Shown piece after piece: positions 1-54,570 of a stretch of DNA of 54,570 nt; position 1 is the first letter of the stretch, and every line of letters starts with the position of its first letter. Made by a program: the position numbers and the translations under genes. The stretch comes from Erysipelothrix sp. (lineage in GTDB: Bacteria; Bacillota_I; Bacilli_A; Erysipelotrichales; Erysipelotrichaceae). The notes beneath the pieces were generated by a model. It worked only from the letters and a program-made list of their open reading frames with translations, had not been told where the DNA came from and did no database searches. Location: contig JAAYGI010000018.1 in NCBI GenBank assembly GCA_012727815.1, forward strand, positions 1-54,570, given 5' to 3'.

Positions 1-993
1 GAATTGAGGGCGGTAGTTACTTACAAATGGAGTATGACGTCCACCTTCTTCTTTGCTTAAGATATAAACTTGAGCTTTGAAGTTTTTATGAGGTGTAACT
101 GTTCCTGGTTTAGCAAGAACTTGTCCACGTTCGATCTCATCACGTGTAATACCACGTAATAGAGCACCTAGGTTGTCTCCAGCCATAGCTTGGTCTAATT
201 GTTTGTGGAACATTTCGATTCCTGTAACAACTGTTTTCTTTGTAGGGCGGATTCCGATAATCTCAACGTCTTCGTTAAGGTTAAGTGTTCCACGTTCTAC
301 ACGTCCTGTAGCAACAGTTCCACGTCCTGAGATAGTGAATACGTCTTCTACTGACATTAAGAATGGTTTGTCTGTATCACGAACTGGTTCTTGTACGTAT
401 GCATCAACTGCAGCCATAAGTTCAACCACTTTTTCTTCCCACTCTTCAACACCTTCAAGTGCTTTTAGAGCAGAACCACGAATTACTGGAGCGTCATCGC
501 CGTCGTATCCGTTTTCTGATAGAAGTTCACGAACTTCCATTTCTACTAAGTCGATTAACTCTTCGTCATCAACCATGTCACATTTGTTTAGGAATACAAC
601 AAAGTAAGGAATTCCTAATTGACGTGCAAGTAAGATGTGCTCACGTGTTTGTGGCATTGGACCATCTGTAGCAGATACTACTAAGATAGCACCGTCCATT
701 TGTGCAGCACCTGTAATCATGTTTTTTACGTAGTCCGCGTGACCTGGGCAGTCAACGTGAGCATAGTGACGAGTTTCTGTTTCGTACTCTACGTGTGATG
801 TTGAGATTGTGATTCCACGTTCTCTTTCTTCTGGTGCCTTGTCGATCATGTCGTAAGCTGAAGCTTCAGCTCCACCTTTTTTCGCTAATACGTTTGTAAT
901 AGCTGCTGTTAATGTTGTTTTACCGTGGTCAACGTGGCCTAATGTACCAACGTTAACGTGGCTTTTTGAACGATCAAATTGTACTTTTGACAT
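1..993 (-). CDS. tuf: Elongation factor Tu (C-terminal end missing)
   Basis: EF-Tu is the GTPase that brings aminoacyl-tRNA to the ribosome. The reading frame is open from its ATG at 991-993 to the window edge, giving 331 of about 394 residues, so roughly the last 60 residues (end of domain 3) lie outside. Visible motifs are the P-loop GHVDHGKTT near residue 20, switch II DCPGH and the base-recognition motif NKCD, followed by the beta-barrel domain with VATGRVERG. The start is preceded by AGGAGG at a good distance. It is the last gene of the str operon (rpsL-rpsG-fusA-tuf) and probably also has its own promoter in the 90-base gap after fusA. Identification is certain. Confidence 0.98.
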
Positions 994-1039
994 ATGCAAT
1001 AATCCTCCTATATATAAATAAACATTGCTTATCAATTAT

Positions 1040-1068
1040 ATTTTAGTGTATACACACTTTAAAATCAA
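1040..1068 (-). promoter_or_regulatory. Probable internal tuf promoter
   Basis: Read on the minus strand, TTGATT (1063-1068) and TAAAAT (1040-1045) are 17 bases apart in the gap between fusA and tuf. An overlapping TATAAT (1035-1040) is an alternative -10 box. A dedicated tuf promoter inside the str operon would let EF-Tu be made in excess of EF-G. This rests on sequence matches only. Confidence 0.5.
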
Positions 1069-1086
1069 CTCAAAGAGTTAATTTTA
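1060..1086 (-). terminator. Hairpin at the fusA stop codon
   Basis: A 12-bp stem with a three-base loop starts at the fusA stop codon. Its one mispair on the DNA is a G-U wobble in minus-strand RNA. There is only a short U run, so it is more likely a partial terminator or mRNA-stabilising hairpin than a full stop. Its 3' arm overlaps the -35 box proposed for tuf. Confidence 0.45.
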
Positions 1087-3153
1087 GTCTTTTTTCTTGG
1101 AAACTGTTTCTGCAATTGATTTAGGTACATCATGGTAGTGGTCAAATTGCATTGAACTTGTTCCACGTCCTTGAGTGAATGAACGTAAATCTGTTGCGTA
1201 TCCTGACATTTCTGAAAGTGGGACGAAAGCTTTAACGATAATAGCGTTACCTCTTTCCTCTTGCTCACGGATTTGTCCACGACGTGAAGAAACATCTCCC
1301 ATTACAGCTCCTAAGTATTCCTCAGGTGCAGTAATCTCTACAGCCATAATTGGCTCTAGTAATACTGGCGAACATTTTTTAGCCGCCTCTTTGAAAGCCA
1401 TACTTGCCGCAATCTTGTATGCCATCTCACTTGAGTCAACGTCGTGCGCTGATCCATCAAATAATGTAGCTTTAATGTCGATTGTAGGGTATCCTGCAAC
1501 CAATCCATTAACAAGTGCTGCTTCTAGACCTTCTGCCGCTGGTTTAATAAATTCACGAGGAACTGTTCCACCAACAACTTTGTCAACAAACTCAAATCCT
1601 TTTCCAGGGTTTGGTTCGAATTTAATCCATACGTGACCGTATTGTCCACGACCACCTGATTGACGAATAAATTTACCTTCACATTCCGCAGCTTCACGGA
1701 TTGTTTCACGGTATGCAACTTGAGGCGCACCAATGTTTGCTTCAACTTTAAATTCACGTTTCAAACGATCTACTAGAATGTCTAAGTGTAACTCACCCAT
1801 TCCTGCAATGATTGTTTGTCCTGTTTCTTCATCTGTGTATGTCTTAAATGTTGGATCCTCTTCTGCAAGTTTTGCAAGAGCAAGACCCATTTTGTCTTGG
1901 TCACCTTTTGATTTAGGTTCAACCGCAACGTTAATTACTGGCTCAGGGAATTTCATTGATTCAAGAATAATTGGATTCTTTTCATCACATAGAGTATCTC
2001 CTGTTGCTGTAACTTTTAATCCAACAGCTGCAGCAATTTCTCCTGCATATACTGTTTCTATATCTTCACGGTGATTCGCGTGCATTTGCATTAAACGACC
2101 GAATCTTTCGCGCTTAAGTTTTACTGAGTTATAAACTCCAGCTCCTGATTGCGCAACCCCTGAATATACACGGAAGTATGTTAGACGACCAACAAATGGG
2201 TCTGTCATAACTTTAAACGCCAATGCTGATAATGGAGCATCATCTGATGATGGTCTTTCAGCTGGTGTTTCTTCATCTAATAGTGTTCCTGTAATACTTG
2301 GAACGTCTACTGGTGAAGGTAGGTAGTCAATCACTGCATCAAGCATCGCGATTACACCTTTGTTTCGGTAAGCAGCACCACATAGAACTGGGAAGAATTC
2401 CCCGCTTAATACACCCTTACGGATTGCATTTTTAATAGCTTCTGTTGTTGGCTCTTCACCTTCAAGAATTGTCATCATGAAATCTTCGTCAAAATCTGCG
2501 ATCATTTCAAATAAAACTTGTCTTGCTAATTCAACATCGTCTGCATACTCAGCCGGTACCTCTACGATATCGTCTGATTTTTGAGAAACGTCTGCAAACA
2601 TATGTGCTTCTCTTTCAATAATATCAATTAAACCAACAAATTGATCTTCTGCTCCAATAGGTAATTGGATCGGCGCAGCTTTTGCACCTAATCTATTTGT
2701 GATTGTGTTGGTTGCCATTTGGAAATCAGCTCCAGTAGCATCCATCTTATTAATAAATACAATTCTTGGTACGTTATACTTTGTAGCTTGACGCCAAACT
2801 GTTTCAGTTTGTGGCTCAACTCCTGATTTAGCATCAAGAACTGTAACCGCACCATCAAGTACGCGTAATGAACGTTCAACCTCTACGGTAAAGTCAACGT
2901 GTCCAGGAGTATCGATTATATTAATACGGTGGTCTTTCCAAGCAGCTGTTGTAGCAGCAGACGTGATTGTGATACCACGTTCTTGCTCTTGAGCCATCCA
3001 GTCCATTGTAGCTGCACCGTCATGAGTTTCCCCAATCTTGTGAGTACGACCTGTATAATACAAGATACGTTCTGTCGTTGTTGTTTTACCAGCATCAATA
3101 TGCGCCATAATTCCAATATTACGCATATGATCTAATGCAAATTCACGTGACAT
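1084..3153 (-). CDS. fusA: Elongation factor G
   Basis: EF-G is the GTPase that drives translocation of tRNA and mRNA on the ribosome and helps in ribosome recycling. At 689 residues it has the normal family length. The GTPase motifs AHIDAGKTT (residues 17-25), DTPGH and NKMD are intact, as is the domain IV signature region with GGRGQYGHV, and the C terminus is a typical domain V. The start ATG has an AAGGGG-type ribosome binding site. It lies 26 bases after rpsG and before tuf, the standard str operon order. No oddities were seen. Confidence 0.98.
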
Positions 3154-3179
3154 AATCTAAATCCCCTTTCTACTGATAA

Positions 3180-3650
3180 TTACCAGCGGTAGTGTGCGAA
3201 TGCACGGTTGGCTTCTGCCATTTTATGAATATCGTCTTTTTTACGAACTGAAGATCCTGTTCCGTTAGCAGCATCAATAATTTCATTTGCTAAACGGTCT
3301 TCCATTGTCTTCTCTCCGCGAGTACGTGCGTACTGTACAATCCAACGAAGTCCAAGTGTCAATCGACGTTCTTGTGTAACTTCTACTGGTATTTGTAAGT
3401 TTGAACCACCAACACGACGTGCTTTTAGTTCTAACATTGGCAATACATTTTCAAGTGCTTGTTCAAATACTTCCATTGGTTGACGACCTGTTTTTTCTTC
3501 GATCGTTTCGAATGCGTTATAAAGAATTGATTGCGCTTGACCTTTTTTACCATCAATCATGACTTTGTTAATTAAACGCGTTACCAATTTTGAATTGTAA
3601 ATTGGATCCGCAACAACATCACGTTTTGGTGCTTGACCTTTTCTTCCCAT
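3180..3650 (-). CDS. rpsG: 30S ribosomal protein S7
   Basis: S7 nucleates folding of the 3' domain of 16S rRNA and sits at the exit-site side of the small subunit. The protein is 156 residues, the usual length, beginning [12 protein letters not shown] and containing the conserved segments [14 protein letters not shown] and NRAFAHYRW at the C terminus. An AGGAGG site lies just before the ATG. It follows rpsL by about 60 bases and precedes fusA in the str operon. Confidence 0.98.
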
Positions 3651-3711
3651 GAGTTAAAGGCCTCCTTTCATGTTTAAGTTAATTTTTATTTAAATTTGTC
3701 TTAATTAAATA

Positions 3712-4131
3712 TTAGTCATTGTCTCTTGGTTTTTTAGTTCCATATTGAGAACGACTTTGACGACGGTCTGTAACTCCAGCTGCATCCAGTGCACCACGAA
3801 CGATGTGGTAACGAACTCCAGCCAAGTCTTTTACACGACCCCCGCGAATTAAAACAACGCTGTGCTCTTGTAGGTTATGTCCTATTCCTGGAATATAAGC
3901 TGTTACTTCCATTCCGTTACTTAGACGAACACGTGCATATTTACGTAATGCTGAGTTCGGCTTTCTAGGTGTCATAGTTCCAACACGAGTACATACTCCA
4001 CGTTTTTGTGGACTGTTTACATCTGTGTATTCACGTTTGATTGTATTAAGTGTACGGCCTAAAGCTGGTGACTTTGATTTGTATTGTTTACTTTGTCTAC
4101 CTTTACGTACTAATTGGTTAATTGTTGGCAT
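3712..4131 (-). CDS. rpsL: 30S ribosomal protein S12 with Arg at position 56
   Basis: S12 lies in the decoding centre and controls accuracy. A longer frame begins at 4191, but the real start is the ATG at 4129-4131 ([11 protein letters not shown], 139 residues), which matches the universal S12 N terminus and has AAGGAG upstream. The decoding-centre loop reads [11 protein letters not shown]: residue 56 (codon 3964-3966, AGA) is arginine where most bacteria have lysine. This position corresponds to E. coli K42, M. tuberculosis K43 and B. subtilis K56, where the Lys to Arg change gives streptomycin resistance. It is the first gene of the str operon and has a consensus promoter. Confidence 0.98.
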
Positions 4132-4149
4132 AAATTTCTCCTTCCATTT

Positions 4150-4220
4150 ATATCCGTGCACACAGTTCCAAGTGTGCCACGACCTTGACATTATTAGGGC
4201 TTCACTCGAAAGTGAAACCC
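4150..4220 (-). promoter_or_regulatory. Structured 5' leader of the str operon
   Basis: Between the rpsL promoter and start codon the minus-strand transcript can form two hairpins. One is a 10-bp stem with a CGAA-type tetraloop region (4197-4220), in which the only DNA mismatch becomes a G-U pair in the minus-strand RNA. The other is a shorter stem around 4154-4182 made from GTG/CACAC and GTGTG/CAC blocks. The wobble supports a real RNA structure on this strand. Autoregulation by a ribosomal protein is possible but not shown. Confidence 0.45.
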
Positions 4221-4239
4221 AGATATCATAAGCCTTTCA

Positions 4240-4267
4240 ATAATACCACATCTGCCATTAATGTCAA
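4240..4267 (-). promoter_or_regulatory. str operon promoter
   Basis: On the minus strand a perfect -35 TTGACA (4262-4267) is followed after 16 bases by TATTAT (4240-4245). Transcription would start near 4232 and give a leader of about 100 bases before rpsL. This is the strongest-looking promoter at this end of the window, as expected for ribosomal protein and elongation factor genes. Confidence 0.8.
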
Positions 4268-4444
4268 CATATATCATTCATTTATTTATTCTTTTATTTT
4301 TTTAAGATTAATCAAATTTAGATCTTTATTTTCAAGTTCTTATTCTAATAGGTTTTTCCCACCATTGCTAACCTTTATAATCCATAGACTTGGACCAGGA
4401 TCAATGACTTAATAGAGATAATCCTAAGCCTTATATATATAAGG

Positions 4445-5611
4445 TTAGATTTCATCTTTATTTTCATCTCTTTCAACAATAATAACTTCTTCAATAATTG
4501 TATCTTCAGATGGTTCATCAGTTAGTGGTACATCACCATTAAAGAATCCGACAAAATTGACTTTCTTTTCTTGATGCATTGTCACAATGATTGTAACTGC
4601 AATCGGAAATAAGAATAAACCCCAGAATCCGAAGAATCTAAGCCCTAGGAATATTGATATTAAAGTAACTAATGGATGCAATCCAATCTCTTTTCCAATC
4701 ATTCTTGGTTCTAATGAGTATCTAACAGTTGTTATCACACCATATATTACAGCCAAACCAATACCTAAAGTTGGTGTTCCAATTACAAATTCATACAATG
4801 CCCATGGTAACAAGACTGTCCCTGTTCCCAATACCGGTAATATATCTACAAGTGAGATTAGTGCCGCTAGTGGTATCGCACTTGGTATTCTTAATATTAA
4901 AAATCCAATCGACAACTCAACAAATGTTAATGACATCAATTTAAAGTACGCTAAGAAGTATTTCCCGATTAAGTCGTTAAAGTTTGCTTTAACCTCAAAT
5001 GTTAATTTCGCAAGACTTTTCGGCATGAGTGAGAACATTGTTTCAATAATCTCTTCATAATCAATTGAAAATAGAAATGATGAGATTACAGCTAATATTA
5101 TAGAGACGAACAATTTGGGTGCCGAACCGACTAATTGAGTCACTACAGCCAGCGCAGTTTTGGATGCTACATTTAAAATGTTTTCAAATGCAATTAATAA
5201 CTCCGCTATTCCACGATCGACCAACTCAGTTAGATTTGGATCTATATTTTGAACAAGACCCTCAAACCAATCTAACAATTCGTACATCTTTGGCATCAAT
5301 GCATTATCCACAAAGCTTTCTGCTACAGGAATAAAAACTTGAATATATGCAATGGTTGCAAATACCAGCCATGTTAGAAGAAATAGCACCAATGTATAGA
5401 ACAATATTGTCACGACTATTGAAATCCATTTATTCTTTCCAAAAACATCATCTAATTTACGTACAATTGGCTTTAATAAAAACGCTATTAAAAATCCAAC
5501 TACAAATGGCATAAGGTTACTTACTGTGAATTTAAATATAACTACTGTAATTAACCCTAATAATCCTACATACAAACTATTAATTAAAAAACTTCTTCGT
5601 TTCTCTACCAT
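4445..5611 (-). CDS. AI-2E family transporter (membrane protein)
   Basis: This 388-residue polytopic protein belongs to the AI-2E (PerM/TqsA/YtvI-like) family, whose members export small molecules or ions; the substrate cannot be told from sequence. Features are an N-terminal pair of membrane helices (residues 10-45), a further helix near 60-85, a soluble segment around 90-150, and a C-terminal cluster of helices with the family signature LHPLVTLISIFLGLRFFG near residue 330. The acidic C-terminal tail (about 30 residues rich in D and E) is cytosolic. It is a single gene: a 16-base palindromic AT-rich hairpin (around 4431-4446) follows the stop, and the upstream DNA is a tRNA promoter region facing away. 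Confidence 0.85.
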   Translation of the reverse strand: MVEKRRSFLINSLYVGLLGLITVVIFKFTVSNLMPFVVGFLIAFLLKPIVRKLDDVFGKNKWISIVVTILFYTLVLFLLTWLVFATIAYIQVFIPVAESFVDNALMPKMYELLDWFEGLVQNIDPNLTELVDRGIAELLIAFENILNVASKTALAVVTQLVGSAPKLFVSIILAVISSFLFSIDYEEIIETMFSLMPKSLAKLTFEVKANFNDLIGKYFLAYFKLMSLTFVELSIGFLILRIPSAIPLAALISLVDILPVLGTGTVLLPWALYEFVIGTPTLGIGLAVIYGVITTVRYSLEPRMIGKEIGLHPLVTLISIFLGLRFFGFWGLFLFPIAVTIIVTMHQEKKVNFVGFFNGDVPLTDEPSEDTIIEEVIIVERDENKDEI

Positions 5612-5728
5612 TTAGACACCTTTTCACGCTTTCTTAACTCTATTTTAACACACTAATTGCAATTGTCTTTTAATATTTTCAAAATTTACTTGCATTTTAC
5701 ATAAGCTTGTGGCATTATAGATAAGCAA

Positions 5729-5765
5729 GCAACGCAGAGTAATCTGAAAAGCAGCGCAGAGAAAT
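5729..5765. repeat. Short imperfect direct repeat upstream of the tRNA cluster
   Basis: Two 15-base copies, GCAACGCAGAGTAAT (5729-5743) and GCAGCGCAGAGAAAT (5751-5765), are spaced 22 bases start to start in an otherwise AT-rich gap of 250 bases. They lie 40-75 bases upstream of the tRNA promoter -35 box. Their function is unknown. The rest of the 5612-5805 gap shows no gene. Confidence 0.5.
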
Positions 5766-5805
5766 TCAGCAAAACATCGAAAGTTCACGAAATGCAAATT
5801 ACCTA

Positions 5806-5834
5806 TTGATTCTCATTACAACATGTGATAATAT
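5806..5834 (+). promoter_or_regulatory. Promoter of the tRNA cluster
   Basis: TTGATT (5806-5811), a 17-base spacer and TAATAT (5829-5834) lie about 29 bases before the mature tRNA-Ser end. Nearly the same boxes (TTGATA, 17 bases, TAATAT) precede the tRNA-Val gene at 16 kb, which supports the call. Confidence 0.75.
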
Positions 5835-5862
5835 GATATAGCATTGCAAAGAAGTGTATCAC

Positions 5863-5953
5863 GGAGATGTACTCAAGAGGCTGAAGAGGTGCCCCTGCTA
5901 AGGGCATAGGTCGGGTAACTGGCGCGAGAGTTCAAATCTCTCCATCTCCGCCA
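5863..5953 (+). tRNA. tRNA-Ser (GCU)
   Basis: The acceptor stem GGAGATG / CATCTCC pairs perfectly (5863-5869 with 5943-5949), followed by a discriminator G and an encoded CCA (5951-5953). The anticodon loop CTGCTAA gives GCU, reading AGC/AGU serine codons. The long variable arm and a T-arm with TTCAAAT are typical of class II tRNA-Ser. It is the first gene of a three-tRNA transcript. Confidence 0.96.
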
Positions 5954-5988
5954 ATATTTGCTTGTAAATCAATTTAATATATATATAC

Positions 5989-6064
5989 GGTCCAGTGGTG
6001 TAGTGGTTAACATGCCTGCCTGTCACGCAGGAGATCGCGGGTTCGAGTCCCGTCTGGACCGCCA
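5989..6064 (+). tRNA. tRNA-Asp (GUC)
   Basis: The acceptor stem is GGTCCAG / CTGGACC, with discriminator G at 6061 and encoded CCA at 6062-6064. The anticodon stem-loop CCTGC-CTGTCAC-GCAGG gives GUC, and the T-loop is TTCGAGT. It lies 35 bases after tRNA-Ser in the same transcript. Confidence 0.97.
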
Positions 6065-6120
6065 TTATTTTTTTTAAAAAATAATCTATTTATTATAAAA
6101 TTTAATATTACCCAAAACAT

Positions 6121-6194
6121 GCGGGTGTGGTACAATGGTAGAACACGACCTTGCCATGGTTGAGACGGGAGTTCGATTCTCCTCACCCGCTCCA
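6121..6194 (+). tRNA. tRNA-Gly (GCC)
   Basis: The acceptor stem GCGGGTG / CACCCGC pairs fully, followed by a discriminator U and encoded CCA (6192-6194). The anticodon loop TTGCCAT gives GCC. It is the last tRNA of the cluster, followed at once by an intrinsic terminator. Confidence 0.97.
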
Positions 6195-6204
6195 ATAGAA
6201 ATTT

Positions 6205-6228
6205 AACCCACTATATAGTGGTTTTTTT
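6205..6228 (+). terminator. Terminator of the tRNA cluster
   Basis: The perfect palindrome CCACTATATAGTGG (6208-6221) is followed by seven T residues. It sits 14 bases after the tRNA-Gly CCA end. Confidence 0.85.
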
Positions 6229-6284
6229 GTGCTTATTTTTATAAGTTAATCAACAAATTACTCTATAATCAACAAATTTTAACA

Positions 6285-6314
6285 TCAAAAAACACCAACT
6301 ATTTTGTTGGTGTT
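6285..6314 (-). terminator. Terminator of the broken surface-protein gene
   Basis: A 9-bp stem (AACACCAAC with GTTGGTGTT) is followed by six U residues on the minus strand. It lies 64 bases beyond the second-frame stop at 6378, so it fits a gene that originally ran to 6378 better than one ending at 6542. Confidence 0.75.
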
Positions 6315-6377
6315 TTCATTAGTTCTATTTTCTATATGCTTTTGCAACAATCTTCAATTGGATCTTATACTACAGAA

Positions 6378-7366
6378 TTACCAGTGTCCTGCTGACTTCA
6401 TATAATCCCATACAACTGCAACAACTTCATCTGATAATTTTACTACTCCAAAAAAATTACCTGGTTCTTCAGGTTCGGTTATTAGTTGCCCACCCGGATA
6501 CTTAAATGTGAACAAAGTAGATACTCCCCATCGTTCATTTGTTATAACCGTTTTACGAAGTACACCACCCCATGATCTAGTTGAATATTTAAAGTGGTAA
6601 CCTCTTTGGTTGAAGCACTTTGCTCATCATCATCATAGCTTCCAGCATTACTACCCGAACCACTCGTATTATTATTGTTTTTATTTGGTTTTGAAACCGG
6701 TTTTGGTATCGCAACCACAGGACGTTCTTTAATAGTCACTGTAACTTCATATGTACTTTCATTATCATGTTTGTCTTTTGCCGTTGCCATAACAGTGTGT
6801 ACACCAATTGTCTTCTCATATTCTGAAAACAACACTTCTAGATCACCATCAACAGGATCCTTTGCTGTTATGACAGTATTTAGATCAAATGATTCATCAA
6901 CAAAATATGATACTTCACTCACTCCTGTAATCTCTGGTTTTATTGTATCTAAAATGATGTACTTAACCTGTAGAACACCAATTTCAACCACTTCTTCTTT
7001 ATCATTAGTGATTGTGGTTGGAATATCTGCTGTTACAATATTTTCTACTAAATTATCCTTAATCCATTCAATCTTATCTTCTTGTTCTAAATATGAAGTT
7101 AACTGTTCCGGTGTTAAATTCTTATTTACAAGAGTTGTATCAACTTCAGGATATTCTAAAGTAAATTCTTTGAACTCTTCTTCATTCTTTAATACCGATA
7201 CCATAATATCTTCATTATTAAACTCTGCATTGTATTCAATAATAAATACCTCAGGTACATCTTTACCAAGTTCAACAGTGTATACATCTGGCTTATTCAT
7301 CCAAACTATAACACCAACTGCTGCAACAATAACTATTGCACCAACTCCATATATCCATTTCTTCAT
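6378..7366 (-). pseudogene. Frameshifted membrane-anchored Ig-like domain protein
   Basis: The upstream frame (7366 down to 6542) gives 274 residues: a membrane anchor at residues 4-24, an extracellular part of unknown fold, an Ig-like (DUF5011-like) beta domain around residues 140-213 (from DTIKPEITGV through YEVTVTIKE), and a P/N/S/G/D-rich linker. It then ends in a short unrelated tail. A second minus-strand frame is open from 6623 to a stop at 6378 and encodes a sensible C-terminal domain (for example YSTRSWGGVLRKT, and ending WDYMKSAGHW) but has no start codon or ribosome binding site. A one-base loss between 6544 and 6623 would explain both. The intact protein would be about 329 residues and cell-surface. 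Sequencing error or programmed frameshifting are alternatives. Confidence 0.75.
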
Positions 7367-7504
7367 TAAATTCTTCTCCTTAGAACAACTTTTGATTGTT
7401 CAGCATATACATGGTACATCATACAGGGAGCTACTTCAAATTATTTTCATATCTTCTATAAAGCCACACCTAGCTACTTTCAGTTCAATAATTTTACAAA
7501 GCAT

Positions 7505-7549
7505 AAAAGAGGTATGTTGATCAATTTCTTGATTAACACACCTCTTTTT
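7505..7549 (-). terminator. Terminator of the acn-icd-gltA operon
   Basis: A long stem of about 19 bp (AAAGAGGTGTGTTAATCA with its near-complement) ends in UUUU on the minus strand, 26 bases after the citrate synthase stop. It closes the three-gene operon. Confidence 0.75.
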
Positions 7550-7575
7550 CTTCATTTATATTTCCTGGTAAATAA

Positions 7576-8922
7576 TTACTTTCTTTCATTGAATGGTGTA
7601 TAAGATTTCTTAGCACCAATCGTAACATAGGCAGGACGCATTATTTTTGTATCCAGTATTTGTTCTAATCTATGAGCAGACCAACCTGCCATTCTTGCAA
7701 TCGCAAAGATTGGTGTATATAACTCTTTTGGTATATTCAATGTCTCCATAACAAAGGATGAATATAAATCAATATTTCCGCCTGGTTGGTAACTTAATCC
7801 TTTATCATCTTGAACAAGTTTTCCACCTATCTCTTCTAAATTCAAAATCAATTGTAATTCTTTTTCGCGAGATTTCTCTTTTGCAATCTCAACTACTTTT
7901 CTTTTAATGATTGAGACTCTGGCATCAGATTTTGTATAGACAGCATGTCCTAAACCATAAATAAGCCCCTTTTTATCAAAGACCTTCTTATCTAGAATTT
8001 TTTGTAAATATACTTCTAATGCCTCTTTCTCCCAGTAATTCTCAACATTTTCACGAATGTCATGTAACATCTCAGAAACCTTGAGGTTTGCACCGCCATG
8101 CTTTGACCCCTTTAAGGAGCCAACAGCTGTAGAAAGCGCTGAATATGTATCTGTACCTGTTGATGAGACGACATGCGTTGCAAAGGTAGAGTTATTTCCA
8201 CCACCATGTTCCGCTTGAACAATCAGTAATAAATCAAGTAACTTTGCCTCAGACTTTGTAAAGTGACAATCAGCACGCAACATGTGCAATATATTTTCAG
8301 CTACTGAAAATTTCGGATTGGGTTTATGTAATATTAAACTCTCTTCATGGTATGCATGAAGCATAGAATAATAAGAGTAGACTACAACAATCGGAGCTTT
8401 TGCAATAAGACTCATGGATTGACTCAAAACATTTTTAACTGATATATCATCTGGATTATCATCGTATGAATACATGGTTAAAAATGCACGCTGAAGCTTA
8501 TTCATTACGTTTGACGAAGGCATTTTTAAGATAACATCTTCAATGTAATTATCAGGAAATTCATGATATGCGTTCAAGATATTATTGAAACTTTCCAGTT
8601 CATGTATATTTGGAAGTTTATTGAAAAGAAGTAAGTAGACCGTCTCTTCGAAGCCAAAACGATCTTCTTTTTCAAAACCTTCAACAAGTTCATTAACATT
8701 TATCCCACGATAGTAGAGCTCTCCTTCTTTAGGTACTCTTATACCATATACTAAATCATATCCTACAACTTCTGCGATATGTGTGATACCCACTAAAACC
8801 CCCGTTCCATCTTCATTTCTTAGACCATGTTTAATACCATACTCTTTGTATGTCTCAGATTTAATTTTGTTTTCATCTTTTATATACTTTGAAAACAGTC
8901 TGAATGAATTCTCATCTATCAT
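7576..8922 (-). CDS. gltA: Citrate synthase
   Basis: Condenses acetyl-CoA with oxaloacetate to citrate. The 448-residue protein has the citrate synthase active-site segments EHGGGNNSTF (His), GSLKGSKHGGAN, GLGHAVYTKSDAR (His) and a later SYQPGGNIDLYS with the catalytic Asp. It is of the longer type annotated as citrate/2-methylcitrate synthase in related Bacillota. The frame could begin at a TTG at 8931, but AGGTG is correctly spaced only for the ATG at 8920-8922. It overlaps the end of icd by 11 bases, so translation is coupled. It is the last gene of the acn-icd-gltA operon. Confidence 0.93.
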   Translation of the reverse strand: MIDENSFRLFSKYIKDENKIKSETYKEYGIKHGLRNEDGTGVLVGITHIAEVVGYDLVYGIRVPKEGELYYRGINVNELVEGFEKEDRFGFEETVYLLLFNKLPNIHELESFNNILNAYHEFPDNYIEDVILKMPSSNVMNKLQRAFLTMYSYDDNPDDISVKNVLSQSMSLIAKAPIVVVYSYYSMLHAYHEESLILHKPNPKFSVAENILHMLRADCHFTKSEAKLLDLLLIVQAEHGGGNNSTFATHVVSSTGTDTYSALSTAVGSLKGSKHGGANLKVSEMLHDIRENVENYWEKEALEVYLQKILDKKVFDKKGLIYGLGHAVYTKSDARVSIIKRKVVEIAKEKSREKELQLILNLEEIGGKLVQDDKGLSYQPGGNIDLYSSFVMETLNIPKELYTPIFAIARMAGWSAHRLEQILDTKIMRPAYVTIGAKKSYTPFNERK

Positions 8923-9928
8923 AAGTTCCAATCACCTCACAAAGTCGTGTCTTATATGCTTGCGTACTGGCCCTTCCACCTAAGTCTTTAGTAAAATACT
9001 TAGAATCAGAAAGTACAGTATCAATCGATGCATCTAAAATTTCAGCAAGTTTATATTCTTCAATATGTTCTAACATTGTGACACATGCTTTTAATAATGC
9101 CGTTGGATTTGCAAGACCTTTACCTGATATATCAGGAGCACTACCATGTACAGCTTCAAATATGGCTACATCTTCACCAATATTTGACCCAGAAATTAAA
9201 CCCAAGCCCCCTACAAGACCTGCAGCAAGATCACTTAAAATATCCCCATAGAGATTACTCGTTAAAATTACATTATATTTTTCTGGAGTCATCACCAGTT
9301 GCATACACATATTATCCACAAGAATTTCTTCTAAATAAATATGTGGATAATTCTTCGCAACATTACGTGTAACATCTAGAAACAAACCATCAGATAGTTT
9401 CATTATATTCGCCTTAGTAACTACTGTTATTTTATCAATTTCTTGTTTGTGTGCATATTCAAATGCTTTTTTAGCAATTCTCTCAGTTTTCTCTTTTGTA
9501 ATAACCTTTATGGAATGTGCCTCTATTGGGCTAATCATCTTTTCAAGCCCAGCATAAATATCTTCAGTATTTTCTCTGAATATTATAAGATCTACATCTT
9601 CAAACTTTGTTTTGATACCCTTATTATTTTTAATTGGTCTGATATTCGCAAAAAGATCAAAGTGCTTTCGTAGTGCAACATTAACACTTCTAAAACCTTG
9701 GCCAATTGGAGTTGTAAGTGGCGCTTTGAGGCAAACTTTGTTTTTAGAGATACTTTCAAGTAATGGATCATTAATTACATCCAAACCATGATCCAACGCC
9801 TCTAAACCCGCCTTTTGGATATCCCAACTTACATCTAAGCCCAATGCATCGAGTGCATCAACACAAACCTGAGTAATTTCAGGACCGATGCCGTCTCCTT
9901 TAATAAGTGTAATCTTATGCTTTTTCAA
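8912..9928 (-). CDS. icd: Isocitrate dehydrogenase (IDH/IPMDH family)
   Basis: Oxidatively decarboxylates isocitrate to 2-oxoglutarate. The frame is open to 9952, but an AGGAG sequence is placed for the TTG codon at 9926-9928, giving 338 residues starting (M)KKHKITLIKGDGIGPE. Visible are the N-terminal nucleotide-fold GDGIGPE, the substrate loop QGFRSVNVALRKHFDLFANIRP in part, the metal-binding YGDILSDLAAGLVGGLG and the cofactor region VHGSAPDISGKGLANPTA. The small size and this cofactor loop suggest an NAD-type enzyme, although related isopropylmalate or homoisocitrate dehydrogenases cannot be excluded by motif alone. The neighbours acn and gltA make isocitrate dehydrogenase the best call. 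The start lies within the end of acn. Confidence 0.9.
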   Translation of the reverse strand: MKKHKITLIKGDGIGPEITQVCVDALDALGLDVSWDIQKAGLEALDHGLDVINDPLLESISKNKVCLKAPLTTPIGQGFRSVNVALRKHFDLFANIRPIKNNKGIKTKFEDVDLIIFRENTEDIYAGLEKMISPIEAHSIKVITKEKTERIAKKAFEYAHKQEIDKITVVTKANIMKLSDGLFLDVTRNVAKNYPHIYLEEILVDNMCMQLVMTPEKYNVILTSNLYGDILSDLAAGLVGGLGLISGSNIGEDVAIFEAVHGSAPDISGKGLANPTALLKACVTMLEHIEEYKLAEILDASIDTVLSDSKYFTKDLGGRASTQAYKTRLCEVIGTYDR

Positions 9929-11864
9929 ATCCCCAATCTCCTTTACTTGCAAAATTCAAGTAGCCACCCACCTTTAAGATATCTCTTTCTCTATCAGAGC
10001 CATCAAAAATTGTTGTAAATTCATAACCTTTTGTTTTATTTAATACAGTAAACTCTGTATCTTTTTCAACACCTTTTACAAGATTAATAACTTCTAATTC
10101 ATCAAATTCGTCAATTTTATTGTAATCTTCATAATCCTTAAATACTAATGGCATAATACCAGAATTAATTAAGTTAGAACGATGTATTCTCGCAAAAGAT
10201 TTAACAATAACTGATTTAACACCTAAGTGTAATGGAACAAGTGCTGCATGTTCTCTTGATGAACCTTGACCATAATTATCTCCACCGACAATAATCCCAC
10301 CGTCATTAGATTCAGCACGTTCCTTAAAGTTACTGACCAATGTTTTAAAGGTAAAGTCTGCTAAGTGCGGAATGTTTGATCTGTACGGAAGCATTTTCGC
10401 ATTGGATGGAACAATATCATCTGTTGTTACATTGTCTTTTGTTTTCAGAAGTACTTTCCCTACTATATCTTGTGTTAATGCTTGGCCAATAGGAAATGGT
10501 TTAATATTTGGTCCCATTTGGACATCCTGTTTACTGTGTTTTTCATTTGGAATAATAAAGTAGTGATCTACTTTACCATAGGATTCAGGTTCTTCAAAAA
10601 CAAACTTTAGATCTAAATCTTGTGGATCAACTAGGTAGCCTGCAACAGCAGAAGCCGCAGCAGTTTCAGGACTTACTAAATATACCTGAGAATCTACACC
10701 ACCATCTCTACCTAAAAAGTTTCTATTAAAAGATCTTAGAGATACTGCACCTGATCTTGGAGCTTGCCCCATACCAATGCATGGTCCACATGCAGATTCT
10801 AATATGCGTGCTCCTGATGATATCAAGGTAGCAAGGGCACCATTTTCGGATAACAATCTTAAGATATTACTTGACCCAGGTGCGATTGATAAACTCACAT
10901 CTGGATGAACATGTTTACCTTTCAGAATAGCAGCAACCTTCATCATGTCTGAATATGATGAATTGGTGCAACTTCCGATAACAACTTGATCCACCTTTAC
11001 TTTATCTTTTAATGTTTCTTGTATACTCACAACATTATCTGGACTGAAAGGTAGTGCAGTCATCGGAGATAAGTCTGACATATTAATATGGATTACCTTG
11101 TCGTAATGTGCATCTTCATCTGCAGATAATTCTTGATAATCTTCTAAACGATCATGTCTTCTTAAGTAGTCTTTAGTATTCTCATCACTTGGAAAGATGG
11201 ATGTTGTTGCACCCAACTCAGCTCCCATATTACAAATCGTAGCGCGATCTGTAACTGATAAACTTTTAACACCAGGACCACCATATTCCATGATGTATCC
11301 CACACCACCTTTAACACTTAATTCTTGTAATACTTTTAAAATAACATCCTTACCATTAACAAAGTTTGATAAAGAACCTGTTAACTCAACTTTAAAAACC
11401 TTAGGCATTGTTAGGAAGTAGATTCCTTGTGCCATACCAATTGCCACATCTAACCCACCTGCTCCAATTGCAATTGAACCAATACCACCACATGTTGGTG
11501 TATGTGAGTCAGACCCAATCAATGTTGTTCCTGGTTTTGCAAATCTTTCTAAATGTACCTGGTGACATATTCCACCCCCAGGTTTGGAATATATAACACC
11601 ATGCTTAAGTGCACTGGATTGAATAAATGCATGGTCATCTGCATTTTCAAAACCTGACTGTAAAGTATTATGATCAATATATGCTACAGATAGGTCTGTT
11701 TTTATCTTATCAACCTTCATCGCTTCCAACTGCAAGTAGACCATAGTCCCTGTTGAATCTTGAGTTAGTGTTTGGTCGATTTTGATCGCAATTTCTGACC
11801 CTGGAGTAAGCGTCCCGTGAATCAGATGTTTCTCTAATATTTTGTATGCTAATGATTTACCCAT
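9915..11864 (-). CDS. acn: Aconitate hydratase
   Basis: Isomerises citrate to isocitrate using a [4Fe-4S] cluster. At 649 residues it is the compact single-chain aconitase type rather than the 850-900-residue AcnA/AcnB. Cluster ligands and active-site segments are visible: IGSDSHTPTCGGIG near residue 117, VVIGSCTNSSYSDM, the CxxC motif in ESACGPCIGMGQAP, and the C-terminal swivel domain with GGDNYGQGSSREHAAL. AGGAGG is not perfect, but ATGGAGG precedes the ATG at 7 bases. It is the first gene of the operon with icd and gltA, which together would form the oxidative branch supplying 2-oxoglutarate for glutamate. Confidence 0.94.
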   Translation of the reverse strand: MGKSLAYKILEKHLIHGTLTPGSEIAIKIDQTLTQDSTGTMVYLQLEAMKVDKIKTDLSVAYIDHNTLQSGFENADDHAFIQSSALKHGVIYSKPGGGICHQVHLERFAKPGTTLIGSDSHTPTCGGIGSIAIGAGGLDVAIGMAQGIYFLTMPKVFKVELTGSLSNFVNGKDVILKVLQELSVKGGVGYIMEYGGPGVKSLSVTDRATICNMGAELGATTSIFPSDENTKDYLRRHDRLEDYQELSADEDAHYDKVIHINMSDLSPMTALPFSPDNVVSIQETLKDKVKVDQVVIGSCTNSSYSDMMKVAAILKGKHVHPDVSLSIAPGSSNILRLLSENGALATLISSGARILESACGPCIGMGQAPRSGAVSLRSFNRNFLGRDGGVDSQVYLVSPETAAASAVAGYLVDPQDLDLKFVFEEPESYGKVDHYFIIPNEKHSKQDVQMGPNIKPFPIGQALTQDIVGKVLLKTKDNVTTDDIVPSNAKMLPYRSNIPHLADFTFKTLVSNFKERAESNDGGIIVGGDNYGQGSSREHAALVPLHLGVKSVIVKSFARIHRSNLINSGIMPLVFKDYEDYNKIDEFDELEVINLVKGVEKDTEFTVLNKTKGYEFTTIFDGSDRERDILKVGGYLNFASKGDWGFEKA

Positions 11865-11898
11865 AATAAAACCTCCATCATTTATTTAAATTAGTAAA

Positions 11899-11927
11899 AG
11901 GATACCAAAATTATTCTTTAATTACAA
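11899..11927 (-). promoter_or_regulatory. Possible acn operon promoter
   Basis: On the minus strand TTGTAA (11922-11927) and TATCCT (11899-11904) are separated by 17 bases, about 35 bases before the acn start. The -10 match is only moderate, and no operator is obvious. Confidence 0.4.
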
Positions 11928-11937
11928 ACGATATTAT

Positions 11938-11959
11938 AAAAAAAACTGGATATCCCAGT
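11938..11959 (-). terminator. Terminator after the gntR-type gene
   Basis: The stem ACTGG-GATAT-CCAGT is followed by eight U residues on the minus strand, starting 5 bases after the GntR stop codon. It closes the PTS EIIC / small membrane protein / GntR transcript. Confidence 0.85.
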
Positions 11960-11963
11960 CATT

Positions 11964-12635
11964 TTACGTTGTGATCTCAACATGTCCCTTAGCAGGATTG
12001 TGAAATATTTTTACATATGCTACTTTTTCGCCCATCTTAGTGCTAACAAAATTCTCAATAACTAGTATTGGACTATTTATTTGCATGTTCAGCATTCTTG
12101 CATATTGCACAGGAACAACCGATGGAACAAATCTTTGTGTTACCACATTGTCAGATGTGATAAACCTATTGAAACTACGCCACTTCGTCATGTTATTAAC
12201 ATCTTCATCACTTATAGCGCGGCGTTCTATATAAATCTCTTCAATTGCAAATGGCTCTGAATCTGCAAATACCAATCTAATCATTCTAACAACCTGATCA
12301 GCTGGACGAATTCCTAATGCACTCTGGACTGAAAAACTTGAAGACGACTTAACGTCAAAATAAAGCACTTTATAATGTAGATCTGTTCGGGCCATTGTTT
12401 CAACTAAAGTATTTTTCTTTAGACCTTCTCTATCAGCTACAAAAGTACCCCTTTTACCGTCTCGATATAAATGTCCTTCTTCGACTAATTCATCGAGCGC
12501 TTTTCGAACTGTCATGCGACTTGCTTCATATGTTGTTGCCAATACTCTTTCACTTGGTATTGGATCATTCGCCGCAAGCTCTTTGATTTCTCCTAACATG
12601 ACATTCTTAATTTTTTTGTATATTGGTAAACTCAT
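11964..12635 (-). CDS. GntR-family transcriptional regulator (HutC/UTRA subfamily)
   Basis: A 223-residue repressor-type protein. Residues 1-70 are a winged helix-turn-helix with the GntR pattern IPSERVLATTYEASRMTVRKAL. Residues 85-220 are a UTRA effector domain, which in this subfamily binds a sugar phosphate. It is the third gene of a PTS transcript, so it probably senses the sugar phosphate made by that PTS. Two TTGGTATAT-containing sites at the PTS promoter (14344-14377) are the likely operators, which would make this an autoregulated sugar-response circuit. The sugar cannot be identified. Confidence 0.88.
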   Translation of the reverse strand: MSLPIYKKIKNVMLGEIKELAANDPIPSERVLATTYEASRMTVRKALDELVEEGHLYRDGKRGTFVADREGLKKNTLVETMARTDLHYKVLYFDVKSSSSFSVQSALGIRPADQVVRMIRLVFADSEPFAIEEIYIERRAISDEDVNNMTKWRSFNRFITSDNVVTQRFVPSVVPVQYARMLNMQINSPILVIENFVSTKMGEKVAYVKIFHNPAKGHVEITT

Positions 12636-12677
12636 CTAATCAATCCTCACTAATCATATTATACAACAATTAAGGAT

Positions 12678-12839
12678 TTATTTCCTTTTATTATTTTTAC
12701 TTGTCCTCAGTAGAGAGACTGTACCTACTGCTACCAAGATTACACCTAGCACTAAATGCTCCACTGCACCTATCTCACTTGGATATAATACAATAAATAA
12801 CAACCCTATTGATATAACAAACAAATTCCATTTAGCCAT
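12678..12839 (-). CDS. Small membrane protein, 53 residues
   Basis: A short gene lies between the PTS EIIC and GntR genes on the same strand. It encodes 53 residues: two predicted membrane helices (about residues 5-19 and 25-43) and a basic tail ending TSKNNKRK. AGAGGA precedes its ATG at 7 bases. The gap from its stop to the gntR-type start is about 40 bases. No family is recognised. The position in the sugar-transport transcript suggests an accessory role, but that is inference. Confidence 0.7.
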   Translation of the reverse strand: MAKWNLFVISIGLLFIVLYPSEIGAVEHLVLGVILVAVGTVSLLRTSKNNKRK

Positions 12840-12858
12840 TATTAATCCTCTTTTCTAT

Positions 12859-12888
12859 AAAAAGAAGAGAGAGGTTAACCCCCTCTCT
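12859..12888 (-). terminator. Hairpin between the PTS EIIC gene and the small ORF
   Basis: A 7-bp G/A-rich stem (AGAGAGG with CCTCTCT) with a seven-base loop is followed by a U-rich stretch on the minus strand. It would partly end transcription after the EIIC gene, so the downstream small gene and regulator would be made at a lower level. Confidence 0.6.
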
Positions 12889-12917
12889 ATCATAATTTAA
12901 ATTTTATTAAATTAATT

Positions 12918-14246
12918 TTATTGCTCTTCAGGCCCCATACGGTTTGCTACTAGAACAAACGCTCCCCAAATCACGATTGCAATACCAATGTTAACAATTG
13001 ATAATAATGCTCCAGCAAATGAGAATCCAGTTGCCATGAATGCATAGATTACCGGAGGTAATACCCAAGGTACATTAAAGTGTACTGGCGGTACAATTCC
13101 TGCTTTTGTAACTGAGTAAGCAATAACTACTTGAATTACTGGTACTAGTAAGAAAGGAATAAAGTATACTGGGTTCAATACAATTGGTAAACCAAATAGT
13201 ACTGGTTCGTTAATATTGAATAACCCCATTGGAAGTGCGTATGTCGCTACCGCACGTTGATCTGCACGTTTTGATAGAATCAATACTGCAATAATCAGTG
13301 CTAATGTACTTCCTGAACCACCCATCCATGAGAATGCGTCGAATGACCCTCTTGTCCATAGGTGAGGTAGTCCTTCTGTAGTTCCTTTTAGTTGATAGTA
13401 GTCAACGTTTTCTGTAAGTGCTGGAAGGTAAATTCCATCTAATGCTGGTGCTAATACGTTTGGACCATGTAATCCAAAGAACCAGAATAGTGATACAAAC
13501 AGTGTAATAATAACTACTGATACAATGTTTTGTGATAAAGCCATAAATGGTTGTTGTAAGTAGTGACTGATTAGATCAGGAATTGTTCCATAATCTGGAA
13601 TATATGTCGCTACTGCCCAAGCTGCTGTTGCTACTACGTATAGAGCTACAAGTCCTGGAATAATCGCTGCAAATGCGCGAGATACCGCTGGTGGAACTTC
13701 ATCAGGTAATTTGATAATGATATTTGCATTCATTAATTTAGAATAAATAATTGCTGCAATCATCCCCACAACTAAAGCTGTAAATATTCCCCCTGTATTT
13801 AAGTAACTAACTCCTAGGAATCCCCATCCTGAAACAGCATGTTCAACGCCTTCAATTTCAGTTACGAATGACGCACCTTGTGGTAACGTAATTACGAAAG
13901 CTGAGAATGAAATTAATCCCCCTGCAACTGGGTTAACATCGTACGCTTGTGCGAAGTTATAACCAACTGCAAATGTTAGTACTGCTGATAATACAGCTAG
14001 TGTACCAAACCAAACAAATCCGTTAATTCCAATTAGCCAAGCAAATGTTGAGCTAATGAATGTCCACCCATATTCCCCCGGAATATCACGAACTAAAGCA
14101 TTTAATAATACGGCAATTGAACCTGCCATAGTAATTGGCATTGTTGCTATAAATGAGTCTCTAATCGCAACTAAGTGCTTTTGTGATCCAATTTTAGCAG
14201 CTACCGGAACGAAATTTCGTTCCATCCATTCTGTAAAATTTTTCAT
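12918..14246 (-). CDS. PTS system EIIC component (lactose/cellobiose family)
   Basis: A sugar permease of the phosphoenolpyruvate phosphotransferase system with 442 residues and about ten membrane helices. It matches the CelB-like EIIC family: the N terminus FVPVAAKIGSQKHLVAIRDS, the central WFFGLHGPNVLAPAL segment and the substrate-site motif FNINEPVLFGLPIVLNP are all typical. The ATG at 14244-14246 is preferred over the one two codons upstream, because AGGAG lies right against the upstream ATG. No EIIA, EIIB or glycosidase gene is next to it, so it must borrow those from elsewhere. Its promoter carries a cre-like site and palindromic operators. Confidence 0.9.
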   Translation of the reverse strand: MKNFTEWMERNFVPVAAKIGSQKHLVAIRDSFIATMPITMAGSIAVLLNALVRDIPGEYGWTFISSTFAWLIGINGFVWFGTLAVLSAVLTFAVGYNFAQAYDVNPVAGGLISFSAFVITLPQGASFVTEIEGVEHAVSGWGFLGVSYLNTGGIFTALVVGMIAAIIYSKLMNANIIIKLPDEVPPAVSRAFAAIIPGLVALYVVATAAWAVATYIPDYGTIPDLISHYLQQPFMALSQNIVSVVIITLFVSLFWFFGLHGPNVLAPALDGIYLPALTENVDYYQLKGTTEGLPHLWTRGSFDAFSWMGGSGSTLALIIAVLILSKRADQRAVATYALPMGLFNINEPVLFGLPIVLNPVYFIPFLLVPVIQVVIAYSVTKAGIVPPVHFNVPWVLPPVIYAFMATGFSFAGALLSIVNIGIAIVIWGAFVLVANRMGPEEQ

Positions 14247-14343
14247 ATTCATCTCCTATATTTTACTTATATATGTAAACAATACAATGTAGATTGTATT
14301 GACGTTTCCTGGTTACCGAAAATATAGTTTCCTCCTTTCCTTG

Positions 14344-14355
14344 TGGTATATACCA
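14344..14355. promoter_or_regulatory. Palindromic operator O1 of the PTS transcript
   Basis: TGGTATATACCA is a perfect 12-bp palindrome about 15-25 bases downstream of the PTS -10 box. Its half site TTGGTATAT recurs over the -10 box. It is a plausible roadblock site for the GntR-family protein encoded in the same transcript. Confidence 0.6.
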
Positions 14356-14363
14356 AGAACTAC

Positions 14364-14395
14364 TTACAATATACCAAATAAAATAAAAATTGCAA
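14364..14395 (-). promoter_or_regulatory. PTS promoter with overlapping operator O2
   Basis: On the minus strand TTGCAA (14390-14395) and TATATT (14368-14373) are separated by 16 bases. The -10 box is embedded in TTGGTATATTGTAA (14364-14377), which shares its first nine bases with operator O1. Repressor binding here would directly block RNA polymerase. Confidence 0.6.
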
Positions 14396-14404
14396 GCACT
14401 TACA
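14391..14404 (-). promoter_or_regulatory. cre-like site (CcpA catabolite control)
   Basis: TGTAAGTGCTTGCA on the minus strand matches 13 of 14 positions of the Gram-positive cre consensus TGWAARCGNTWNCW and overlaps the -35 box. CcpA binding there would repress the PTS gene during growth on preferred sugars. Only the motif is seen; a ccpA gene is not in this window. Confidence 0.6.
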
Positions 14405-14411
14405 CACATTT

Positions 14412-14441
14412 TTATGTTAATTTATGTGTTTACTAACATAA
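14412..14441. repeat. Inverted repeat upstream of the PTS promoter
   Basis: A perfect 8-bp inverted repeat, TTATGTTA / TAACATAA, with 14 bases between arms lies 17-46 bases upstream of the PTS -35 box. It could be a further protein site or a weak hairpin. The rest of 14442-14558 holds no gene. Confidence 0.4.
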
Positions 14442-14558
14442 ACCCTTCTATTTAGGCGCTTTTTTATAAAAAATATTTTCACGAAAATTTAACATTCATC
14501 TTACCTATCTATACACATTCATACCTATATTAAGGTTCCTTGGACTAACTATGTCCCA

Positions 14559-15314
14559 TTAAACTTGTACAGTACCTTCCTTCTTGAAGATATAACCATT
14601 TTTTATTGTATAGTAAATAAAGTAACACATTAAGAATACTTGGATGAAATCAGTTGCTAACACCGATGCATCCTGAACATAGACCATAAAGTTATTAAAC
14701 ATATGTGCAATGATGGCTCCATAAATATCCCCATCTTTCTCTCGATACTTAGCTAGCATATACCCTCCAATGTAGTGTTGAGGTTGTATACCACCATGAA
14801 TTAAACCAAATAACAAGGTAGTTATTAGTATGGTATATTTTGGTGTTTTCTCCTTTAGATAATCATATAGTAAACCTCTAAATAATATTTCTTCAACAAT
14901 TGGCCCAGCAATACAGACCGATACAAAGGCGATCATATTTACTAATATTCCTTTAGGAGCTGCAATTTCAGAAAACACTTCTAATAGTTTGTTATAAATT
15001 TCAGAGTAAAAGTCAAAACCAGTTACTTTCACAAAAAATAGGATAGCACTCATTATTATTAAGGTTAAAATTAATTCCATTCCATAAACTGCCGGAAAAA
15101 ATTTTATTTGTTCCTTAAAACTTTTCTTTGCTTTCAAAAACCCCAACTTTAAATCATGTTTCTTAATATATTTATAGAATCGATAAATCGGGAGCACATG
15201 TGTTAGTATCCCTTGAAGATCAATTGATAGAACCACCTCCAAAACAATCTCTAATAATAATCCAATCAAGTACCACTTAATTACTATACCCATCATCTTT
15301 TTAGTATGTTTCAT
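14559..15314 (-). CDS. CPBP-family intramembrane metalloprotease
   Basis: A 251-residue membrane protein of the CPBP (CAAX prenyl protease-like, Abi) family. The three signature motifs are present: EEILFRG (two glutamates and arginine) near residue 142, FGLIHGG (His) and AHMFNNF (His and Asn). About six membrane helices surround them. Bacterial members can process peptides or give immunity to bacteriocins; no peptide gene was found beside it, so the substrate is unknown. It is a single gene with an AAAGGGA ribosome binding site. Confidence 0.88.
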   Translation of the reverse strand: MKHTKKMMGIVIKWYLIGLLLEIVLEVVLSIDLQGILTHVLPIYRFYKYIKKHDLKLGFLKAKKSFKEQIKFFPAVYGMELILTLIIMSAILFFVKVTGFDFYSEIYNKLLEVFSEIAAPKGILVNMIAFVSVCIAGPIVEEILFRGLLYDYLKEKTPKYTILITTLLFGLIHGGIQPQHYIGGYMLAKYREKDGDIYGAIIAHMFNNFMVYVQDASVLATDFIQVFLMCYFIYYTIKNGYIFKKEGTVQV

Positions 15315-15387
15315 ATTCTTTCCCTTTTATAAAATTAAACGCTAGATTAACAATACTTTATACTAGCATCTTCACTTTTCCCATTTT

Positions 15388-15765
15388 CTAAACGTATTCA
15401 ACTTCTTCTTTCACAATAATACTTGGATTAAGACTTGCCATCACAGGACAACTCTTAGATACAAGGTGCACAATGCGCTCGACACGCTGCTTGTCAGATT
15501 CCTGGACACGCATTCTATATACAATTGTAATCAACCTTACAGGCTTAACACGCACCATCTCATCAACTTCATAAGATACAGTAGTATTTGAGAATTCATG
15601 TTCTATCCCCGATTTACTTAATATTCCATCAAAGACATACATACCACAAGCTGCCACTGAAGCAACAAGTGCTTGCACTGGTGAAAAACCAATATCACGT
15701 TTTAAATTCCAGTTCCCATTTTCACGAACTAATTCAATGCCATCATTTCCAAATACTAATTCCAT
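15388..15765 (-). CDS. OsmC-family peroxiredoxin-like protein
   Basis: A 125-residue OsmC/Ohr-family protein, members of which reduce organic hydroperoxides with two cysteines. Both expected cysteines are present, in SVAACGMYVFDG and SKSCPVMASLNPS. The frame extends 16 codons upstream, but AAAGGCGG is spaced for the ATG at 15763-15765, so the shorter form is annotated. It is a monocistronic gene. It could equally be an uncharacterised YhfA-like OsmC member rather than a true hydroperoxidase. Confidence 0.85.
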   Translation of the reverse strand: MELVFGNDGIELVRENGNWNLKRDIGFSPVQALVASVAACGMYVFDGILSKSGIEHEFSNTTVSYEVDEMVRVKPVRLITIVYRMRVQESDKQRVERIVHLVSKSCPVMASLNPSIIVKEEVEYV

Positions 15766-15935
15766 TTCAATACCGCCTTTTCTATTGTCATTATTATACG
15801 ACTTATTTTTCAACTTTTCACCCTTATATTATAATTTGGATTATAACCGTTATTTTCTTTTACATTTCTCAAGCTAAAGAGATAGGTAATTTAATAATTT
15901 ATACTTAACTTTTATTTCTTAGTCTTACCCCAACC

Positions 15936-15972
15936 AAAAGAAAAGACACTACCTATATTTATAAGTAGTGTC
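15936..15972 (-). terminator. Terminator of tRNA-Val
   Basis: The 8-bp perfect stem GACACTAC / GTAGTGTC with a 12-base loop is followed by UUUUCUUUU on the minus strand, 15 bases after the tRNA CCA end. Confidence 0.8.
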
Positions 15973-15986
15973 TGTATATCAAACTA

Positions 15987-16062
15987 TGGTGGACGATACG
16001 GGGCTCGAACCCATGACCTCTTGCACGTCAAGCAAGCGCTCTCCCAACTGAGCTAATCCTCC
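15987..16062 (-). tRNA. tRNA-Val (GAC) with an acceptor-stem mismatch
   Basis: The cloverleaf is complete: anticodon stem-loop CTTGC-TTGACGT-GCAAG (anticodon GAC), D-arm with AGCTCAGTTGGGAGAGC, T-loop TTCGAGC, discriminator A and encoded CCA. The acceptor arms GGAGGAT and ATCGTCC pair except at position 4-69, which is G opposite G. A cytosine at position 4 would restore pairing. Its own promoter and terminator flank it, so it is likely expressed. Confidence 0.93.
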
Positions 16063-16074
16063 AAATCCTTATTA

Positions 16075-16103
16075 ATATTACCATATATAAGGATAAGTAT
16101 CAA
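16075..16103 (-). promoter_or_regulatory. tRNA-Val promoter
   Basis: TTGATA (16098-16103), a 17-base spacer and TAATAT (16075-16080) lie on the minus strand just before tRNA-Val. The boxes are almost identical to those before the tRNA-Ser/Asp/Gly cluster. Confidence 0.8.
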
Positions 16104-16128
16104 CCATTGGAAAAGTCTTCCATGATAA

Positions 16129-16764
16129 CTAAGCTAGTTTTGTGATTGAAGATATTCTTTCGAAAATATAACTTGGATTTTCAAGTTCAAACTTCTCATA
16201 GCTACTGACACCGGTTAATATGGCACATGATTTTATATGTGCTGCATGGGCCATCTTGATATCATTTGGAGCATCTCCAACCATAAACAAATGTTTCTTT
16301 CTTAAATCATACATCTCTACAAGATGTTCAACGGGTAATGGATGGGGTTTATAGGATGTTAAAGTATCCGATCCTACAACATCTACAAAATAAGACTCAA
16401 TACCCAATAACTTTAATTTTTTCATCGTTTCAGCATGCGAATTATTTGATATTAAAAAGAGTCTTGAATTCTTGTTTCTGAGATAATTCAATGTGCTGAG
16501 CACATCTCCAAAAAGACCAGCTTCTTTCATGCGTTTCTTTAAAAATAATTTACGATACATATCTAGGAATTCACTCAACATTTTGTCATCGAAGTTCCGA
16601 ATGATTTCTATCTTAAATATATCTTCTGGTTTCATACTAAGACGTGAGAAAATATTGTCTGATGTTACTTTAATATTGTAGAAACTAAAGGTTTCTTTTA
16701 AAGCAGACTCCATACATGTTTTTGTATCTATAATTGTCCCATCAAAATCAAAGATAAAATCCAT
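16129..16764 (-). CDS. HAD-superfamily phosphatase
   Basis: A 211-residue haloacid dehalogenase-like hydrolase of the phosphoglycolate phosphatase/beta-phosphoglucomutase type (cap class I). Motif I is FDFDGTIIDT at the N terminus with the nucleophilic Asp, motif II is LISNNS, motif III is the Lys in TSYKPHPLP, and motif IV is MVGDAPNDIKMA. The cap is at about residues 15-80. AGGAGG lies 4 bases before the ATG at 16762-16764, so the longer frame is not used. The substrate cannot be predicted. Confidence 0.87.
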   Translation of the reverse strand: MDFIFDFDGTIIDTKTCMESALKETFSFYNIKVTSDNIFSRLSMKPEDIFKIEIIRNFDDKMLSEFLDMYRKLFLKKRMKEAGLFGDVLSTLNYLRNKNSRLFLISNNSHAETMKKLKLLGIESYFVDVVGSDTLTSYKPHPLPVEHLVEMYDLRKKHLFMVGDAPNDIKMAHAAHIKSCAILTGVSSYEKFELENPSYIFERISSITKLA

Positions 16765-16851
16765 AGTGCCTCCTGTAATCATTAATTATCACTTTTATAT
16801 ATAATCTTAGTTTATCACAATATAAGTAAAACTTAAACATTTTTTTTAAGT

Positions 16852-16876
16852 AAAAAAACTCCAAGTTAGGAGTTTT
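16852..16876 (-). terminator. Terminator after the ChbG-like gene
   Basis: AAAACTCC-TAACTT-GGAGTTTT with a following U run on the minus strand starts right at the stop codon of the deacetylase gene. Confidence 0.85.
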
Positions 16877-16882
16877 AGATTG

Positions 16883-17614
16883 CTACTTTAGTTTTATAAA
16901 ACCGTAGTTAACAAGTTGAATATTATTTTCTTTTATATAATCTTTTAGTTCTGGTGATGTAAGTATTTCCAGTTCTTTTTCTCTATCTGCTGTATAAGAA
17001 GATATTTCATGTAAAAATACGTCACTATCATAACCTGGATGCACCATAACTTCTACCAAGCCTTTTTGCTTGCTCATAAGGTTTATTAGATAGTCCAGTG
17101 TAACAGTTTCTTTATAAAATCCTAGATCAGCTTTAACTTCTTTGGGGAAGTTATCTCTAAGTGATCTTAAAGGAAGTTTGAATTCTCTACCCAAACGTCT
17201 TGCTATCTTATTAATTCTTGGATCTAAATGCACATGGTGATGTGAATCAATGTGTGTTAGATCAAAGTATTCTTTTAGACGTGTAAGTTGTGCTTTCCAC
17301 TCTTCATAGACTTCTTCAAGACTAATTTCACTTGATAAAGAGTTTGATGATAAATTAAAGAATCCTGCTTGATCAACCAGTGTAGTATGTGTTGATAGGA
17401 TTGGTTTTCTTGTAGTAAGTACAAGGTGTGCACCTACACCAAGCTTTGGATTTTGTTTTGAAAGTTCTGAAGCTTCCTCTAATAATTTACTGTCCGCATT
17501 TCCTAAAACTGTTGTTGACATAACAACACCATTTTTATGTGACTCTATGATTGCTGATGTTATATCACTTGTTAGGGCAAAATCATCTGCATTGAATATT
17601 ATTTTTGAAACCAT
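16883..17614 (-). CDS. ChbG/HpnK-family carbohydrate deacetylase
   Basis: A 243-residue YdjC-fold protein. Members remove an acetyl group from N-acetylated sugars such as diacetylchitobiose in a metal-dependent way. Seen here are FNADDFALTSDITSAI at the N terminus with the catalytic/metal Asp pair, the metal-binding THIDSHHHVHLDP near residue 120 and VEVMVHPGYDSD near the C terminus. GGGAGG precedes the ATG. It is a single gene; the nearest sugar-transport gene is the PTS EIIC 2.6 kb away, so a link to chitobiose use is only a suggestion. Confidence 0.88.
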   Translation of the reverse strand: MVSKIIFNADDFALTSDITSAIIESHKNGVVMSTTVLGNADSKLLEEASELSKQNPKLGVGAHLVLTTRKPILSTHTTLVDQAGFFNLSSNSLSSEISLEEVYEEWKAQLTRLKEYFDLTHIDSHHHVHLDPRINKIARRLGREFKLPLRSLRDNFPKEVKADLGFYKETVTLDYLINLMSKQKGLVEVMVHPGYDSDVFLHEISSYTADREKELEILTSPELKDYIKENNIQLVNYGFIKLK

Positions 17615-17700
17615 AAGTACCTCCCAGTCTTTAATAAGTATATCACTTTATAAGATAAATAAAAGCATCACTTTTTATTCATGATGCTTCATTCATTCTA

Positions 17701-17982
17701 TTATCTTGTTTCTCTTAATATTTCAACGATTTCAACATCATAATTTGTTTCTATCATGTTGAGTATTTTATCCAAAATAGCATTGAGTGGGTCATAGCAG
17801 GTTGCTGCTGCAACAAGACCAAGAGAAATCCAACGTGGGTCATCTTGATTATCTACCTCTATTACAGATACATTAAATTTATTCTTTATTTTTTCTTTCA
17901 TACTTCTTAAAAGAGAACGTTTCTCTTTTAAGGATTGACTGTATGCGATTCTCATTTCAATTTCTAAAGATACTACTATCAT
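17701..17982 (-). CDS. DUF503 (YlxP-like) protein
   Basis: A 93-residue protein with the DUF503 pattern: MIVVSLEIEMRIAYSQSLKE, then LKEKRSLLRSMKEKIKNKF and the conserved NVSVIEVDNQDDPRWISLG. In B. subtilis the homologue ylxP sits beside rbfA and infB and its biochemical role is unsettled. Here it is instead the last of three closely spaced genes with a DUF3221-like protein and a P-loop protein, 21 bases after the former. AGAGGG precedes the ATG. Confidence 0.85.
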   Translation of the reverse strand: MIVVSLEIEMRIAYSQSLKEKRSLLRSMKEKIKNKFNVSVIEVDNQDDPRWISLGLVAAATCYDPLNAILDKILNMIETNYDVEIVEILRETR

Positions 17983-18003
17983 ATTGCCCTCTAATGATAT
18001 AAA

Positions 18004-18339
18004 TTATTCATATATTATTGAATCATCATCCATCATTGAAACCAATACATCATCCTCATCACTTTCAAATGATGCCTTAATCTCTTTGATAAAACTAGGG
18101 TTTAATTGTGGCGGTAATGACATGGTCATAATACCATTGGTAATAAACATTATCCACATACCCTCTTTGAAGTATGATATATCCACAGGATTTCCTTCGA
18201 TGTCTTCAAGTTTTGTCATTGATGTGTGTAAAACCATGTCACCACGGTAGCCAGTTTCAGATGCATATTCACTGTTTACTAAGATTGAACCTCGATCTGA
18301 TATGTTCAAGATGTGTGCTGTATATTTAATATCTTCCAT
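18004..18339 (-). CDS. Small OB-like protein resembling DUF3221/YobA
   Basis: A 111-residue soluble protein without a signal peptide. The pattern HILNISDRGSILVNSE, then a G..VDISYFKEG segment and IMTMSLPPQ resembles the DUF3221 fold found in YobA-type lipoproteins, but here it is cytoplasmic. The last 25 residues are very acidic (DDD and EDD runs). AGGAGG precedes the ATG. It is the middle gene of a three-gene operon. Family assignment is tentative and the function unknown. Confidence 0.65.
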   Translation of the reverse strand: MEDIKYTAHILNISDRGSILVNSEYASETGYRGDMVLHTSMTKLEDIEGNPVDISYFKEGMWIMFITNGIMTMSLPPQLNPSFIKEIKASFESDEDDVLVSMMDDDSIIYE

Positions 18340-18348
18340 ATTTTCCTC

Positions 18349-18867
18349 CTACATTAGTAGGCTGTCAATATCAATGATGTAATCTCCATCTATGTATTTA
18401 TATGGATAAAGATTATCTTCACAGATTTCTAAGTATTTTTCATTCTCTGCAATTAATGCATCTTCATCAAGATCTTTAACTTCTCTTTTCTGCATTAAAT
18501 TTGCATGTTCTTTAATCGATTCAAAATTATTAATAATATAACCTTCACTCATGACAAGACATGTATAACGGATGTGTTGTAGATATGAATCATCAAAGTC
18601 TACTACCCATAGTTCCGGAACATATCTACCTTCAACAATTAAATCCTGATCCTTATCAATAGCATCTTTAATCATCTCTTTAACAATGGGCCATATAAAA
18701 GATTGTACTTGTACTGGATCATTTTCATCAACACTCATTACCCCACTGTTAATCAGTCCTGCTTTTAATGAATCTATTGATAAATATGGTGTACGTGTTC
18801 GAATCATCAATCTTTCTGCTAGTGCCGTTTTACCGGTATATGATGCTCCTGTTATTATTGTAATCAT
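18349..18867 (-). CDS. P-loop nucleotide kinase-like protein
   Basis: A 172-residue single-domain protein with a Walker A motif GASYTGKTAL at residues 7-16 and LIVEGRYVPEL as a possible second strand, like small adenylate- or 2-phosphoglycerate-kinase relatives. The second ATG (18865-18867) is chosen because AGAAGG touches the first one. It is the first gene of the operon with the DUF3221-like and DUF503 genes. Its phosphate acceptor is unknown; the N terminus would also suit a small-metabolite or nucleoside kinase. Confidence 0.72.
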   Translation of the reverse strand: MITIITGASYTGKTALAERLMIRTRTPYLSIDSLKAGLINSGVMSVDENDPVQVQSFIWPIVKEMIKDAIDKDQDLIVEGRYVPELWVVDFDDSYLQHIRYTCLVMSEGYIINNFESIKEHANLMQKREVKDLDEDALIAENEKYLEICEDNLYPYKYIDGDYIIDIDSLLM

Positions 18868-19000
18868 AAACATCCTTCTTTCTTTGTATGAAACATATGT
18901 TTAACATCATCTCAAAGATGGTATGAGCATTATCACAAGAGAAATACAGTAGAAATAATCTACTTGTAGTGATGTATCGTATAAGTTCTCTTCTTTCTTC

Positions 19001-19029
19001 ATTATACCCAATAAACAGGCAATTGAAAA
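19001..19029 (-). promoter_or_regulatory. Probable promoter of the P-loop/DUF3221/DUF503 operon
   Basis: TTTTCA (19024-19029), a 17-base spacer and a perfect TATAAT (19001-19006) on the minus strand give a leader of about 128 bases. The leader contains the 12-bp palindrome AAACATATGTTT (18891-18902) close to the ribosome binding site. Confidence 0.5.
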
Positions 19030-19053
19030 GGTCTTCTGTTTCCAAAAGACCTT
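19026..19053 (-). terminator. Terminator of the metNIQ operon
   Basis: The 8-bp stem AAGGTCTT / AAGACCTT is followed by a short U run on the minus strand, 28 bases after the metQ-type stop codon. Confidence 0.75.
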
Positions 19054-19080
19054 AGTTCATGATATTTTCATTTTATTGTA

Positions 19081-19881
19081 TTAGAAAGCAGGTTTACTTG
19101 CCCAGCTATACTCTTTAATTAAGAAATCTCTTACTTTATCTTGTTTAATAAGTTCAATTAGTTTTTCAATCTTAGCATCTTTTGCATTATCATCTCTTGC
19201 TACAAGTGAGATTGCAAAGTCTTCAGTGACTGCATCTTGTTTCTCAACATAAAGTCTTTCTGCATCGCCTACAAGCTCCAAACTTTTAGCATATGTTGGA
19301 TACATAACTGCAAGTTTTGTTTCTGTGTAGCGTTGTGCAAGACTTGTTAAAGGTACTAGATCATCAAATTTTAATGATTTAGGATTTGATACAATATCAT
19401 CAACAGTAACACTTGCTGGTGTTGTTTTATCAAGTTCAATAAGACCTGCTTGATCTAATAGGTATAAAGCACGGCTTAAGTTTGTTGCATCATCAGGAAG
19501 TGTAATACTTGATCCTTCAGGTATCTCATCTAGATTTTCATAGTCTTGTGAGTAAAGTGCAAATGTTGCGTGATATATTGGTAATACAACTTCTAAGTCA
19601 GCATCATTTGCTGTATTAAATGCTTCTAAAAAATATTTATGTTGAATCATATTTGCATCTAATTCTTTTTCTTTAAGTAAATTGTTTGGTGTTTGATAAT
19701 CTGCGAATTCATGTATTTTAAGTTCAATACCTGCTTCTTTAAGATCATCTTCAATTAATATTAATATATCCTTCATTGGAAAAAATGAAACCCCAACATT
19801 TAAGACACTGTCTTCAACTGGTTTTGCACTACATCCAACAAGCAATAACATAACAATTAAACTACTTAACAATTTTTTCAT
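19081..19881 (-). CDS. metQ: NlpA/MetQ-family substrate-binding lipoprotein
   Basis: The extracellular binding component of a methionine-type ABC importer, 266 residues. The N terminus is a lipoprotein signal with lipobox LLVGC (Cys17 lipidated). The mature part has the NlpA pattern: VGVSFFPMKDIL, then an IHEFADYQTPN segment and a later MIQHKYFLEAFN typical of MetQ. The family transports methionine (D or L) and sometimes other amino acids or methionine sulfoxide. It is the third gene after the ATPase and permease. No SAM or T-box leader precedes the operon. Confidence 0.88.
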   Translation of the reverse strand: MKKLLSSLIVMLLLVGCSAKPVEDSVLNVGVSFFPMKDILILIEDDLKEAGIELKIHEFADYQTPNNLLKEKELDANMIQHKYFLEAFNTANDADLEVVLPIYHATFALYSQDYENLDEIPEGSSITLPDDATNLSRALYLLDQAGLIELDKTTPASVTVDDIVSNPKSLKFDDLVPLTSLAQRYTETKLAVMYPTYAKSLELVGDAERLYVEKQDAVTEDFAISLVARDDNAKDAKIEKLIELIKQDKVRDFLIKEYSWASKPAF

Positions 19882-19909
19882 TTAAATTCTCCCTTTATCT
19901 TAATCTAAT

Positions 19910-20584
19910 TTATCTCTTATCTAATTTTGAAGCAAGATTTTGCCCCACACTTTGTATAACCTGGACAAGTAATACCATAATTCCAATCAGTATCCACATT
20001 AACTTATAGTTGAAGTTATGATACCCTTCTGACATTGCTAAATAACCCAACCCACCACCACCGATGGTTCCCATAACTGTTGCATAGGATAATAAACTAA
20101 TACATGTAGATGTAAAACTTAATACAAGATTTGATCTTGCCTCTACAAGTAAGAAGTGTCTAAAGTATTGTGATTTACTCGCACCTAAATTATAAGATGT
20201 TTCATATAAACTAGGAATCATACTTAATAGATCCTGTTCTACAAAACGTGCATATGTTGCAATTCCTATAATACTCAGTGGCACCTTAGATGCATCCACT
20301 CCAAAACCAGTTCCAATCAACATTCTATTTATAGGTATCATTACAATAATAAATAGTATAAATGGAATAGATCTTACAATATTAATAACACTTGATATGA
20401 AGAAGTAATAGAGTCTATTCTCCTTAATGCCATCTTTTCTGAAAGCAAAAAGTAAGATTCCAAATAACAATCCAAATATCAATGATAATATCATTGAAGT
20501 AAAAAGCATGTTCAGTGTTTCTAAGAATGACTTTAGTATCTCTGGTTTGTAATGTTGAAACACCTTAATATAATCAGACATCAT
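19910..20584 (-). CDS. metI: Methionine-type ABC transporter permease
   Basis: A 224-residue inner component with about five membrane helices and the MetI-type coupling motif GASKSQYFRHFLLVEARS near residue 140, which docks on the ATPase. GGAGG precedes the first ATG by nine bases, and this start overlaps the end of the ATPase gene by 11 bases, so translation is coupled. It works with the flanking ATPase and lipoprotein. Confidence 0.9.
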   Translation of the reverse strand: MMSDYIKVFQHYKPEILKSFLETLNMLFTSMILSLIFGLLFGILLFAFRKDGIKENRLYYFFISSVINIVRSIPFILFIIVMIPINRMLIGTGFGVDASKVPLSIIGIATYARFVEQDLLSMIPSLYETSYNLGASKSQYFRHFLLVEARSNLVLSFTSTCISLLSYATVMGTIGGGGLGYLAMSEGYHNFNYKLMWILIGIMVLLVQVIQSVGQNLASKLDKR

Positions 20585-21287
20585 AAAGTAGTGCCTCCTT
20601 ATATCCTCTAGCTTTTAATATGTTTTTTTCTAAAGTTAAGATATCACTGACATAACCATTTTCTAATATGGCTACGCGATCACATACAGATTTAATAACG
20701 TCAATATCATGCGAAACAAGTACAATTGTTGTTTTAAATGATTTATTGATATCTTTTAATAAGTTTAAGATTTCAAGTCTCATTGTATTATCAAGTGCTG
20801 AAGTCGGTTCATCACAGAATATTATTTCTGGATTAGAGATTAAAGCGCGTGCTATAGCAACTCTTTGCTTCTCACCACCTGAGAGTGTATTAACATTTGC
20901 ATACATATGATTTTTTAATCCTACATATACCAAAAGCTCTTCTGCTCTTTTTAATGTTTCATTTTTATTAACTTTTCGTAATTTATTGGGTAAACAGACA
21001 TTATCCATTACATTCAAGTTCTCCAATAAATTGAAGTTTTGAAATATCATGGCTGTCTTTTTAATTAGTTCAGTATTATTAGTTTTATTCAATGCTTGTC
21101 CAAATAAGTAAACTTGACCGCTACTGGGTTTAATAAACCCATTCATAAGTCTGAGTAATGTCGACTTCCCACTTCCAGTATCACCAACAAGTCCAAATAT
21201 CTCTTGTTTATCAATAGATAAATTAATATCTTTAAGAATTTCTTTAGAATCATCATATACTTTAAATAGCTTTTTAACAGAAATCAC
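20574..21287 (-). CDS. metN: Methionine-type ABC transporter ATP-binding protein
   Basis: A 237-residue ABC ATPase with Walker A GDTGSGKSTLL near residue 35, Q-loop FQNFNLL, signature LSGGEKQRVAIARAL, Walker [13 protein letters not shown] and the switch His in VSHDID. It lacks most of the C-terminal regulatory (ACT-like) domain of the longer MetN proteins of about 340 residues, so it may not show feedback inhibition by bound methionine. It is the first gene of the metNIQ-like operon. Confidence 0.88.
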   Translation of the reverse strand: MISVKKLFKVYDDSKEILKDINLSIDKQEIFGLVGDTGSGKSTLLRLMNGFIKPSSGQVYLFGQALNKTNNTELIKKTAMIFQNFNLLENLNVMDNVCLPNKLRKVNKNETLKRAEELLVYVGLKNHMYANVNTLSGGEKQRVAIARALISNPEIIFCDEPTSALDNTMRLEILNLLKDINKSFKTTIVLVSHDIDVIKSVCDRVAILENGYVSDILTLEKNILKARGYKEALLYDV

Positions 21288-21318
21288 AGTACACCAACTT
21301 TCTAACAGTCTATGATTA

Positions 21319-21348
21319 ACTATAGTAAATATAAGTAATTATGTACAA
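21319..21348 (-). promoter_or_regulatory. Possible metNIQ promoter
   Basis: TTGTAC (21343-21348), an 18-base spacer and TATAGT (21319-21324) lie on the minus strand, 32 bases upstream of the ATPase start. No riboswitch-size leader fits between the promoter and the gene. Confidence 0.4.
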
Positions 21349-21363
21349 TGTAATGCTTATAAT

Positions 21364-22593
21364 CTAAATTGCACTGTTATAAATAGGTTTAACACTCTCT
21401 CTATTTCTATAGATAACAAGGAATGTTAATGCTAATGTAATCCCATTACCAATCAAGATTAAATATCTTGCATCGAAGCTTTCACCCAGCATTCCCCATA
21501 TTAATTGACCCAGTATAACACCCATGGTACTCATCATTTGGAATGTACCATTGAAGCGTCCACGCATCTCATTGGGAACATAGGCCTGTGTTGATGATAT
21601 TCTAATATTAAAGGATGTTACAGATAAAATACCTGTAATAAAACTTAAAACAAGCATAAGTGCAAATGGCATAAACAACATAAATCCATTAGTAAAACAG
21701 ATAATGATATATACAATCATTGCAATATTAAATTTATGTTCTGCTTTAAATGAGTGTTTGTAGTGGATAAATCCACCGATAAATCTTCCTAATACATTGG
21801 CAGATGAAACGAATGTAAATAAGGTATAACCAAGTAATGCATTGTTTTTAAAGAAAGGCATTTCTAGAGTTTGTGTAGCTGATGTTTGAAAGAGGTTGTT
21901 AAAGAAAAAGAATACCGCTACCGTAAAGATTCCTTTTTCCATATACATATATTTTAATCCTGATTTATACTCTTTCTTAAAGTCTTTAAATTTAGATATT
22001 TTAACTGCAGTTTGTAGATGTGTTTCATCTACATTTAAGAATGTTTCAAAAATCGCCGCTACAAAAAAGGCAGCAGCATTAAATATAAATAATGCTTCAA
22101 GACCGATAGTCTTATGTGCAAAAGCTGCAACTGGTGTCATAAAGGCTGCTAAAGGATAGATCATAGACGATATAGAATAAGCCTTTGAAAAGTTTCCTTT
22201 TGAAATAAGATTGGGGTATAAGCTATCATATGCGACAGAATATATACTATCCATTAAGCCAATAATTACTGCCAAGACTAAAAAGGAACCATAGGTTAGA
22301 AAATCTAACTTTAACCCAAAGAATATAAATACATAGACAAGTGCTGATAAAAAATCCAAAGTATAAACAACTTTTACACGTGAAAACTTATCTAAAAATG
22401 TTCCTGCTATCATTGGAACAAGTAATCTTGGTAAATTATTTAATATAAGATAGAGCGCGAAAGCAAAACTTGAATCTGTTAACTCAAGCACCAACACTGC
22501 TAAAGCAAACCCTGCAATTGCATTTCCTAACATGGATACTACAGTACCCAATGTAATAATTGTAAAGTTTTTAGTCCATAATTTATGTGTCAT
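21364..22593 (-). CDS. Major facilitator superfamily transporter
   Basis: A 409-residue, twelve-helix MFS protein of the drug-export (MFS_3, enterobactin/macrolide-exporter-like) type: N-terminal helix FTIITLGTVVSMLGNAIAGF, the motif A region GTFLDKFSRVKVVY near residue 65, and a central basic linker around residues 190-215. The substrate is unknown. TGAGGAG precedes the ATG. It is a single gene between metN and the DUF1538 operon. No regulator is adjacent. Confidence 0.83.
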   Translation of the reverse strand: MTHKLWTKNFTIITLGTVVSMLGNAIAGFALAVLVLELTDSSFAFALYLILNNLPRLLVPMIAGTFLDKFSRVKVVYTLDFLSALVYVFIFFGLKLDFLTYGSFLVLAVIIGLMDSIYSVAYDSLYPNLISKGNFSKAYSISSMIYPLAAFMTPVAAFAHKTIGLEALFIFNAAAFFVAAIFETFLNVDETHLQTAVKISKFKDFKKEYKSGLKYMYMEKGIFTVAVFFFFNNLFQTSATQTLEMPFFKNNALLGYTLFTFVSSANVLGRFIGGFIHYKHSFKAEHKFNIAMIVYIIICFTNGFMLFMPFALMLVLSFITGILSVTSFNIRISSTQAYVPNEMRGRFNGTFQMMSTMGVILGQLIWGMLGESFDARYLILIGNGITLALTFLVIYRNRESVKPIYNSAI

Positions 22594-22646
22594 AATTCTC
22601 TCCTCAACTTATATCATATTACACCAATTTCAATATCTATACTACT

Positions 22647-22687
22647 AAAAAAACTCACAACTTAGAAAACATTTTCTAAGCTATGAG
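22647..22687 (-). terminator. Terminator of the DUF1538/PII-like operon
   Basis: A 16-bp stem with a short loop is followed by seven U residues on the minus strand. Two DNA mismatches become G-U pairs in the minus-strand RNA, confirming the direction. Confidence 0.88.
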
Positions 22688-22695
22688 TTTATCAT

Positions 22696-24519
22696 TTAAA
22701 TATTCTTTAGAGAACTTGTTGTATGGGTCACATATAGTGTGATATCTCCATGTTCAACTAAGTTTTCATCACTTGTAAGTAGGTTGGCAATATCCGTAGT
22801 CATTGAAGTAGGTACAAGTATTGAAACCATTTCTTGCTCTTCATGGATTTCCATGTGAACCAGTGATAATTGTGTTATGTGGTCATCGAAGTATCCACGA
22901 CCATGATATCTTGTAACATTATTACAACCTTTTTCTTTAACAAGTTCCATTACCTTATCAGCATAACCTCTATTTACTACTGCGAGTAATAAGTGATTGA
23001 AGCTTTCTGGATGGAAATCTTCTGCATCCTGCTCTACAAGAACTGGTGCATCTTCTGAATATACAACTTCTTTTGATTTAAAGACAAGTCCCAGAAGCAT
23101 TAAGGATACTACAGGGGCCATTGCAACCAGTGCAATAACACCAAATCCATCTACAAGAACGTTTGCAGTCTCGATACTTGATGCTGCACCTTGTGCAAAT
23201 GCCAGCACAAATGTTGCAGTCATAGGACCAGATGCTACCCCACCTGCATCATAAGCAATCCCGACAAATATTGAGTCTGAGAAAAATGATACAAGAATTG
23301 CAATTGCAAATCCTGGTAGTAAGAAGTACCAAAGTTTAACACTTGGAACAACAATTCTTAACATTGATAATGCGATCGCAATACCAACACCTAAAGACAA
23401 TGTCATTCTAATAATATTAATAGGAATTGATCCACCCGATACATTCTCTATTTGTTCTCCTAGAACATGCACTGCAGGCTCTACAAGTACAATTATAAGT
23501 CCCAGTGTAAACCCTACAAATACAAGTAACCTTGTATCAAGAGCCGCTATCTTCATTCCAAGCATGCGACCCATATCCATAAATCCAGAGTTTACAGCAG
23601 TTAAGAATAAAACTAAACCTAAAAGTGTTAAACCCAAACCAATAAATATATTTAAAAGTTCTTCTTTACTAATCTTAAATTTAATAAAGTTGTAACCTAA
23701 GAAGAGTGCACTAATTGGAACCAATGCCATGACAGACTCTTTTATTACATGGGGTAATGTTATAAATATTGGACTGATAATTCCTGTTAGGAATACATAC
23801 TCCTCTGCAACCCCTTGAATATTCTTTTGTCCTGATAATATAGACATTAACATTACAGCAAGAATCGGACCTGAACTCATAATACCTACAAGTCCAAATG
23901 AATTCTCCTCTGAATCTTTACCACCCTTAAAGGTTGAGAGTCCATAAGATAGTGATAGTACGAAAGGTGTTGTCAAGGCCCCAGTTGTTGCACCTGATGC
24001 ATCAAATGATATTGCAAGAAACTCCTCTGATACAAAGAATCCTAAAACAAGAATCAATGCATAAACAAGTCCCATAAAGATATTCATCTTCATACCTTTT
24101 AATAATCTTAATACACCCAAGGATATCATAATACCAACACCCAATGAAACCATATATACAATTGAAAATGAACTCATTGTATTATTAGATGCATCTTGAA
24201 TTTGATTTCCAAGTATTAGTAAATCTGGTTCTGCTACTGTAATTAGAAAGCCTAGTAGAAAACTTAAAAATATAATCTTCATGAGTGACTTAGATGCCCC
24301 AACTTCACGTGACATATAACCACCAATAGGATTCATCGCCAGCTCAACACCCCATAGGAATATTGTTAATCCAAGAAGTAGTAGGAAACTTCCTACTAAG
24401 AACCTTATTGTTATATCTGTTGGTACAGATACTATCGTAGTTGATAATATCAATACAAGTACAACAACTGGAAATAACGTCTTAAATACTTCTTTCATTT
24501 TTTCTAGAAAAAGTGTCAT
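22696..24519 (-). CDS. DUF1538 membrane protein with C-terminal PII-like domain
   Basis: A 607-residue protein. Residues 10-490 form two repeats of the DUF1538 membrane unit: the pairs ITVAEPDLLILGNQI / IVLVEPAVHVLGEQI (from residues 93 and 342) and SFDASGATTGALTTPFVL / AYDAGGVASGPMTATFVL (from 171 and 422) show the internal duplication. The repeats look like an inverted or tandem transporter core with acidic and small residues in broken helices. Residues about 505-607 are a PII-like ferredoxin-fold domain (HLLLAVVNRGYADKVMELV). The start overlaps the stop of the upstream tandem PII-like gene by four bases. The ligand and transported solute are unknown; a PII-gated channel or transporter is the best inference. 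Confidence 0.82.
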   Translation of the reverse strand: MTLFLEKMKEVFKTLFPVVVLVLILSTTIVSVPTDITIRFLVGSFLLLLGLTIFLWGVELAMNPIGGYMSREVGASKSLMKIIFLSFLLGFLITVAEPDLLILGNQIQDASNNTMSSFSIVYMVSLGVGIMISLGVLRLLKGMKMNIFMGLVYALILVLGFFVSEEFLAISFDASGATTGALTTPFVLSLSYGLSTFKGGKDSEENSFGLVGIMSSGPILAVMLMSILSGQKNIQGVAEEYVFLTGIISPIFITLPHVIKESVMALVPISALFLGYNFIKFKISKEELLNIFIGLGLTLLGLVLFLTAVNSGFMDMGRMLGMKIAALDTRLLVFVGFTLGLIIVLVEPAVHVLGEQIENVSGGSIPINIIRMTLSLGVGIAIALSMLRIVVPSVKLWYFLLPGFAIAILVSFFSDSIFVGIAYDAGGVASGPMTATFVLAFAQGAASSIETANVLVDGFGVIALVAMAPVVSLMLLGLVFKSKEVVYSEDAPVLVEQDAEDFHPESFNHLLLAVVNRGYADKVMELVKEKGCNNVTRYHGRGYFDDHITQLSLVHMEIHEEQEMVSILVPTSMTTDIANLLTSDENLVEHGDITLYVTHTTSSLKNI

Positions 24520-25172
24520 TCGCTTGGCCCTCCTTCTAATTCATATTCACCTTCAAAGATCCCACTTGTGAGTACAACAGGCAATGAGAATACAACACCT
24601 GTTATTTCAGAGTCACTTTCAAGTTCTTTTGATATCATTTCTTGTACTGTATCTTTAACTTTATTATTTACAACTATTAATACAGTATCTTTTTGTGGTT
24701 CAACATTTATTGGGAAGTAATAGTCTTGTTTTTCTCCAGTACCTTTACCATGAATAACTGTACCACCACGTGCTTTTGCAGCATGTGCAATTTTTATAAT
24801 TTCACGACTCATACCTTTTTTAACAATCGCCATGATTAAACTATATTCAAATACATCTGATTCAAGTCCAAAATGAATTGATCCTGGAACCCATTTTGCA
24901 AAAGGGACTGAGAAACCAATTCCTTTATTTTTTTGGTCAAAATGAAATTCTTCTGATATTACTTTATGTAGCTCCTCATCCTGTTGTTTATTAACAGGTA
25001 TCATAACTACTTCTTTTTGTGTTTGGTTTAATCCAAGAGGCTCCAACACTTTAGATCGTATTGTTCCTTCACCTAACAATACTGTCCCTTCTTGGATTCC
25101 CAACTTCTTTACCTTTTTCATCAAAGGATTCGCCTTTCCGCGATTTACAATTGCAAAATATATTCTACTCAT
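24516..25172 (-). CDS. Tandem PII-like signalling protein
   Basis: A 218-residue soluble protein made of two PII-like (GlnB-fold) domains. The first begins IYFAIVNRGKANPLMKKV and the second, from about residue 112, begins LIMAIVKKGMSREIIKIA. Each has a T-loop-like region (GEGTIRSKV in the first; GGTVIHGKGTGEKQ in the second). A fused dimer could assemble as a trimer of PII units together with the domain on the DUF1538 protein. AGGAG precedes the ATG. It is the first gene of the operon and couples to the transporter by an ATGA overlap. The ligand (nucleotide, 2-oxoglutarate or other) is not deducible. Confidence 0.82.
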   Translation of the reverse strand: MSRIYFAIVNRGKANPLMKKVKKLGIQEGTVLLGEGTIRSKVLEPLGLNQTQKEVVMIPVNKQQDEELHKVISEEFHFDQKNKGIGFSVPFAKWVPGSIHFGLESDVFEYSLIMAIVKKGMSREIIKIAHAAKARGGTVIHGKGTGEKQDYYFPINVEPQKDTVLIVVNNKVKDTVQEMISKELESDSEITGVVFSLPVVLTSGIFEGEYELEGGPSE

Positions 25173-25197
25173 ACTATACTCCTATCTTTTTTCTCTT

Positions 25198-25221
25198 TTA
25201 AAAAATCTATTATAAAGATTT
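25198..25221 (-). other. Terminator-like hairpin in the PII operon leader
   Basis: AAATCT-TTATAAT-AGATTT followed by UUUU lies in the leader about 26 bases before the tandem PII-like gene. It is AT-only with 6 bp, so it is weak. It could be an attenuator or nothing. Confidence 0.3.
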
Positions 25222-25296
25222 AATACTCTATTCACCCATTAAAATACATCTTCTTTGCAATTATTTTATGCATAAGATTATTTCATGACTCATAGA

Positions 25297-25305
25297 TTAT
25301 ACCAT
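25297..25305 (-). promoter_or_regulatory. Extended -10 promoter of the PII/DUF1538 operon
   Basis: On the minus strand TGGTATAAT is a perfect extended -10 element, with only a poor -35. Transcription would begin near 25290, giving a leader of about 118 bases. The remaining gap (25306-25420) shows no gene. Confidence 0.5.
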
Positions 25306-25420
25306 ATTTTTGACTTTTTTATTTCCCTTTGGCTTGATTTAAAGGAGCCTTTGTATTTATCTAACAGATATATCTTTATAAATTAGAGATCATACTTAGG
25401 GTATTAACACCTCTCTTAAT

Positions 25421-25446
25421 AAAAAAAGAAGTCATTGACTTCTTTT
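25421..25446 (-). terminator. Terminator after the carboxypeptidase gene
   Basis: GAAGTCA-A-TGACTTC followed by a run of U residues on the minus strand begins at the stop codon of the M15B gene. Confidence 0.85.
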
Positions 25447-26317
25447 AAGGTATATTAAAGTATTCTTCTAGTGTTTTTCCTGATTGGTATACTTGAGTTG
25501 CATCATTACCAAGGTATCTTAGATGCCAAGGTTCATACTTATATCCTGTGATATGTGTTTTACCTTCAGGATATCTGACAATAAATCCATAACGATGGGC
25601 ATTTTCACGTACCCATGTGATTTCGGGTTCAGTTGTAAGCAATGCTCCACTTAGACTTCTGAGATCAAATGTTAATCCAGTTTGATGTTCTGAGTGTCCA
25701 GGTTTCGCAGATGAGATATCAGCAGCTGCTTGTCCATGATTTTTAACATAGTTTGTATAGAGTCTATTTTGATGCTCATATGTTCTAAACCCAGCATAAT
25801 CTGATGCTACTACATAATTGAGTGATTGCATTTCCGATATTAGTTTCTTCAACATTGATGCAGCATGTGGATCTTCTCTTGTTGCAAAATTTCTGGGTAA
25901 GCCATATTTTTTATTAACTATGACATGTCCTCCAAAGTATGTTGCTGATTTAATTTCTGACTGTGGATTTTTTTCAGTATTATTAACAGTACTATTTTCT
26001 TTCTCGGTTTTTTTCTTTTCTTGTGAAAGTCTTTCTTTCTCCAAAGCTTCTTGTTCTCTTGCTAACTTCTCTTTAGCAAGAGTCTCTTCTTCAATTCTTT
26101 TGGCTTCACGTATTTCAGCTTCTTTTTTCTCTCTAAGTTCCTTTTCCTTTTGAAGACTATCCTCTTTCAATTCGATAGCCACCTTAACTTCTGATTGGTA
26201 TGCTTTCAAAGCTTCTATTTCGGCCTTGTTACTGATATAGATTGAGATTGTCAGTACACCTACAATTAAGAATACAAAAAGTATTCTTAGTTTATTTTCC
26301 TTTATTATATTTAACAT
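25445..26317 (-). CDS. D-alanyl-D-alanine carboxypeptidase (M15B, VanY/LdcB-like)
   Basis: A 290-residue membrane-anchored peptidoglycan peptidase. One N-terminal membrane helix (residues 9-29) is followed by a long charged coiled coil (about residues 35-115, repeated EKE/REK patterns) and then the M15B catalytic domain. The zinc ligands and catalytic residues are visible: SEHQTGLTFDL (His and Asp), a Glu/His pair in KYEPWHLRYLG, and GFRTYEHQNRLY upstream. It would trim the terminal D-Ala from stem peptides outside the membrane. It is monocistronic. Confidence 0.9.
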   Translation of the reverse strand: MLNIIKENKLRILFVFLIVGVLTISIYISNKAEIEALKAYQSEVKVAIELKEDSLQKEKELREKKEAEIREAKRIEEETLAKEKLAREQEALEKERLSQEKKKTEKENSTVNNTEKNPQSEIKSATYFGGHVIVNKKYGLPRNFATREDPHAASMLKKLISEMQSLNYVVASDYAGFRTYEHQNRLYTNYVKNHGQAAADISSAKPGHSEHQTGLTFDLRSLSGALLTTEPEITWVRENAHRYGFIVRYPEGKTHITGYKYEPWHLRYLGNDATQVYQSGKTLEEYFNIP

Positions 26318-26417
26318 TTTTTAGTCTTTTCCTTCATCTTTAATACCTGCCTAGTATCAAGTATACATTTAATGGGATTATCCTACAAACTATTTTTAAT
26401 AATTCCTTTAAATATGT

Positions 26418-26447
26418 AAAAAGACTCCATTTCATGAATGGAGTCTT
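26418..26447 (-). terminator. Terminator after the NlpC/P60 gene
   Basis: The 11-bp stem AAGACTCCATT / AATGGAGTCTT with a five-base loop is followed by a U run on the minus strand, beginning about 8 bases after the stop codon. Confidence 0.85.
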
Positions 26448-26454
26448 AAATTAT

Positions 26455-27798
26455 TTATGGTCTAATTCCACCTAGGAATCCTTTAACATGATTGATACTT
26501 CCAATTTCAACATTTCTTCCTGCAAAGGGAGCATGTATCATTTTTCCGCCACCAATATAAATTCCTGTATGGCCTGTGTAGACAACAATGTCTCCTGGTT
26601 GAAGTTGACTACGTGTTACACGTGCACTTCCTGAGTTCCATTGTCCACTAACACTACCTGGAATACTAATTCCAAATTGTGCATAAACATATTTTGTAAA
26701 ACCAGAACAGTCAAATCCAGTAGATGGTGTTGTACCACCTGCCTTATATTTGATTCCAAGGTACTTTCTAGCCTCAGTAACAATCGATTGTCCTTTATTA
26801 CCATTATAGATAGGAGCAGGTCTAGACTTAGTTCCTACCATTGTTATTTGGTCAACTGGTTTTTCAAGTACTTTTTCTGACAGTACTTTTGTTTCTGAAA
26901 TGATACCATTAACATATTTATGTTCTTTTGTAAGTTCTTTAATACCTGCTTTACCAGTTTGTGTTACTTTACTTACACCAACATAAGCACTTGCATCATC
27001 TGTTTTAACTTTTGAGTAATCAATTTTTTCTGTACTTGTTACTTGAACACTAGCTACAACCTCAAGTGGTACTTTAGCTAGGTCTTCTGCATTATAGTCA
27101 CTTGCAATCTTAACGTCATCCTTAAACTCAAGTGGCATGGCTGCCATGCGTTGTGTCTCATGTTCTGTTAATGCTGCTACTGCTACAGCTTCATCTGATG
27201 TATCTAACACCAATTTTGCAATATCTTTTGAATAGATCATATGAATGTTAACATCTTCTTCAACGATTTCAATTTCTTGATTAAATGTTAATGCATCCAG
27301 TGCTACTACAGATTCCATTTTTTCTAATACTTCAACTTTAATTTCCTCTAATATAGCTTCTGCTTCTTCTTTAGTTTCTAAAGCTACTGCAGCAGCTCCA
27401 TCAACCATTAAAACATTTGCAGGTTTGTAGACTGTTAGATTTGGTAAGACTTGAGCAAGTAGGGCATCAGCAGATACAACATCTTTTGTATGCTCTCTAA
27501 CCTTTACTTCTTCAATCTCATCTTTATGAAATGCACTCTCACCGTATGCTTCAAGAATCTCTACATCTATATTCGCAATTACTTCGTTGACTTGAGATTT
27601 ACTCTTTACATAACCTACGCTATTTCCATTAAGCATTAACTCATATGAGAATCCTTGTTGGTAAACAACAAATGCAAGCATGATTATAGATAAAACTGTT
27701 AATGTTACTACTTTATAGTTATAATTGAATCTTTGTAAATATTTTCTGAGTCCAAAATAAGATTTGGGACTATCTTCTGTTTTTGTATTTTTTGACAT
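26455..27798 (-). CDS. NlpC/P60 endopeptidase with G5 domain
   Basis: A 447-residue membrane-anchored peptidoglycan hydrolase. A membrane helix at about residues 30-50 (VTLTVLSIIMLAFVVY) is followed by a long extracellular stalk, a G5 domain (roughly residues 250-330, with VGVSKVTQTGKAGIKEL) and a C-terminal NlpC/P60 cysteine peptidase. The catalytic Cys is in TGFDCSGFTKYVYAQF, the His in GHTGIYIGGG and the third residue in MIHAPF. A GTG start four codons upstream is rejected because GGAGG overlaps it; GGAGG suits the ATG at 27796-27798. The upstream region carries unusual repeats (27864-27971). Confidence 0.9.
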   Translation of the reverse strand: MSKNTKTEDSPKSYFGLRKYLQRFNYNYKVVTLTVLSIIMLAFVVYQQGFSYELMLNGNSVGYVKSKSQVNEVIANIDVEILEAYGESAFHKDEIEEVKVREHTKDVVSADALLAQVLPNLTVYKPANVLMVDGAAAVALETKEEAEAILEEIKVEVLEKMESVVALDALTFNQEIEIVEEDVNIHMIYSKDIAKLVLDTSDEAVAVAALTEHETQRMAAMPLEFKDDVKIASDYNAEDLAKVPLEVVASVQVTSTEKIDYSKVKTDDASAYVGVSKVTQTGKAGIKELTKEHKYVNGIISETKVLSEKVLEKPVDQITMVGTKSRPAPIYNGNKGQSIVTEARKYLGIKYKAGGTTPSTGFDCSGFTKYVYAQFGISIPGSVSGQWNSGSARVTRSQLQPGDIVVYTGHTGIYIGGGKMIHAPFAGRNVEIGSINHVKGFLGGIRP

Positions 27799-27819
27799 AA
27801 ATACCTCCACGACTAAACA

Positions 27820-27848
27820 ACAATAACAAGTTATGACTCAATTATCAA
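27820..27848 (-). promoter_or_regulatory. Promoter of the NlpC/P60 gene
   Basis: TTGATA (27843-27848), a 17-base spacer and TATTGT (27820-27825) on the minus strand give a short leader of about 15 bases. The TGAAAT repeats lie upstream of this promoter, as expected for regulator sites. Confidence 0.55.
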
Positions 27849-27869
27849 ATATATAAAGTAAAAGTTTGG

Positions 27870-27918
27870 TGAAATAAGGCTTTTTCTAACATATAGATTT
27901 CACATATGCCTTATTTCA
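27870..27918. repeat. 11-bp inverted repeat upstream of the NlpC/P60 promoter
   Basis: TGAAATAAGGC (27870-27880) and GCCTTATTTCA (27908-27918) are perfect complements separated by 27 bases. The region also holds four ATTTCA copies (27897, 27913, 27944, 27964) in one orientation. It lies 20-70 bases upstream of the -35 box. Confidence 0.6.
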
Positions 27919-27980
27919 TGCATTTTAGGCTAATATGTCCAATATTTCACCATCTTTTAGAGAATTTCACACTTATAACG

Positions 27981-28015
27981 AAAAAGAACTCCTATCACAA
28001 TTGTGATAAGAGTCC
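27981..28015 (-). terminator. Terminator after the Ca2+ ATPase gene
   Basis: A 13-bp stem with an AATT loop and five U residues on the minus strand lies 40 bases after the stop codon. Two DNA mismatches are G-U pairs in the minus-strand RNA. Confidence 0.85.
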
Positions 28016-28054
28016 TTTAATATGATCTAATTAGTAGTTATTTAATATTAATTA

Positions 28055-30652
<2,598 letters not shown>

Positions 30653-30684
30653 ATTTTCCTCCTTAGGGAATGGGGATAAGATAT

Positions 30685-30723
30685 AAAAAGACCTTATCCA
30701 AATTTAAAATTTGAATAAAGTCT
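30685..30723 (-). terminator. Riboswitch expression-platform terminator
   Basis: A stem of about 17 bp, with G-U pairs in the minus-strand RNA, is followed by UUUUU. Its 5' arm contains the 3' strand of the aptamer closing helix (30713-30719), so aptamer and terminator cannot both form. Ligand binding would favour read-through, an ON switch. Confidence 0.8.
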
Positions 30724-30802
30724 CGATCTTTTGTACGTATTCCGGACTATTTGTCGTGCTGACGAAATTACGTTCCTATTAGGCTTCTACTCCCATTTAT
30801 TC
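30713..30802 (-). ncRNA. yybP-ykoY (Mn2+) riboswitch aptamer
   Basis: The minus-strand leader shows the family plan. The closing helix is GAATAAA with TTTATTC (30796-30802 with 30713-30719), the 5' loop is TGGGAGTAG, a small P2 hairpin is CCTAATAGG, a third helix holds CGTCA and CCGG, and the 3' junction is AGATCGAGAC. These align with the L. lactis aptamer (GGGGAGUAGC, CGUCA, ACCGG, AGCAAGACC). The downstream terminator overlaps the closing helix. The family senses Mn2+ and commonly controls Mn2+ or Ca2+ exporters including P-type ATPases. Confidence 0.8.
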
Positions 30803-30858
30803 TTATTAAGAATACAATATATACTGAGATAAGTAAAGACTTAAACCTAATCAAAAAC

Positions 30859-32616
30859 CTAGGAATCAGCAAATTGGGAGTTATATAAATCAGCATAGAA
30901 TCCATTTTGTTCAATTAATTCATCATGCTTTCCTTTTTCAATGATGTCACCATCTTTAACAACTAAGATAACATCAGCATTTCTAATGGTTGAAAGTCTG
31001 TGTGCAATAACAAAACTTGTTCTGTTCTTAGTTAGTTCTGCCATGGCTTCTTGAATCATTGCATCAAGGCGTGTATCGACTGAACTTGTTGCTTCATCTA
31101 AGATTAATATCTTAGGATCACTTAAGAGTGCACGTGCAATTGTTAAGAGTTGTTTCTCACCATTTGATACGTTTGATGATTCTTCATTAAGAACCATATT
31201 ATAGCCATCGGGTTGTGTTTTAATAAAGTGGTGAATGTTAGCACGTTTTGCTACATCGATGATTTCTGGCATGGTAGCATCACGCTTTCCATAGGCTATA
31301 TTATCTTTGATCTTACCACTAAATAACCATGTATCTTGAAGTACCATTCCAAATAGACTTCTAAGATCATCTCTTTTCATATCACGTATATCAACACCAT
31401 CAATTAAGATAGCACCTTTATCAACATCATAGAATCTCATAAGTAGGTTAATGATTGTTGTTTTACCTGCACCTGTTGGTCCAACAATGGCTGCCATTTG
31501 TCCAGGTTTGATATCAACTGATAAATCTTTTAATACCGGTACATCACTATAACCAAAGGATACATTATCAAAGGATACTGCCCCCTGATACGATTCAATT
31601 TGTACTGGATCTTTTATATCTTCTGTTTGTTCTTCTTCATCTAGGAAGTTAAAGACACGATCCATTGATGCAAAAGATGCCTGAATCGCACTTGAGAGTT
31701 GTGTCATTTGCTTTAAAGGTTGATCTACTCCCCATATATAACGGATGAACGCTTGTAGTGTACCTACACTCATTGCACCTATTAATACATTACGTGCACC
31801 AAGATAGATTGAAATAGCAATTGCACTATATGTAAGTAGTGAAACAATAGGTCCCAGTAAACCTGATATAAAGTTTGCTTTAAATGAACTTTCACTTAAG
31901 TTTTTAGAAGTCTTCTGGAAATCTTCTGTTGCTTCTTTTTGATAGTTATAAAGTTTAATTTCATTAAACCCTGTAAATTTCTCTTGAACAACACTGTTTA
32001 AATCAGCCAGTGCATCTTGTGTATCTTTAAATAAGTTTTGTGACTTACTAATAATGAATTTTGATGAAATAAGTGTTAGTGGTATTACAAAGACTGCAAT
32101 AAGCGCCATTGTAGTATTTAACACAAACATCATAATTACTGATACTGTAATTGTTAATATTGCTTGTATGATTGCTGAGAATGATTGTTGTACGGCATTT
32201 GATATTACTTCAACATCTGTTGAAATTGTACTCATTAAATCCCCTGCAGTATGTTTATCATAGTATGCAATAGGTAAACGTGACATTTTACGTTTTACAG
32301 CCATTCTTAAATCATAGGTTGCAGATTGAATTGCACCTGACAATAAATACTGAAGTACAAATCTTGCGATTGTATTGGCAGTATAGATTGAAAAAAGTGC
32401 CGCCATAATTTGTAATATTTTCGAATAATTAACGTGTTCTATAAGTCCTGCACTTTTATCTTGCACATCACTTAAGAGTTGTGTTGTTACAAAACCCTCA
32501 ACAAGAGGTGCCATTGCAACCATTGCTACTGAGAAAACAAGCATCAATGCAGCAATAATTAATTGTGTTTTATAGGGTTTTAAATAGTCCCATAATCTTC
32601 TTAATGATTTAATCAT
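30859..32616 (-). CDS. ABC exporter subunit with canonical Walker B
   Basis: A 585-residue ABC half-transporter, six membrane helices (residues 1-315) plus a C-terminal ATPase domain. Walker A is GPTGAGKTT, the signature is a modified SNGEKQLLTIARAL, and Walker B is ILILDEATSSVDT with the catalytic Glu. Together with the upstream subunit, which has Asp instead of Glu, it forms a heterodimeric multidrug-type exporter (LmrCD/BmrCD class). The frame extends 13 codons further, but GAGGAG is spaced for the ATG at 32614-32616, which overlaps the upstream stop. Regulation is by the divergent MerR gene. Confidence 0.88.
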   Translation of the reverse strand: MIKSLRRLWDYLKPYKTQLIIAALMLVFSVAMVAMAPLVEGFVTTQLLSDVQDKSAGLIEHVNYSKILQIMAALFSIYTANTIARFVLQYLLSGAIQSATYDLRMAVKRKMSRLPIAYYDKHTAGDLMSTISTDVEVISNAVQQSFSAIIQAILTITVSVIMMFVLNTTMALIAVFVIPLTLISSKFIISKSQNLFKDTQDALADLNSVVQEKFTGFNEIKLYNYQKEATEDFQKTSKNLSESSFKANFISGLLGPIVSLLTYSAIAISIYLGARNVLIGAMSVGTLQAFIRYIWGVDQPLKQMTQLSSAIQASFASMDRVFNFLDEEEQTEDIKDPVQIESYQGAVSFDNVSFGYSDVPVLKDLSVDIKPGQMAAIVGPTGAGKTTIINLLMRFYDVDKGAILIDGVDIRDMKRDDLRSLFGMVLQDTWLFSGKIKDNIAYGKRDATMPEIIDVAKRANIHHFIKTQPDGYNMVLNEESSNVSNGEKQLLTIARALLSDPKILILDEATSSVDTRLDAMIQEAMAELTKNRTSFVIAHRLSTIRNADVILVVKDGDIIEKGKHDELIEQNGFYADLYNSQFADS

Positions 32617-34345
32617 ATAAAGCCATCTCCTCTTCACTAAATTGAGAAGCTGCAATCTCTTGGTATATCACACATGTCTTCATTAATTCACTGTGTGTCC
32701 CAATTCCTACAATCTCACCTTCGTTTAATACAACGATTTTGTTTGCGTCTATAATAGAACTGATGCGTTGTGCTACGACAAAGACAATCGATTCTTTTGT
32801 AAATTGTTTTAAGTTTTTACGTATTGTAGCATCTGTCTTATAGTCTAAGGCAGAGAAACTATCATCAAATACGTATATTTCTGGTTTTCTAACCATTGCA
32901 CGAGCAATACTCATTCTTTGTTTTTGTCCGCCCGATAAGTTAGAACCACCCTCACTTAACCACTCATCGTATTGGTCTGGTTTGCTTTCTATAAATTCAC
33001 GTGCTGATGCAATATCTGCACTTTCTTTAATTTCATCGATGTCTGCAAATTTCTTTCCATAACGAATGTTGTCAGATATTGTTCCACTGAAAAGTAATGC
33101 TTTTTGTGGAATAAATCCAAAGTGATCTCTAAGTGCATAGAGGTCATATTTTCTAATATCAACACCATTAAGTAGTATTTCACCACGTGTTACATCGTAG
33201 AATCTAACCATTAAGTTAATCAATGTACTTTTACCACTTCCGGTTGAACCGATAAATGCTACAGTCTCCCCTTGTTTTGCACTCAGGCTAATATCTGTTA
33301 ATACATTTGCCTCACTATCTGGATAGTTGAATGTAACGTTTTTAAATTCTAATGATACATCCCCTTCAACATGTTTCAATCCATCTTTAGGATTTGTAAT
33401 TAAAGGTTCCATATATAGTACTTCCTCAATACGTGATGCACTTACTGCAGCACGTGGATACATAATGAATACAAATGAGAACATCAGTAATGAGAATAAA
33501 CCATGGAATTGGTATTCTAAGAATGCTACAAGTGATCCTACCTGTAATGTACCCATATCAACCATTCCACTTGCTATCCAAAATACCAGTAATACTGCCA
33601 TGTGGAAGAAGTAGAAGAAGAGTGGTTCTGTTCTTTGAATTAATCTAAAAAGCTTTTTAGATTTACTTGCATAGTCTTGGTTTGTTTCTCCGAAACGTTC
33701 TGTTTCATTGTCATCTTGTCTAAATGCTCTAATAACCCTAACACCTGTAATATTTTCACGTGTAATACGGTTTAATGAGTCTAGGTTAATTTGTTGTATC
33801 TTACTAATAACATTTGATTTCTTTCCTATTATATAGATAGTAAACAATATAAATGGAATTGAAGTAATACTGATTAATGCCAGTTGTAAGTTTGATTTAA
33901 AGATTAAGAAGAAACTTGATACCATCATGATTGGTGTTATCAAACCCATTCTTAATAACATTTGTGTAAATAGTTGTAATTGATATACATCGTTTGTAAC
34001 ACGTGTAATCATAGAAGAAACACCCAACTCATTATATTCTGAGTGTGATAATTCCTGTGACTTTTTAAACATGTCTTCTCTGATTGCTAGTGTCATGTTT
34101 GTCGCCATACGTGATGAGGTATATCCTGATAAGACACTACCAAGACCTCCGTAAATCGCTAAGGCACCCAGTGCCAGCCCCATGTTTGTTAGTAACTGAT
34201 AATCTTGATTCAAGATTCCATTGTCTATCATGATCCCTGTAATTGTTGGAATTCCCAATTCTACAATTACAAAAGAAATGATCCCAATGAAATTTAAGAA
34301 GAATAAGAATTTCTGTTCTTTTATATATTTAATAATTAATTTCAT
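32609..34345 (-). CDS. ABC exporter subunit with degenerate catalytic site
   Basis: A 578-residue ABC half-transporter and first gene of the exporter operon. It has six membrane helices in the first 310 residues, then an ATPase domain with Walker A GSTGSGKSTLI, signature [16 protein letters not shown] and Walker B IYVFDDSFSALD. The residue after the Walker B Asp is Asp rather than Glu, the hallmark of the degenerate ATP site in heterodimeric exporters. The partner overlaps its end by eight bases. The substrate is unknown, with amphiphilic drugs or antimicrobial peptides being typical. Confidence 0.88.
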   Translation of the reverse strand: MKLIIKYIKEQKFLFFLNFIGIISFVIVELGIPTITGIMIDNGILNQDYQLLTNMGLALGALAIYGGLGSVLSGYTSSRMATNMTLAIREDMFKKSQELSHSEYNELGVSSMITRVTNDVYQLQLFTQMLLRMGLITPIMMVSSFFLIFKSNLQLALISITSIPFILFTIYIIGKKSNVISKIQQINLDSLNRITRENITGVRVIRAFRQDDNETERFGETNQDYASKSKKLFRLIQRTEPLFFYFFHMAVLLVFWIASGMVDMGTLQVGSLVAFLEYQFHGLFSLLMFSFVFIMYPRAAVSASRIEEVLYMEPLITNPKDGLKHVEGDVSLEFKNVTFNYPDSEANVLTDISLSAKQGETVAFIGSTGSGKSTLINLMVRFYDVTRGEILLNGVDIRKYDLYALRDHFGFIPQKALLFSGTISDNIRYGKKFADIDEIKESADIASAREFIESKPDQYDEWLSEGGSNLSGGQKQRMSIARAMVRKPEIYVFDDSFSALDYKTDATIRKNLKQFTKESIVFVVAQRISSIIDANKIVVLNEGEIVGIGTHSELMKTCVIYQEIAASQFSEEEMALYD

Positions 34346-34379
34346 ATGTTCACCCTTTTCTAAGTTTATTACCTATGAT

Positions 34380-34410
34380 ATCATAAGGTATAAGGTTACA
34401 TTATAGTCAA
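34380..34410 (-). promoter_or_regulatory. MerR-type promoter of the ABC exporter
   Basis: On the minus strand TTGACT (34405-34410) and TATGAT (34380-34385) are separated by 19 bases, the over-long spacer typical of promoters that MerR-family proteins untwist. ACCTATGATATCATAAGGT, a near-palindrome, covers the -10 box (34371-34389). The gene for a MerR-type regulator starts 18 bases away in the other direction. Confidence 0.7.
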
Positions 34411-34427
34411 GAAGGAGGCAATAAATA

Positions 34428-35231
34428 ATGACAAATAAATTAAAAACAGGTGAATTCGCTAAATTGGTAAACATTCCAAAACATGTCTTATTTTATTATG
34501 ATGAGATTGATTTGTTTAAACCTGAGATTGTTGATGAAAATAACTACCGATATTATGCCTATACTCAATACTATCTTTTTAATGTTATTCGTTTTTTTAA
34601 GGATCTAGGGATGCCTTTAAAGTTAATCAAAGAATTTCTAGATAATAGAAGTCCTAAACTTCTAAGAGGTGTTCTTGATACACAACATGCAAAGATAACA
34701 CAAGAAATTAAAAAGTTAGAACAAGCCAAAGTATTTATTGAATATACTCAAGATATTATTGAATTCAGCTCTCAGTATCCTATACTAGAGTGTTTCTTAA
34801 TTGAAAAAGAGGATGAGTCTTTATTCATATCTGAAGAACTCCCACACGATAGCTTTGAAGGATTTGTTCAAGAGTATGCAAAATTCACCAACGCCAATGA
34901 AATTGAGTTCTCAAACTATATTGGGGTTATGACAGATATCGAAGTCTTTAAATATAGAAACACCCAACAGTACTCTCACCACTTTGTAAACAGTCTTTTT
35001 GAAGATTCATTAAAATCTAACTATATTAAAAAGAAAGGAACCTACCTTACCTACTTATATAAAGGAAGTTTTGATGATATTACAGATGCTTATCAATTAA
35101 TGATTGAATATGCTAAAGAAAACAAGTTTGAACTTGAGGGTTATTTCTATGAATTAACCTTACACAATGAAGCAATGTATGTAGATTCTTTAGATTTCTT
35201 AACAGAGATAAGCATACGTCTTAAGGATTAG
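34428..35231 (+). CDS. MerR-family transcriptional regulator
   Basis: A 267-residue protein with an N-terminal MerR helix-turn-helix ([27 protein letters not shown], shown here in part as residues 6-32), a dimerisation coiled coil near residues 75-110 and a C-terminal half (125-267) resembling a GyrI-like ligand-binding domain. AGGAGG is nine bases before the ATG. It is divergent from the ABC exporter genes and shares an 82-base intergenic region that carries a 19-bp-spaced promoter. The inferred role is to switch on the exporter upon binding a drug. Confidence 0.85.
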
Positions 35232-35281
35232 GTGGCTTTTGTAAAATTATCATGAAACTTGAACTGCAAGTTAATAATATC

Positions 35282-35311
35282 TATACCATAATATTTTTCT
35301 TATGGTATAAT
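35282..35311 (+). promoter_or_regulatory. Promoter with a 10-bp dyad operator
   Basis: The perfect inverted repeat TATACCATAA / TTATGGTATA (35282-35291, 35300-35309) overlaps the -10 box TATAAT (35306-35311) of the PEPCK-like gene. The -35 region is poor. The arrangement suggests a repressor over the -10, or an activator that compensates for the -35. Confidence 0.65.
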
Positions 35312-35338
35312 AGATAGAATAACTCAAGGAGGTTTAAC

Positions 35339-37030
35339 ATGATTGAAACACTATATTTACATGGAAATACAGCCGTCATTAACTATAATGAAGGATACCC
35401 AACTAGAAATGTGAGCATTTTAAATAGTAACTCATTTAAAAAACTTATTGATGCATTTTTAGTTAATGGGAATAAATTTACAGTGAGAAGACTGCATAAG
35501 GAATTTCCTGAAGGAAATATAACACAAGAGATTTTAGATCTTGTACGTCAGATACACGTATTTGAATTAGATGAAGTAAAACATCCTTTAATTAAGGATA
35601 TCAAATTCGTTCAAAAACTTATTGAAGATGTCTATGAATATTGGAGAGAATACCAACGTTGTAGTGTTATCTACTTGGGGAGAAAATCTAAATCCGAACT
35701 TGTAAACTTTATTGATAAAGATACTGAATTTAACCGTATCATGTTATCTTTCTACCGTAACCTACAAGAAAAAGCACAGGGTAAACCAAATAAGATTTAC
35801 CGTCAATTACGTGCTGGTACAAATGCTGCCATTACATTACGTAAAAAAGAGCACAAGATTCCTAAAGCATATGACAACCTAGATGGTATTATGTTTATTG
35901 ATAGTGTACTTTTACACTCACCATTACTATTACATCCAAAAACAAACAAACGTGAAGGTCACTTCGAAGAGGTTTTTGAAAACCCGCTAAGTGATTTCAA
36001 AAGAGATAACAATAACTTCTATTGCTATCCTGCTAAAATGGGTACACAACTTGCTTATGTATACTTCCACAAAGACTTTGTCTTCTCAGGAATATCACTG
36101 GCTAACCTATTTGAGCCTGCTACAACAGAAGACATCGCAACACGCGAACCAGATATCCTAGTAGCATTTGGTGTTAAAGACGGAAAAGATGACATGGTGT
36201 TTTACAATGACAAAGAAAATGATGTTGTTGTTGCTAAGATTTCATATCAAGATAAAATTGAATACTTTGGTTATATGAAAAAGATTATGCTAACTGCATA
36301 TAACGTTTCTATGATGGCTAAAGGTAATCTACCAATCCATGGTGCTATGGTTAACATTAGTTTAACAAATGGTAAAAAACATGGTGTTGTATTCATGGGA
36401 GACAGTGGTGCTGGTAAATCAGAGATTATTGAAGAAATCTCAAACCTAGGTGGAGATACCATCGAGGATATCGAAGTAATCTTCGATGACATGGGTGCAT
36501 TCAGAATTAATGATGAAGGTGAAGTTGTTGCTCAAGGTACAGAGATTGGTGCATTTGTTAGGTTAGATGACCTCGATAGAGCCCTACCTTACCAAGCAAT
36601 GGATCGCAGTATCTTTATGAATCCTGAATCCACAACCAATGCACGTGTTATTATCCCTATTACAGATTTTGAAACAGTACAAAGTGATCACAAAGTGGAT
36701 TACTTCCTATACGCTAATAACTACGATGCTGAAATCGGTGTTAAATTATTTGATTCTGTTGAAGAGAGTAAAGCAACATTTGTTGAAGGTAAACGTATGG
36801 CTAAAGGAACAACTCATGAATTTGGATTAACATACTCATTCTTTGCAAATCCATTCGGTCCTTTACAACAAGAAGAAGTTTGTCTTCCTCTAATTGATAA
36901 ATATTGGGACGCAATGAAAAAATCAAATGTTCAAATTGGTGAAGTATACACCAACTTGGGTGTTGAGAATAGAACAGAGCAAAGTCTTAAAGATTCCGCT
37001 CAAAGTGTTTTAGACCTCATCGAAAAATAG
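35339..37030 (+). CDS. Divergent PEP carboxykinase-like ATP-dependent protein
   Basis: A 563-residue protein. Its C-terminal half matches the ATP-type PEP carboxykinase core: FGYMKKIMLTAYN (310-322, equivalent to the active-site Lys pair region), LPIHGAMVNI (331-340, with a His at the metal position), P-loop GDSGAGKSE (354-362), the kinase-2 Asp pair in EVIFDDMG (379-386) and NARVIIPI (434-441). The N-terminal 300 residues do not look like PEPCK; in particular the arginine that binds oxaloacetate is not evident. P-loop and kinase-2 also resemble HPr kinase, a related fold. It may be a PEPCK with an altered N-lobe or a kinase of another substrate. AAGGAGG precedes the ATG. It is monocistronic with a dyad operator. 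Confidence 0.7.
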   Translation: MIETLYLHGNTAVINYNEGYPTRNVSILNSNSFKKLIDAFLVNGNKFTVRRLHKEFPEGNITQEILDLVRQIHVFELDEVKHPLIKDIKFVQKLIEDVYEYWREYQRCSVIYLGRKSKSELVNFIDKDTEFNRIMLSFYRNLQEKAQGKPNKIYRQLRAGTNAAITLRKKEHKIPKAYDNLDGIMFIDSVLLHSPLLLHPKTNKREGHFEEVFENPLSDFKRDNNNFYCYPAKMGTQLAYVYFHKDFVFSGISLANLFEPATTEDIATREPDILVAFGVKDGKDDMVFYNDKENDVVVAKISYQDKIEYFGYMKKIMLTAYNVSMMAKGNLPIHGAMVNISLTNGKKHGVVFMGDSGAGKSEIIEEISNLGGDTIEDIEVIFDDMGAFRINDEGEVVAQGTEIGAFVRLDDLDRALPYQAMDRSIFMNPESTTNARVIIPITDFETVQSDHKVDYFLYANNYDAEIGVKLFDSVEESKATFVEGKRMAKGTTHEFGLTYSFFANPFGPLQQEEVCLPLIDKYWDAMKKSNVQIGEVYTNLGVENRTEQSLKDSAQSVLDLIEK

Positions 37031-37035
37031 TATAC

Positions 37036-37072
37036 AAAGCTTCAGCTGTCACAAACAGCTGAAGCTTTTTTT
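37036..37072 (+). terminator. Terminator of the PEPCK-like gene
   Basis: The perfect 14-bp stem AAAGCTTCAGCTGT / ACAGCTGAAGCTTT with a five-base loop and T run lies 6 bases after the stop. Confidence 0.93.
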
Positions 37073-37172
37073 ATTATTACTGCATCTTAAGCAATATTTC
37101 ATACCTCTTACCTTGAATACTTTACCAAAGTAAAAGATTGAGTGTTATAATATCGACAGAAAAGAGGACACT

Positions 37173-38786
37173 ATGACACTAAAAAAATTATTACTAAAAA
37201 ACAAAAAAGATGCTTTCCTATATATACTGGGAATTATCATATCAGGATCGACTAATGTCCTGTTCACACTTGCTTTGGCAAATATATTTAATGCATTAAA
37301 TGCAAATTCAACGCAAGAATTAATTAAAATAGTAATCGTATCATTCATAATTGCAATCATTCCAGTTATTGCCCAGATCATCTCTAGGTTCCTAAGAATT
37401 GGATTTATGACTCAAATTATTAAAGATGTAAGATTACTTGCTTACAATAAGATATTGAATCTATCAAATGAGAAATATAATGAGCAAGAAAACGAAGCAT
37501 ATCAATCATTACTTATATCTGATGTGAATCTCTTCGAAAGAAACTTCTTCCTATCAATCTTAAATATAGGATTCTCATTATTAAACTCTCTTATTAGTTT
37601 AACGATAGTATTCTTTATTTCTTATGAATTTGCACTAATCGCACTGCTTACAATGGCACTTCTAACTATTATTACAAAGTTATTTGAAAAACCAGTTAGA
37701 TTACAGAAGCAAAAAACAATTGAACAAAATGCTATCTATAACGAGTCAGTTGCTAACCTAGTAGCAGGTGCACCCACAATCAAACACTATTCTAAAGAAT
37801 CAAACTTCTTAAATTCATTTAAAAATGATACTGAAAAATTAGAATCTATTAAAGGTAAGTCATTCTTACTACAAAGAACACAACGTGGTATCAGTAATAT
37901 TGTTGCTTATGCAAGTTCAACAATACTTATCCTACTAGCAACATACTTCTTAGGTATTGGAAAAATTTCAATTGCTGAGCTAGTCATTCTTATCAATGTG
38001 AGTGGCTCTCTATCATGGACCTTAATTCATGGTTTTGTCCACATCAACAATTTAATTTCAAGTGTTGATATCTTCAATAGAATTGTTGCATCTGAGGATG
38101 AAATTAAGGGTTCTGTTGAAAGCATTGATTCTATTGAGTATTCAGTTAAAAACTTAAGTTTCTCATATGACAATGAAGTTAATATTCTAGATGATTTATC
38201 CTTTAATATTAAAGCTAACGAAAAAGTATTAATTCATGGTCCATCTGGAACAGGTAAAACTACTTTACTTAATAACCTGTCACAAAACCTACGTAACTAT
38301 ACAGGAAGTATCAAACTAGGATCCCATGAACTTATCGACATATCACAAGATACATTCTTGGATTACTCATCCTACATTAGACAATCACACTTTATGTTTA
38401 ATGATACTGTTAAAAACAATATTGTCTTGAATCAAAAATATGATCACGACAAATATATGGACGTCTTGAAAAAGGCCTCAATCATTGATTGGCTAGAAGC
38501 GAATGAAGAAATCACCTTAGAATCAAATGGTTCAAATATATCAGGTGGGCAAAAACAACGTATTTCCTTTGCAAGAGAACTCTATTCTGATTCAGATATT
38601 ATCTTTATCGATGAGCCAAGCGCAAGTTTAGATGATGCCAATGCTGAGGTCATTTACGACACAATTATCAATCTAGACAAAACGGTTGTTTGTGTTTCTC
38701 ATAGACACTTAAACTACTTAAGAAAACACTTTGATCATGTCATCGCATTTAACGAGGAAGGAGCTGTTACTTATGAAAAAGCATAA
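37173..38786 (+). CDS. ABC exporter subunit A
   Basis: A 537-residue ABC half-transporter: six membrane helices in residues 15-300 and an ATPase domain with Walker A GPSGTGKTT (356-364), signature ISGGQKQRISFAREL and Walker B IIFIDEPSASLD with catalytic Glu. Its partner gene begins inside its last 14 bases and is broken. The TATAAT at about 37156-37161 with a poor -35 is a likely promoter, and GAGGA precedes the ATG. The pair resembles small exporters for peptides or lipids in Bacillota; no peptide precursor was found beside it. If the partner is dead, this subunit may work only as a homodimer or not at all. Confidence 0.85.
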   Translation: MTLKKLLLKNKKDAFLYILGIIISGSTNVLFTLALANIFNALNANSTQELIKIVIVSFIIAIIPVIAQIISRFLRIGFMTQIIKDVRLLAYNKILNLSNEKYNEQENEAYQSLLISDVNLFERNFFLSILNIGFSLLNSLISLTIVFFISYEFALIALLTMALLTIITKLFEKPVRLQKQKTIEQNAIYNESVANLVAGAPTIKHYSKESNFLNSFKNDTEKLESIKGKSFLLQRTQRGISNIVAYASSTILILLATYFLGIGKISIAELVILINVSGSLSWTLIHGFVHINNLISSVDIFNRIVASEDEIKGSVESIDSIEYSVKNLSFSYDNEVNILDDLSFNIKANEKVLIHGPSGTGKTTLLNNLSQNLRNYTGSIKLGSHELIDISQDTFLDYSSYIRQSHFMFNDTVKNNIVLNQKYDHDKYMDVLKKASIIDWLEANEEITLESNGSNISGGQKQRISFARELYSDSDIIFIDEPSASLDDANAEVIYDTIINLDKTVVCVSHRHLNYLRKHFDHVIAFNEEGAVTYEKA

Positions 38787-40407
38787 TTTCGGAAATAAAA
38801 AACACTTTATCTTATTTGCATTTGTAGCACTATTTCTTGCAATTGGAAATGGTCTACTCCTACTAAATATTGGTAAGTTCACTGACGCAAGTCTTGCAAG
38901 AAACTTGCCTTTAATGCTAAGTCTTTTAAAAACTATGACAATAGTCTTTGCATTTATTACACTATTCGAATTTCTTACAAACTATATCAGTAAGAAACAT
39001 CTTGAAGAATCTATGGTCGACCTTAAGGTCGACTATATGGAAAATGTTCTAAAAAGAACTCCAATATTCCTAAGTAAAGCAAAGTCTTCACAATTCGTAA
39101 GTAACCTTACAAGTGATGCAGACCGCTTAGAATTACAATACTACATGGAGATACAGGAAATCATACATACAATATTTCAATTTATTATATCCTGTATCTT
39201 ATTAACAAGTATCAGCACGTATTTTATCCCTGTTATTTTGCTACTTGCATTTATCTTTATATCGATATCTAGTAAAACAGGAGAAACAATCAAGAAAGAT
39301 GAAAGTAAGAAATCAAAATCACTTGTTAAGTTTACTGCTTTTATTGAATAAACATTAAATGGATTTGAAGTAATTAATCAACACAAACTACAGGATTCAA
39401 GATTAGATACTTTTGATTCAATCACTGAACAATTAAAGAAAGATCAATTCCAAGTTGAGAAACAAACAACACTGATGGATGGACTAAACTCTTTCGTACA
39501 GGTTCTTATTCTGATAGGAGCCTCCACTTTAGGAGTTATTGTTGCACTTAAGACAAATCTAAATATGGGTGGACTGATGGTTATTATTTCATCATTCTCA
39601 AATATTATTTGGCCTTTAAGAAGTATTTCTCCACAAATTATCTCTGTTTCTTCTATTAAAGTAATATTTGAAGATTATGATAAAACACTTAAGGAAGAGA
39701 TGCCTGTTACACCATTAACTATTGATAGCTTCGAAAATATATCATTCAACAATGTTGATTTAGGTTATGATAAAACTATCCTTAGCAACGTAAACTTCTC
39801 AATTAATAGAAATGAGAAAGTATTGATTGTTGGTCCATCTGGTGAAGGTAAATCAACACTTTTAAAATCAATTCTTAGAGAACTTGATCCACTTGATGGT
39901 GAGATTACTACAAACAATAAGAAGATCAATCAAATAGAAATCAAACCTTACTTTGATATGTTCTCTTTAGTACATCAAAAAGGATTCATCTTCTCAAATA
40001 CAGTTGAAAACAATATTAACCTACTGGGTAAAGAAGACACCCAATCTCATCTAGATGCTGTTTCACTTAGCACACTTGATAAGGATTTAGACCTTCAAAA
40101 TGATGGTTCAAACATTTCAGGAGGACAGCGTGCAAGACTAATGCTAGCACGTGCAAACTTCTTTAATAAAGATGTTGTCTTAACTGATGAGGTCTTTGCA
40201 AGTCTTGATCAAAGTATTGGTGAGTCATTAGAAAAAGATATGCTATCACTGCCTCAAACACTGATAAACATATCTCATATCGTATTTAAAAATAACTTAG
40301 ATCTTTATGATAAATTCCTAATTGTAGAAAATGGCTGTGTCCAAGTATCTTATAACAAGGATGATGTTATTGCACGTATGTTAGAAACAGACGTTGTTAT
40401 AACTTAA
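38773..40407 (+). pseudogene. ABC exporter subunit B, broken by an in-frame stop
   Basis: From the ATG at 38773-38775 (after AGGAAGGAG) the frame reads through six-helix membrane-domain sequence to TAA at 39349-39351. The same frame then continues without any shift through TLNGFEVINQHK to the end of a normal ATPase domain (Walker A GPSGEGKSTLL, signature ISGGQRARLMLARA, Walker B VVLTDEVFASLD) at 40407. Read through, the protein would be 544 residues, a full half-transporter. The downstream ATG at 39475 has no ribosome binding site. A single base change from CAA, GAA or AAA would create the stop. The partner gene is intact. Confidence 0.85.
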
Positions 40408-40437
40408 TTACTATTAAAATAATCTACTACATAAAGT

Positions 40438-40472
40438 TAAAGGGTGTGAGCAAATTTGCTCACACCCTTTTA
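40438..40472. terminator. Bidirectional terminator
   Basis: The perfect palindrome GGGTGTGAGCAAA / TTTGCTCACACCC (40442-40467) with A and T runs on its sides separates the convergent ABC exporter pair and the phosphoglycerol transferase gene. Confidence 0.9.
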
Positions 40473-42041
40473 TTCTGCGTTTTGTTTTTCTATATCTTCA
40501 ACATCAATACCATTTATGGTAAAGAAGTTATCATGATAGTACTTAGAGTTTTTACCAAACTCTTTGTTGATTTCTTGAACACTCATTTGTTCAATTAAAG
40601 TATATTTATCTGAGAACATATTCACGCCCAGCCCTAATCTGTTTCCTTCAATCTCAGCACCCAGTGCTGATAATGTTGTTGGGAACATATCCATTGCTGA
40701 AAACTCTCTGAATTCTGTTCTTAAATTACTCTCATCAAATGGTAAGTTGATGAATGTATTAAAGATTGTATGTGTATCTATCGTTGATTGTTTCAAGAAC
40801 TCATCGTTCATTGTATTGTGATCACCTGATAGGATAATTGTTGTGTTTTCGTAGAAATCTTGCGCTTGAATCCATCTTACAAACTCAATAACTTTTTCAT
40901 CTGAACAACTGATTGCATTTGCATATTCATTTTCATAAGGCAATTCACAAGTCTCATCAACGTATCCTTTTGGATAGTGTGAGTCAACTGTCAGTACTGA
41001 GAAGTTGAATGGTTCATCTTTTGCAGCTACATCTAGTAATGATGTTTTTGCAACATCAAATAGTTTCAAGTCTTCCATACCCCAGAATACATCGTAGTCT
41101 TCAGGAATATAACCAATTTCTTTTAAATATTTTGTATCGATAATATCATACTCACCGTGAGTTTCAAAGTAAGTTTGTCTTCCACCAAAGTTTCCATCAG
41201 ATCCCATTACAAAGTAGTTACTGTAACCATTTGATTTAAGGATTTCACCCAATGTATTAATACCTGGTAAGAAATGTCCATTTGTTCCGTATTTATTACG
41301 TTTTAATGGAACGTTAAGTGGTACACCACTTGTTTGTGCTGTAAGACTTGCAACTGTCCAAGAGATTCCTCTTAACTGTTTAAAGCCACCAAATTCGTCT
41401 GTGTTAGAGAATGATACGTTCTCTTCAGCTAGACTTTGTAGATTTGGTATTAAGTTTACAACACCTTCTTCAAGTTCCATGGAACTGAAGTTTGTATTCA
41501 TTGATTCTACATATATATGAATCAAGTTACGTTTCTTTTTAGGAAACTTGATTGTAGCATCTTTAGGATTTACATAGTTCATTTCATAGATGTGTGTAAC
41601 ATCTTTTGAACTCGCAATAAAACCTGATACATCAAATTGATGATTCAAGAATAATGCTAAGACCACCATCACAATTGTTACTTGTGAGAATGTTCTTCTT
41701 AAGAATTTAGGACTTCTTAGAAATGCCTTCATCTTAATGACATACTTATTGTTTCTAATACGTACAACATGCTTATGTTCTTTAAATTTCTTGTGATATC
41801 TTTTAGTTATTTTAAATATAACAAATAATGCAAGTCCTAACCAAAGTAGTGTATATGCTGCGTATGCTGCATATTCATAAATAATACTTAAGTCTGCTCC
41901 TGCACCTTCACTTACAAATAGAAAAATAATTTGTTCTAAGTCTAATTTCCCGAATTTTTTAAAGACAAAAGAAGGTGTTATCAACACCAGTACTACGAAT
42001 ATATAGAATATGTTTTTTAATGTTTTATTTTTGTTTTTCAA
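40470..42041 (-). CDS. Sulfatase-fold phosphoglycerol transferase (LTA synthase/OpgB-like)
   Basis: A 523-residue membrane enzyme: three N-terminal membrane helices (about residues 10-30, 50-75 and 115-140) followed by an extracellular alkaline-phosphatase-superfamily domain. Key segments are LIHIYVESMNTNF (metal Glu), ISWTVASLTAQTSGVPLNVP with the presumed nucleophilic Thr, and ILSGDHNTMN (Asp and His metal ligands). The nucleophile region is closer to phosphoglycerol transferase I (OpgB/MdoB) than to LtaS. It would move glycerol phosphate from phosphatidylglycerol to a polymer. A GTG at 42050 is possible, but AGAGG favours the TTG at 42039-42041. Confidence 0.82.
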   Translation of the reverse strand: MKNKNKTLKNIFYIFVVLVLITPSFVFKKFGKLDLEQIIFLFVSEGAGADLSIIYEYAAYAAYTLLWLGLALFVIFKITKRYHKKFKEHKHVVRIRNNKYVIKMKAFLRSPKFLRRTFSQVTIVMVVLALFLNHQFDVSGFIASSKDVTHIYEMNYVNPKDATIKFPKKKRNLIHIYVESMNTNFSSMELEEGVVNLIPNLQSLAEENVSFSNTDEFGGFKQLRGISWTVASLTAQTSGVPLNVPLKRNKYGTNGHFLPGINTLGEILKSNGYSNYFVMGSDGNFGGRQTYFETHGEYDIIDTKYLKEIGYIPEDYDVFWGMEDLKLFDVAKTSLLDVAAKDEPFNFSVLTVDSHYPKGYVDETCELPYENEYANAISCSDEKVIEFVRWIQAQDFYENTTIILSGDHNTMNDEFLKQSTIDTHTIFNTFINLPFDESNLRTEFREFSAMDMFPTTLSALGAEIEGNRLGLGVNMFSDKYTLIEQMSVQEINKEFGKNSKYYHDNFFTINGIDVEDIEKQNAE

Positions 42042-42129
42042 AATTCTCACCTCTTATAACGATACTCATTATATGTAAAATAAGGGGTCTTTTCAATAGA
42101 AAAACACAATAACACACAAAGAAATCTTG

Positions 42130-42720
42130 TTATAACACAAATTTCTTAGCTAATTCTAGTTCTTCGTGAATTAGTCCATGTCCTGCATCATGTGTGTATA
42201 TTTCTGTAACAATGCCTGAATTCTCAAAGGATTGCTTCATATTCATAAATTCTTCTTGAGTAACAAAAGGATCGTGTAGGCCAGATGTCATAAAAACCTT
42301 TGCTTTGTTCTTCTTAAATGCTACTTCTTCTCTTGCACTTGATGGGTGGAATAAAATAACATTATCTATCGGAAGTGATTCATACTCCTTCATTAAGTTG
42401 GATAATATATTTGCACCATTTGAATAACCAAAAGCAGTGATTTTACTGCTTTTGGCATTATTGTCTTCAATTACCTGGGTAATAACTTGATGTAATATAT
42501 CAGTATTCTCTTTTAGGTTATCTAAATCAAATGTTCCATCTGGATATCTTTTAAAATAACGACGCATACCATTTTCAAATTCACTACCATCAACACCAAT
42601 CAGTGTTGCATCAGGATCTATAAATTCTGCAATTCCTCTTAAGTCTTGAGAATTTCCACCCGTACCATGTAACATAAATATATAATGGTCTGTATTTTTC
42701 TTATTAATATGTATATCCAT
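42130..42720 (-). CDS. MhqD-like carboxylesterase/hydrolase
   Basis: A 196-residue alpha/beta hydrolase of the phospholipase/carboxylesterase (YtpA/MhqD) type: oxyanion region LHGTGGNSQDL at residue 16, nucleophile elbow GYSNGAN, acid in SGLHDPFV and His in AGHGLIHEE. In B. subtilis mhqD is induced by quinone-like electrophiles together with mhqO. Here it is the next gene after a ring-cleaving dioxygenase, 48 bases downstream on the same strand, so the pair likely acts in the same defence. GAAGG is eight bases before the ATG at 42718-42720; the GTG three codons upstream is rejected. Confidence 0.85.
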   Translation of the reverse strand: MDIHINKKNTDHYIFMLHGTGGNSQDLRGIAEFIDPDATLIGVDGSEFENGMRRYFKRYPDGTFDLDNLKENTDILHQVITQVIEDNNAKSSKITAFGYSNGANILSNLMKEYESLPIDNVILFHPSSAREEVAFKKNKAKVFMTSGLHDPFVTQEEFMNMKQSFENSGIVTEIYTHDAGHGLIHEELELAKKFVL

Positions 42721-42768
42721 AATGGACACCTTCTCTTTCTATATAATAATCATTCAAATATTTACTTA

Positions 42769-43764
42769 TTATTCTACAAAGTATTCTTTTTCAAATGTTT
42801 TTGTACTTCTTACTGTATCGAAATCTTTTAATTGTGTTTCAACATAAGCACGTTGATCACGTAAGTGTGGTGGAAGTGTTAGTTTTTCACCTAAGATTTC
42901 GTATGTTTCCTCATCATCAATGAATCCTGGACCATCAGTTGCAAGTTCAAATAAGATACCTGGGTAAAGTCTAATATAAACTGACTTAAAGTAGAAACGG
43001 TCTACGTGTCCTGAATTACCAAGACCAAGTTCATCAAAGTGTTTTTTCCATGCATCAATATGTGTAAAGTCTTCAGCTCTAAAGGCTACGTGGTGAACAC
43101 CACCATATCCTTGTTGTGCTGCGTACTCATAGTCATCTTCAACTACAATAAGTGATGCACCATTACCACCTGTTCCCATTTCAAATAAATGGTTTTTTCC
43201 TTCTTGTGATACATGTGTCATTTTCATTACTTCTTCAAGTGCTGCTTTCATATAATCAAATTGTGCAACTTTTAAGAAGACAGGCCCAAGTCCTGTGATA
43301 CCAAATTCATTAGGTACAGGTCCAAGTTTCCAAGCAGTACCTGATTCGATACCTTTATTGTTTTCGTCTGAAATTAATGCATATTGTTGTTTATCAAAAT
43401 CTTCAAAGTAAACCATTTTCTTACCGAACATTTCAATTACATCTGATCTTTTTACTTTATAGTGGTCAAAACGTTTTAGCCAGTAATCAAGTGCTTCATC
43501 ACTTGGTATTCTGAATGTTGTTTTAGATATATCGTTGTTTCCCTCTACATGAGGTCCTACCCCTTTGAAATCAAAGAATGTCATATCTGTTCCAGCACTT
43601 CCTGCATCATCTGCAAAGAATAAATGGAATGATGTTAAATCGTCTTGGTTAACATTTTTCTTAACAAGACGCATTCCTAAAATATTTGTATAAAAATCGT
43701 AGATGTTTCTAGCACTACTTGTAATAGCAGTTACGTGGTGAATTCCTTTTAATTGTTTTATCAT
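42769..43764 (-). CDS. Ring-cleaving dioxygenase, MhqO-like (VOC fold)
   Basis: A 331-residue glyoxalase/VOC-superfamily protein with duplicated modules: KGIHHVTAITSSARNIYDFY at the N terminus and GGVHHVAFRAED in the second half, with the metal Glu in ILFELATDGPGF. It matches the MhqO/MhqA type that opens hydroquinone and catechol rings. It is first in a two-gene unit with an MhqD-like hydrolase. AAGAGGA precedes the ATG. A regulator of the MarR type (MhqR) is not present in this window. Confidence 0.88.
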   Translation of the reverse strand: MIKQLKGIHHVTAITSSARNIYDFYTNILGMRLVKKNVNQDDLTSFHLFFADDAGSAGTDMTFFDFKGVGPHVEGNNDISKTTFRIPSDEALDYWLKRFDHYKVKRSDVIEMFGKKMVYFEDFDKQQYALISDENNKGIESGTAWKLGPVPNEFGITGLGPVFLKVAQFDYMKAALEEVMKMTHVSQEGKNHLFEMGTGGNGASLIVVEDDYEYAAQQGYGGVHHVAFRAEDFTHIDAWKKHFDELGLGNSGHVDRFYFKSVYIRLYPGILFELATDGPGFIDDEETYEILGEKLTLPPHLRDQRAYVETQLKDFDTVRSTKTFEKEYFVE

Positions 43765-43839
43765 AATATATTCCTCTTTTCTTCTACCACTATTTTATTT
43801 CGAATCCGTACCATTATCAAGTTTAATGCTCTTTCTATT

Positions 43840-43860
43840 AAAAAGAGCATAAATGCTCTT
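43840..43860 (-). terminator. Terminator after the MurT/GatD-like pair
   Basis: AAGAGCAT / ATGCTCTT followed by UUUUUAAU on the minus strand starts at the stop of the GatD-like gene. A second partial copy of the arm (43826-43834) gives an alternative pairing. Confidence 0.8.
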
Positions 43861-43861
43861 C

Positions 43862-44554
43862 TTAATAAAATATTTCTTTAATACCTTTAGTATCTTCAAT
43901 TCTTTTTGCTTGAGTTTCTTCAAGTAGTTCCATATGTGGGATTTCTGTTTCTAGGTATGCTTTTGCAAAACCTGGATTCATAACAAGAAATGGTCCTGTA
44001 ATATTAGTTCCTACAAGTCCTTTATAAACAAATCCTTCTAGCATTGAATTTCTGTTAATTCCCATACCCTTGTCTACTTTAAATAAGTAGTCTGTATGAT
44101 CCTTGCTGAAGCTTTCTGTAAACTGTGTCTTATGTCCTACCATTGGAATCCCTTCATAAGATCCATAAAGTACCACATTAAGACGCGGACTGCGTTTAAT
44201 AACTGTTTCAAAGTCAAAGAGTCCTAAACCTTTAATAACAGACTTATCTTCTTCAATAATTTTTGTTCCTAATAAGTCAGTTGCATTACCAGTAAAAAGC
44301 ACCTTCATGTTGTTTTCAATTTTTTCTTTTAATTTATCTAATACCGGATGTAATATATCAAGTACTTGAATTTGAGTTTTCTCACTCATGGCTCCCATAT
44401 AAACCATATCGATATCTTCTGATAAGAATCTTGGTTTTTCTAGGATAGATGTACGAATAACATTTTCTTTACCAAATGTTTTCTCTAAGAGTAAGATATT
44501 ACCATTATCACCATACATAGCGCACAGCTCAGGAAATAAGATTTCTATTTTCAT
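43862..44554 (-). CDS. GatD-like protein lacking catalytic Cys and His (pseudo-amidotransferase)
   Basis: A 230-residue class I glutamine-amidotransferase-fold protein related to GatD, the glutaminase half of the lipid II isoglutaminyl synthase. The shared framework is clear: MYGDNGNILLLEK near residue 13, IKGLGLFDFET (108-116), EGFVYKGLVG and GPFL (173-190). The active-site elbow reads VLFTGNATDLLG (85-96) where GatD has a Cys-Gly-Gly motif, so the Cys position is Gly89. The His position (in THLHGP-type motifs) is Thr186. The protein therefore should not hydrolyse glutamine. It overlaps the MurT-like stop by four bases and is co-transcribed with it. Confidence 0.8.
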   Translation of the reverse strand: MKIEILFPELCAMYGDNGNILLLEKTFGKENVIRTSILEKPRFLSEDIDMVYMGAMSEKTQIQVLDILHPVLDKLKEKIENNMKVLFTGNATDLLGTKIIEEDKSVIKGLGLFDFETVIKRSPRLNVVLYGSYEGIPMVGHKTQFTESFSKDHTDYLFKVDKGMGINRNSMLEGFVYKGLVGTNITGPFLVMNPGFAKAYLETEIPHMELLEETQAKRIEDTKGIKEIFY

Positions 44555-45918
44555 TTAGCTGCCTCACTTTCTAGTATTGCTCTAAACTTTTTAACATGTG
44601 TTAAATTGGTTAAGTCATGTAGCATTACAACACTGTCTGTATCAAAAGGAATATCAATTGTGTCTGCAGGTTCTAATAATGTAATAATATCGGGATTAAT
44701 GCCTGCAAGTACAAGACGTGTTTTAAAGTCTAAGACTCTATTACCCATACAGTATATCTTTTTAATACGTGGATCATTTAAATATTCAAAGTCACTTTCA
44801 TAGTGCCAGCTTGTATTTTCAACTTCACCAAATTCTGTGGAGTGTGTGGAGTCTTCATTCATGAAGATAATCGTCATACTTCCCCAGTCATCTTGTTTTC
44901 TAACAAAGTCATAAACTCTTGAGTTTGCTACAGGATTTTGATCCTTTGCAAGAACAGAAACAATACGTTTACCGTTAACAAGAGATTCATCATACCTTGA
45001 CTCAACGACTTTAACAGCCTCTTTATCAAAGCTATCAGCAATCTCTTTATGTGTATAACCAATTTCTCTTAATACAGCAATTGCTGCGAGTTTATTGTAG
45101 TTATCTGTAATATTACGGATCTTATTCTTATATTCATATGATTTACCATCTTCGATTAATAATAAGTGTGTATCTGTAATCTCTTTTAACTCATATGTAA
45201 TTTCAGGTGTTTTGTATCCACATTTATTACAGTGTACAACACCGATATGGTGGTAACGTTTGAAATCATAAACAAGTACATCACCACATACTGGACAGTA
45301 AGGTGCATCCTGAATAATACTATCTTTAATTTCTTCTTCGAATTCTTGAGGTGCGATTGAGAATGTACTACGTTTATTATCTTTTCTTAAATTACTTGCA
45401 AGAACATCGTCTCCATTTAATATTAAGTGTGATTTCTTTGGAATTGTTTGTTCTAAAATGTCTACAATGTATCCAACGTGTGCATTTCTTTTGTATGAAT
45501 CTCGGTAAAGATTTGTTACAACAAGATAATCTGGTTGGATGTATGGAAATATATAGGGTGTGATTTTTTCATCAACTTCAAATACAGCAATATCTTTTTT
45601 GTTTTTACCAAAAAATGATGTTGATGTTAAAAGTGATGTAATGATACCACCTTCAATATTACTTCCTGATGTATTACTTACAATGCTAACATTTTTTGCT
45701 TCTAAGAAATCTACAATCATGTTTGTTGTTGTTGTTTTTCCATTTGTTCCTGTAATTGCTACAAATTTATCTGGCATTTCTAAATAGCCTAAAACTTGTG
45801 GACAAATCTTTAATGCAACAACCCCTGGAAAGTGACTTGCATTTCTTCCCAGTAGTTTTAATAAAATTACAGATGATCGCGCAGCAATCATTGCAACATA
45901 AAATCTAATTCTCTTCAT
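44551..45918 (-). CDS. MurT-like Mur ligase domain protein
   Basis: A 455-residue MurT relative: the Mur ligase P-loop GTNGKTTTT at residues 57-65, a zinc ribbon with C208, C211, C230 and C233 (PYCPVCG and HCNKCG), and a C-terminal DUF1727 domain. MurT activates the alpha-carboxyl of D-Glu in the lipid II stem peptide with ATP, and GatD then supplies ammonia. Here the DUF1727 motif region (FGEVENTSWHYESDFEYL) is divergent from the canonical DG..VSW.WD..FE. With its degenerate GatD-like partner, this pair may carry a different nucleophile to the D-Glu carboxyl, or may be a regulatory remnant. AGAGGT precedes the ATG. Confidence 0.82.
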   Translation of the reverse strand: MKRIRFYVAMIAARSSVILLKLLGRNASHFPGVVALKICPQVLGYLEMPDKFVAITGTNGKTTTTNMIVDFLEAKNVSIVSNTSGSNIEGGIITSLLTSTSFFGKNKKDIAVFEVDEKITPYIFPYIQPDYLVVTNLYRDSYKRNAHVGYIVDILEQTIPKKSHLILNGDDVLASNLRKDNKRSTFSIAPQEFEEEIKDSIIQDAPYCPVCGDVLVYDFKRYHHIGVVHCNKCGYKTPEITYELKEITDTHLLLIEDGKSYEYKNKIRNITDNYNKLAAIAVLREIGYTHKEIADSFDKEAVKVVESRYDESLVNGKRIVSVLAKDQNPVANSRVYDFVRKQDDWGSMTIIFMNEDSTHSTEFGEVENTSWHYESDFEYLNDPRIKKIYCMGNRVLDFKTRLVLAGINPDIITLLEPADTIDIPFDTDSVVMLHDLTNLTHVKKFRAILESEAAK

Positions 45919-45973
45919 ATTCTACCTCTTCTATACTCTTGAAATAATAACATTTTGATATTTATAATTCAAT

Positions 45974-46471
45974 TTATCGTGACCAGTCATCTTCATGAAG
46001 TCCGTATACACGTACATCATGATATCTACCTGCACGATAGACCATATCTCTGAGTCGACCTTCTTGTCTAAATCCTAATTTTTCATATAGACCAATAGCA
46101 CGTGTATTGAATTCAAATACATGTAAATATAGTCTTCTAAGGTTTAAGCCTTCAAAGCCAAACTTAATCAGTCTTCTTAATATTTTAGTACCATATCCAC
46201 GTGACCAGTAATTACTATCACCAATAACAATGGATAATTCTGCGTGTCTGTTTCTTGTGTCAACATTCATTAATGAACATACACCAATTGGCTTGTCATT
46301 GACAGTTACAAGGTATGTAAAGCCATCAACCAATCTTTGAGCCCACACTTCAATTTCTTCGTAGCTTCTAGGTCTTAAGAATTCACTTTGATCATAGATA
46401 GCAACTTGTTCATTGTTTCGCCATTCATAGTAAATAGGAATGTGCGCTTCTGTAAATTTTTCGAATTTCAT
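45974..46471 (-). CDS. GNAT-family N-acetyltransferase (RimJ/RimL-like)
   Basis: A 165-residue GNAT: FTEAHIPIYYEWRNN at the N terminus, acetyl-CoA motif SYWSRGYGTKILRRLI near residue 90, and FNTRAIGLYEKLGFRQEGRLRD as motif B. Proteins of this type acetylate ribosomal proteins, aminoglycosides, or amino acids and amines. AGGAGAGGG is placed for the ATG at 46469-46471, so the longer frame is rejected. It lies 11 bases downstream of the M20 dipeptidase gene and may be co-transcribed with it. Confidence 0.85.
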   Translation of the reverse strand: MKFEKFTEAHIPIYYEWRNNEQVAIYDQSEFLRPRSYEEIEVWAQRLVDGFTYLVTVNDKPIGVCSLMNVDTRNRHAELSIVIGDSNYWSRGYGTKILRRLIKFGFEGLNLRRLYLHVFEFNTRAIGLYEKLGFRQEGRLRDMVYRAGRYHDVRVYGLHEDDWSR

Positions 46472-46482
46472 ATTTCCCTCTC

Positions 46483-47793
46483 CTAGCATAAATTTTCAAA
46501 TGCATTCATATATATTTCAATTGCTTGTTTTATCTTTTTAATAGAGATTGACTCATTTGCTTGATGTGCTGTCATTGTTTCTCCTGGAAACAGAGGACCA
46601 AATGCAACAGTATTTGGTATTGCACGTGCATATGTTGCACCACCTATTTTTAAAGGTTGGCTGAGTATATCTTTTGTTACACTTCGATAACTTTTTAGTA
46701 GTGTTTGAACTAAGTGTGAATCTTGTGGTACATAGAGGCTATCTAAACTAGAATAGACTGATACCGACATATCATATGCTTGTGCAAAATCACTCACTGC
46801 TTTAATTATATCACCTTTTGTAAAAGATACAGGATATCTTATATCAAGTGTTATAACTTGTTTATTATCTTCTGCGTATGCCTTACCAACATTGAATGTT
46901 ATTTTACCAGATGCTTCATCTTCAAAATGATCAAGAGGTAGTTTTGTATATAAATCTGATACAAATCTTTCTTGTGGACTTGCCATGCCTACTGAATCCA
47001 GTGCATGTGCAAGATAGAAAATAGCATTGGCACCTTCATCAGGTGTAGAAGCATGTGCGGACTTTCCAAATACTTGGATATTATCTTCCACAATTTCATA
47101 ACTTCGATCATTTTTATCTAAGGCATGCATTGCTTTTTCTCTGTTTTTAGTACTTGCTTTAGCAGCTACAGCATTTAAACTATCGCCACCTTCTATTATT
47201 TTACCATCTTCAATGTCACCTTTTAATATAAGTTGCAGTGTACCGCGTTCTAAGTGAACAATTGGGAAGTCTGCATCAGGTGTTATACCTTGTGTAGGTA
47301 TCTCTTCCTTAAGCTTATAAGCATCTAAACAGCGCCAGAGGCTCTCTTCATCTGTTCCAAATATAAATCGAACACGTGAGCTTAATTCAAAACCTTCATC
47401 TAGTAAAAGTCTCAAGCCCCACATTGCAGCAAGTGTTGGCCCTTTATCATCAGATGTTCCTCTACCATAGAGGCGACCTTCTTTTTCAACCAATACAAAG
47501 GGTGGTGTTTCCCATTCCTTGTGGTCTCCCTCACTAACAACGTCAATATGACATAAAACACCAAATAAATCTTCACCTGTTCCGATATCAGCATAACCAT
47601 AATATCCTTCAGGATCTTTATATGTTGTGTAACCAAGTTCATTTGATATTTCTAATACTTCATCAAGTGCGGCATCAATATCTTTTCCAAAGGGTTTAAA
47701 CGATTCATCCAAAACACTTGGATGTTTTATCAGTCTGTTTAAAAAATCAGTATATTCTATAAATCTAGATTCTATTTCACTTTTTCTACTCAT
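46483..47793 (-). CDS. M20-family dipeptidase (PepV-like)
   Basis: A 436-residue metallopeptidase of the M20 (PepV/Sapep) family, which cleaves dipeptides taken up from the medium or from cell-wall turnover. The metal and catalytic residues are visible in GVLCHIDVVSEGD, GRGTSDDKGPTLA, FGTDEESLW (Glu pair) and ITPDADFPIVHLERG. A lid domain occupies about residues 180-340. AAAGGA suits the ATG at 47791-47793. It is the first gene of a small unit with the GNAT gene and is divergent from alanine racemase. Confidence 0.88.
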   Translation of the reverse strand: MSRKSEIESRFIEYTDFLNRLIKHPSVLDESFKPFGKDIDAALDEVLEISNELGYTTYKDPEGYYGYADIGTGEDLFGVLCHIDVVSEGDHKEWETPPFVLVEKEGRLYGRGTSDDKGPTLAAMWGLRLLLDEGFELSSRVRFIFGTDEESLWRCLDAYKLKEEIPTQGITPDADFPIVHLERGTLQLILKGDIEDGKIIEGGDSLNAVAAKASTKNREKAMHALDKNDRSYEIVEDNIQVFGKSAHASTPDEGANAIFYLAHALDSVGMASPQERFVSDLYTKLPLDHFEDEASGKITFNVGKAYAEDNKQVITLDIRYPVSFTKGDIIKAVSDFAQAYDMSVSVYSSLDSLYVPQDSHLVQTLLKSYRSVTKDILSQPLKIGGATYARAIPNTVAFGPLFPGETMTAHQANESISIKKIKQAIEIYMNAFENLC

Positions 47794-47892
47794 AATAGCA
47801 ATTCCTTTCATAAATATGACTTTATCCTTTTAATATTCTTATATGTACATTATAATCTATATTAAGACTAAATACATAGAAAAGAGGAAATC

Positions 47893-49014
47893 ATGAACTA
47901 TAATTCAAAATTTATTGTAGATACTAAAAGATTAAGGGAGAATATTGATCATATCTTCTCAAATATAAGCGAAACTACGCGCCTTATCCCTATGTTAAAA
48001 GCAAATGCCTATGGGCATGGTTTGGTTGAGGTTGCACAAATACTCAACGATTATGACAAGATTGAATTTATGGGTGTTGCTCAGGTTATTGAAGCACTTA
48101 CTTTAAAAGAAGCAGGCATCAATAAACGTGTCATTATATTTTGTGGTGTCAATGAGGATCAAATCGATACTATTATTGAAAATAGATTTGAACCCATACT
48201 TCATAATATTGAATCTGTAATTGCATTTGATAAAAAACTTAAAGAAAATAACATTAAAAATTACCCAGTACATCTTAAAATTAATACTGGTTTAAACCGA
48301 TTAGGTTTCTATGGTAAAAGTGATCTTTATACAGCAATAGAATATTTAAAGAATACTGATTCATTTGAGATTGTTAGTACCTACTCTCACTTTATTAATG
48401 GAGCATTAGAAAACTATGAACACTCTTTTAAACAAAATGAAAAGTTCTTAGAAGCCATTAAACAATTATCTGATCAAGGTATAGATTATGGTTTCAAACA
48501 TATCTGTGATAGTGGTGCTTATGAATGGTATAAGAAGGCACACTATGATGCCGTACGAATTGGTCGTGCACTTTATATGGACAACCCTAATAAAGAGGAA
48601 TCCAAACGCTTTAAAGACGTTGGTTCATGGTCAGCACGTATCATTTCTAAACGTAATTTATCAAAGGGTGAAACTATCGGTTATGGTGGATCTTATGTTT
48701 GTGAGAAGGATATGACTTTAGGTATTATTAATATTGGTTATGGAGATGGCTTAATGTTAAATCTACCAGATATTAAAGCACCCCTACTTGTAAATGATAT
48801 GCAATCTCATTTCATTTCTATCGCTATGGATCAAAGTTATATTGATCTTAGCAATATTGACGCTAAGATCGGAGATACTGTTACATTGTTTGGATTTAAC
48901 AGCAATAATACTTATTTATCAAGTCATGAAATTAGTAAATTAATGGATGATGAAGGCTGTACACTTACAACTCTTATGTCAAATAGAGTAAAAAGGAAAT
49001 ATAAGCAAGATTAA
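47893..49014 (+). CDS. alr: Alanine racemase
   Basis: Converts L-alanine to D-alanine for peptidoglycan, using pyridoxal phosphate. The 373-residue protein has the PLP-lysine motif PMLKANAYGHGLVEVA near residue 32 and the catalytic Tyr in TIGYGGSYVCE near residue 258. It also has INTGLNRLGF and GYGDGLML. Length and order are normal for Alr, although the sequence is divergent in places. GAGGA precedes the ATG. It is monocistronic, with a TATAAT at about 47846-47851, and lies near the MurT-like and M20 genes, which also serve the envelope. Confidence 0.9.
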   Translation: MNYNSKFIVDTKRLRENIDHIFSNISETTRLIPMLKANAYGHGLVEVAQILNDYDKIEFMGVAQVIEALTLKEAGINKRVIIFCGVNEDQIDTIIENRFEPILHNIESVIAFDKKLKENNIKNYPVHLKINTGLNRLGFYGKSDLYTAIEYLKNTDSFEIVSTYSHFINGALENYEHSFKQNEKFLEAIKQLSDQGIDYGFKHICDSGAYEWYKKAHYDAVRIGRALYMDNPNKEESKRFKDVGSWSARIISKRNLSKGETIGYGGSYVCEKDMTLGIINIGYGDGLMLNLPDIKAPLLVNDMQSHFISIAMDQSYIDLSNIDAKIGDTVTLFGFNSNNTYLSSHEISKLMDDEGCTLTTLMSNRVKRKYKQD

Positions 49015-49091
49015 CACACCATCAAATTAGATAATTTAATAAAAATATATGAATTTTGTTAAAAATCACTAAATTTAAGGGCATTAAACAT

Positions 49092-49119
49092 TAGACAAAT
49101 CATTTAAATTTGCTATAAT
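49092..49119 (+). promoter_or_regulatory. Promoter of the small RNA
   Basis: TAGACA (49092-49097; five of six -35 matches), a 16-base spacer and a perfect TATAAT (49114-49119) predict a start near 49127. Confidence 0.75.
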
Positions 49120-49126
49120 ATATATA

Positions 49127-49231
49127 TCCGAGAGGATGAATACAAATATAATATGTATTCGGGCTTTGATATTTATCATTTCCCTAAAGATGCAGGTCTC
49201 TTCCCCCCCATAAGACCTGCATCTTTTTTTT
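49127..49231 (+). ncRNA. Small RNA with C-rich loop, about 105 nt
   Basis: A promoter and a strong terminator define a free-standing short transcript between convergent alr and the amino-acid ATPase gene. The 3' hairpin pairs GATGCAGGTCT (49189-49199) with AGACCTGCATC (49213-49223) and ends in eight U residues. Its loop carries CUUCCCCCCC (49200-49209), and the linker carries AUUUCCCUAA (49177-49187). Such C-rich single strands bind Shine-Dalgarno sequences in Staphylococcus sRNAs. A second hairpin uses GAATACA/TGTATTC (49138-49160). A 25-residue reading frame starts at 49136, but its AGAGG lies directly against the ATG, so coding is doubtful. Confidence 0.75.
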
Positions 49232-49241
49232 GTACTCTCAT

Positions 49242-49273
49242 AAAAAAAACGCTGGTATATCTGCCAGCGTTTT
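49242..49273 (-). terminator. Terminator of the amino-acid ABC operon
   Basis: ACGCTGG / CCAGCGT with a short loop followed by eight U residues on the minus strand lies just after the ATPase stop at 49279. Confidence 0.9.
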
Positions 49274-49278
49274 ACATA

Positions 49279-50058
49279 CTATAAGACTTTTGCTAAAAAG
49301 TTTTGAAGTCTAGGATCCTTTGGATGATCAAATATTTCTGTTGGTGTTCCCTTTTCAGTGATAACACCACTATCCATAAACCAAACTGTATCTGCTACTT
49401 CTTTAGCAAAGTTCATTTCATGGGTAACAATAACCATTGTAATCTTTTCTTTAGATAAATCTCTGATTAGATCTAATACTTCTCCAACCATCTCTGGGTC
49501 TAGTGCTGATGTTGGTTCATCAAACAATAAGACTTCAGGATTCATACAAAGTGCACGCACAATTGCGACACGTTGTTTTTGTCCACCTGATAGTGTTGAA
49601 GGATAAGCATCTTTTTTATCAAGAAGCCCAATACGTTTAAGTAGGTCTTCCGCTTTTTTAGTTGCCTCTTGTGTATTCATAATACCAAGTTCAATTGGTG
49701 CAAGAATAATGTTATCTAAAATAGTTTTATGATTGAATAAGTTAAAGTGTTGAAATACCATTCCAACCTTAGCTCTGTGTAAGTTAATATCTTTATCAAA
49801 ACTTTTACCTCTAAGCTTATTAATGAACTGTACTATTTTTGAAGGGGGATTTTTAAGTTCGACAATATCCTTGCCATTGAAATAGATGTGACCTGATGTT
49901 GGAAATTCAAGTAGGTTGAGTGTTCTTAAGAAAGTACTCTTTCCACTTCCTGAAGGTCCTACAACAGCTACCATCTCACCATCTTTAATAGAAGCATTAA
50001 CACCTCGTAAAACATGGTTGTCACCAAAATATTTATTTAAGTCTTTAATTTCTATCAC
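49279..50058 (-). CDS. Amino-acid ABC transporter ATP-binding protein
   Basis: A 259-residue GlnQ/ArtP-type ATPase: Walker [12 protein letters not shown] near residue 34, Q-loop [13 protein letters not shown], signature [17 protein letters not shown], Walker [14 protein letters not shown] and switch [11 protein letters not shown]. The family couples to polar amino-acid permeases. The start is GTG at 50056-50058, with AGGAGG ten bases upstream, and overlaps the permease end by 14 bases. It is the third gene after the binding protein and permease under one T-box leader. Confidence 0.9.
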
Positions 50059-50743
50059 TTCTTGCTAACCTCCTTTCAAGAACTTTCTGTACTTGAGTTA
50101 GTCCTACAACTACAATCAAATACATAAATGCTGCTATAAATAGAGGTTCGATAAGAAATGTTTTACTCTTGCTTCTTTCAGCAACTTTCGTCAATTCAAT
50201 AACCGCTATTGATCCTGCAACTGATGTTTCTTTAATCAATGAGATAAACTCATTAAATAAGGAAGGTACGATGTTTTTAAATGCTTGTGGTACAACAATC
50301 TTAATCATTGTCTTATTTGCACTCAATCCAAGGGATCTTCCTGCTTCACTTTGTCCCTTATCAACTGATAAAAGTCCAGCTCTGAATATTTCTGATACAT
50401 AGGCTCCGGAGTTGATTCCAAAACCAATCATTGCTGCTTGTACACTTCCATTAAATACAACTGCAAATAAAATAAGTAGTTGTAAAAGTACTGGCGTACC
50501 TCTTATTACTGTAGTATAAAAGTTAGCTAACGTATTCAGAAGTGCGAGACCAAATCCCACACTTCTTTCATTTTTTTCTTCTGCATACTTATGTTTAATA
50601 AGTGCAATAATTAATCCTATTGCAATTCCCATAAGTGTAGCAACTAAGGATATCAATAAAGTCATCTTTAGTCCGTCTAAGTAATTCATCCACGCATTGT
50701 CTTTAATAAACGATTTGTAGAATCCATCTAATGTAATTTTCAT
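50045..50743 (-). CDS. Amino-acid ABC transporter permease
   Basis: A 232-residue His/Glu/Gln/Arg-type permease with the N-terminal helix [20 protein letters not shown] and the coupling segment [20 protein letters not shown]. It forms the membrane channel with the binding protein and ATPase. An AAGG site precedes the ATG. It is the second gene of the operon. Confidence 0.9.
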
Positions 50744-50762
50744 TTAAACACCTTATTTCTAA

Positions 50763-51557
50763 TTACTGGTTGTCTTTTAATAGTGCATCAAAGTGCTTAT
50801 CAAACCACTTTTGTAGTTGTCCACTATCTTGTAATTCAGTTAGAACTTCATTAACAAGTTCTAATAAGTCATCATTACCTTTTGCAACAGCAATTGCTGT
50901 TTCTTCACTTTCAACAGCATCATCTAATAATATAAGATTTGGGTTATTTGAAACAACAATTTGTGCCGTTAGTTTATCCATAATGGATGCATCAGCATTC
51001 TTATTGTTTACTGCAAGTCCTGCCTCAACCATTCCTTTGAATAATTGTGGTTCTGCATTTTCAATCTTGTCAGCATAATCATTACCTGTTGTACCTTGTT
51101 GTACGGCAATCTTTTTACCTTCTAGATCTTTTACAGATTTAATATCTGAATCTTTATGTACGATAACAAATAAACCATTGTCAAAGTATGTTTTTGAGAA
51201 ATTAACAACTTCAGCACGTTCTGGATTGTTTGTAATCCCTGCTGCAATAATATCACCTTTACCAGCTGCTAGTGCAATTGTTAAAGAATCAAAATCCATA
51301 TCTGTTACTTTAAGTGTAACACCTAATTTTTCAGCAAGTAGCTTACCAAATTCAATATCTACACCATATACTCCATCAACGCTACCTTCTTCATCTGAAG
51401 CATATTCAAATGGTGGGAAGCCTGATTCAGTAAGTAATACCAATTCACCTTTAGCTTTAATTTTATCAATAGCACTGCCACCTTCATCTTTTGATGAACA
51501 AGCTGTTAAAGATAATACAATCAACGCGGATACTAATAATGTTAGAATTTTTTTCAT
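50763..51557 (-). CDS. Amino-acid-binding lipoprotein
   Basis: A 264-residue SBP_bac_3 solute-binding protein. A longer frame begins at 51683 but runs through the T-box terminator; the true start is the ATG at 51555-51557 (MKKILTLLV...) with AGGAGA upstream. The lipobox is LTAC (Cys20), followed by a short linker and the ligand-binding fold (GFPPFEYASDEEGSVDGVYG, IAVQQGTTG, and the DFDSLTIALAAGKGDIIAAG region). The likely ligand is a polar or basic amino acid. The T-box specifier may identify it (see the T-box entry). Confidence 0.9.
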   Translation of the reverse strand: MKKILTLLVSALIVLSLTACSSKDEGGSAIDKIKAKGELVLLTESGFPPFEYASDEEGSVDGVYGVDIEFGKLLAEKLGVTLKVTDMDFDSLTIALAAGKGDIIAAGITNNPERAEVVNFSKTYFDNGLFVIVHKDSDIKSVKDLEGKKIAVQQGTTGNDYADKIENAEPQLFKGMVEAGLAVNNKNADASIMDKLTAQIVVSNNPNLILLDDAVESEETAIAVAKGNDDLLELVNEVLTELQDSGQLQKWFDKHFDALLKDNQ

Positions 51558-51598
51558 AATAATACATCTCCTGTCTTCTAACTTCAGGGACGAGATAT

Positions 51599-51836
51599 AA
51601 AAAAGTCGCCCCTGGAAAAATATTTCCAGAGACGACTGTGTTAACAATCGCGGTACCACTCTAGTTGTAAGTAAACTTACCACCTTAAACTTATAACGGA
51701 GCTACCCGTTCAATCCTACTATTAGTTTTCAGATTGAATTCTCCCAAGTGCGCTTCAACTAATATTAGGCTGTCAATCTTCCACTCTGTACTGACTCGCT
51801 GTTACCTTTTATTAATCTACTCTCTTGTTCTTAGAA
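51599..51836 (-). ncRNA. T-box riboswitch controlling the amino-acid ABC operon
   Basis: The minus strand shows the canonical T-box (GTGGTACCGCG at 51646-51662), an antiterminator/terminator pair and a complete Stem I. The terminator stem is 15 bp (51604-51637), followed by U residues. In Stem I the helix GATTAATA / TATTAGTT stacks below the apical part, CAAG / CTTG closes the specifier loop, and the 3' side of that loop is GAAGCGCA (51756-51749). With the usual GAA-N-codon-A layout the specifier is CGC (51752-51750), arginine; alanine (GCG or GCA) is the alternative. Uncharged tRNA would switch on the transporter. Confidence 0.93.
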
Positions 51837-51847
51837 CTATGAAACTA

Positions 51848-51876
51848 ACTATATAGAAGCATGATATATTTGTCAA
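51848..51876 (-). promoter_or_regulatory. Promoter of the T-box operon
   Basis: A perfect -35 TTGACA (51871-51876), a 17-base spacer and TATAGT (51848-51853) on the minus strand start the T-box leader. Confidence 0.85.
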
Positions 51877-51958
51877 GCGTTATACTGTAAGTTTTTCTGA
51901 AAGTTTATGAAAACATCTTACATTATCTTTTATTAAGCAAATTACTAACATATTTTTA

Positions 51959-51967
51959 TGCTATAAG
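51959..51967 (+). promoter_or_regulatory. Possible extended -10 promoter of the monooxygenase operon
   Basis: TGCTATAAG is an extended -10 element 46 bases before the luciferase-like gene; no good -35 is seen. Confidence 0.4.
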
Positions 51968-52012
51968 GTATAGTTTTATTAGTTTGAATTCGTAATAATT
52001 AAAGGAGATACT

Positions 52013-53080
52013 ATGACAAAGAAAAAACCAGTATATGAAACAGATTTTGAAATTGGAATATATACATTGGGTGATTATACTCCCAATGCGATAACAGGAG
52101 AAATTATCAGTGAGCAACAACGTATTGAAGAAATCATTGAAGCAGCTAAACTTGCTGACTCTTTAGGATTAGATCTATTTGGTGTGGGTGAAAGTCACCA
52201 AGAGAACTTTATCTCTCAATCACATGCTTTAATTCTTGCAGCAATTGCGCGTGAAACTAAAGATATTAAACTTTTATCCACAGCTACTGTATTAAGTGTA
52301 AGTGACCCAGTTAGAGTCTATGAAGACTTTACAACTCTTGACCTACTGAGTAATGGACGTGCTGAAATTGTTGCAGGACGTGCATCACGTGTTGGAGCAT
52401 TTGATCTATTAGGATATAACCTAAGTGATTATGAAGCTTTATATGAAGAGAAACTAGATCTACTAAAAAGACTTAATGAAGAAAAGGTTATTAATTGGAA
52501 AGGTAAATATAGAGCTGAATTAAAAGATGCTGTTTTACACCCTACACCACTTAATGAATCTATTCCTATATGGCGTGCAGTTGGTGGACCTGCTGCTTCT
52601 GCTGTTAAAGCAGGTATCATGGGAATCCCAATGATTCTTGCAACCCTTGGTGGACCTGCAAGTCACTTTAAACAATCCGTAGATGCATTCAGAGGTTATG
52701 CTGAGCATTATGGTCATGGTGAATTACCAGTGGGTATCACCGCTTTATTCCATGCACAAGCAGATCCAAAGGATGCATTGAAATCTTTTTATCCACATGT
52801 TGATTTAACATTCAAAGCAGCCAACGGAACTTCTTTTGATAAAAGACTTTTCTCTGAACAACTCGATAAACGTGCAGTAATGATAGTAGGATCACCTGAA
52901 AGTATCATTGAAAAAATACTATACCACCATGAACTATTTAATCATCAAAGACTTTTACTACAACTTGATATTGGTGGACTAGACTTTGAAGAAGTTAAAA
53001 ATCAAATTCGCCTAATCGGTGAAGTTATCGCACCTGCTGTTAAAAAGGCAATCAAAGAGAGAGCAAGTAACAATGTATAA
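52013..53080 (+). CDS. Luciferase-like (LLM) flavin-dependent oxidoreductase
   Basis: A 355-residue class C flavoprotein of the bacterial-luciferase superfamily that uses reduced FMN. Segments seen: LADSLGLDLFGVGESHQENF near residue 45, STATVLSVSDPVRVYEDF, SNGRAEIVAGRAS and IPIWRAVGGPAASAVKAG. AAAGGAG precedes the ATG. Its stop overlaps the next gene, an FMN reductase, by eight bases, so the pair would be a two-component monooxygenase in which the reductase supplies FMNH2. The substrate is unknown. Confidence 0.88.
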   Translation: MTKKKPVYETDFEIGIYTLGDYTPNAITGEIISEQQRIEEIIEAAKLADSLGLDLFGVGESHQENFISQSHALILAAIARETKDIKLLSTATVLSVSDPVRVYEDFTTLDLLSNGRAEIVAGRASRVGAFDLLGYNLSDYEALYEEKLDLLKRLNEEKVINWKGKYRAELKDAVLHPTPLNESIPIWRAVGGPAASAVKAGIMGIPMILATLGGPASHFKQSVDAFRGYAEHYGHGELPVGITALFHAQADPKDALKSFYPHVDLTFKAANGTSFDKRLFSEQLDKRAVMIVGSPESIIEKILYHHELFNHQRLLLQLDIGGLDFEEVKNQIRLIGEVIAPAVKKAIKERASNNV

Positions 53081-53633
53081 AATATTAGGACTTGTTGGAT
53101 CTACATCCGGAACTAAAACACGCATCGCAATGGATTCATTCGCTAGTAAAGTTGATCCTAACCAAGAGTTTACGCTTTTAGATTTAAAAGATTTAGATAC
53201 AGTATTTGCAGATGGTCGTGATTACCGTGATTATACAGGTCATACTAAGTTAATCATTGACAGCATCTTAGAATCAGATGCACTTGTAATCGGAATGCCA
53301 GTATATCAATCTTCATTTCCAGGTGTTCTAAAAAACATACTTGATTTATTACCGATTGATTCACTTCGTGATAAACCAATCGGAATCATTACAACAGCTG
53401 GAACAAGTAAACATTTCTTAGTTCCTGAATACCAACTAAAACCAGTCTTAAAATATATGAAGGCTGATGTACTTGATTCATACGTATTTATAGAAGATAC
53501 TTCTTTTATAAATAATATGATTCAAGATGATGATGTTGATATGCGACTCGATAGATTGGCATATCAATTACTAGAAACACTTGAACTACAAGCTGAACTT
53601 AAACAAAAGCGTGAAGACGCATTTGATTTCTAA
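53073..53633 (+). CDS. NADPH-dependent FMN reductase
   Basis: A 186-residue flavodoxin-fold reductase: flavin-binding GLVGSTSGTKTRIAM at the N terminus, the central FMN loop GMPVYQSSFPGVLKNILDLLP and IGIITTAGTSKHF. A longer frame begins inside the LLM gene, but the ATG at 53073-53075 matches the protein's natural N terminus. It probably supplies reduced flavin to the upstream LLM monooxygenase, with which it overlaps. Confidence 0.88.
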   Translation: MYKILGLVGSTSGTKTRIAMDSFASKVDPNQEFTLLDLKDLDTVFADGRDYRDYTGHTKLIIDSILESDALVIGMPVYQSSFPGVLKNILDLLPIDSLRDKPIGIITTAGTSKHFLVPEYQLKPVLKYMKADVLDSYVFIEDTSFINNMIQDDDVDMRLDRLAYQLLETLELQAELKQKREDAFDF

Positions 53634-53644
53634 TACATTAAAAT

Positions 53645-53697
53645 AAAACGCCATATTTGAATATTGGTCATAAGACAGTATCCAGATATGGCGTTTT
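53645..53697. terminator. Bidirectional terminator between convergent genes
   Basis: AAAACGCCATAT (53645-53656) pairs with ATATGGCGTTTT (53686-53697), with T runs on both strands. It serves the FMN reductase (plus) and the Lhr-like gene (minus). Confidence 0.85.
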
Positions 53698-53715
53698 TAT
53701 TTGTATTCATCAATT

Positions 53716-54570
53716 TTAGTCTTTATAAGATTTTATATACTCATACATTTCATCAAGTGCTAAGAAGTTATCAATAATGTATTTAACTCTTAGTGTATCA
53801 GGTAGAAGAATACGATACTTGTGTGATACTAAATAAACTTCAGCAAGATCTTTATTTTTTATAAGATATTTGTAGATATCTTTTTCAGAATATTTAAGTT
53901 GCAGCAATTTCTTGATATCAGCTTTAATATTAGGACCGTAGATAAAACTTTCTTGTTCATAAAGTCTATAAGCACTTCTTTCATTTAACATGTTTAAGCA
54001 AAGTTGTAGTGTTGCATTGATCTTTGTACCTTTAAAAGTTACTAAACCTGATGCATCATTTGTTACCAGCCAATTCAATCCTTCTTCTTTTAAAGTTGTA
54101 GCAGATATCTTATCCAATATTTTCTTAATGTTACCATCATTTTCATATGGACTTGTATCTAAGAGTATCTCTCTCATACGCATACGAATTTCATTGGTAA
54201 CATCTGCTCTATCTCCATGGAATATAGGCGCTTTACCATCGACTGCAAGTTCGACATGAACTTTTTTACCTTTTACATCAATATCTTTAATTTGCCAAGC
54301 CTTAGCAGACAAATATATATTCTGTCCTACTTGTACGCTGACCGAAAGTGGGACTTGCCCTATTTTCTTCATATTATTATAAACAGAAAAATCATCCGTC
54401 GAGTCAAAGTGTGCGAAGAATTCTCGACTTCTTAAAAGTCTTTCTGCTTCTTTTCCTGCTATTAACTCACCTTCTAAATCTTCTAGAAATTCAAATTCTA
54501 ACATATACTCAAGCAGTGATTCTAACTCTTCATCACTGAACATCTTCCAAGATTTATATGTTTTATTTAA
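53716..54570 (-). CDS. Lhr-like DEAD/DEAH helicase, C-terminal part
   Basis: The frame is open beyond the window edge at 54570; 285 residues are visible. The internal ATG at 54541-54543 is not a start, because the codons upstream (reading LNKTYKSWK) continue in frame. The sequence fits the C-terminal region of large Lhr-like superfamily-2 helicases: GELIAGKEAERLLRSREFFAHF, the beta-rich KKIGQVPLSVSVQVGQNIYLSAKAW segment (quoted in part) and a helical tail. The helicase motor domains lie outside. The call is by pattern only. Confidence 0.7.
   Translation of the reverse strand, partial: LNKTYKSWKMFSDEELESLLEYMLEFEFLEDLEGELIAGKEAERLLRSREFFAHFDSTDDFSVYNNMKKIGQVPLSVSVQVGQNIYLSAKAWQIKDIDVKGKKVHVELAVDGKAPIFHGDRADVTNEIRMRMREILLDTSPYENDGNIKKILDKISATTLKEEGLNWLVTNDASGLVTFKGTKINATLQLCLNMLNERSAYRLYEQESFIYGPNIKADIKKLLQLKYSEKDIYKYLIKNKDLAEVYLVSHKYRILLPDTLRVKYIIDNFLALDEMYEYIKSYKD

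Follow-up and report, generated by a model that had tools for sequence, protein, structure and literature searches.

The question raised by this locus is what reaction a MurT/GatD pair might catalyse once its glutaminase has lost its catalytic residues. The pair lies in a 54,570-nucleotide stretch of an Erysipelothrix sp. genome (contig JAAYGI010000018.1, positions 1 to 54,570, hereafter the window), where it is encoded on the minus strand by two genes overlapping by 4 bp. The first (43862..44554) specifies a 230-aa GatD-like subunit with a class I GATase fold but no catalytic residues, and the second (44551..45918) a 455-aa MurT-like ligase subunit composed of Mur_ligase_M and MurT_C domains. 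The obvious reference is the lipid II isoglutaminyl synthase MurT/GatD of S. aureus and S. pneumoniae (PDB 6gs2, 6fqb), which has the same folds, gene adjacency, ATP site, zinc ribbon, acceptor-binding Asn and GatD interface Gly. In what follows, a GatD without the catalytic Cys and His is called dead, while one that keeps both is called canonical.

Both proteins score above cut-off in Pfam, the GatD-like protein for GATase_3 (E 3.7e-10) and the MurT-like protein for Mur_ligase_M (5.5e-10) and MurT_C (4.3e-14). Their top NCBIfam matches are isoglutaminyl synthase models (E 1e-57 for the MurT-like protein), yet the scores fall far under the equivalog cut-offs, that is, 195.9 and 190.4 bits against 800 for the MurT-like protein, and 62.6 against 450 and 56.6 against 400 bits for the GatD-like protein. 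An AlphaFold2 model of the latter (pLDDT 94.9) has S. aureus GatD (6gs2_A) as its closest PDB entry, with a TM score of 0.84. In three Lachnospiraceae the pair is a single MurT-GatD fusion of 739-748 aa, the model of which (pTM 0.90) matches both the MurT and GatD chains. Both the fold and the division into two parts are preserved in these models. The dead pair is thus a real MurT/GatD variant, and one that is unreported in the literature searched. This has a practical implication, since a MurT/GatD pair in a genome is not proof of D-Glu amidation, which makes automatic annotation as isoglutaminyl synthase unsafe in this family.

How completely has the glutaminase been lost? In S. aureus, the catalytic triad is split over both subunits, with C94 and H189 in GatD and D349 in MurT, and the C94G, C94S and D349N changes abolish or severely reduce activity (PMC6113224). 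In S. pneumoniae, Ala at the equivalent MurT residue, Asp355, lowered activity without suppressing it (PMC6085368). When aligned to the solved GatD of these two species, the window GatD has Gly89 (codon 44288..44290, minus strand) at the Cys position and Thr186 (43997..43999, minus strand) at the His position, while its MurT partner has Asn368 (44815..44817, minus strand) at the triad Asp position facing GatD. By this alignment, the window pair has lost all three triad residues of the two-subunit glutaminase, and through Gly89 and Asn368, which match C94G and D349N, this natural pair carries two laboratory dead mutations. The surroundings have changed as well, with the oxyanion Gly-Gly-Gly becoming G54-A55-M56 and the canonical ENH motif becoming KTQ. 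The GatD changes are not peculiar to the window. All 30 dead GatDs have Gly or Ser at the Cys position, where 50/50 canonical ones have Cys, none of the 30 has His at the His position, and oxyanion and ENH residues are altered in the subfamily as well. A relocated nucleophile is not evident, because the dead GatDs share no conserved Cys and none of their His positions exceeds 50% occupancy. One element of the old site does persist, the glutamine-capturing Arg (R142 in S. pneumoniae), which is Arg124 in the window and is kept in 28/30 dead GatDs.

The ligase half has fared very differently. The MurT P-loop (GTNGKT, residues 57-62; 45733..45750, minus strand) and the Cys4 zinc ribbon (C208, C211, C230 and C233; 45220..45297, minus strand) are both intact, and the P-loop Lys, the Glu of the DE motif, the Asn that binds the acceptor carboxylate, the adenine-site Asn and the acceptor GxN motif are invariant in the 30 dead MurTs. 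The ligase is therefore probably active, as far as residue conservation can tell. The initial annotation, which had described a pair that keeps its ligase and lacks its glutaminase on the strength of the missing GatD Cys and His and the preserved MurT P-loop and zinc ribbon, is borne out on each of these points. This conservation also bears on the notion of a pseudoenzyme pair with a regulatory or scaffolding role and no catalysis. The glutaminase site, including the equivalent of MurT D349, is indeed wholly lost, as such a role would allow, but a non-catalytic scaffold would have no need for a P-loop, a DE motif and ATP-site residues that vary little or not at all across the 30 MurTs, which makes this explanation very improbable.

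Is the dead state old and selected, or is it decay? Both proteins were used as queries against 148 genomes of the host order, and the residues were read at every GatD locus found. The survey for shared losses that had been proposed for this pair gave a consistent answer. The 27 dead loci come from 24 genomes, and each of the remaining 51 genomes in which a GatD was found retains both Cys and His. A further genome, G075, encodes a canonical-looking MurT, but no GatD was detected in it. Three genomes have two dead pairs each (G110, G120 and G145), and one has two canonical pairs (G144). A search for another MurT or GatD in the window genome (84% complete, 123 contigs), which had also been suggested, found none. 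In an unrooted maximum-likelihood tree of MurT, a branch supported at 100/99 separates the 30 dead MurTs (these 27 and the three Lachnospiraceae fusions) from the S. aureus and S. pneumoniae proteins. Although the tree itself gives no direction, the dead state is taken as derived because a Cys-His pair is general in class I amidotransferases. The GatD part of the fusions gives a dN/dS of 0.06-0.07, and a second pair of sequences one of 0.15. These values indicate that dead GatD is under purifying selection, and together with the conservation described above they rule out pseudogene decay. A separate observation concerns a GatD-like gene in G115 (L044:10198-10908), which is interrupted in frame by a TAG at codon 13, whereas the closely similar gene of G137 is uninterrupted; this may be a sequencing error, a restart or an early loss.

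A class-level search of 346 genomes added 17 dead loci with the same TGN-type elbow, all of them from a single family whose genomes are small (f12, 0.6-1.5 Mb). Most of these retain the MurT Asp, so its loss is a trait of that part of the subfamily to which the window pair belongs. In two genomes of family f18 (G176 and G187, loci L111 and L118), Glu occupies the Cys position, Arg the His position and Ile the MurT Asp position, apparently an independent triad loss in a different family, to judge from the residues. Taken together, the window pair is best explained as a member of an old, selected MurT/GatD subfamily, with a dead glutaminase and what appears to be a live ligase.

Which amine such a ligase would use is a harder question. 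Glutaminase loss alone does not imply a new one, since the S. aureus enzyme accepts free ammonia at pH 8.5, with GatD still required (PMC6085368). The main rival explanation is accordingly an ammonia-dependent amidase, in which D-isoglutamine is still made, from free ammonia, and dead GatD is structural. Intact ATP and acceptor sites speak for it, as do the recurrence of dead pairs in the small genomes of another family and the loss of the triad at least twice. There is also a precedent, the carbamoyl-phosphate synthetase I of the urea cycle, an ammonia-using enzyme that is glutaminase-dead and keeps the dead domain in a working complex. The likeness is that of two dead class I glutaminases, related through the GATase fold only and serving different reactions.

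The MurT/GatD interface may point away from ammonia. In the window MurT, the loop from R139 to H147 (RDSYKRNAH; 45478..45504, minus strand) stands in place of RDQxDRxGE at the edge of the GatD interface and of the putative ammonia channel (PMC6085368). Across the dead MurTs, the canonical RDQxDR[FY]GE becomes RD[SQ]x[RKT]RN[AG]H, with R144 and N145 near-invariant and H147 in 24/30, and the KNP loop has a two-residue insertion that also sets them apart from canonical MurTs. Where acidic residues in the gate and loop would steer ammonium, basic or neutral ones now stand, a change that would fit a carboxylate-bearing nucleophile better. The retention of the glutamine-capturing Arg also counts against an ammonia-dependent amidase, which leaves the links to ATP-grasp and EctB genes described below unexplained. 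On balance we regard it as possible but rather unlikely.

The reading we favour, with a probability of roughly 45%, is that the pair is a MurT-type ligase that takes up a preformed amine, most likely an amino acid, and links it to D-Glu at the alpha-carboxyl. MurT would phosphorylate the D-Glu alpha-carboxyl of the lipid-linked wall precursor, and a ready-made amine rather than glutamine-derived ammonia would then attack the acyl phosphate. That amine, most likely an amino acid, would be held at the MurT/GatD interface, dead GatD being a necessary structural and substrate-holding subunit. The ATP-grasp partner, where present, may add the next residue, because extending a bridge outward from a carboxyl calls for amide ligases that use ATP, whereas Fem transferases, which depend on tRNA, would not serve. 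If this is right, the dead pair would resemble the Mur ligases MurC-MurF not only in ATP-dependent carboxyl activation but also in using an amino acid as nucleophile, although MurT differs from them in having no UDP-binding N-terminal domain and in having a GatD-like partner.

Several genomic associations argue for an amino acid. The fusions hold both parts of the pair in one protein, and ATPgrasp_ST (PF14397) is present in 19/24 dead-pair genomes (one match, in G089, being weak and partial) and in 0/52 canonical-pair genomes (Fisher p 1e-13), or in 10/12 dead against 0/25 canonical genera (p 2e-7), the association being phylogenetically clustered and the tests ignoring shared ancestry beyond genus. 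In three genomes the gene adjoins the dead pair, starting 10 bp after GatD in a congener (G112), overlapping MurT in G145 (by 23 bp with the genes as called), and lying divergent 17 bp away in G120. It also occurs in all three Lachnospiraceae fusion genomes, where the gene directly downstream of the fusion (3/3) encodes a diaminobutyrate transaminase scoring above the curated EctB cut-off. Strong FemAB genes are rarer with the dead pair (11/24 genomes) than with the canonical one (45/52), a tendency only, so that FemAB does not mark canonical genomes exclusively. These links, together with the retention of Arg124, indirectly support an amino acid as nucleophile. Counting against it are the strong FemAB genes in those 11 dead-pair genomes, the phylogenetic clustering of the ATP-grasp association, the absence of EctB from the window's whole order (which also rejects it as a general partner), the lack of any detected ATPgrasp_ST in the window genome (84% complete), and the fact that 9/10 sampled congeners have no pair at all.

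What ATPgrasp_ST itself does also matters. Members from different lineages are about 30-47% identical, a sequence search returned no PDB relative, and a literature search on the family found no paper. Acyl-phosphate amide chemistry would be expected by analogy, as for the pair, with an unrelated fold. Pfam, however, links the family to sugar transfer, which lends some colour to another scenario, in which the pair and the ATP-grasp protein modify a different surface polymer or a small molecule and not lipid II. The mostly non-wall-specific neighbourhoods of dead pairs agree with it. The invariant acceptor-binding Asn and GxN motif speak for the usual acceptor, as does a candidate GH25-type muramidase adjoining the fusions (identified by reading the sequence), and we consider a different acceptor distinctly unlikely.

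Could the pair be a missing enzyme of group B peptidoglycan? Our literature searches found no paper that identifies which enzymes attach the residues of the cross-bridge to the alpha-carboxyl of D-Glu in such walls. A published table lists the walls of E. rhusiopathiae and Holdemania filiformis as B1delta, Gly-Lys and Asp-Lys being adjacent to D-Glu (PMC4062643). The initial annotation had speculated that the pair attaches such a bridge, or gates the reaction. No evidence for gating was found, and amino acid attachment has gained indirect support from the ATP-grasp link, the Lachnospiraceae EctB and the more basic loop, whereas a simple tie to group B walls in the genus is not supported, because both MurT and GatD are missing from 9/10 of the congeners sampled. 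If their walls are of the Erysipelothrix group B type, most species make them without the pair. ATPgrasp_ST is present, usually twice, in 8/9 of these pairless congeners, and FemAB is lacking in the genus. Published Erysipelothrix primers gave no hits, whether matched exactly or with 2 mismatches allowed. We hypothesise that the ATP-grasp enzyme would be the better candidate there, with MurT/GatD serving other lineages as a substitute or as an extra ligase. At one such locus, the two ATPgrasp_ST paralogues (L074:9249-10247 and 15368-16414) are 46% identical and separated by about 5 kb, and other congeners without the pair have corresponding loci arranged likewise.

Dead MurT/GatD and ATPgrasp_ST are nonetheless concrete gene candidates for joining the group B cross-bridge, found in small operons and as a natural fusion protein. 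A wider and more tentative proposal, which we hold to be doubtful, is that together they form a cross-bridge module growing outward from the D-Glu alpha-carboxyl, a missing group B-type ligase in some Bacillota, and one that uses diaminobutyrate in the Lachnospiraceae fusion lineage. Diaminobutyrate does occur in actinobacterial group B cross-bridges.

The MurE substrate motif was considered as a marker of stem position 3 and abandoned, as it varied with no clean split. In several dead-pair genomes and congeners it reads QDRR, HDNR, DDHW, DDYG or DDPS instead of [DE]DPR (loci L124, L125, L130, L131, L136, L138, L139 and L143), a hint in the sequences that other residues might occupy this position. 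One congener (G083), which is without MurT/GatD, ATPgrasp_ST and FemAB, has the QDRR motif in common with the window genome.

As for the immediate neighbours of the window pair, a GNAT acetyltransferase gene (45974..46489, minus strand; ORF list and Pfam) lies 55 bp upstream of MurT, and a gene for an M20 family dipeptidase (46483..47811, minus strand; Pfam and NCBIfam) overlaps it. Both are putative members of the same operon and were rejected as conserved partners, as they were not seen at other dead-pair loci. An alanine racemase gene (47893-49014, plus strand) is divergent from this M20-GNAT-MurT-GatD run. Further away in the window, a plus-strand cluster (34428-40407) comprising a 267-aa ORF, a gene whose 563-aa product has a weak PEPCK-like match, and genes of an ABC transporter type is possibly a peptide-modification or export locus.
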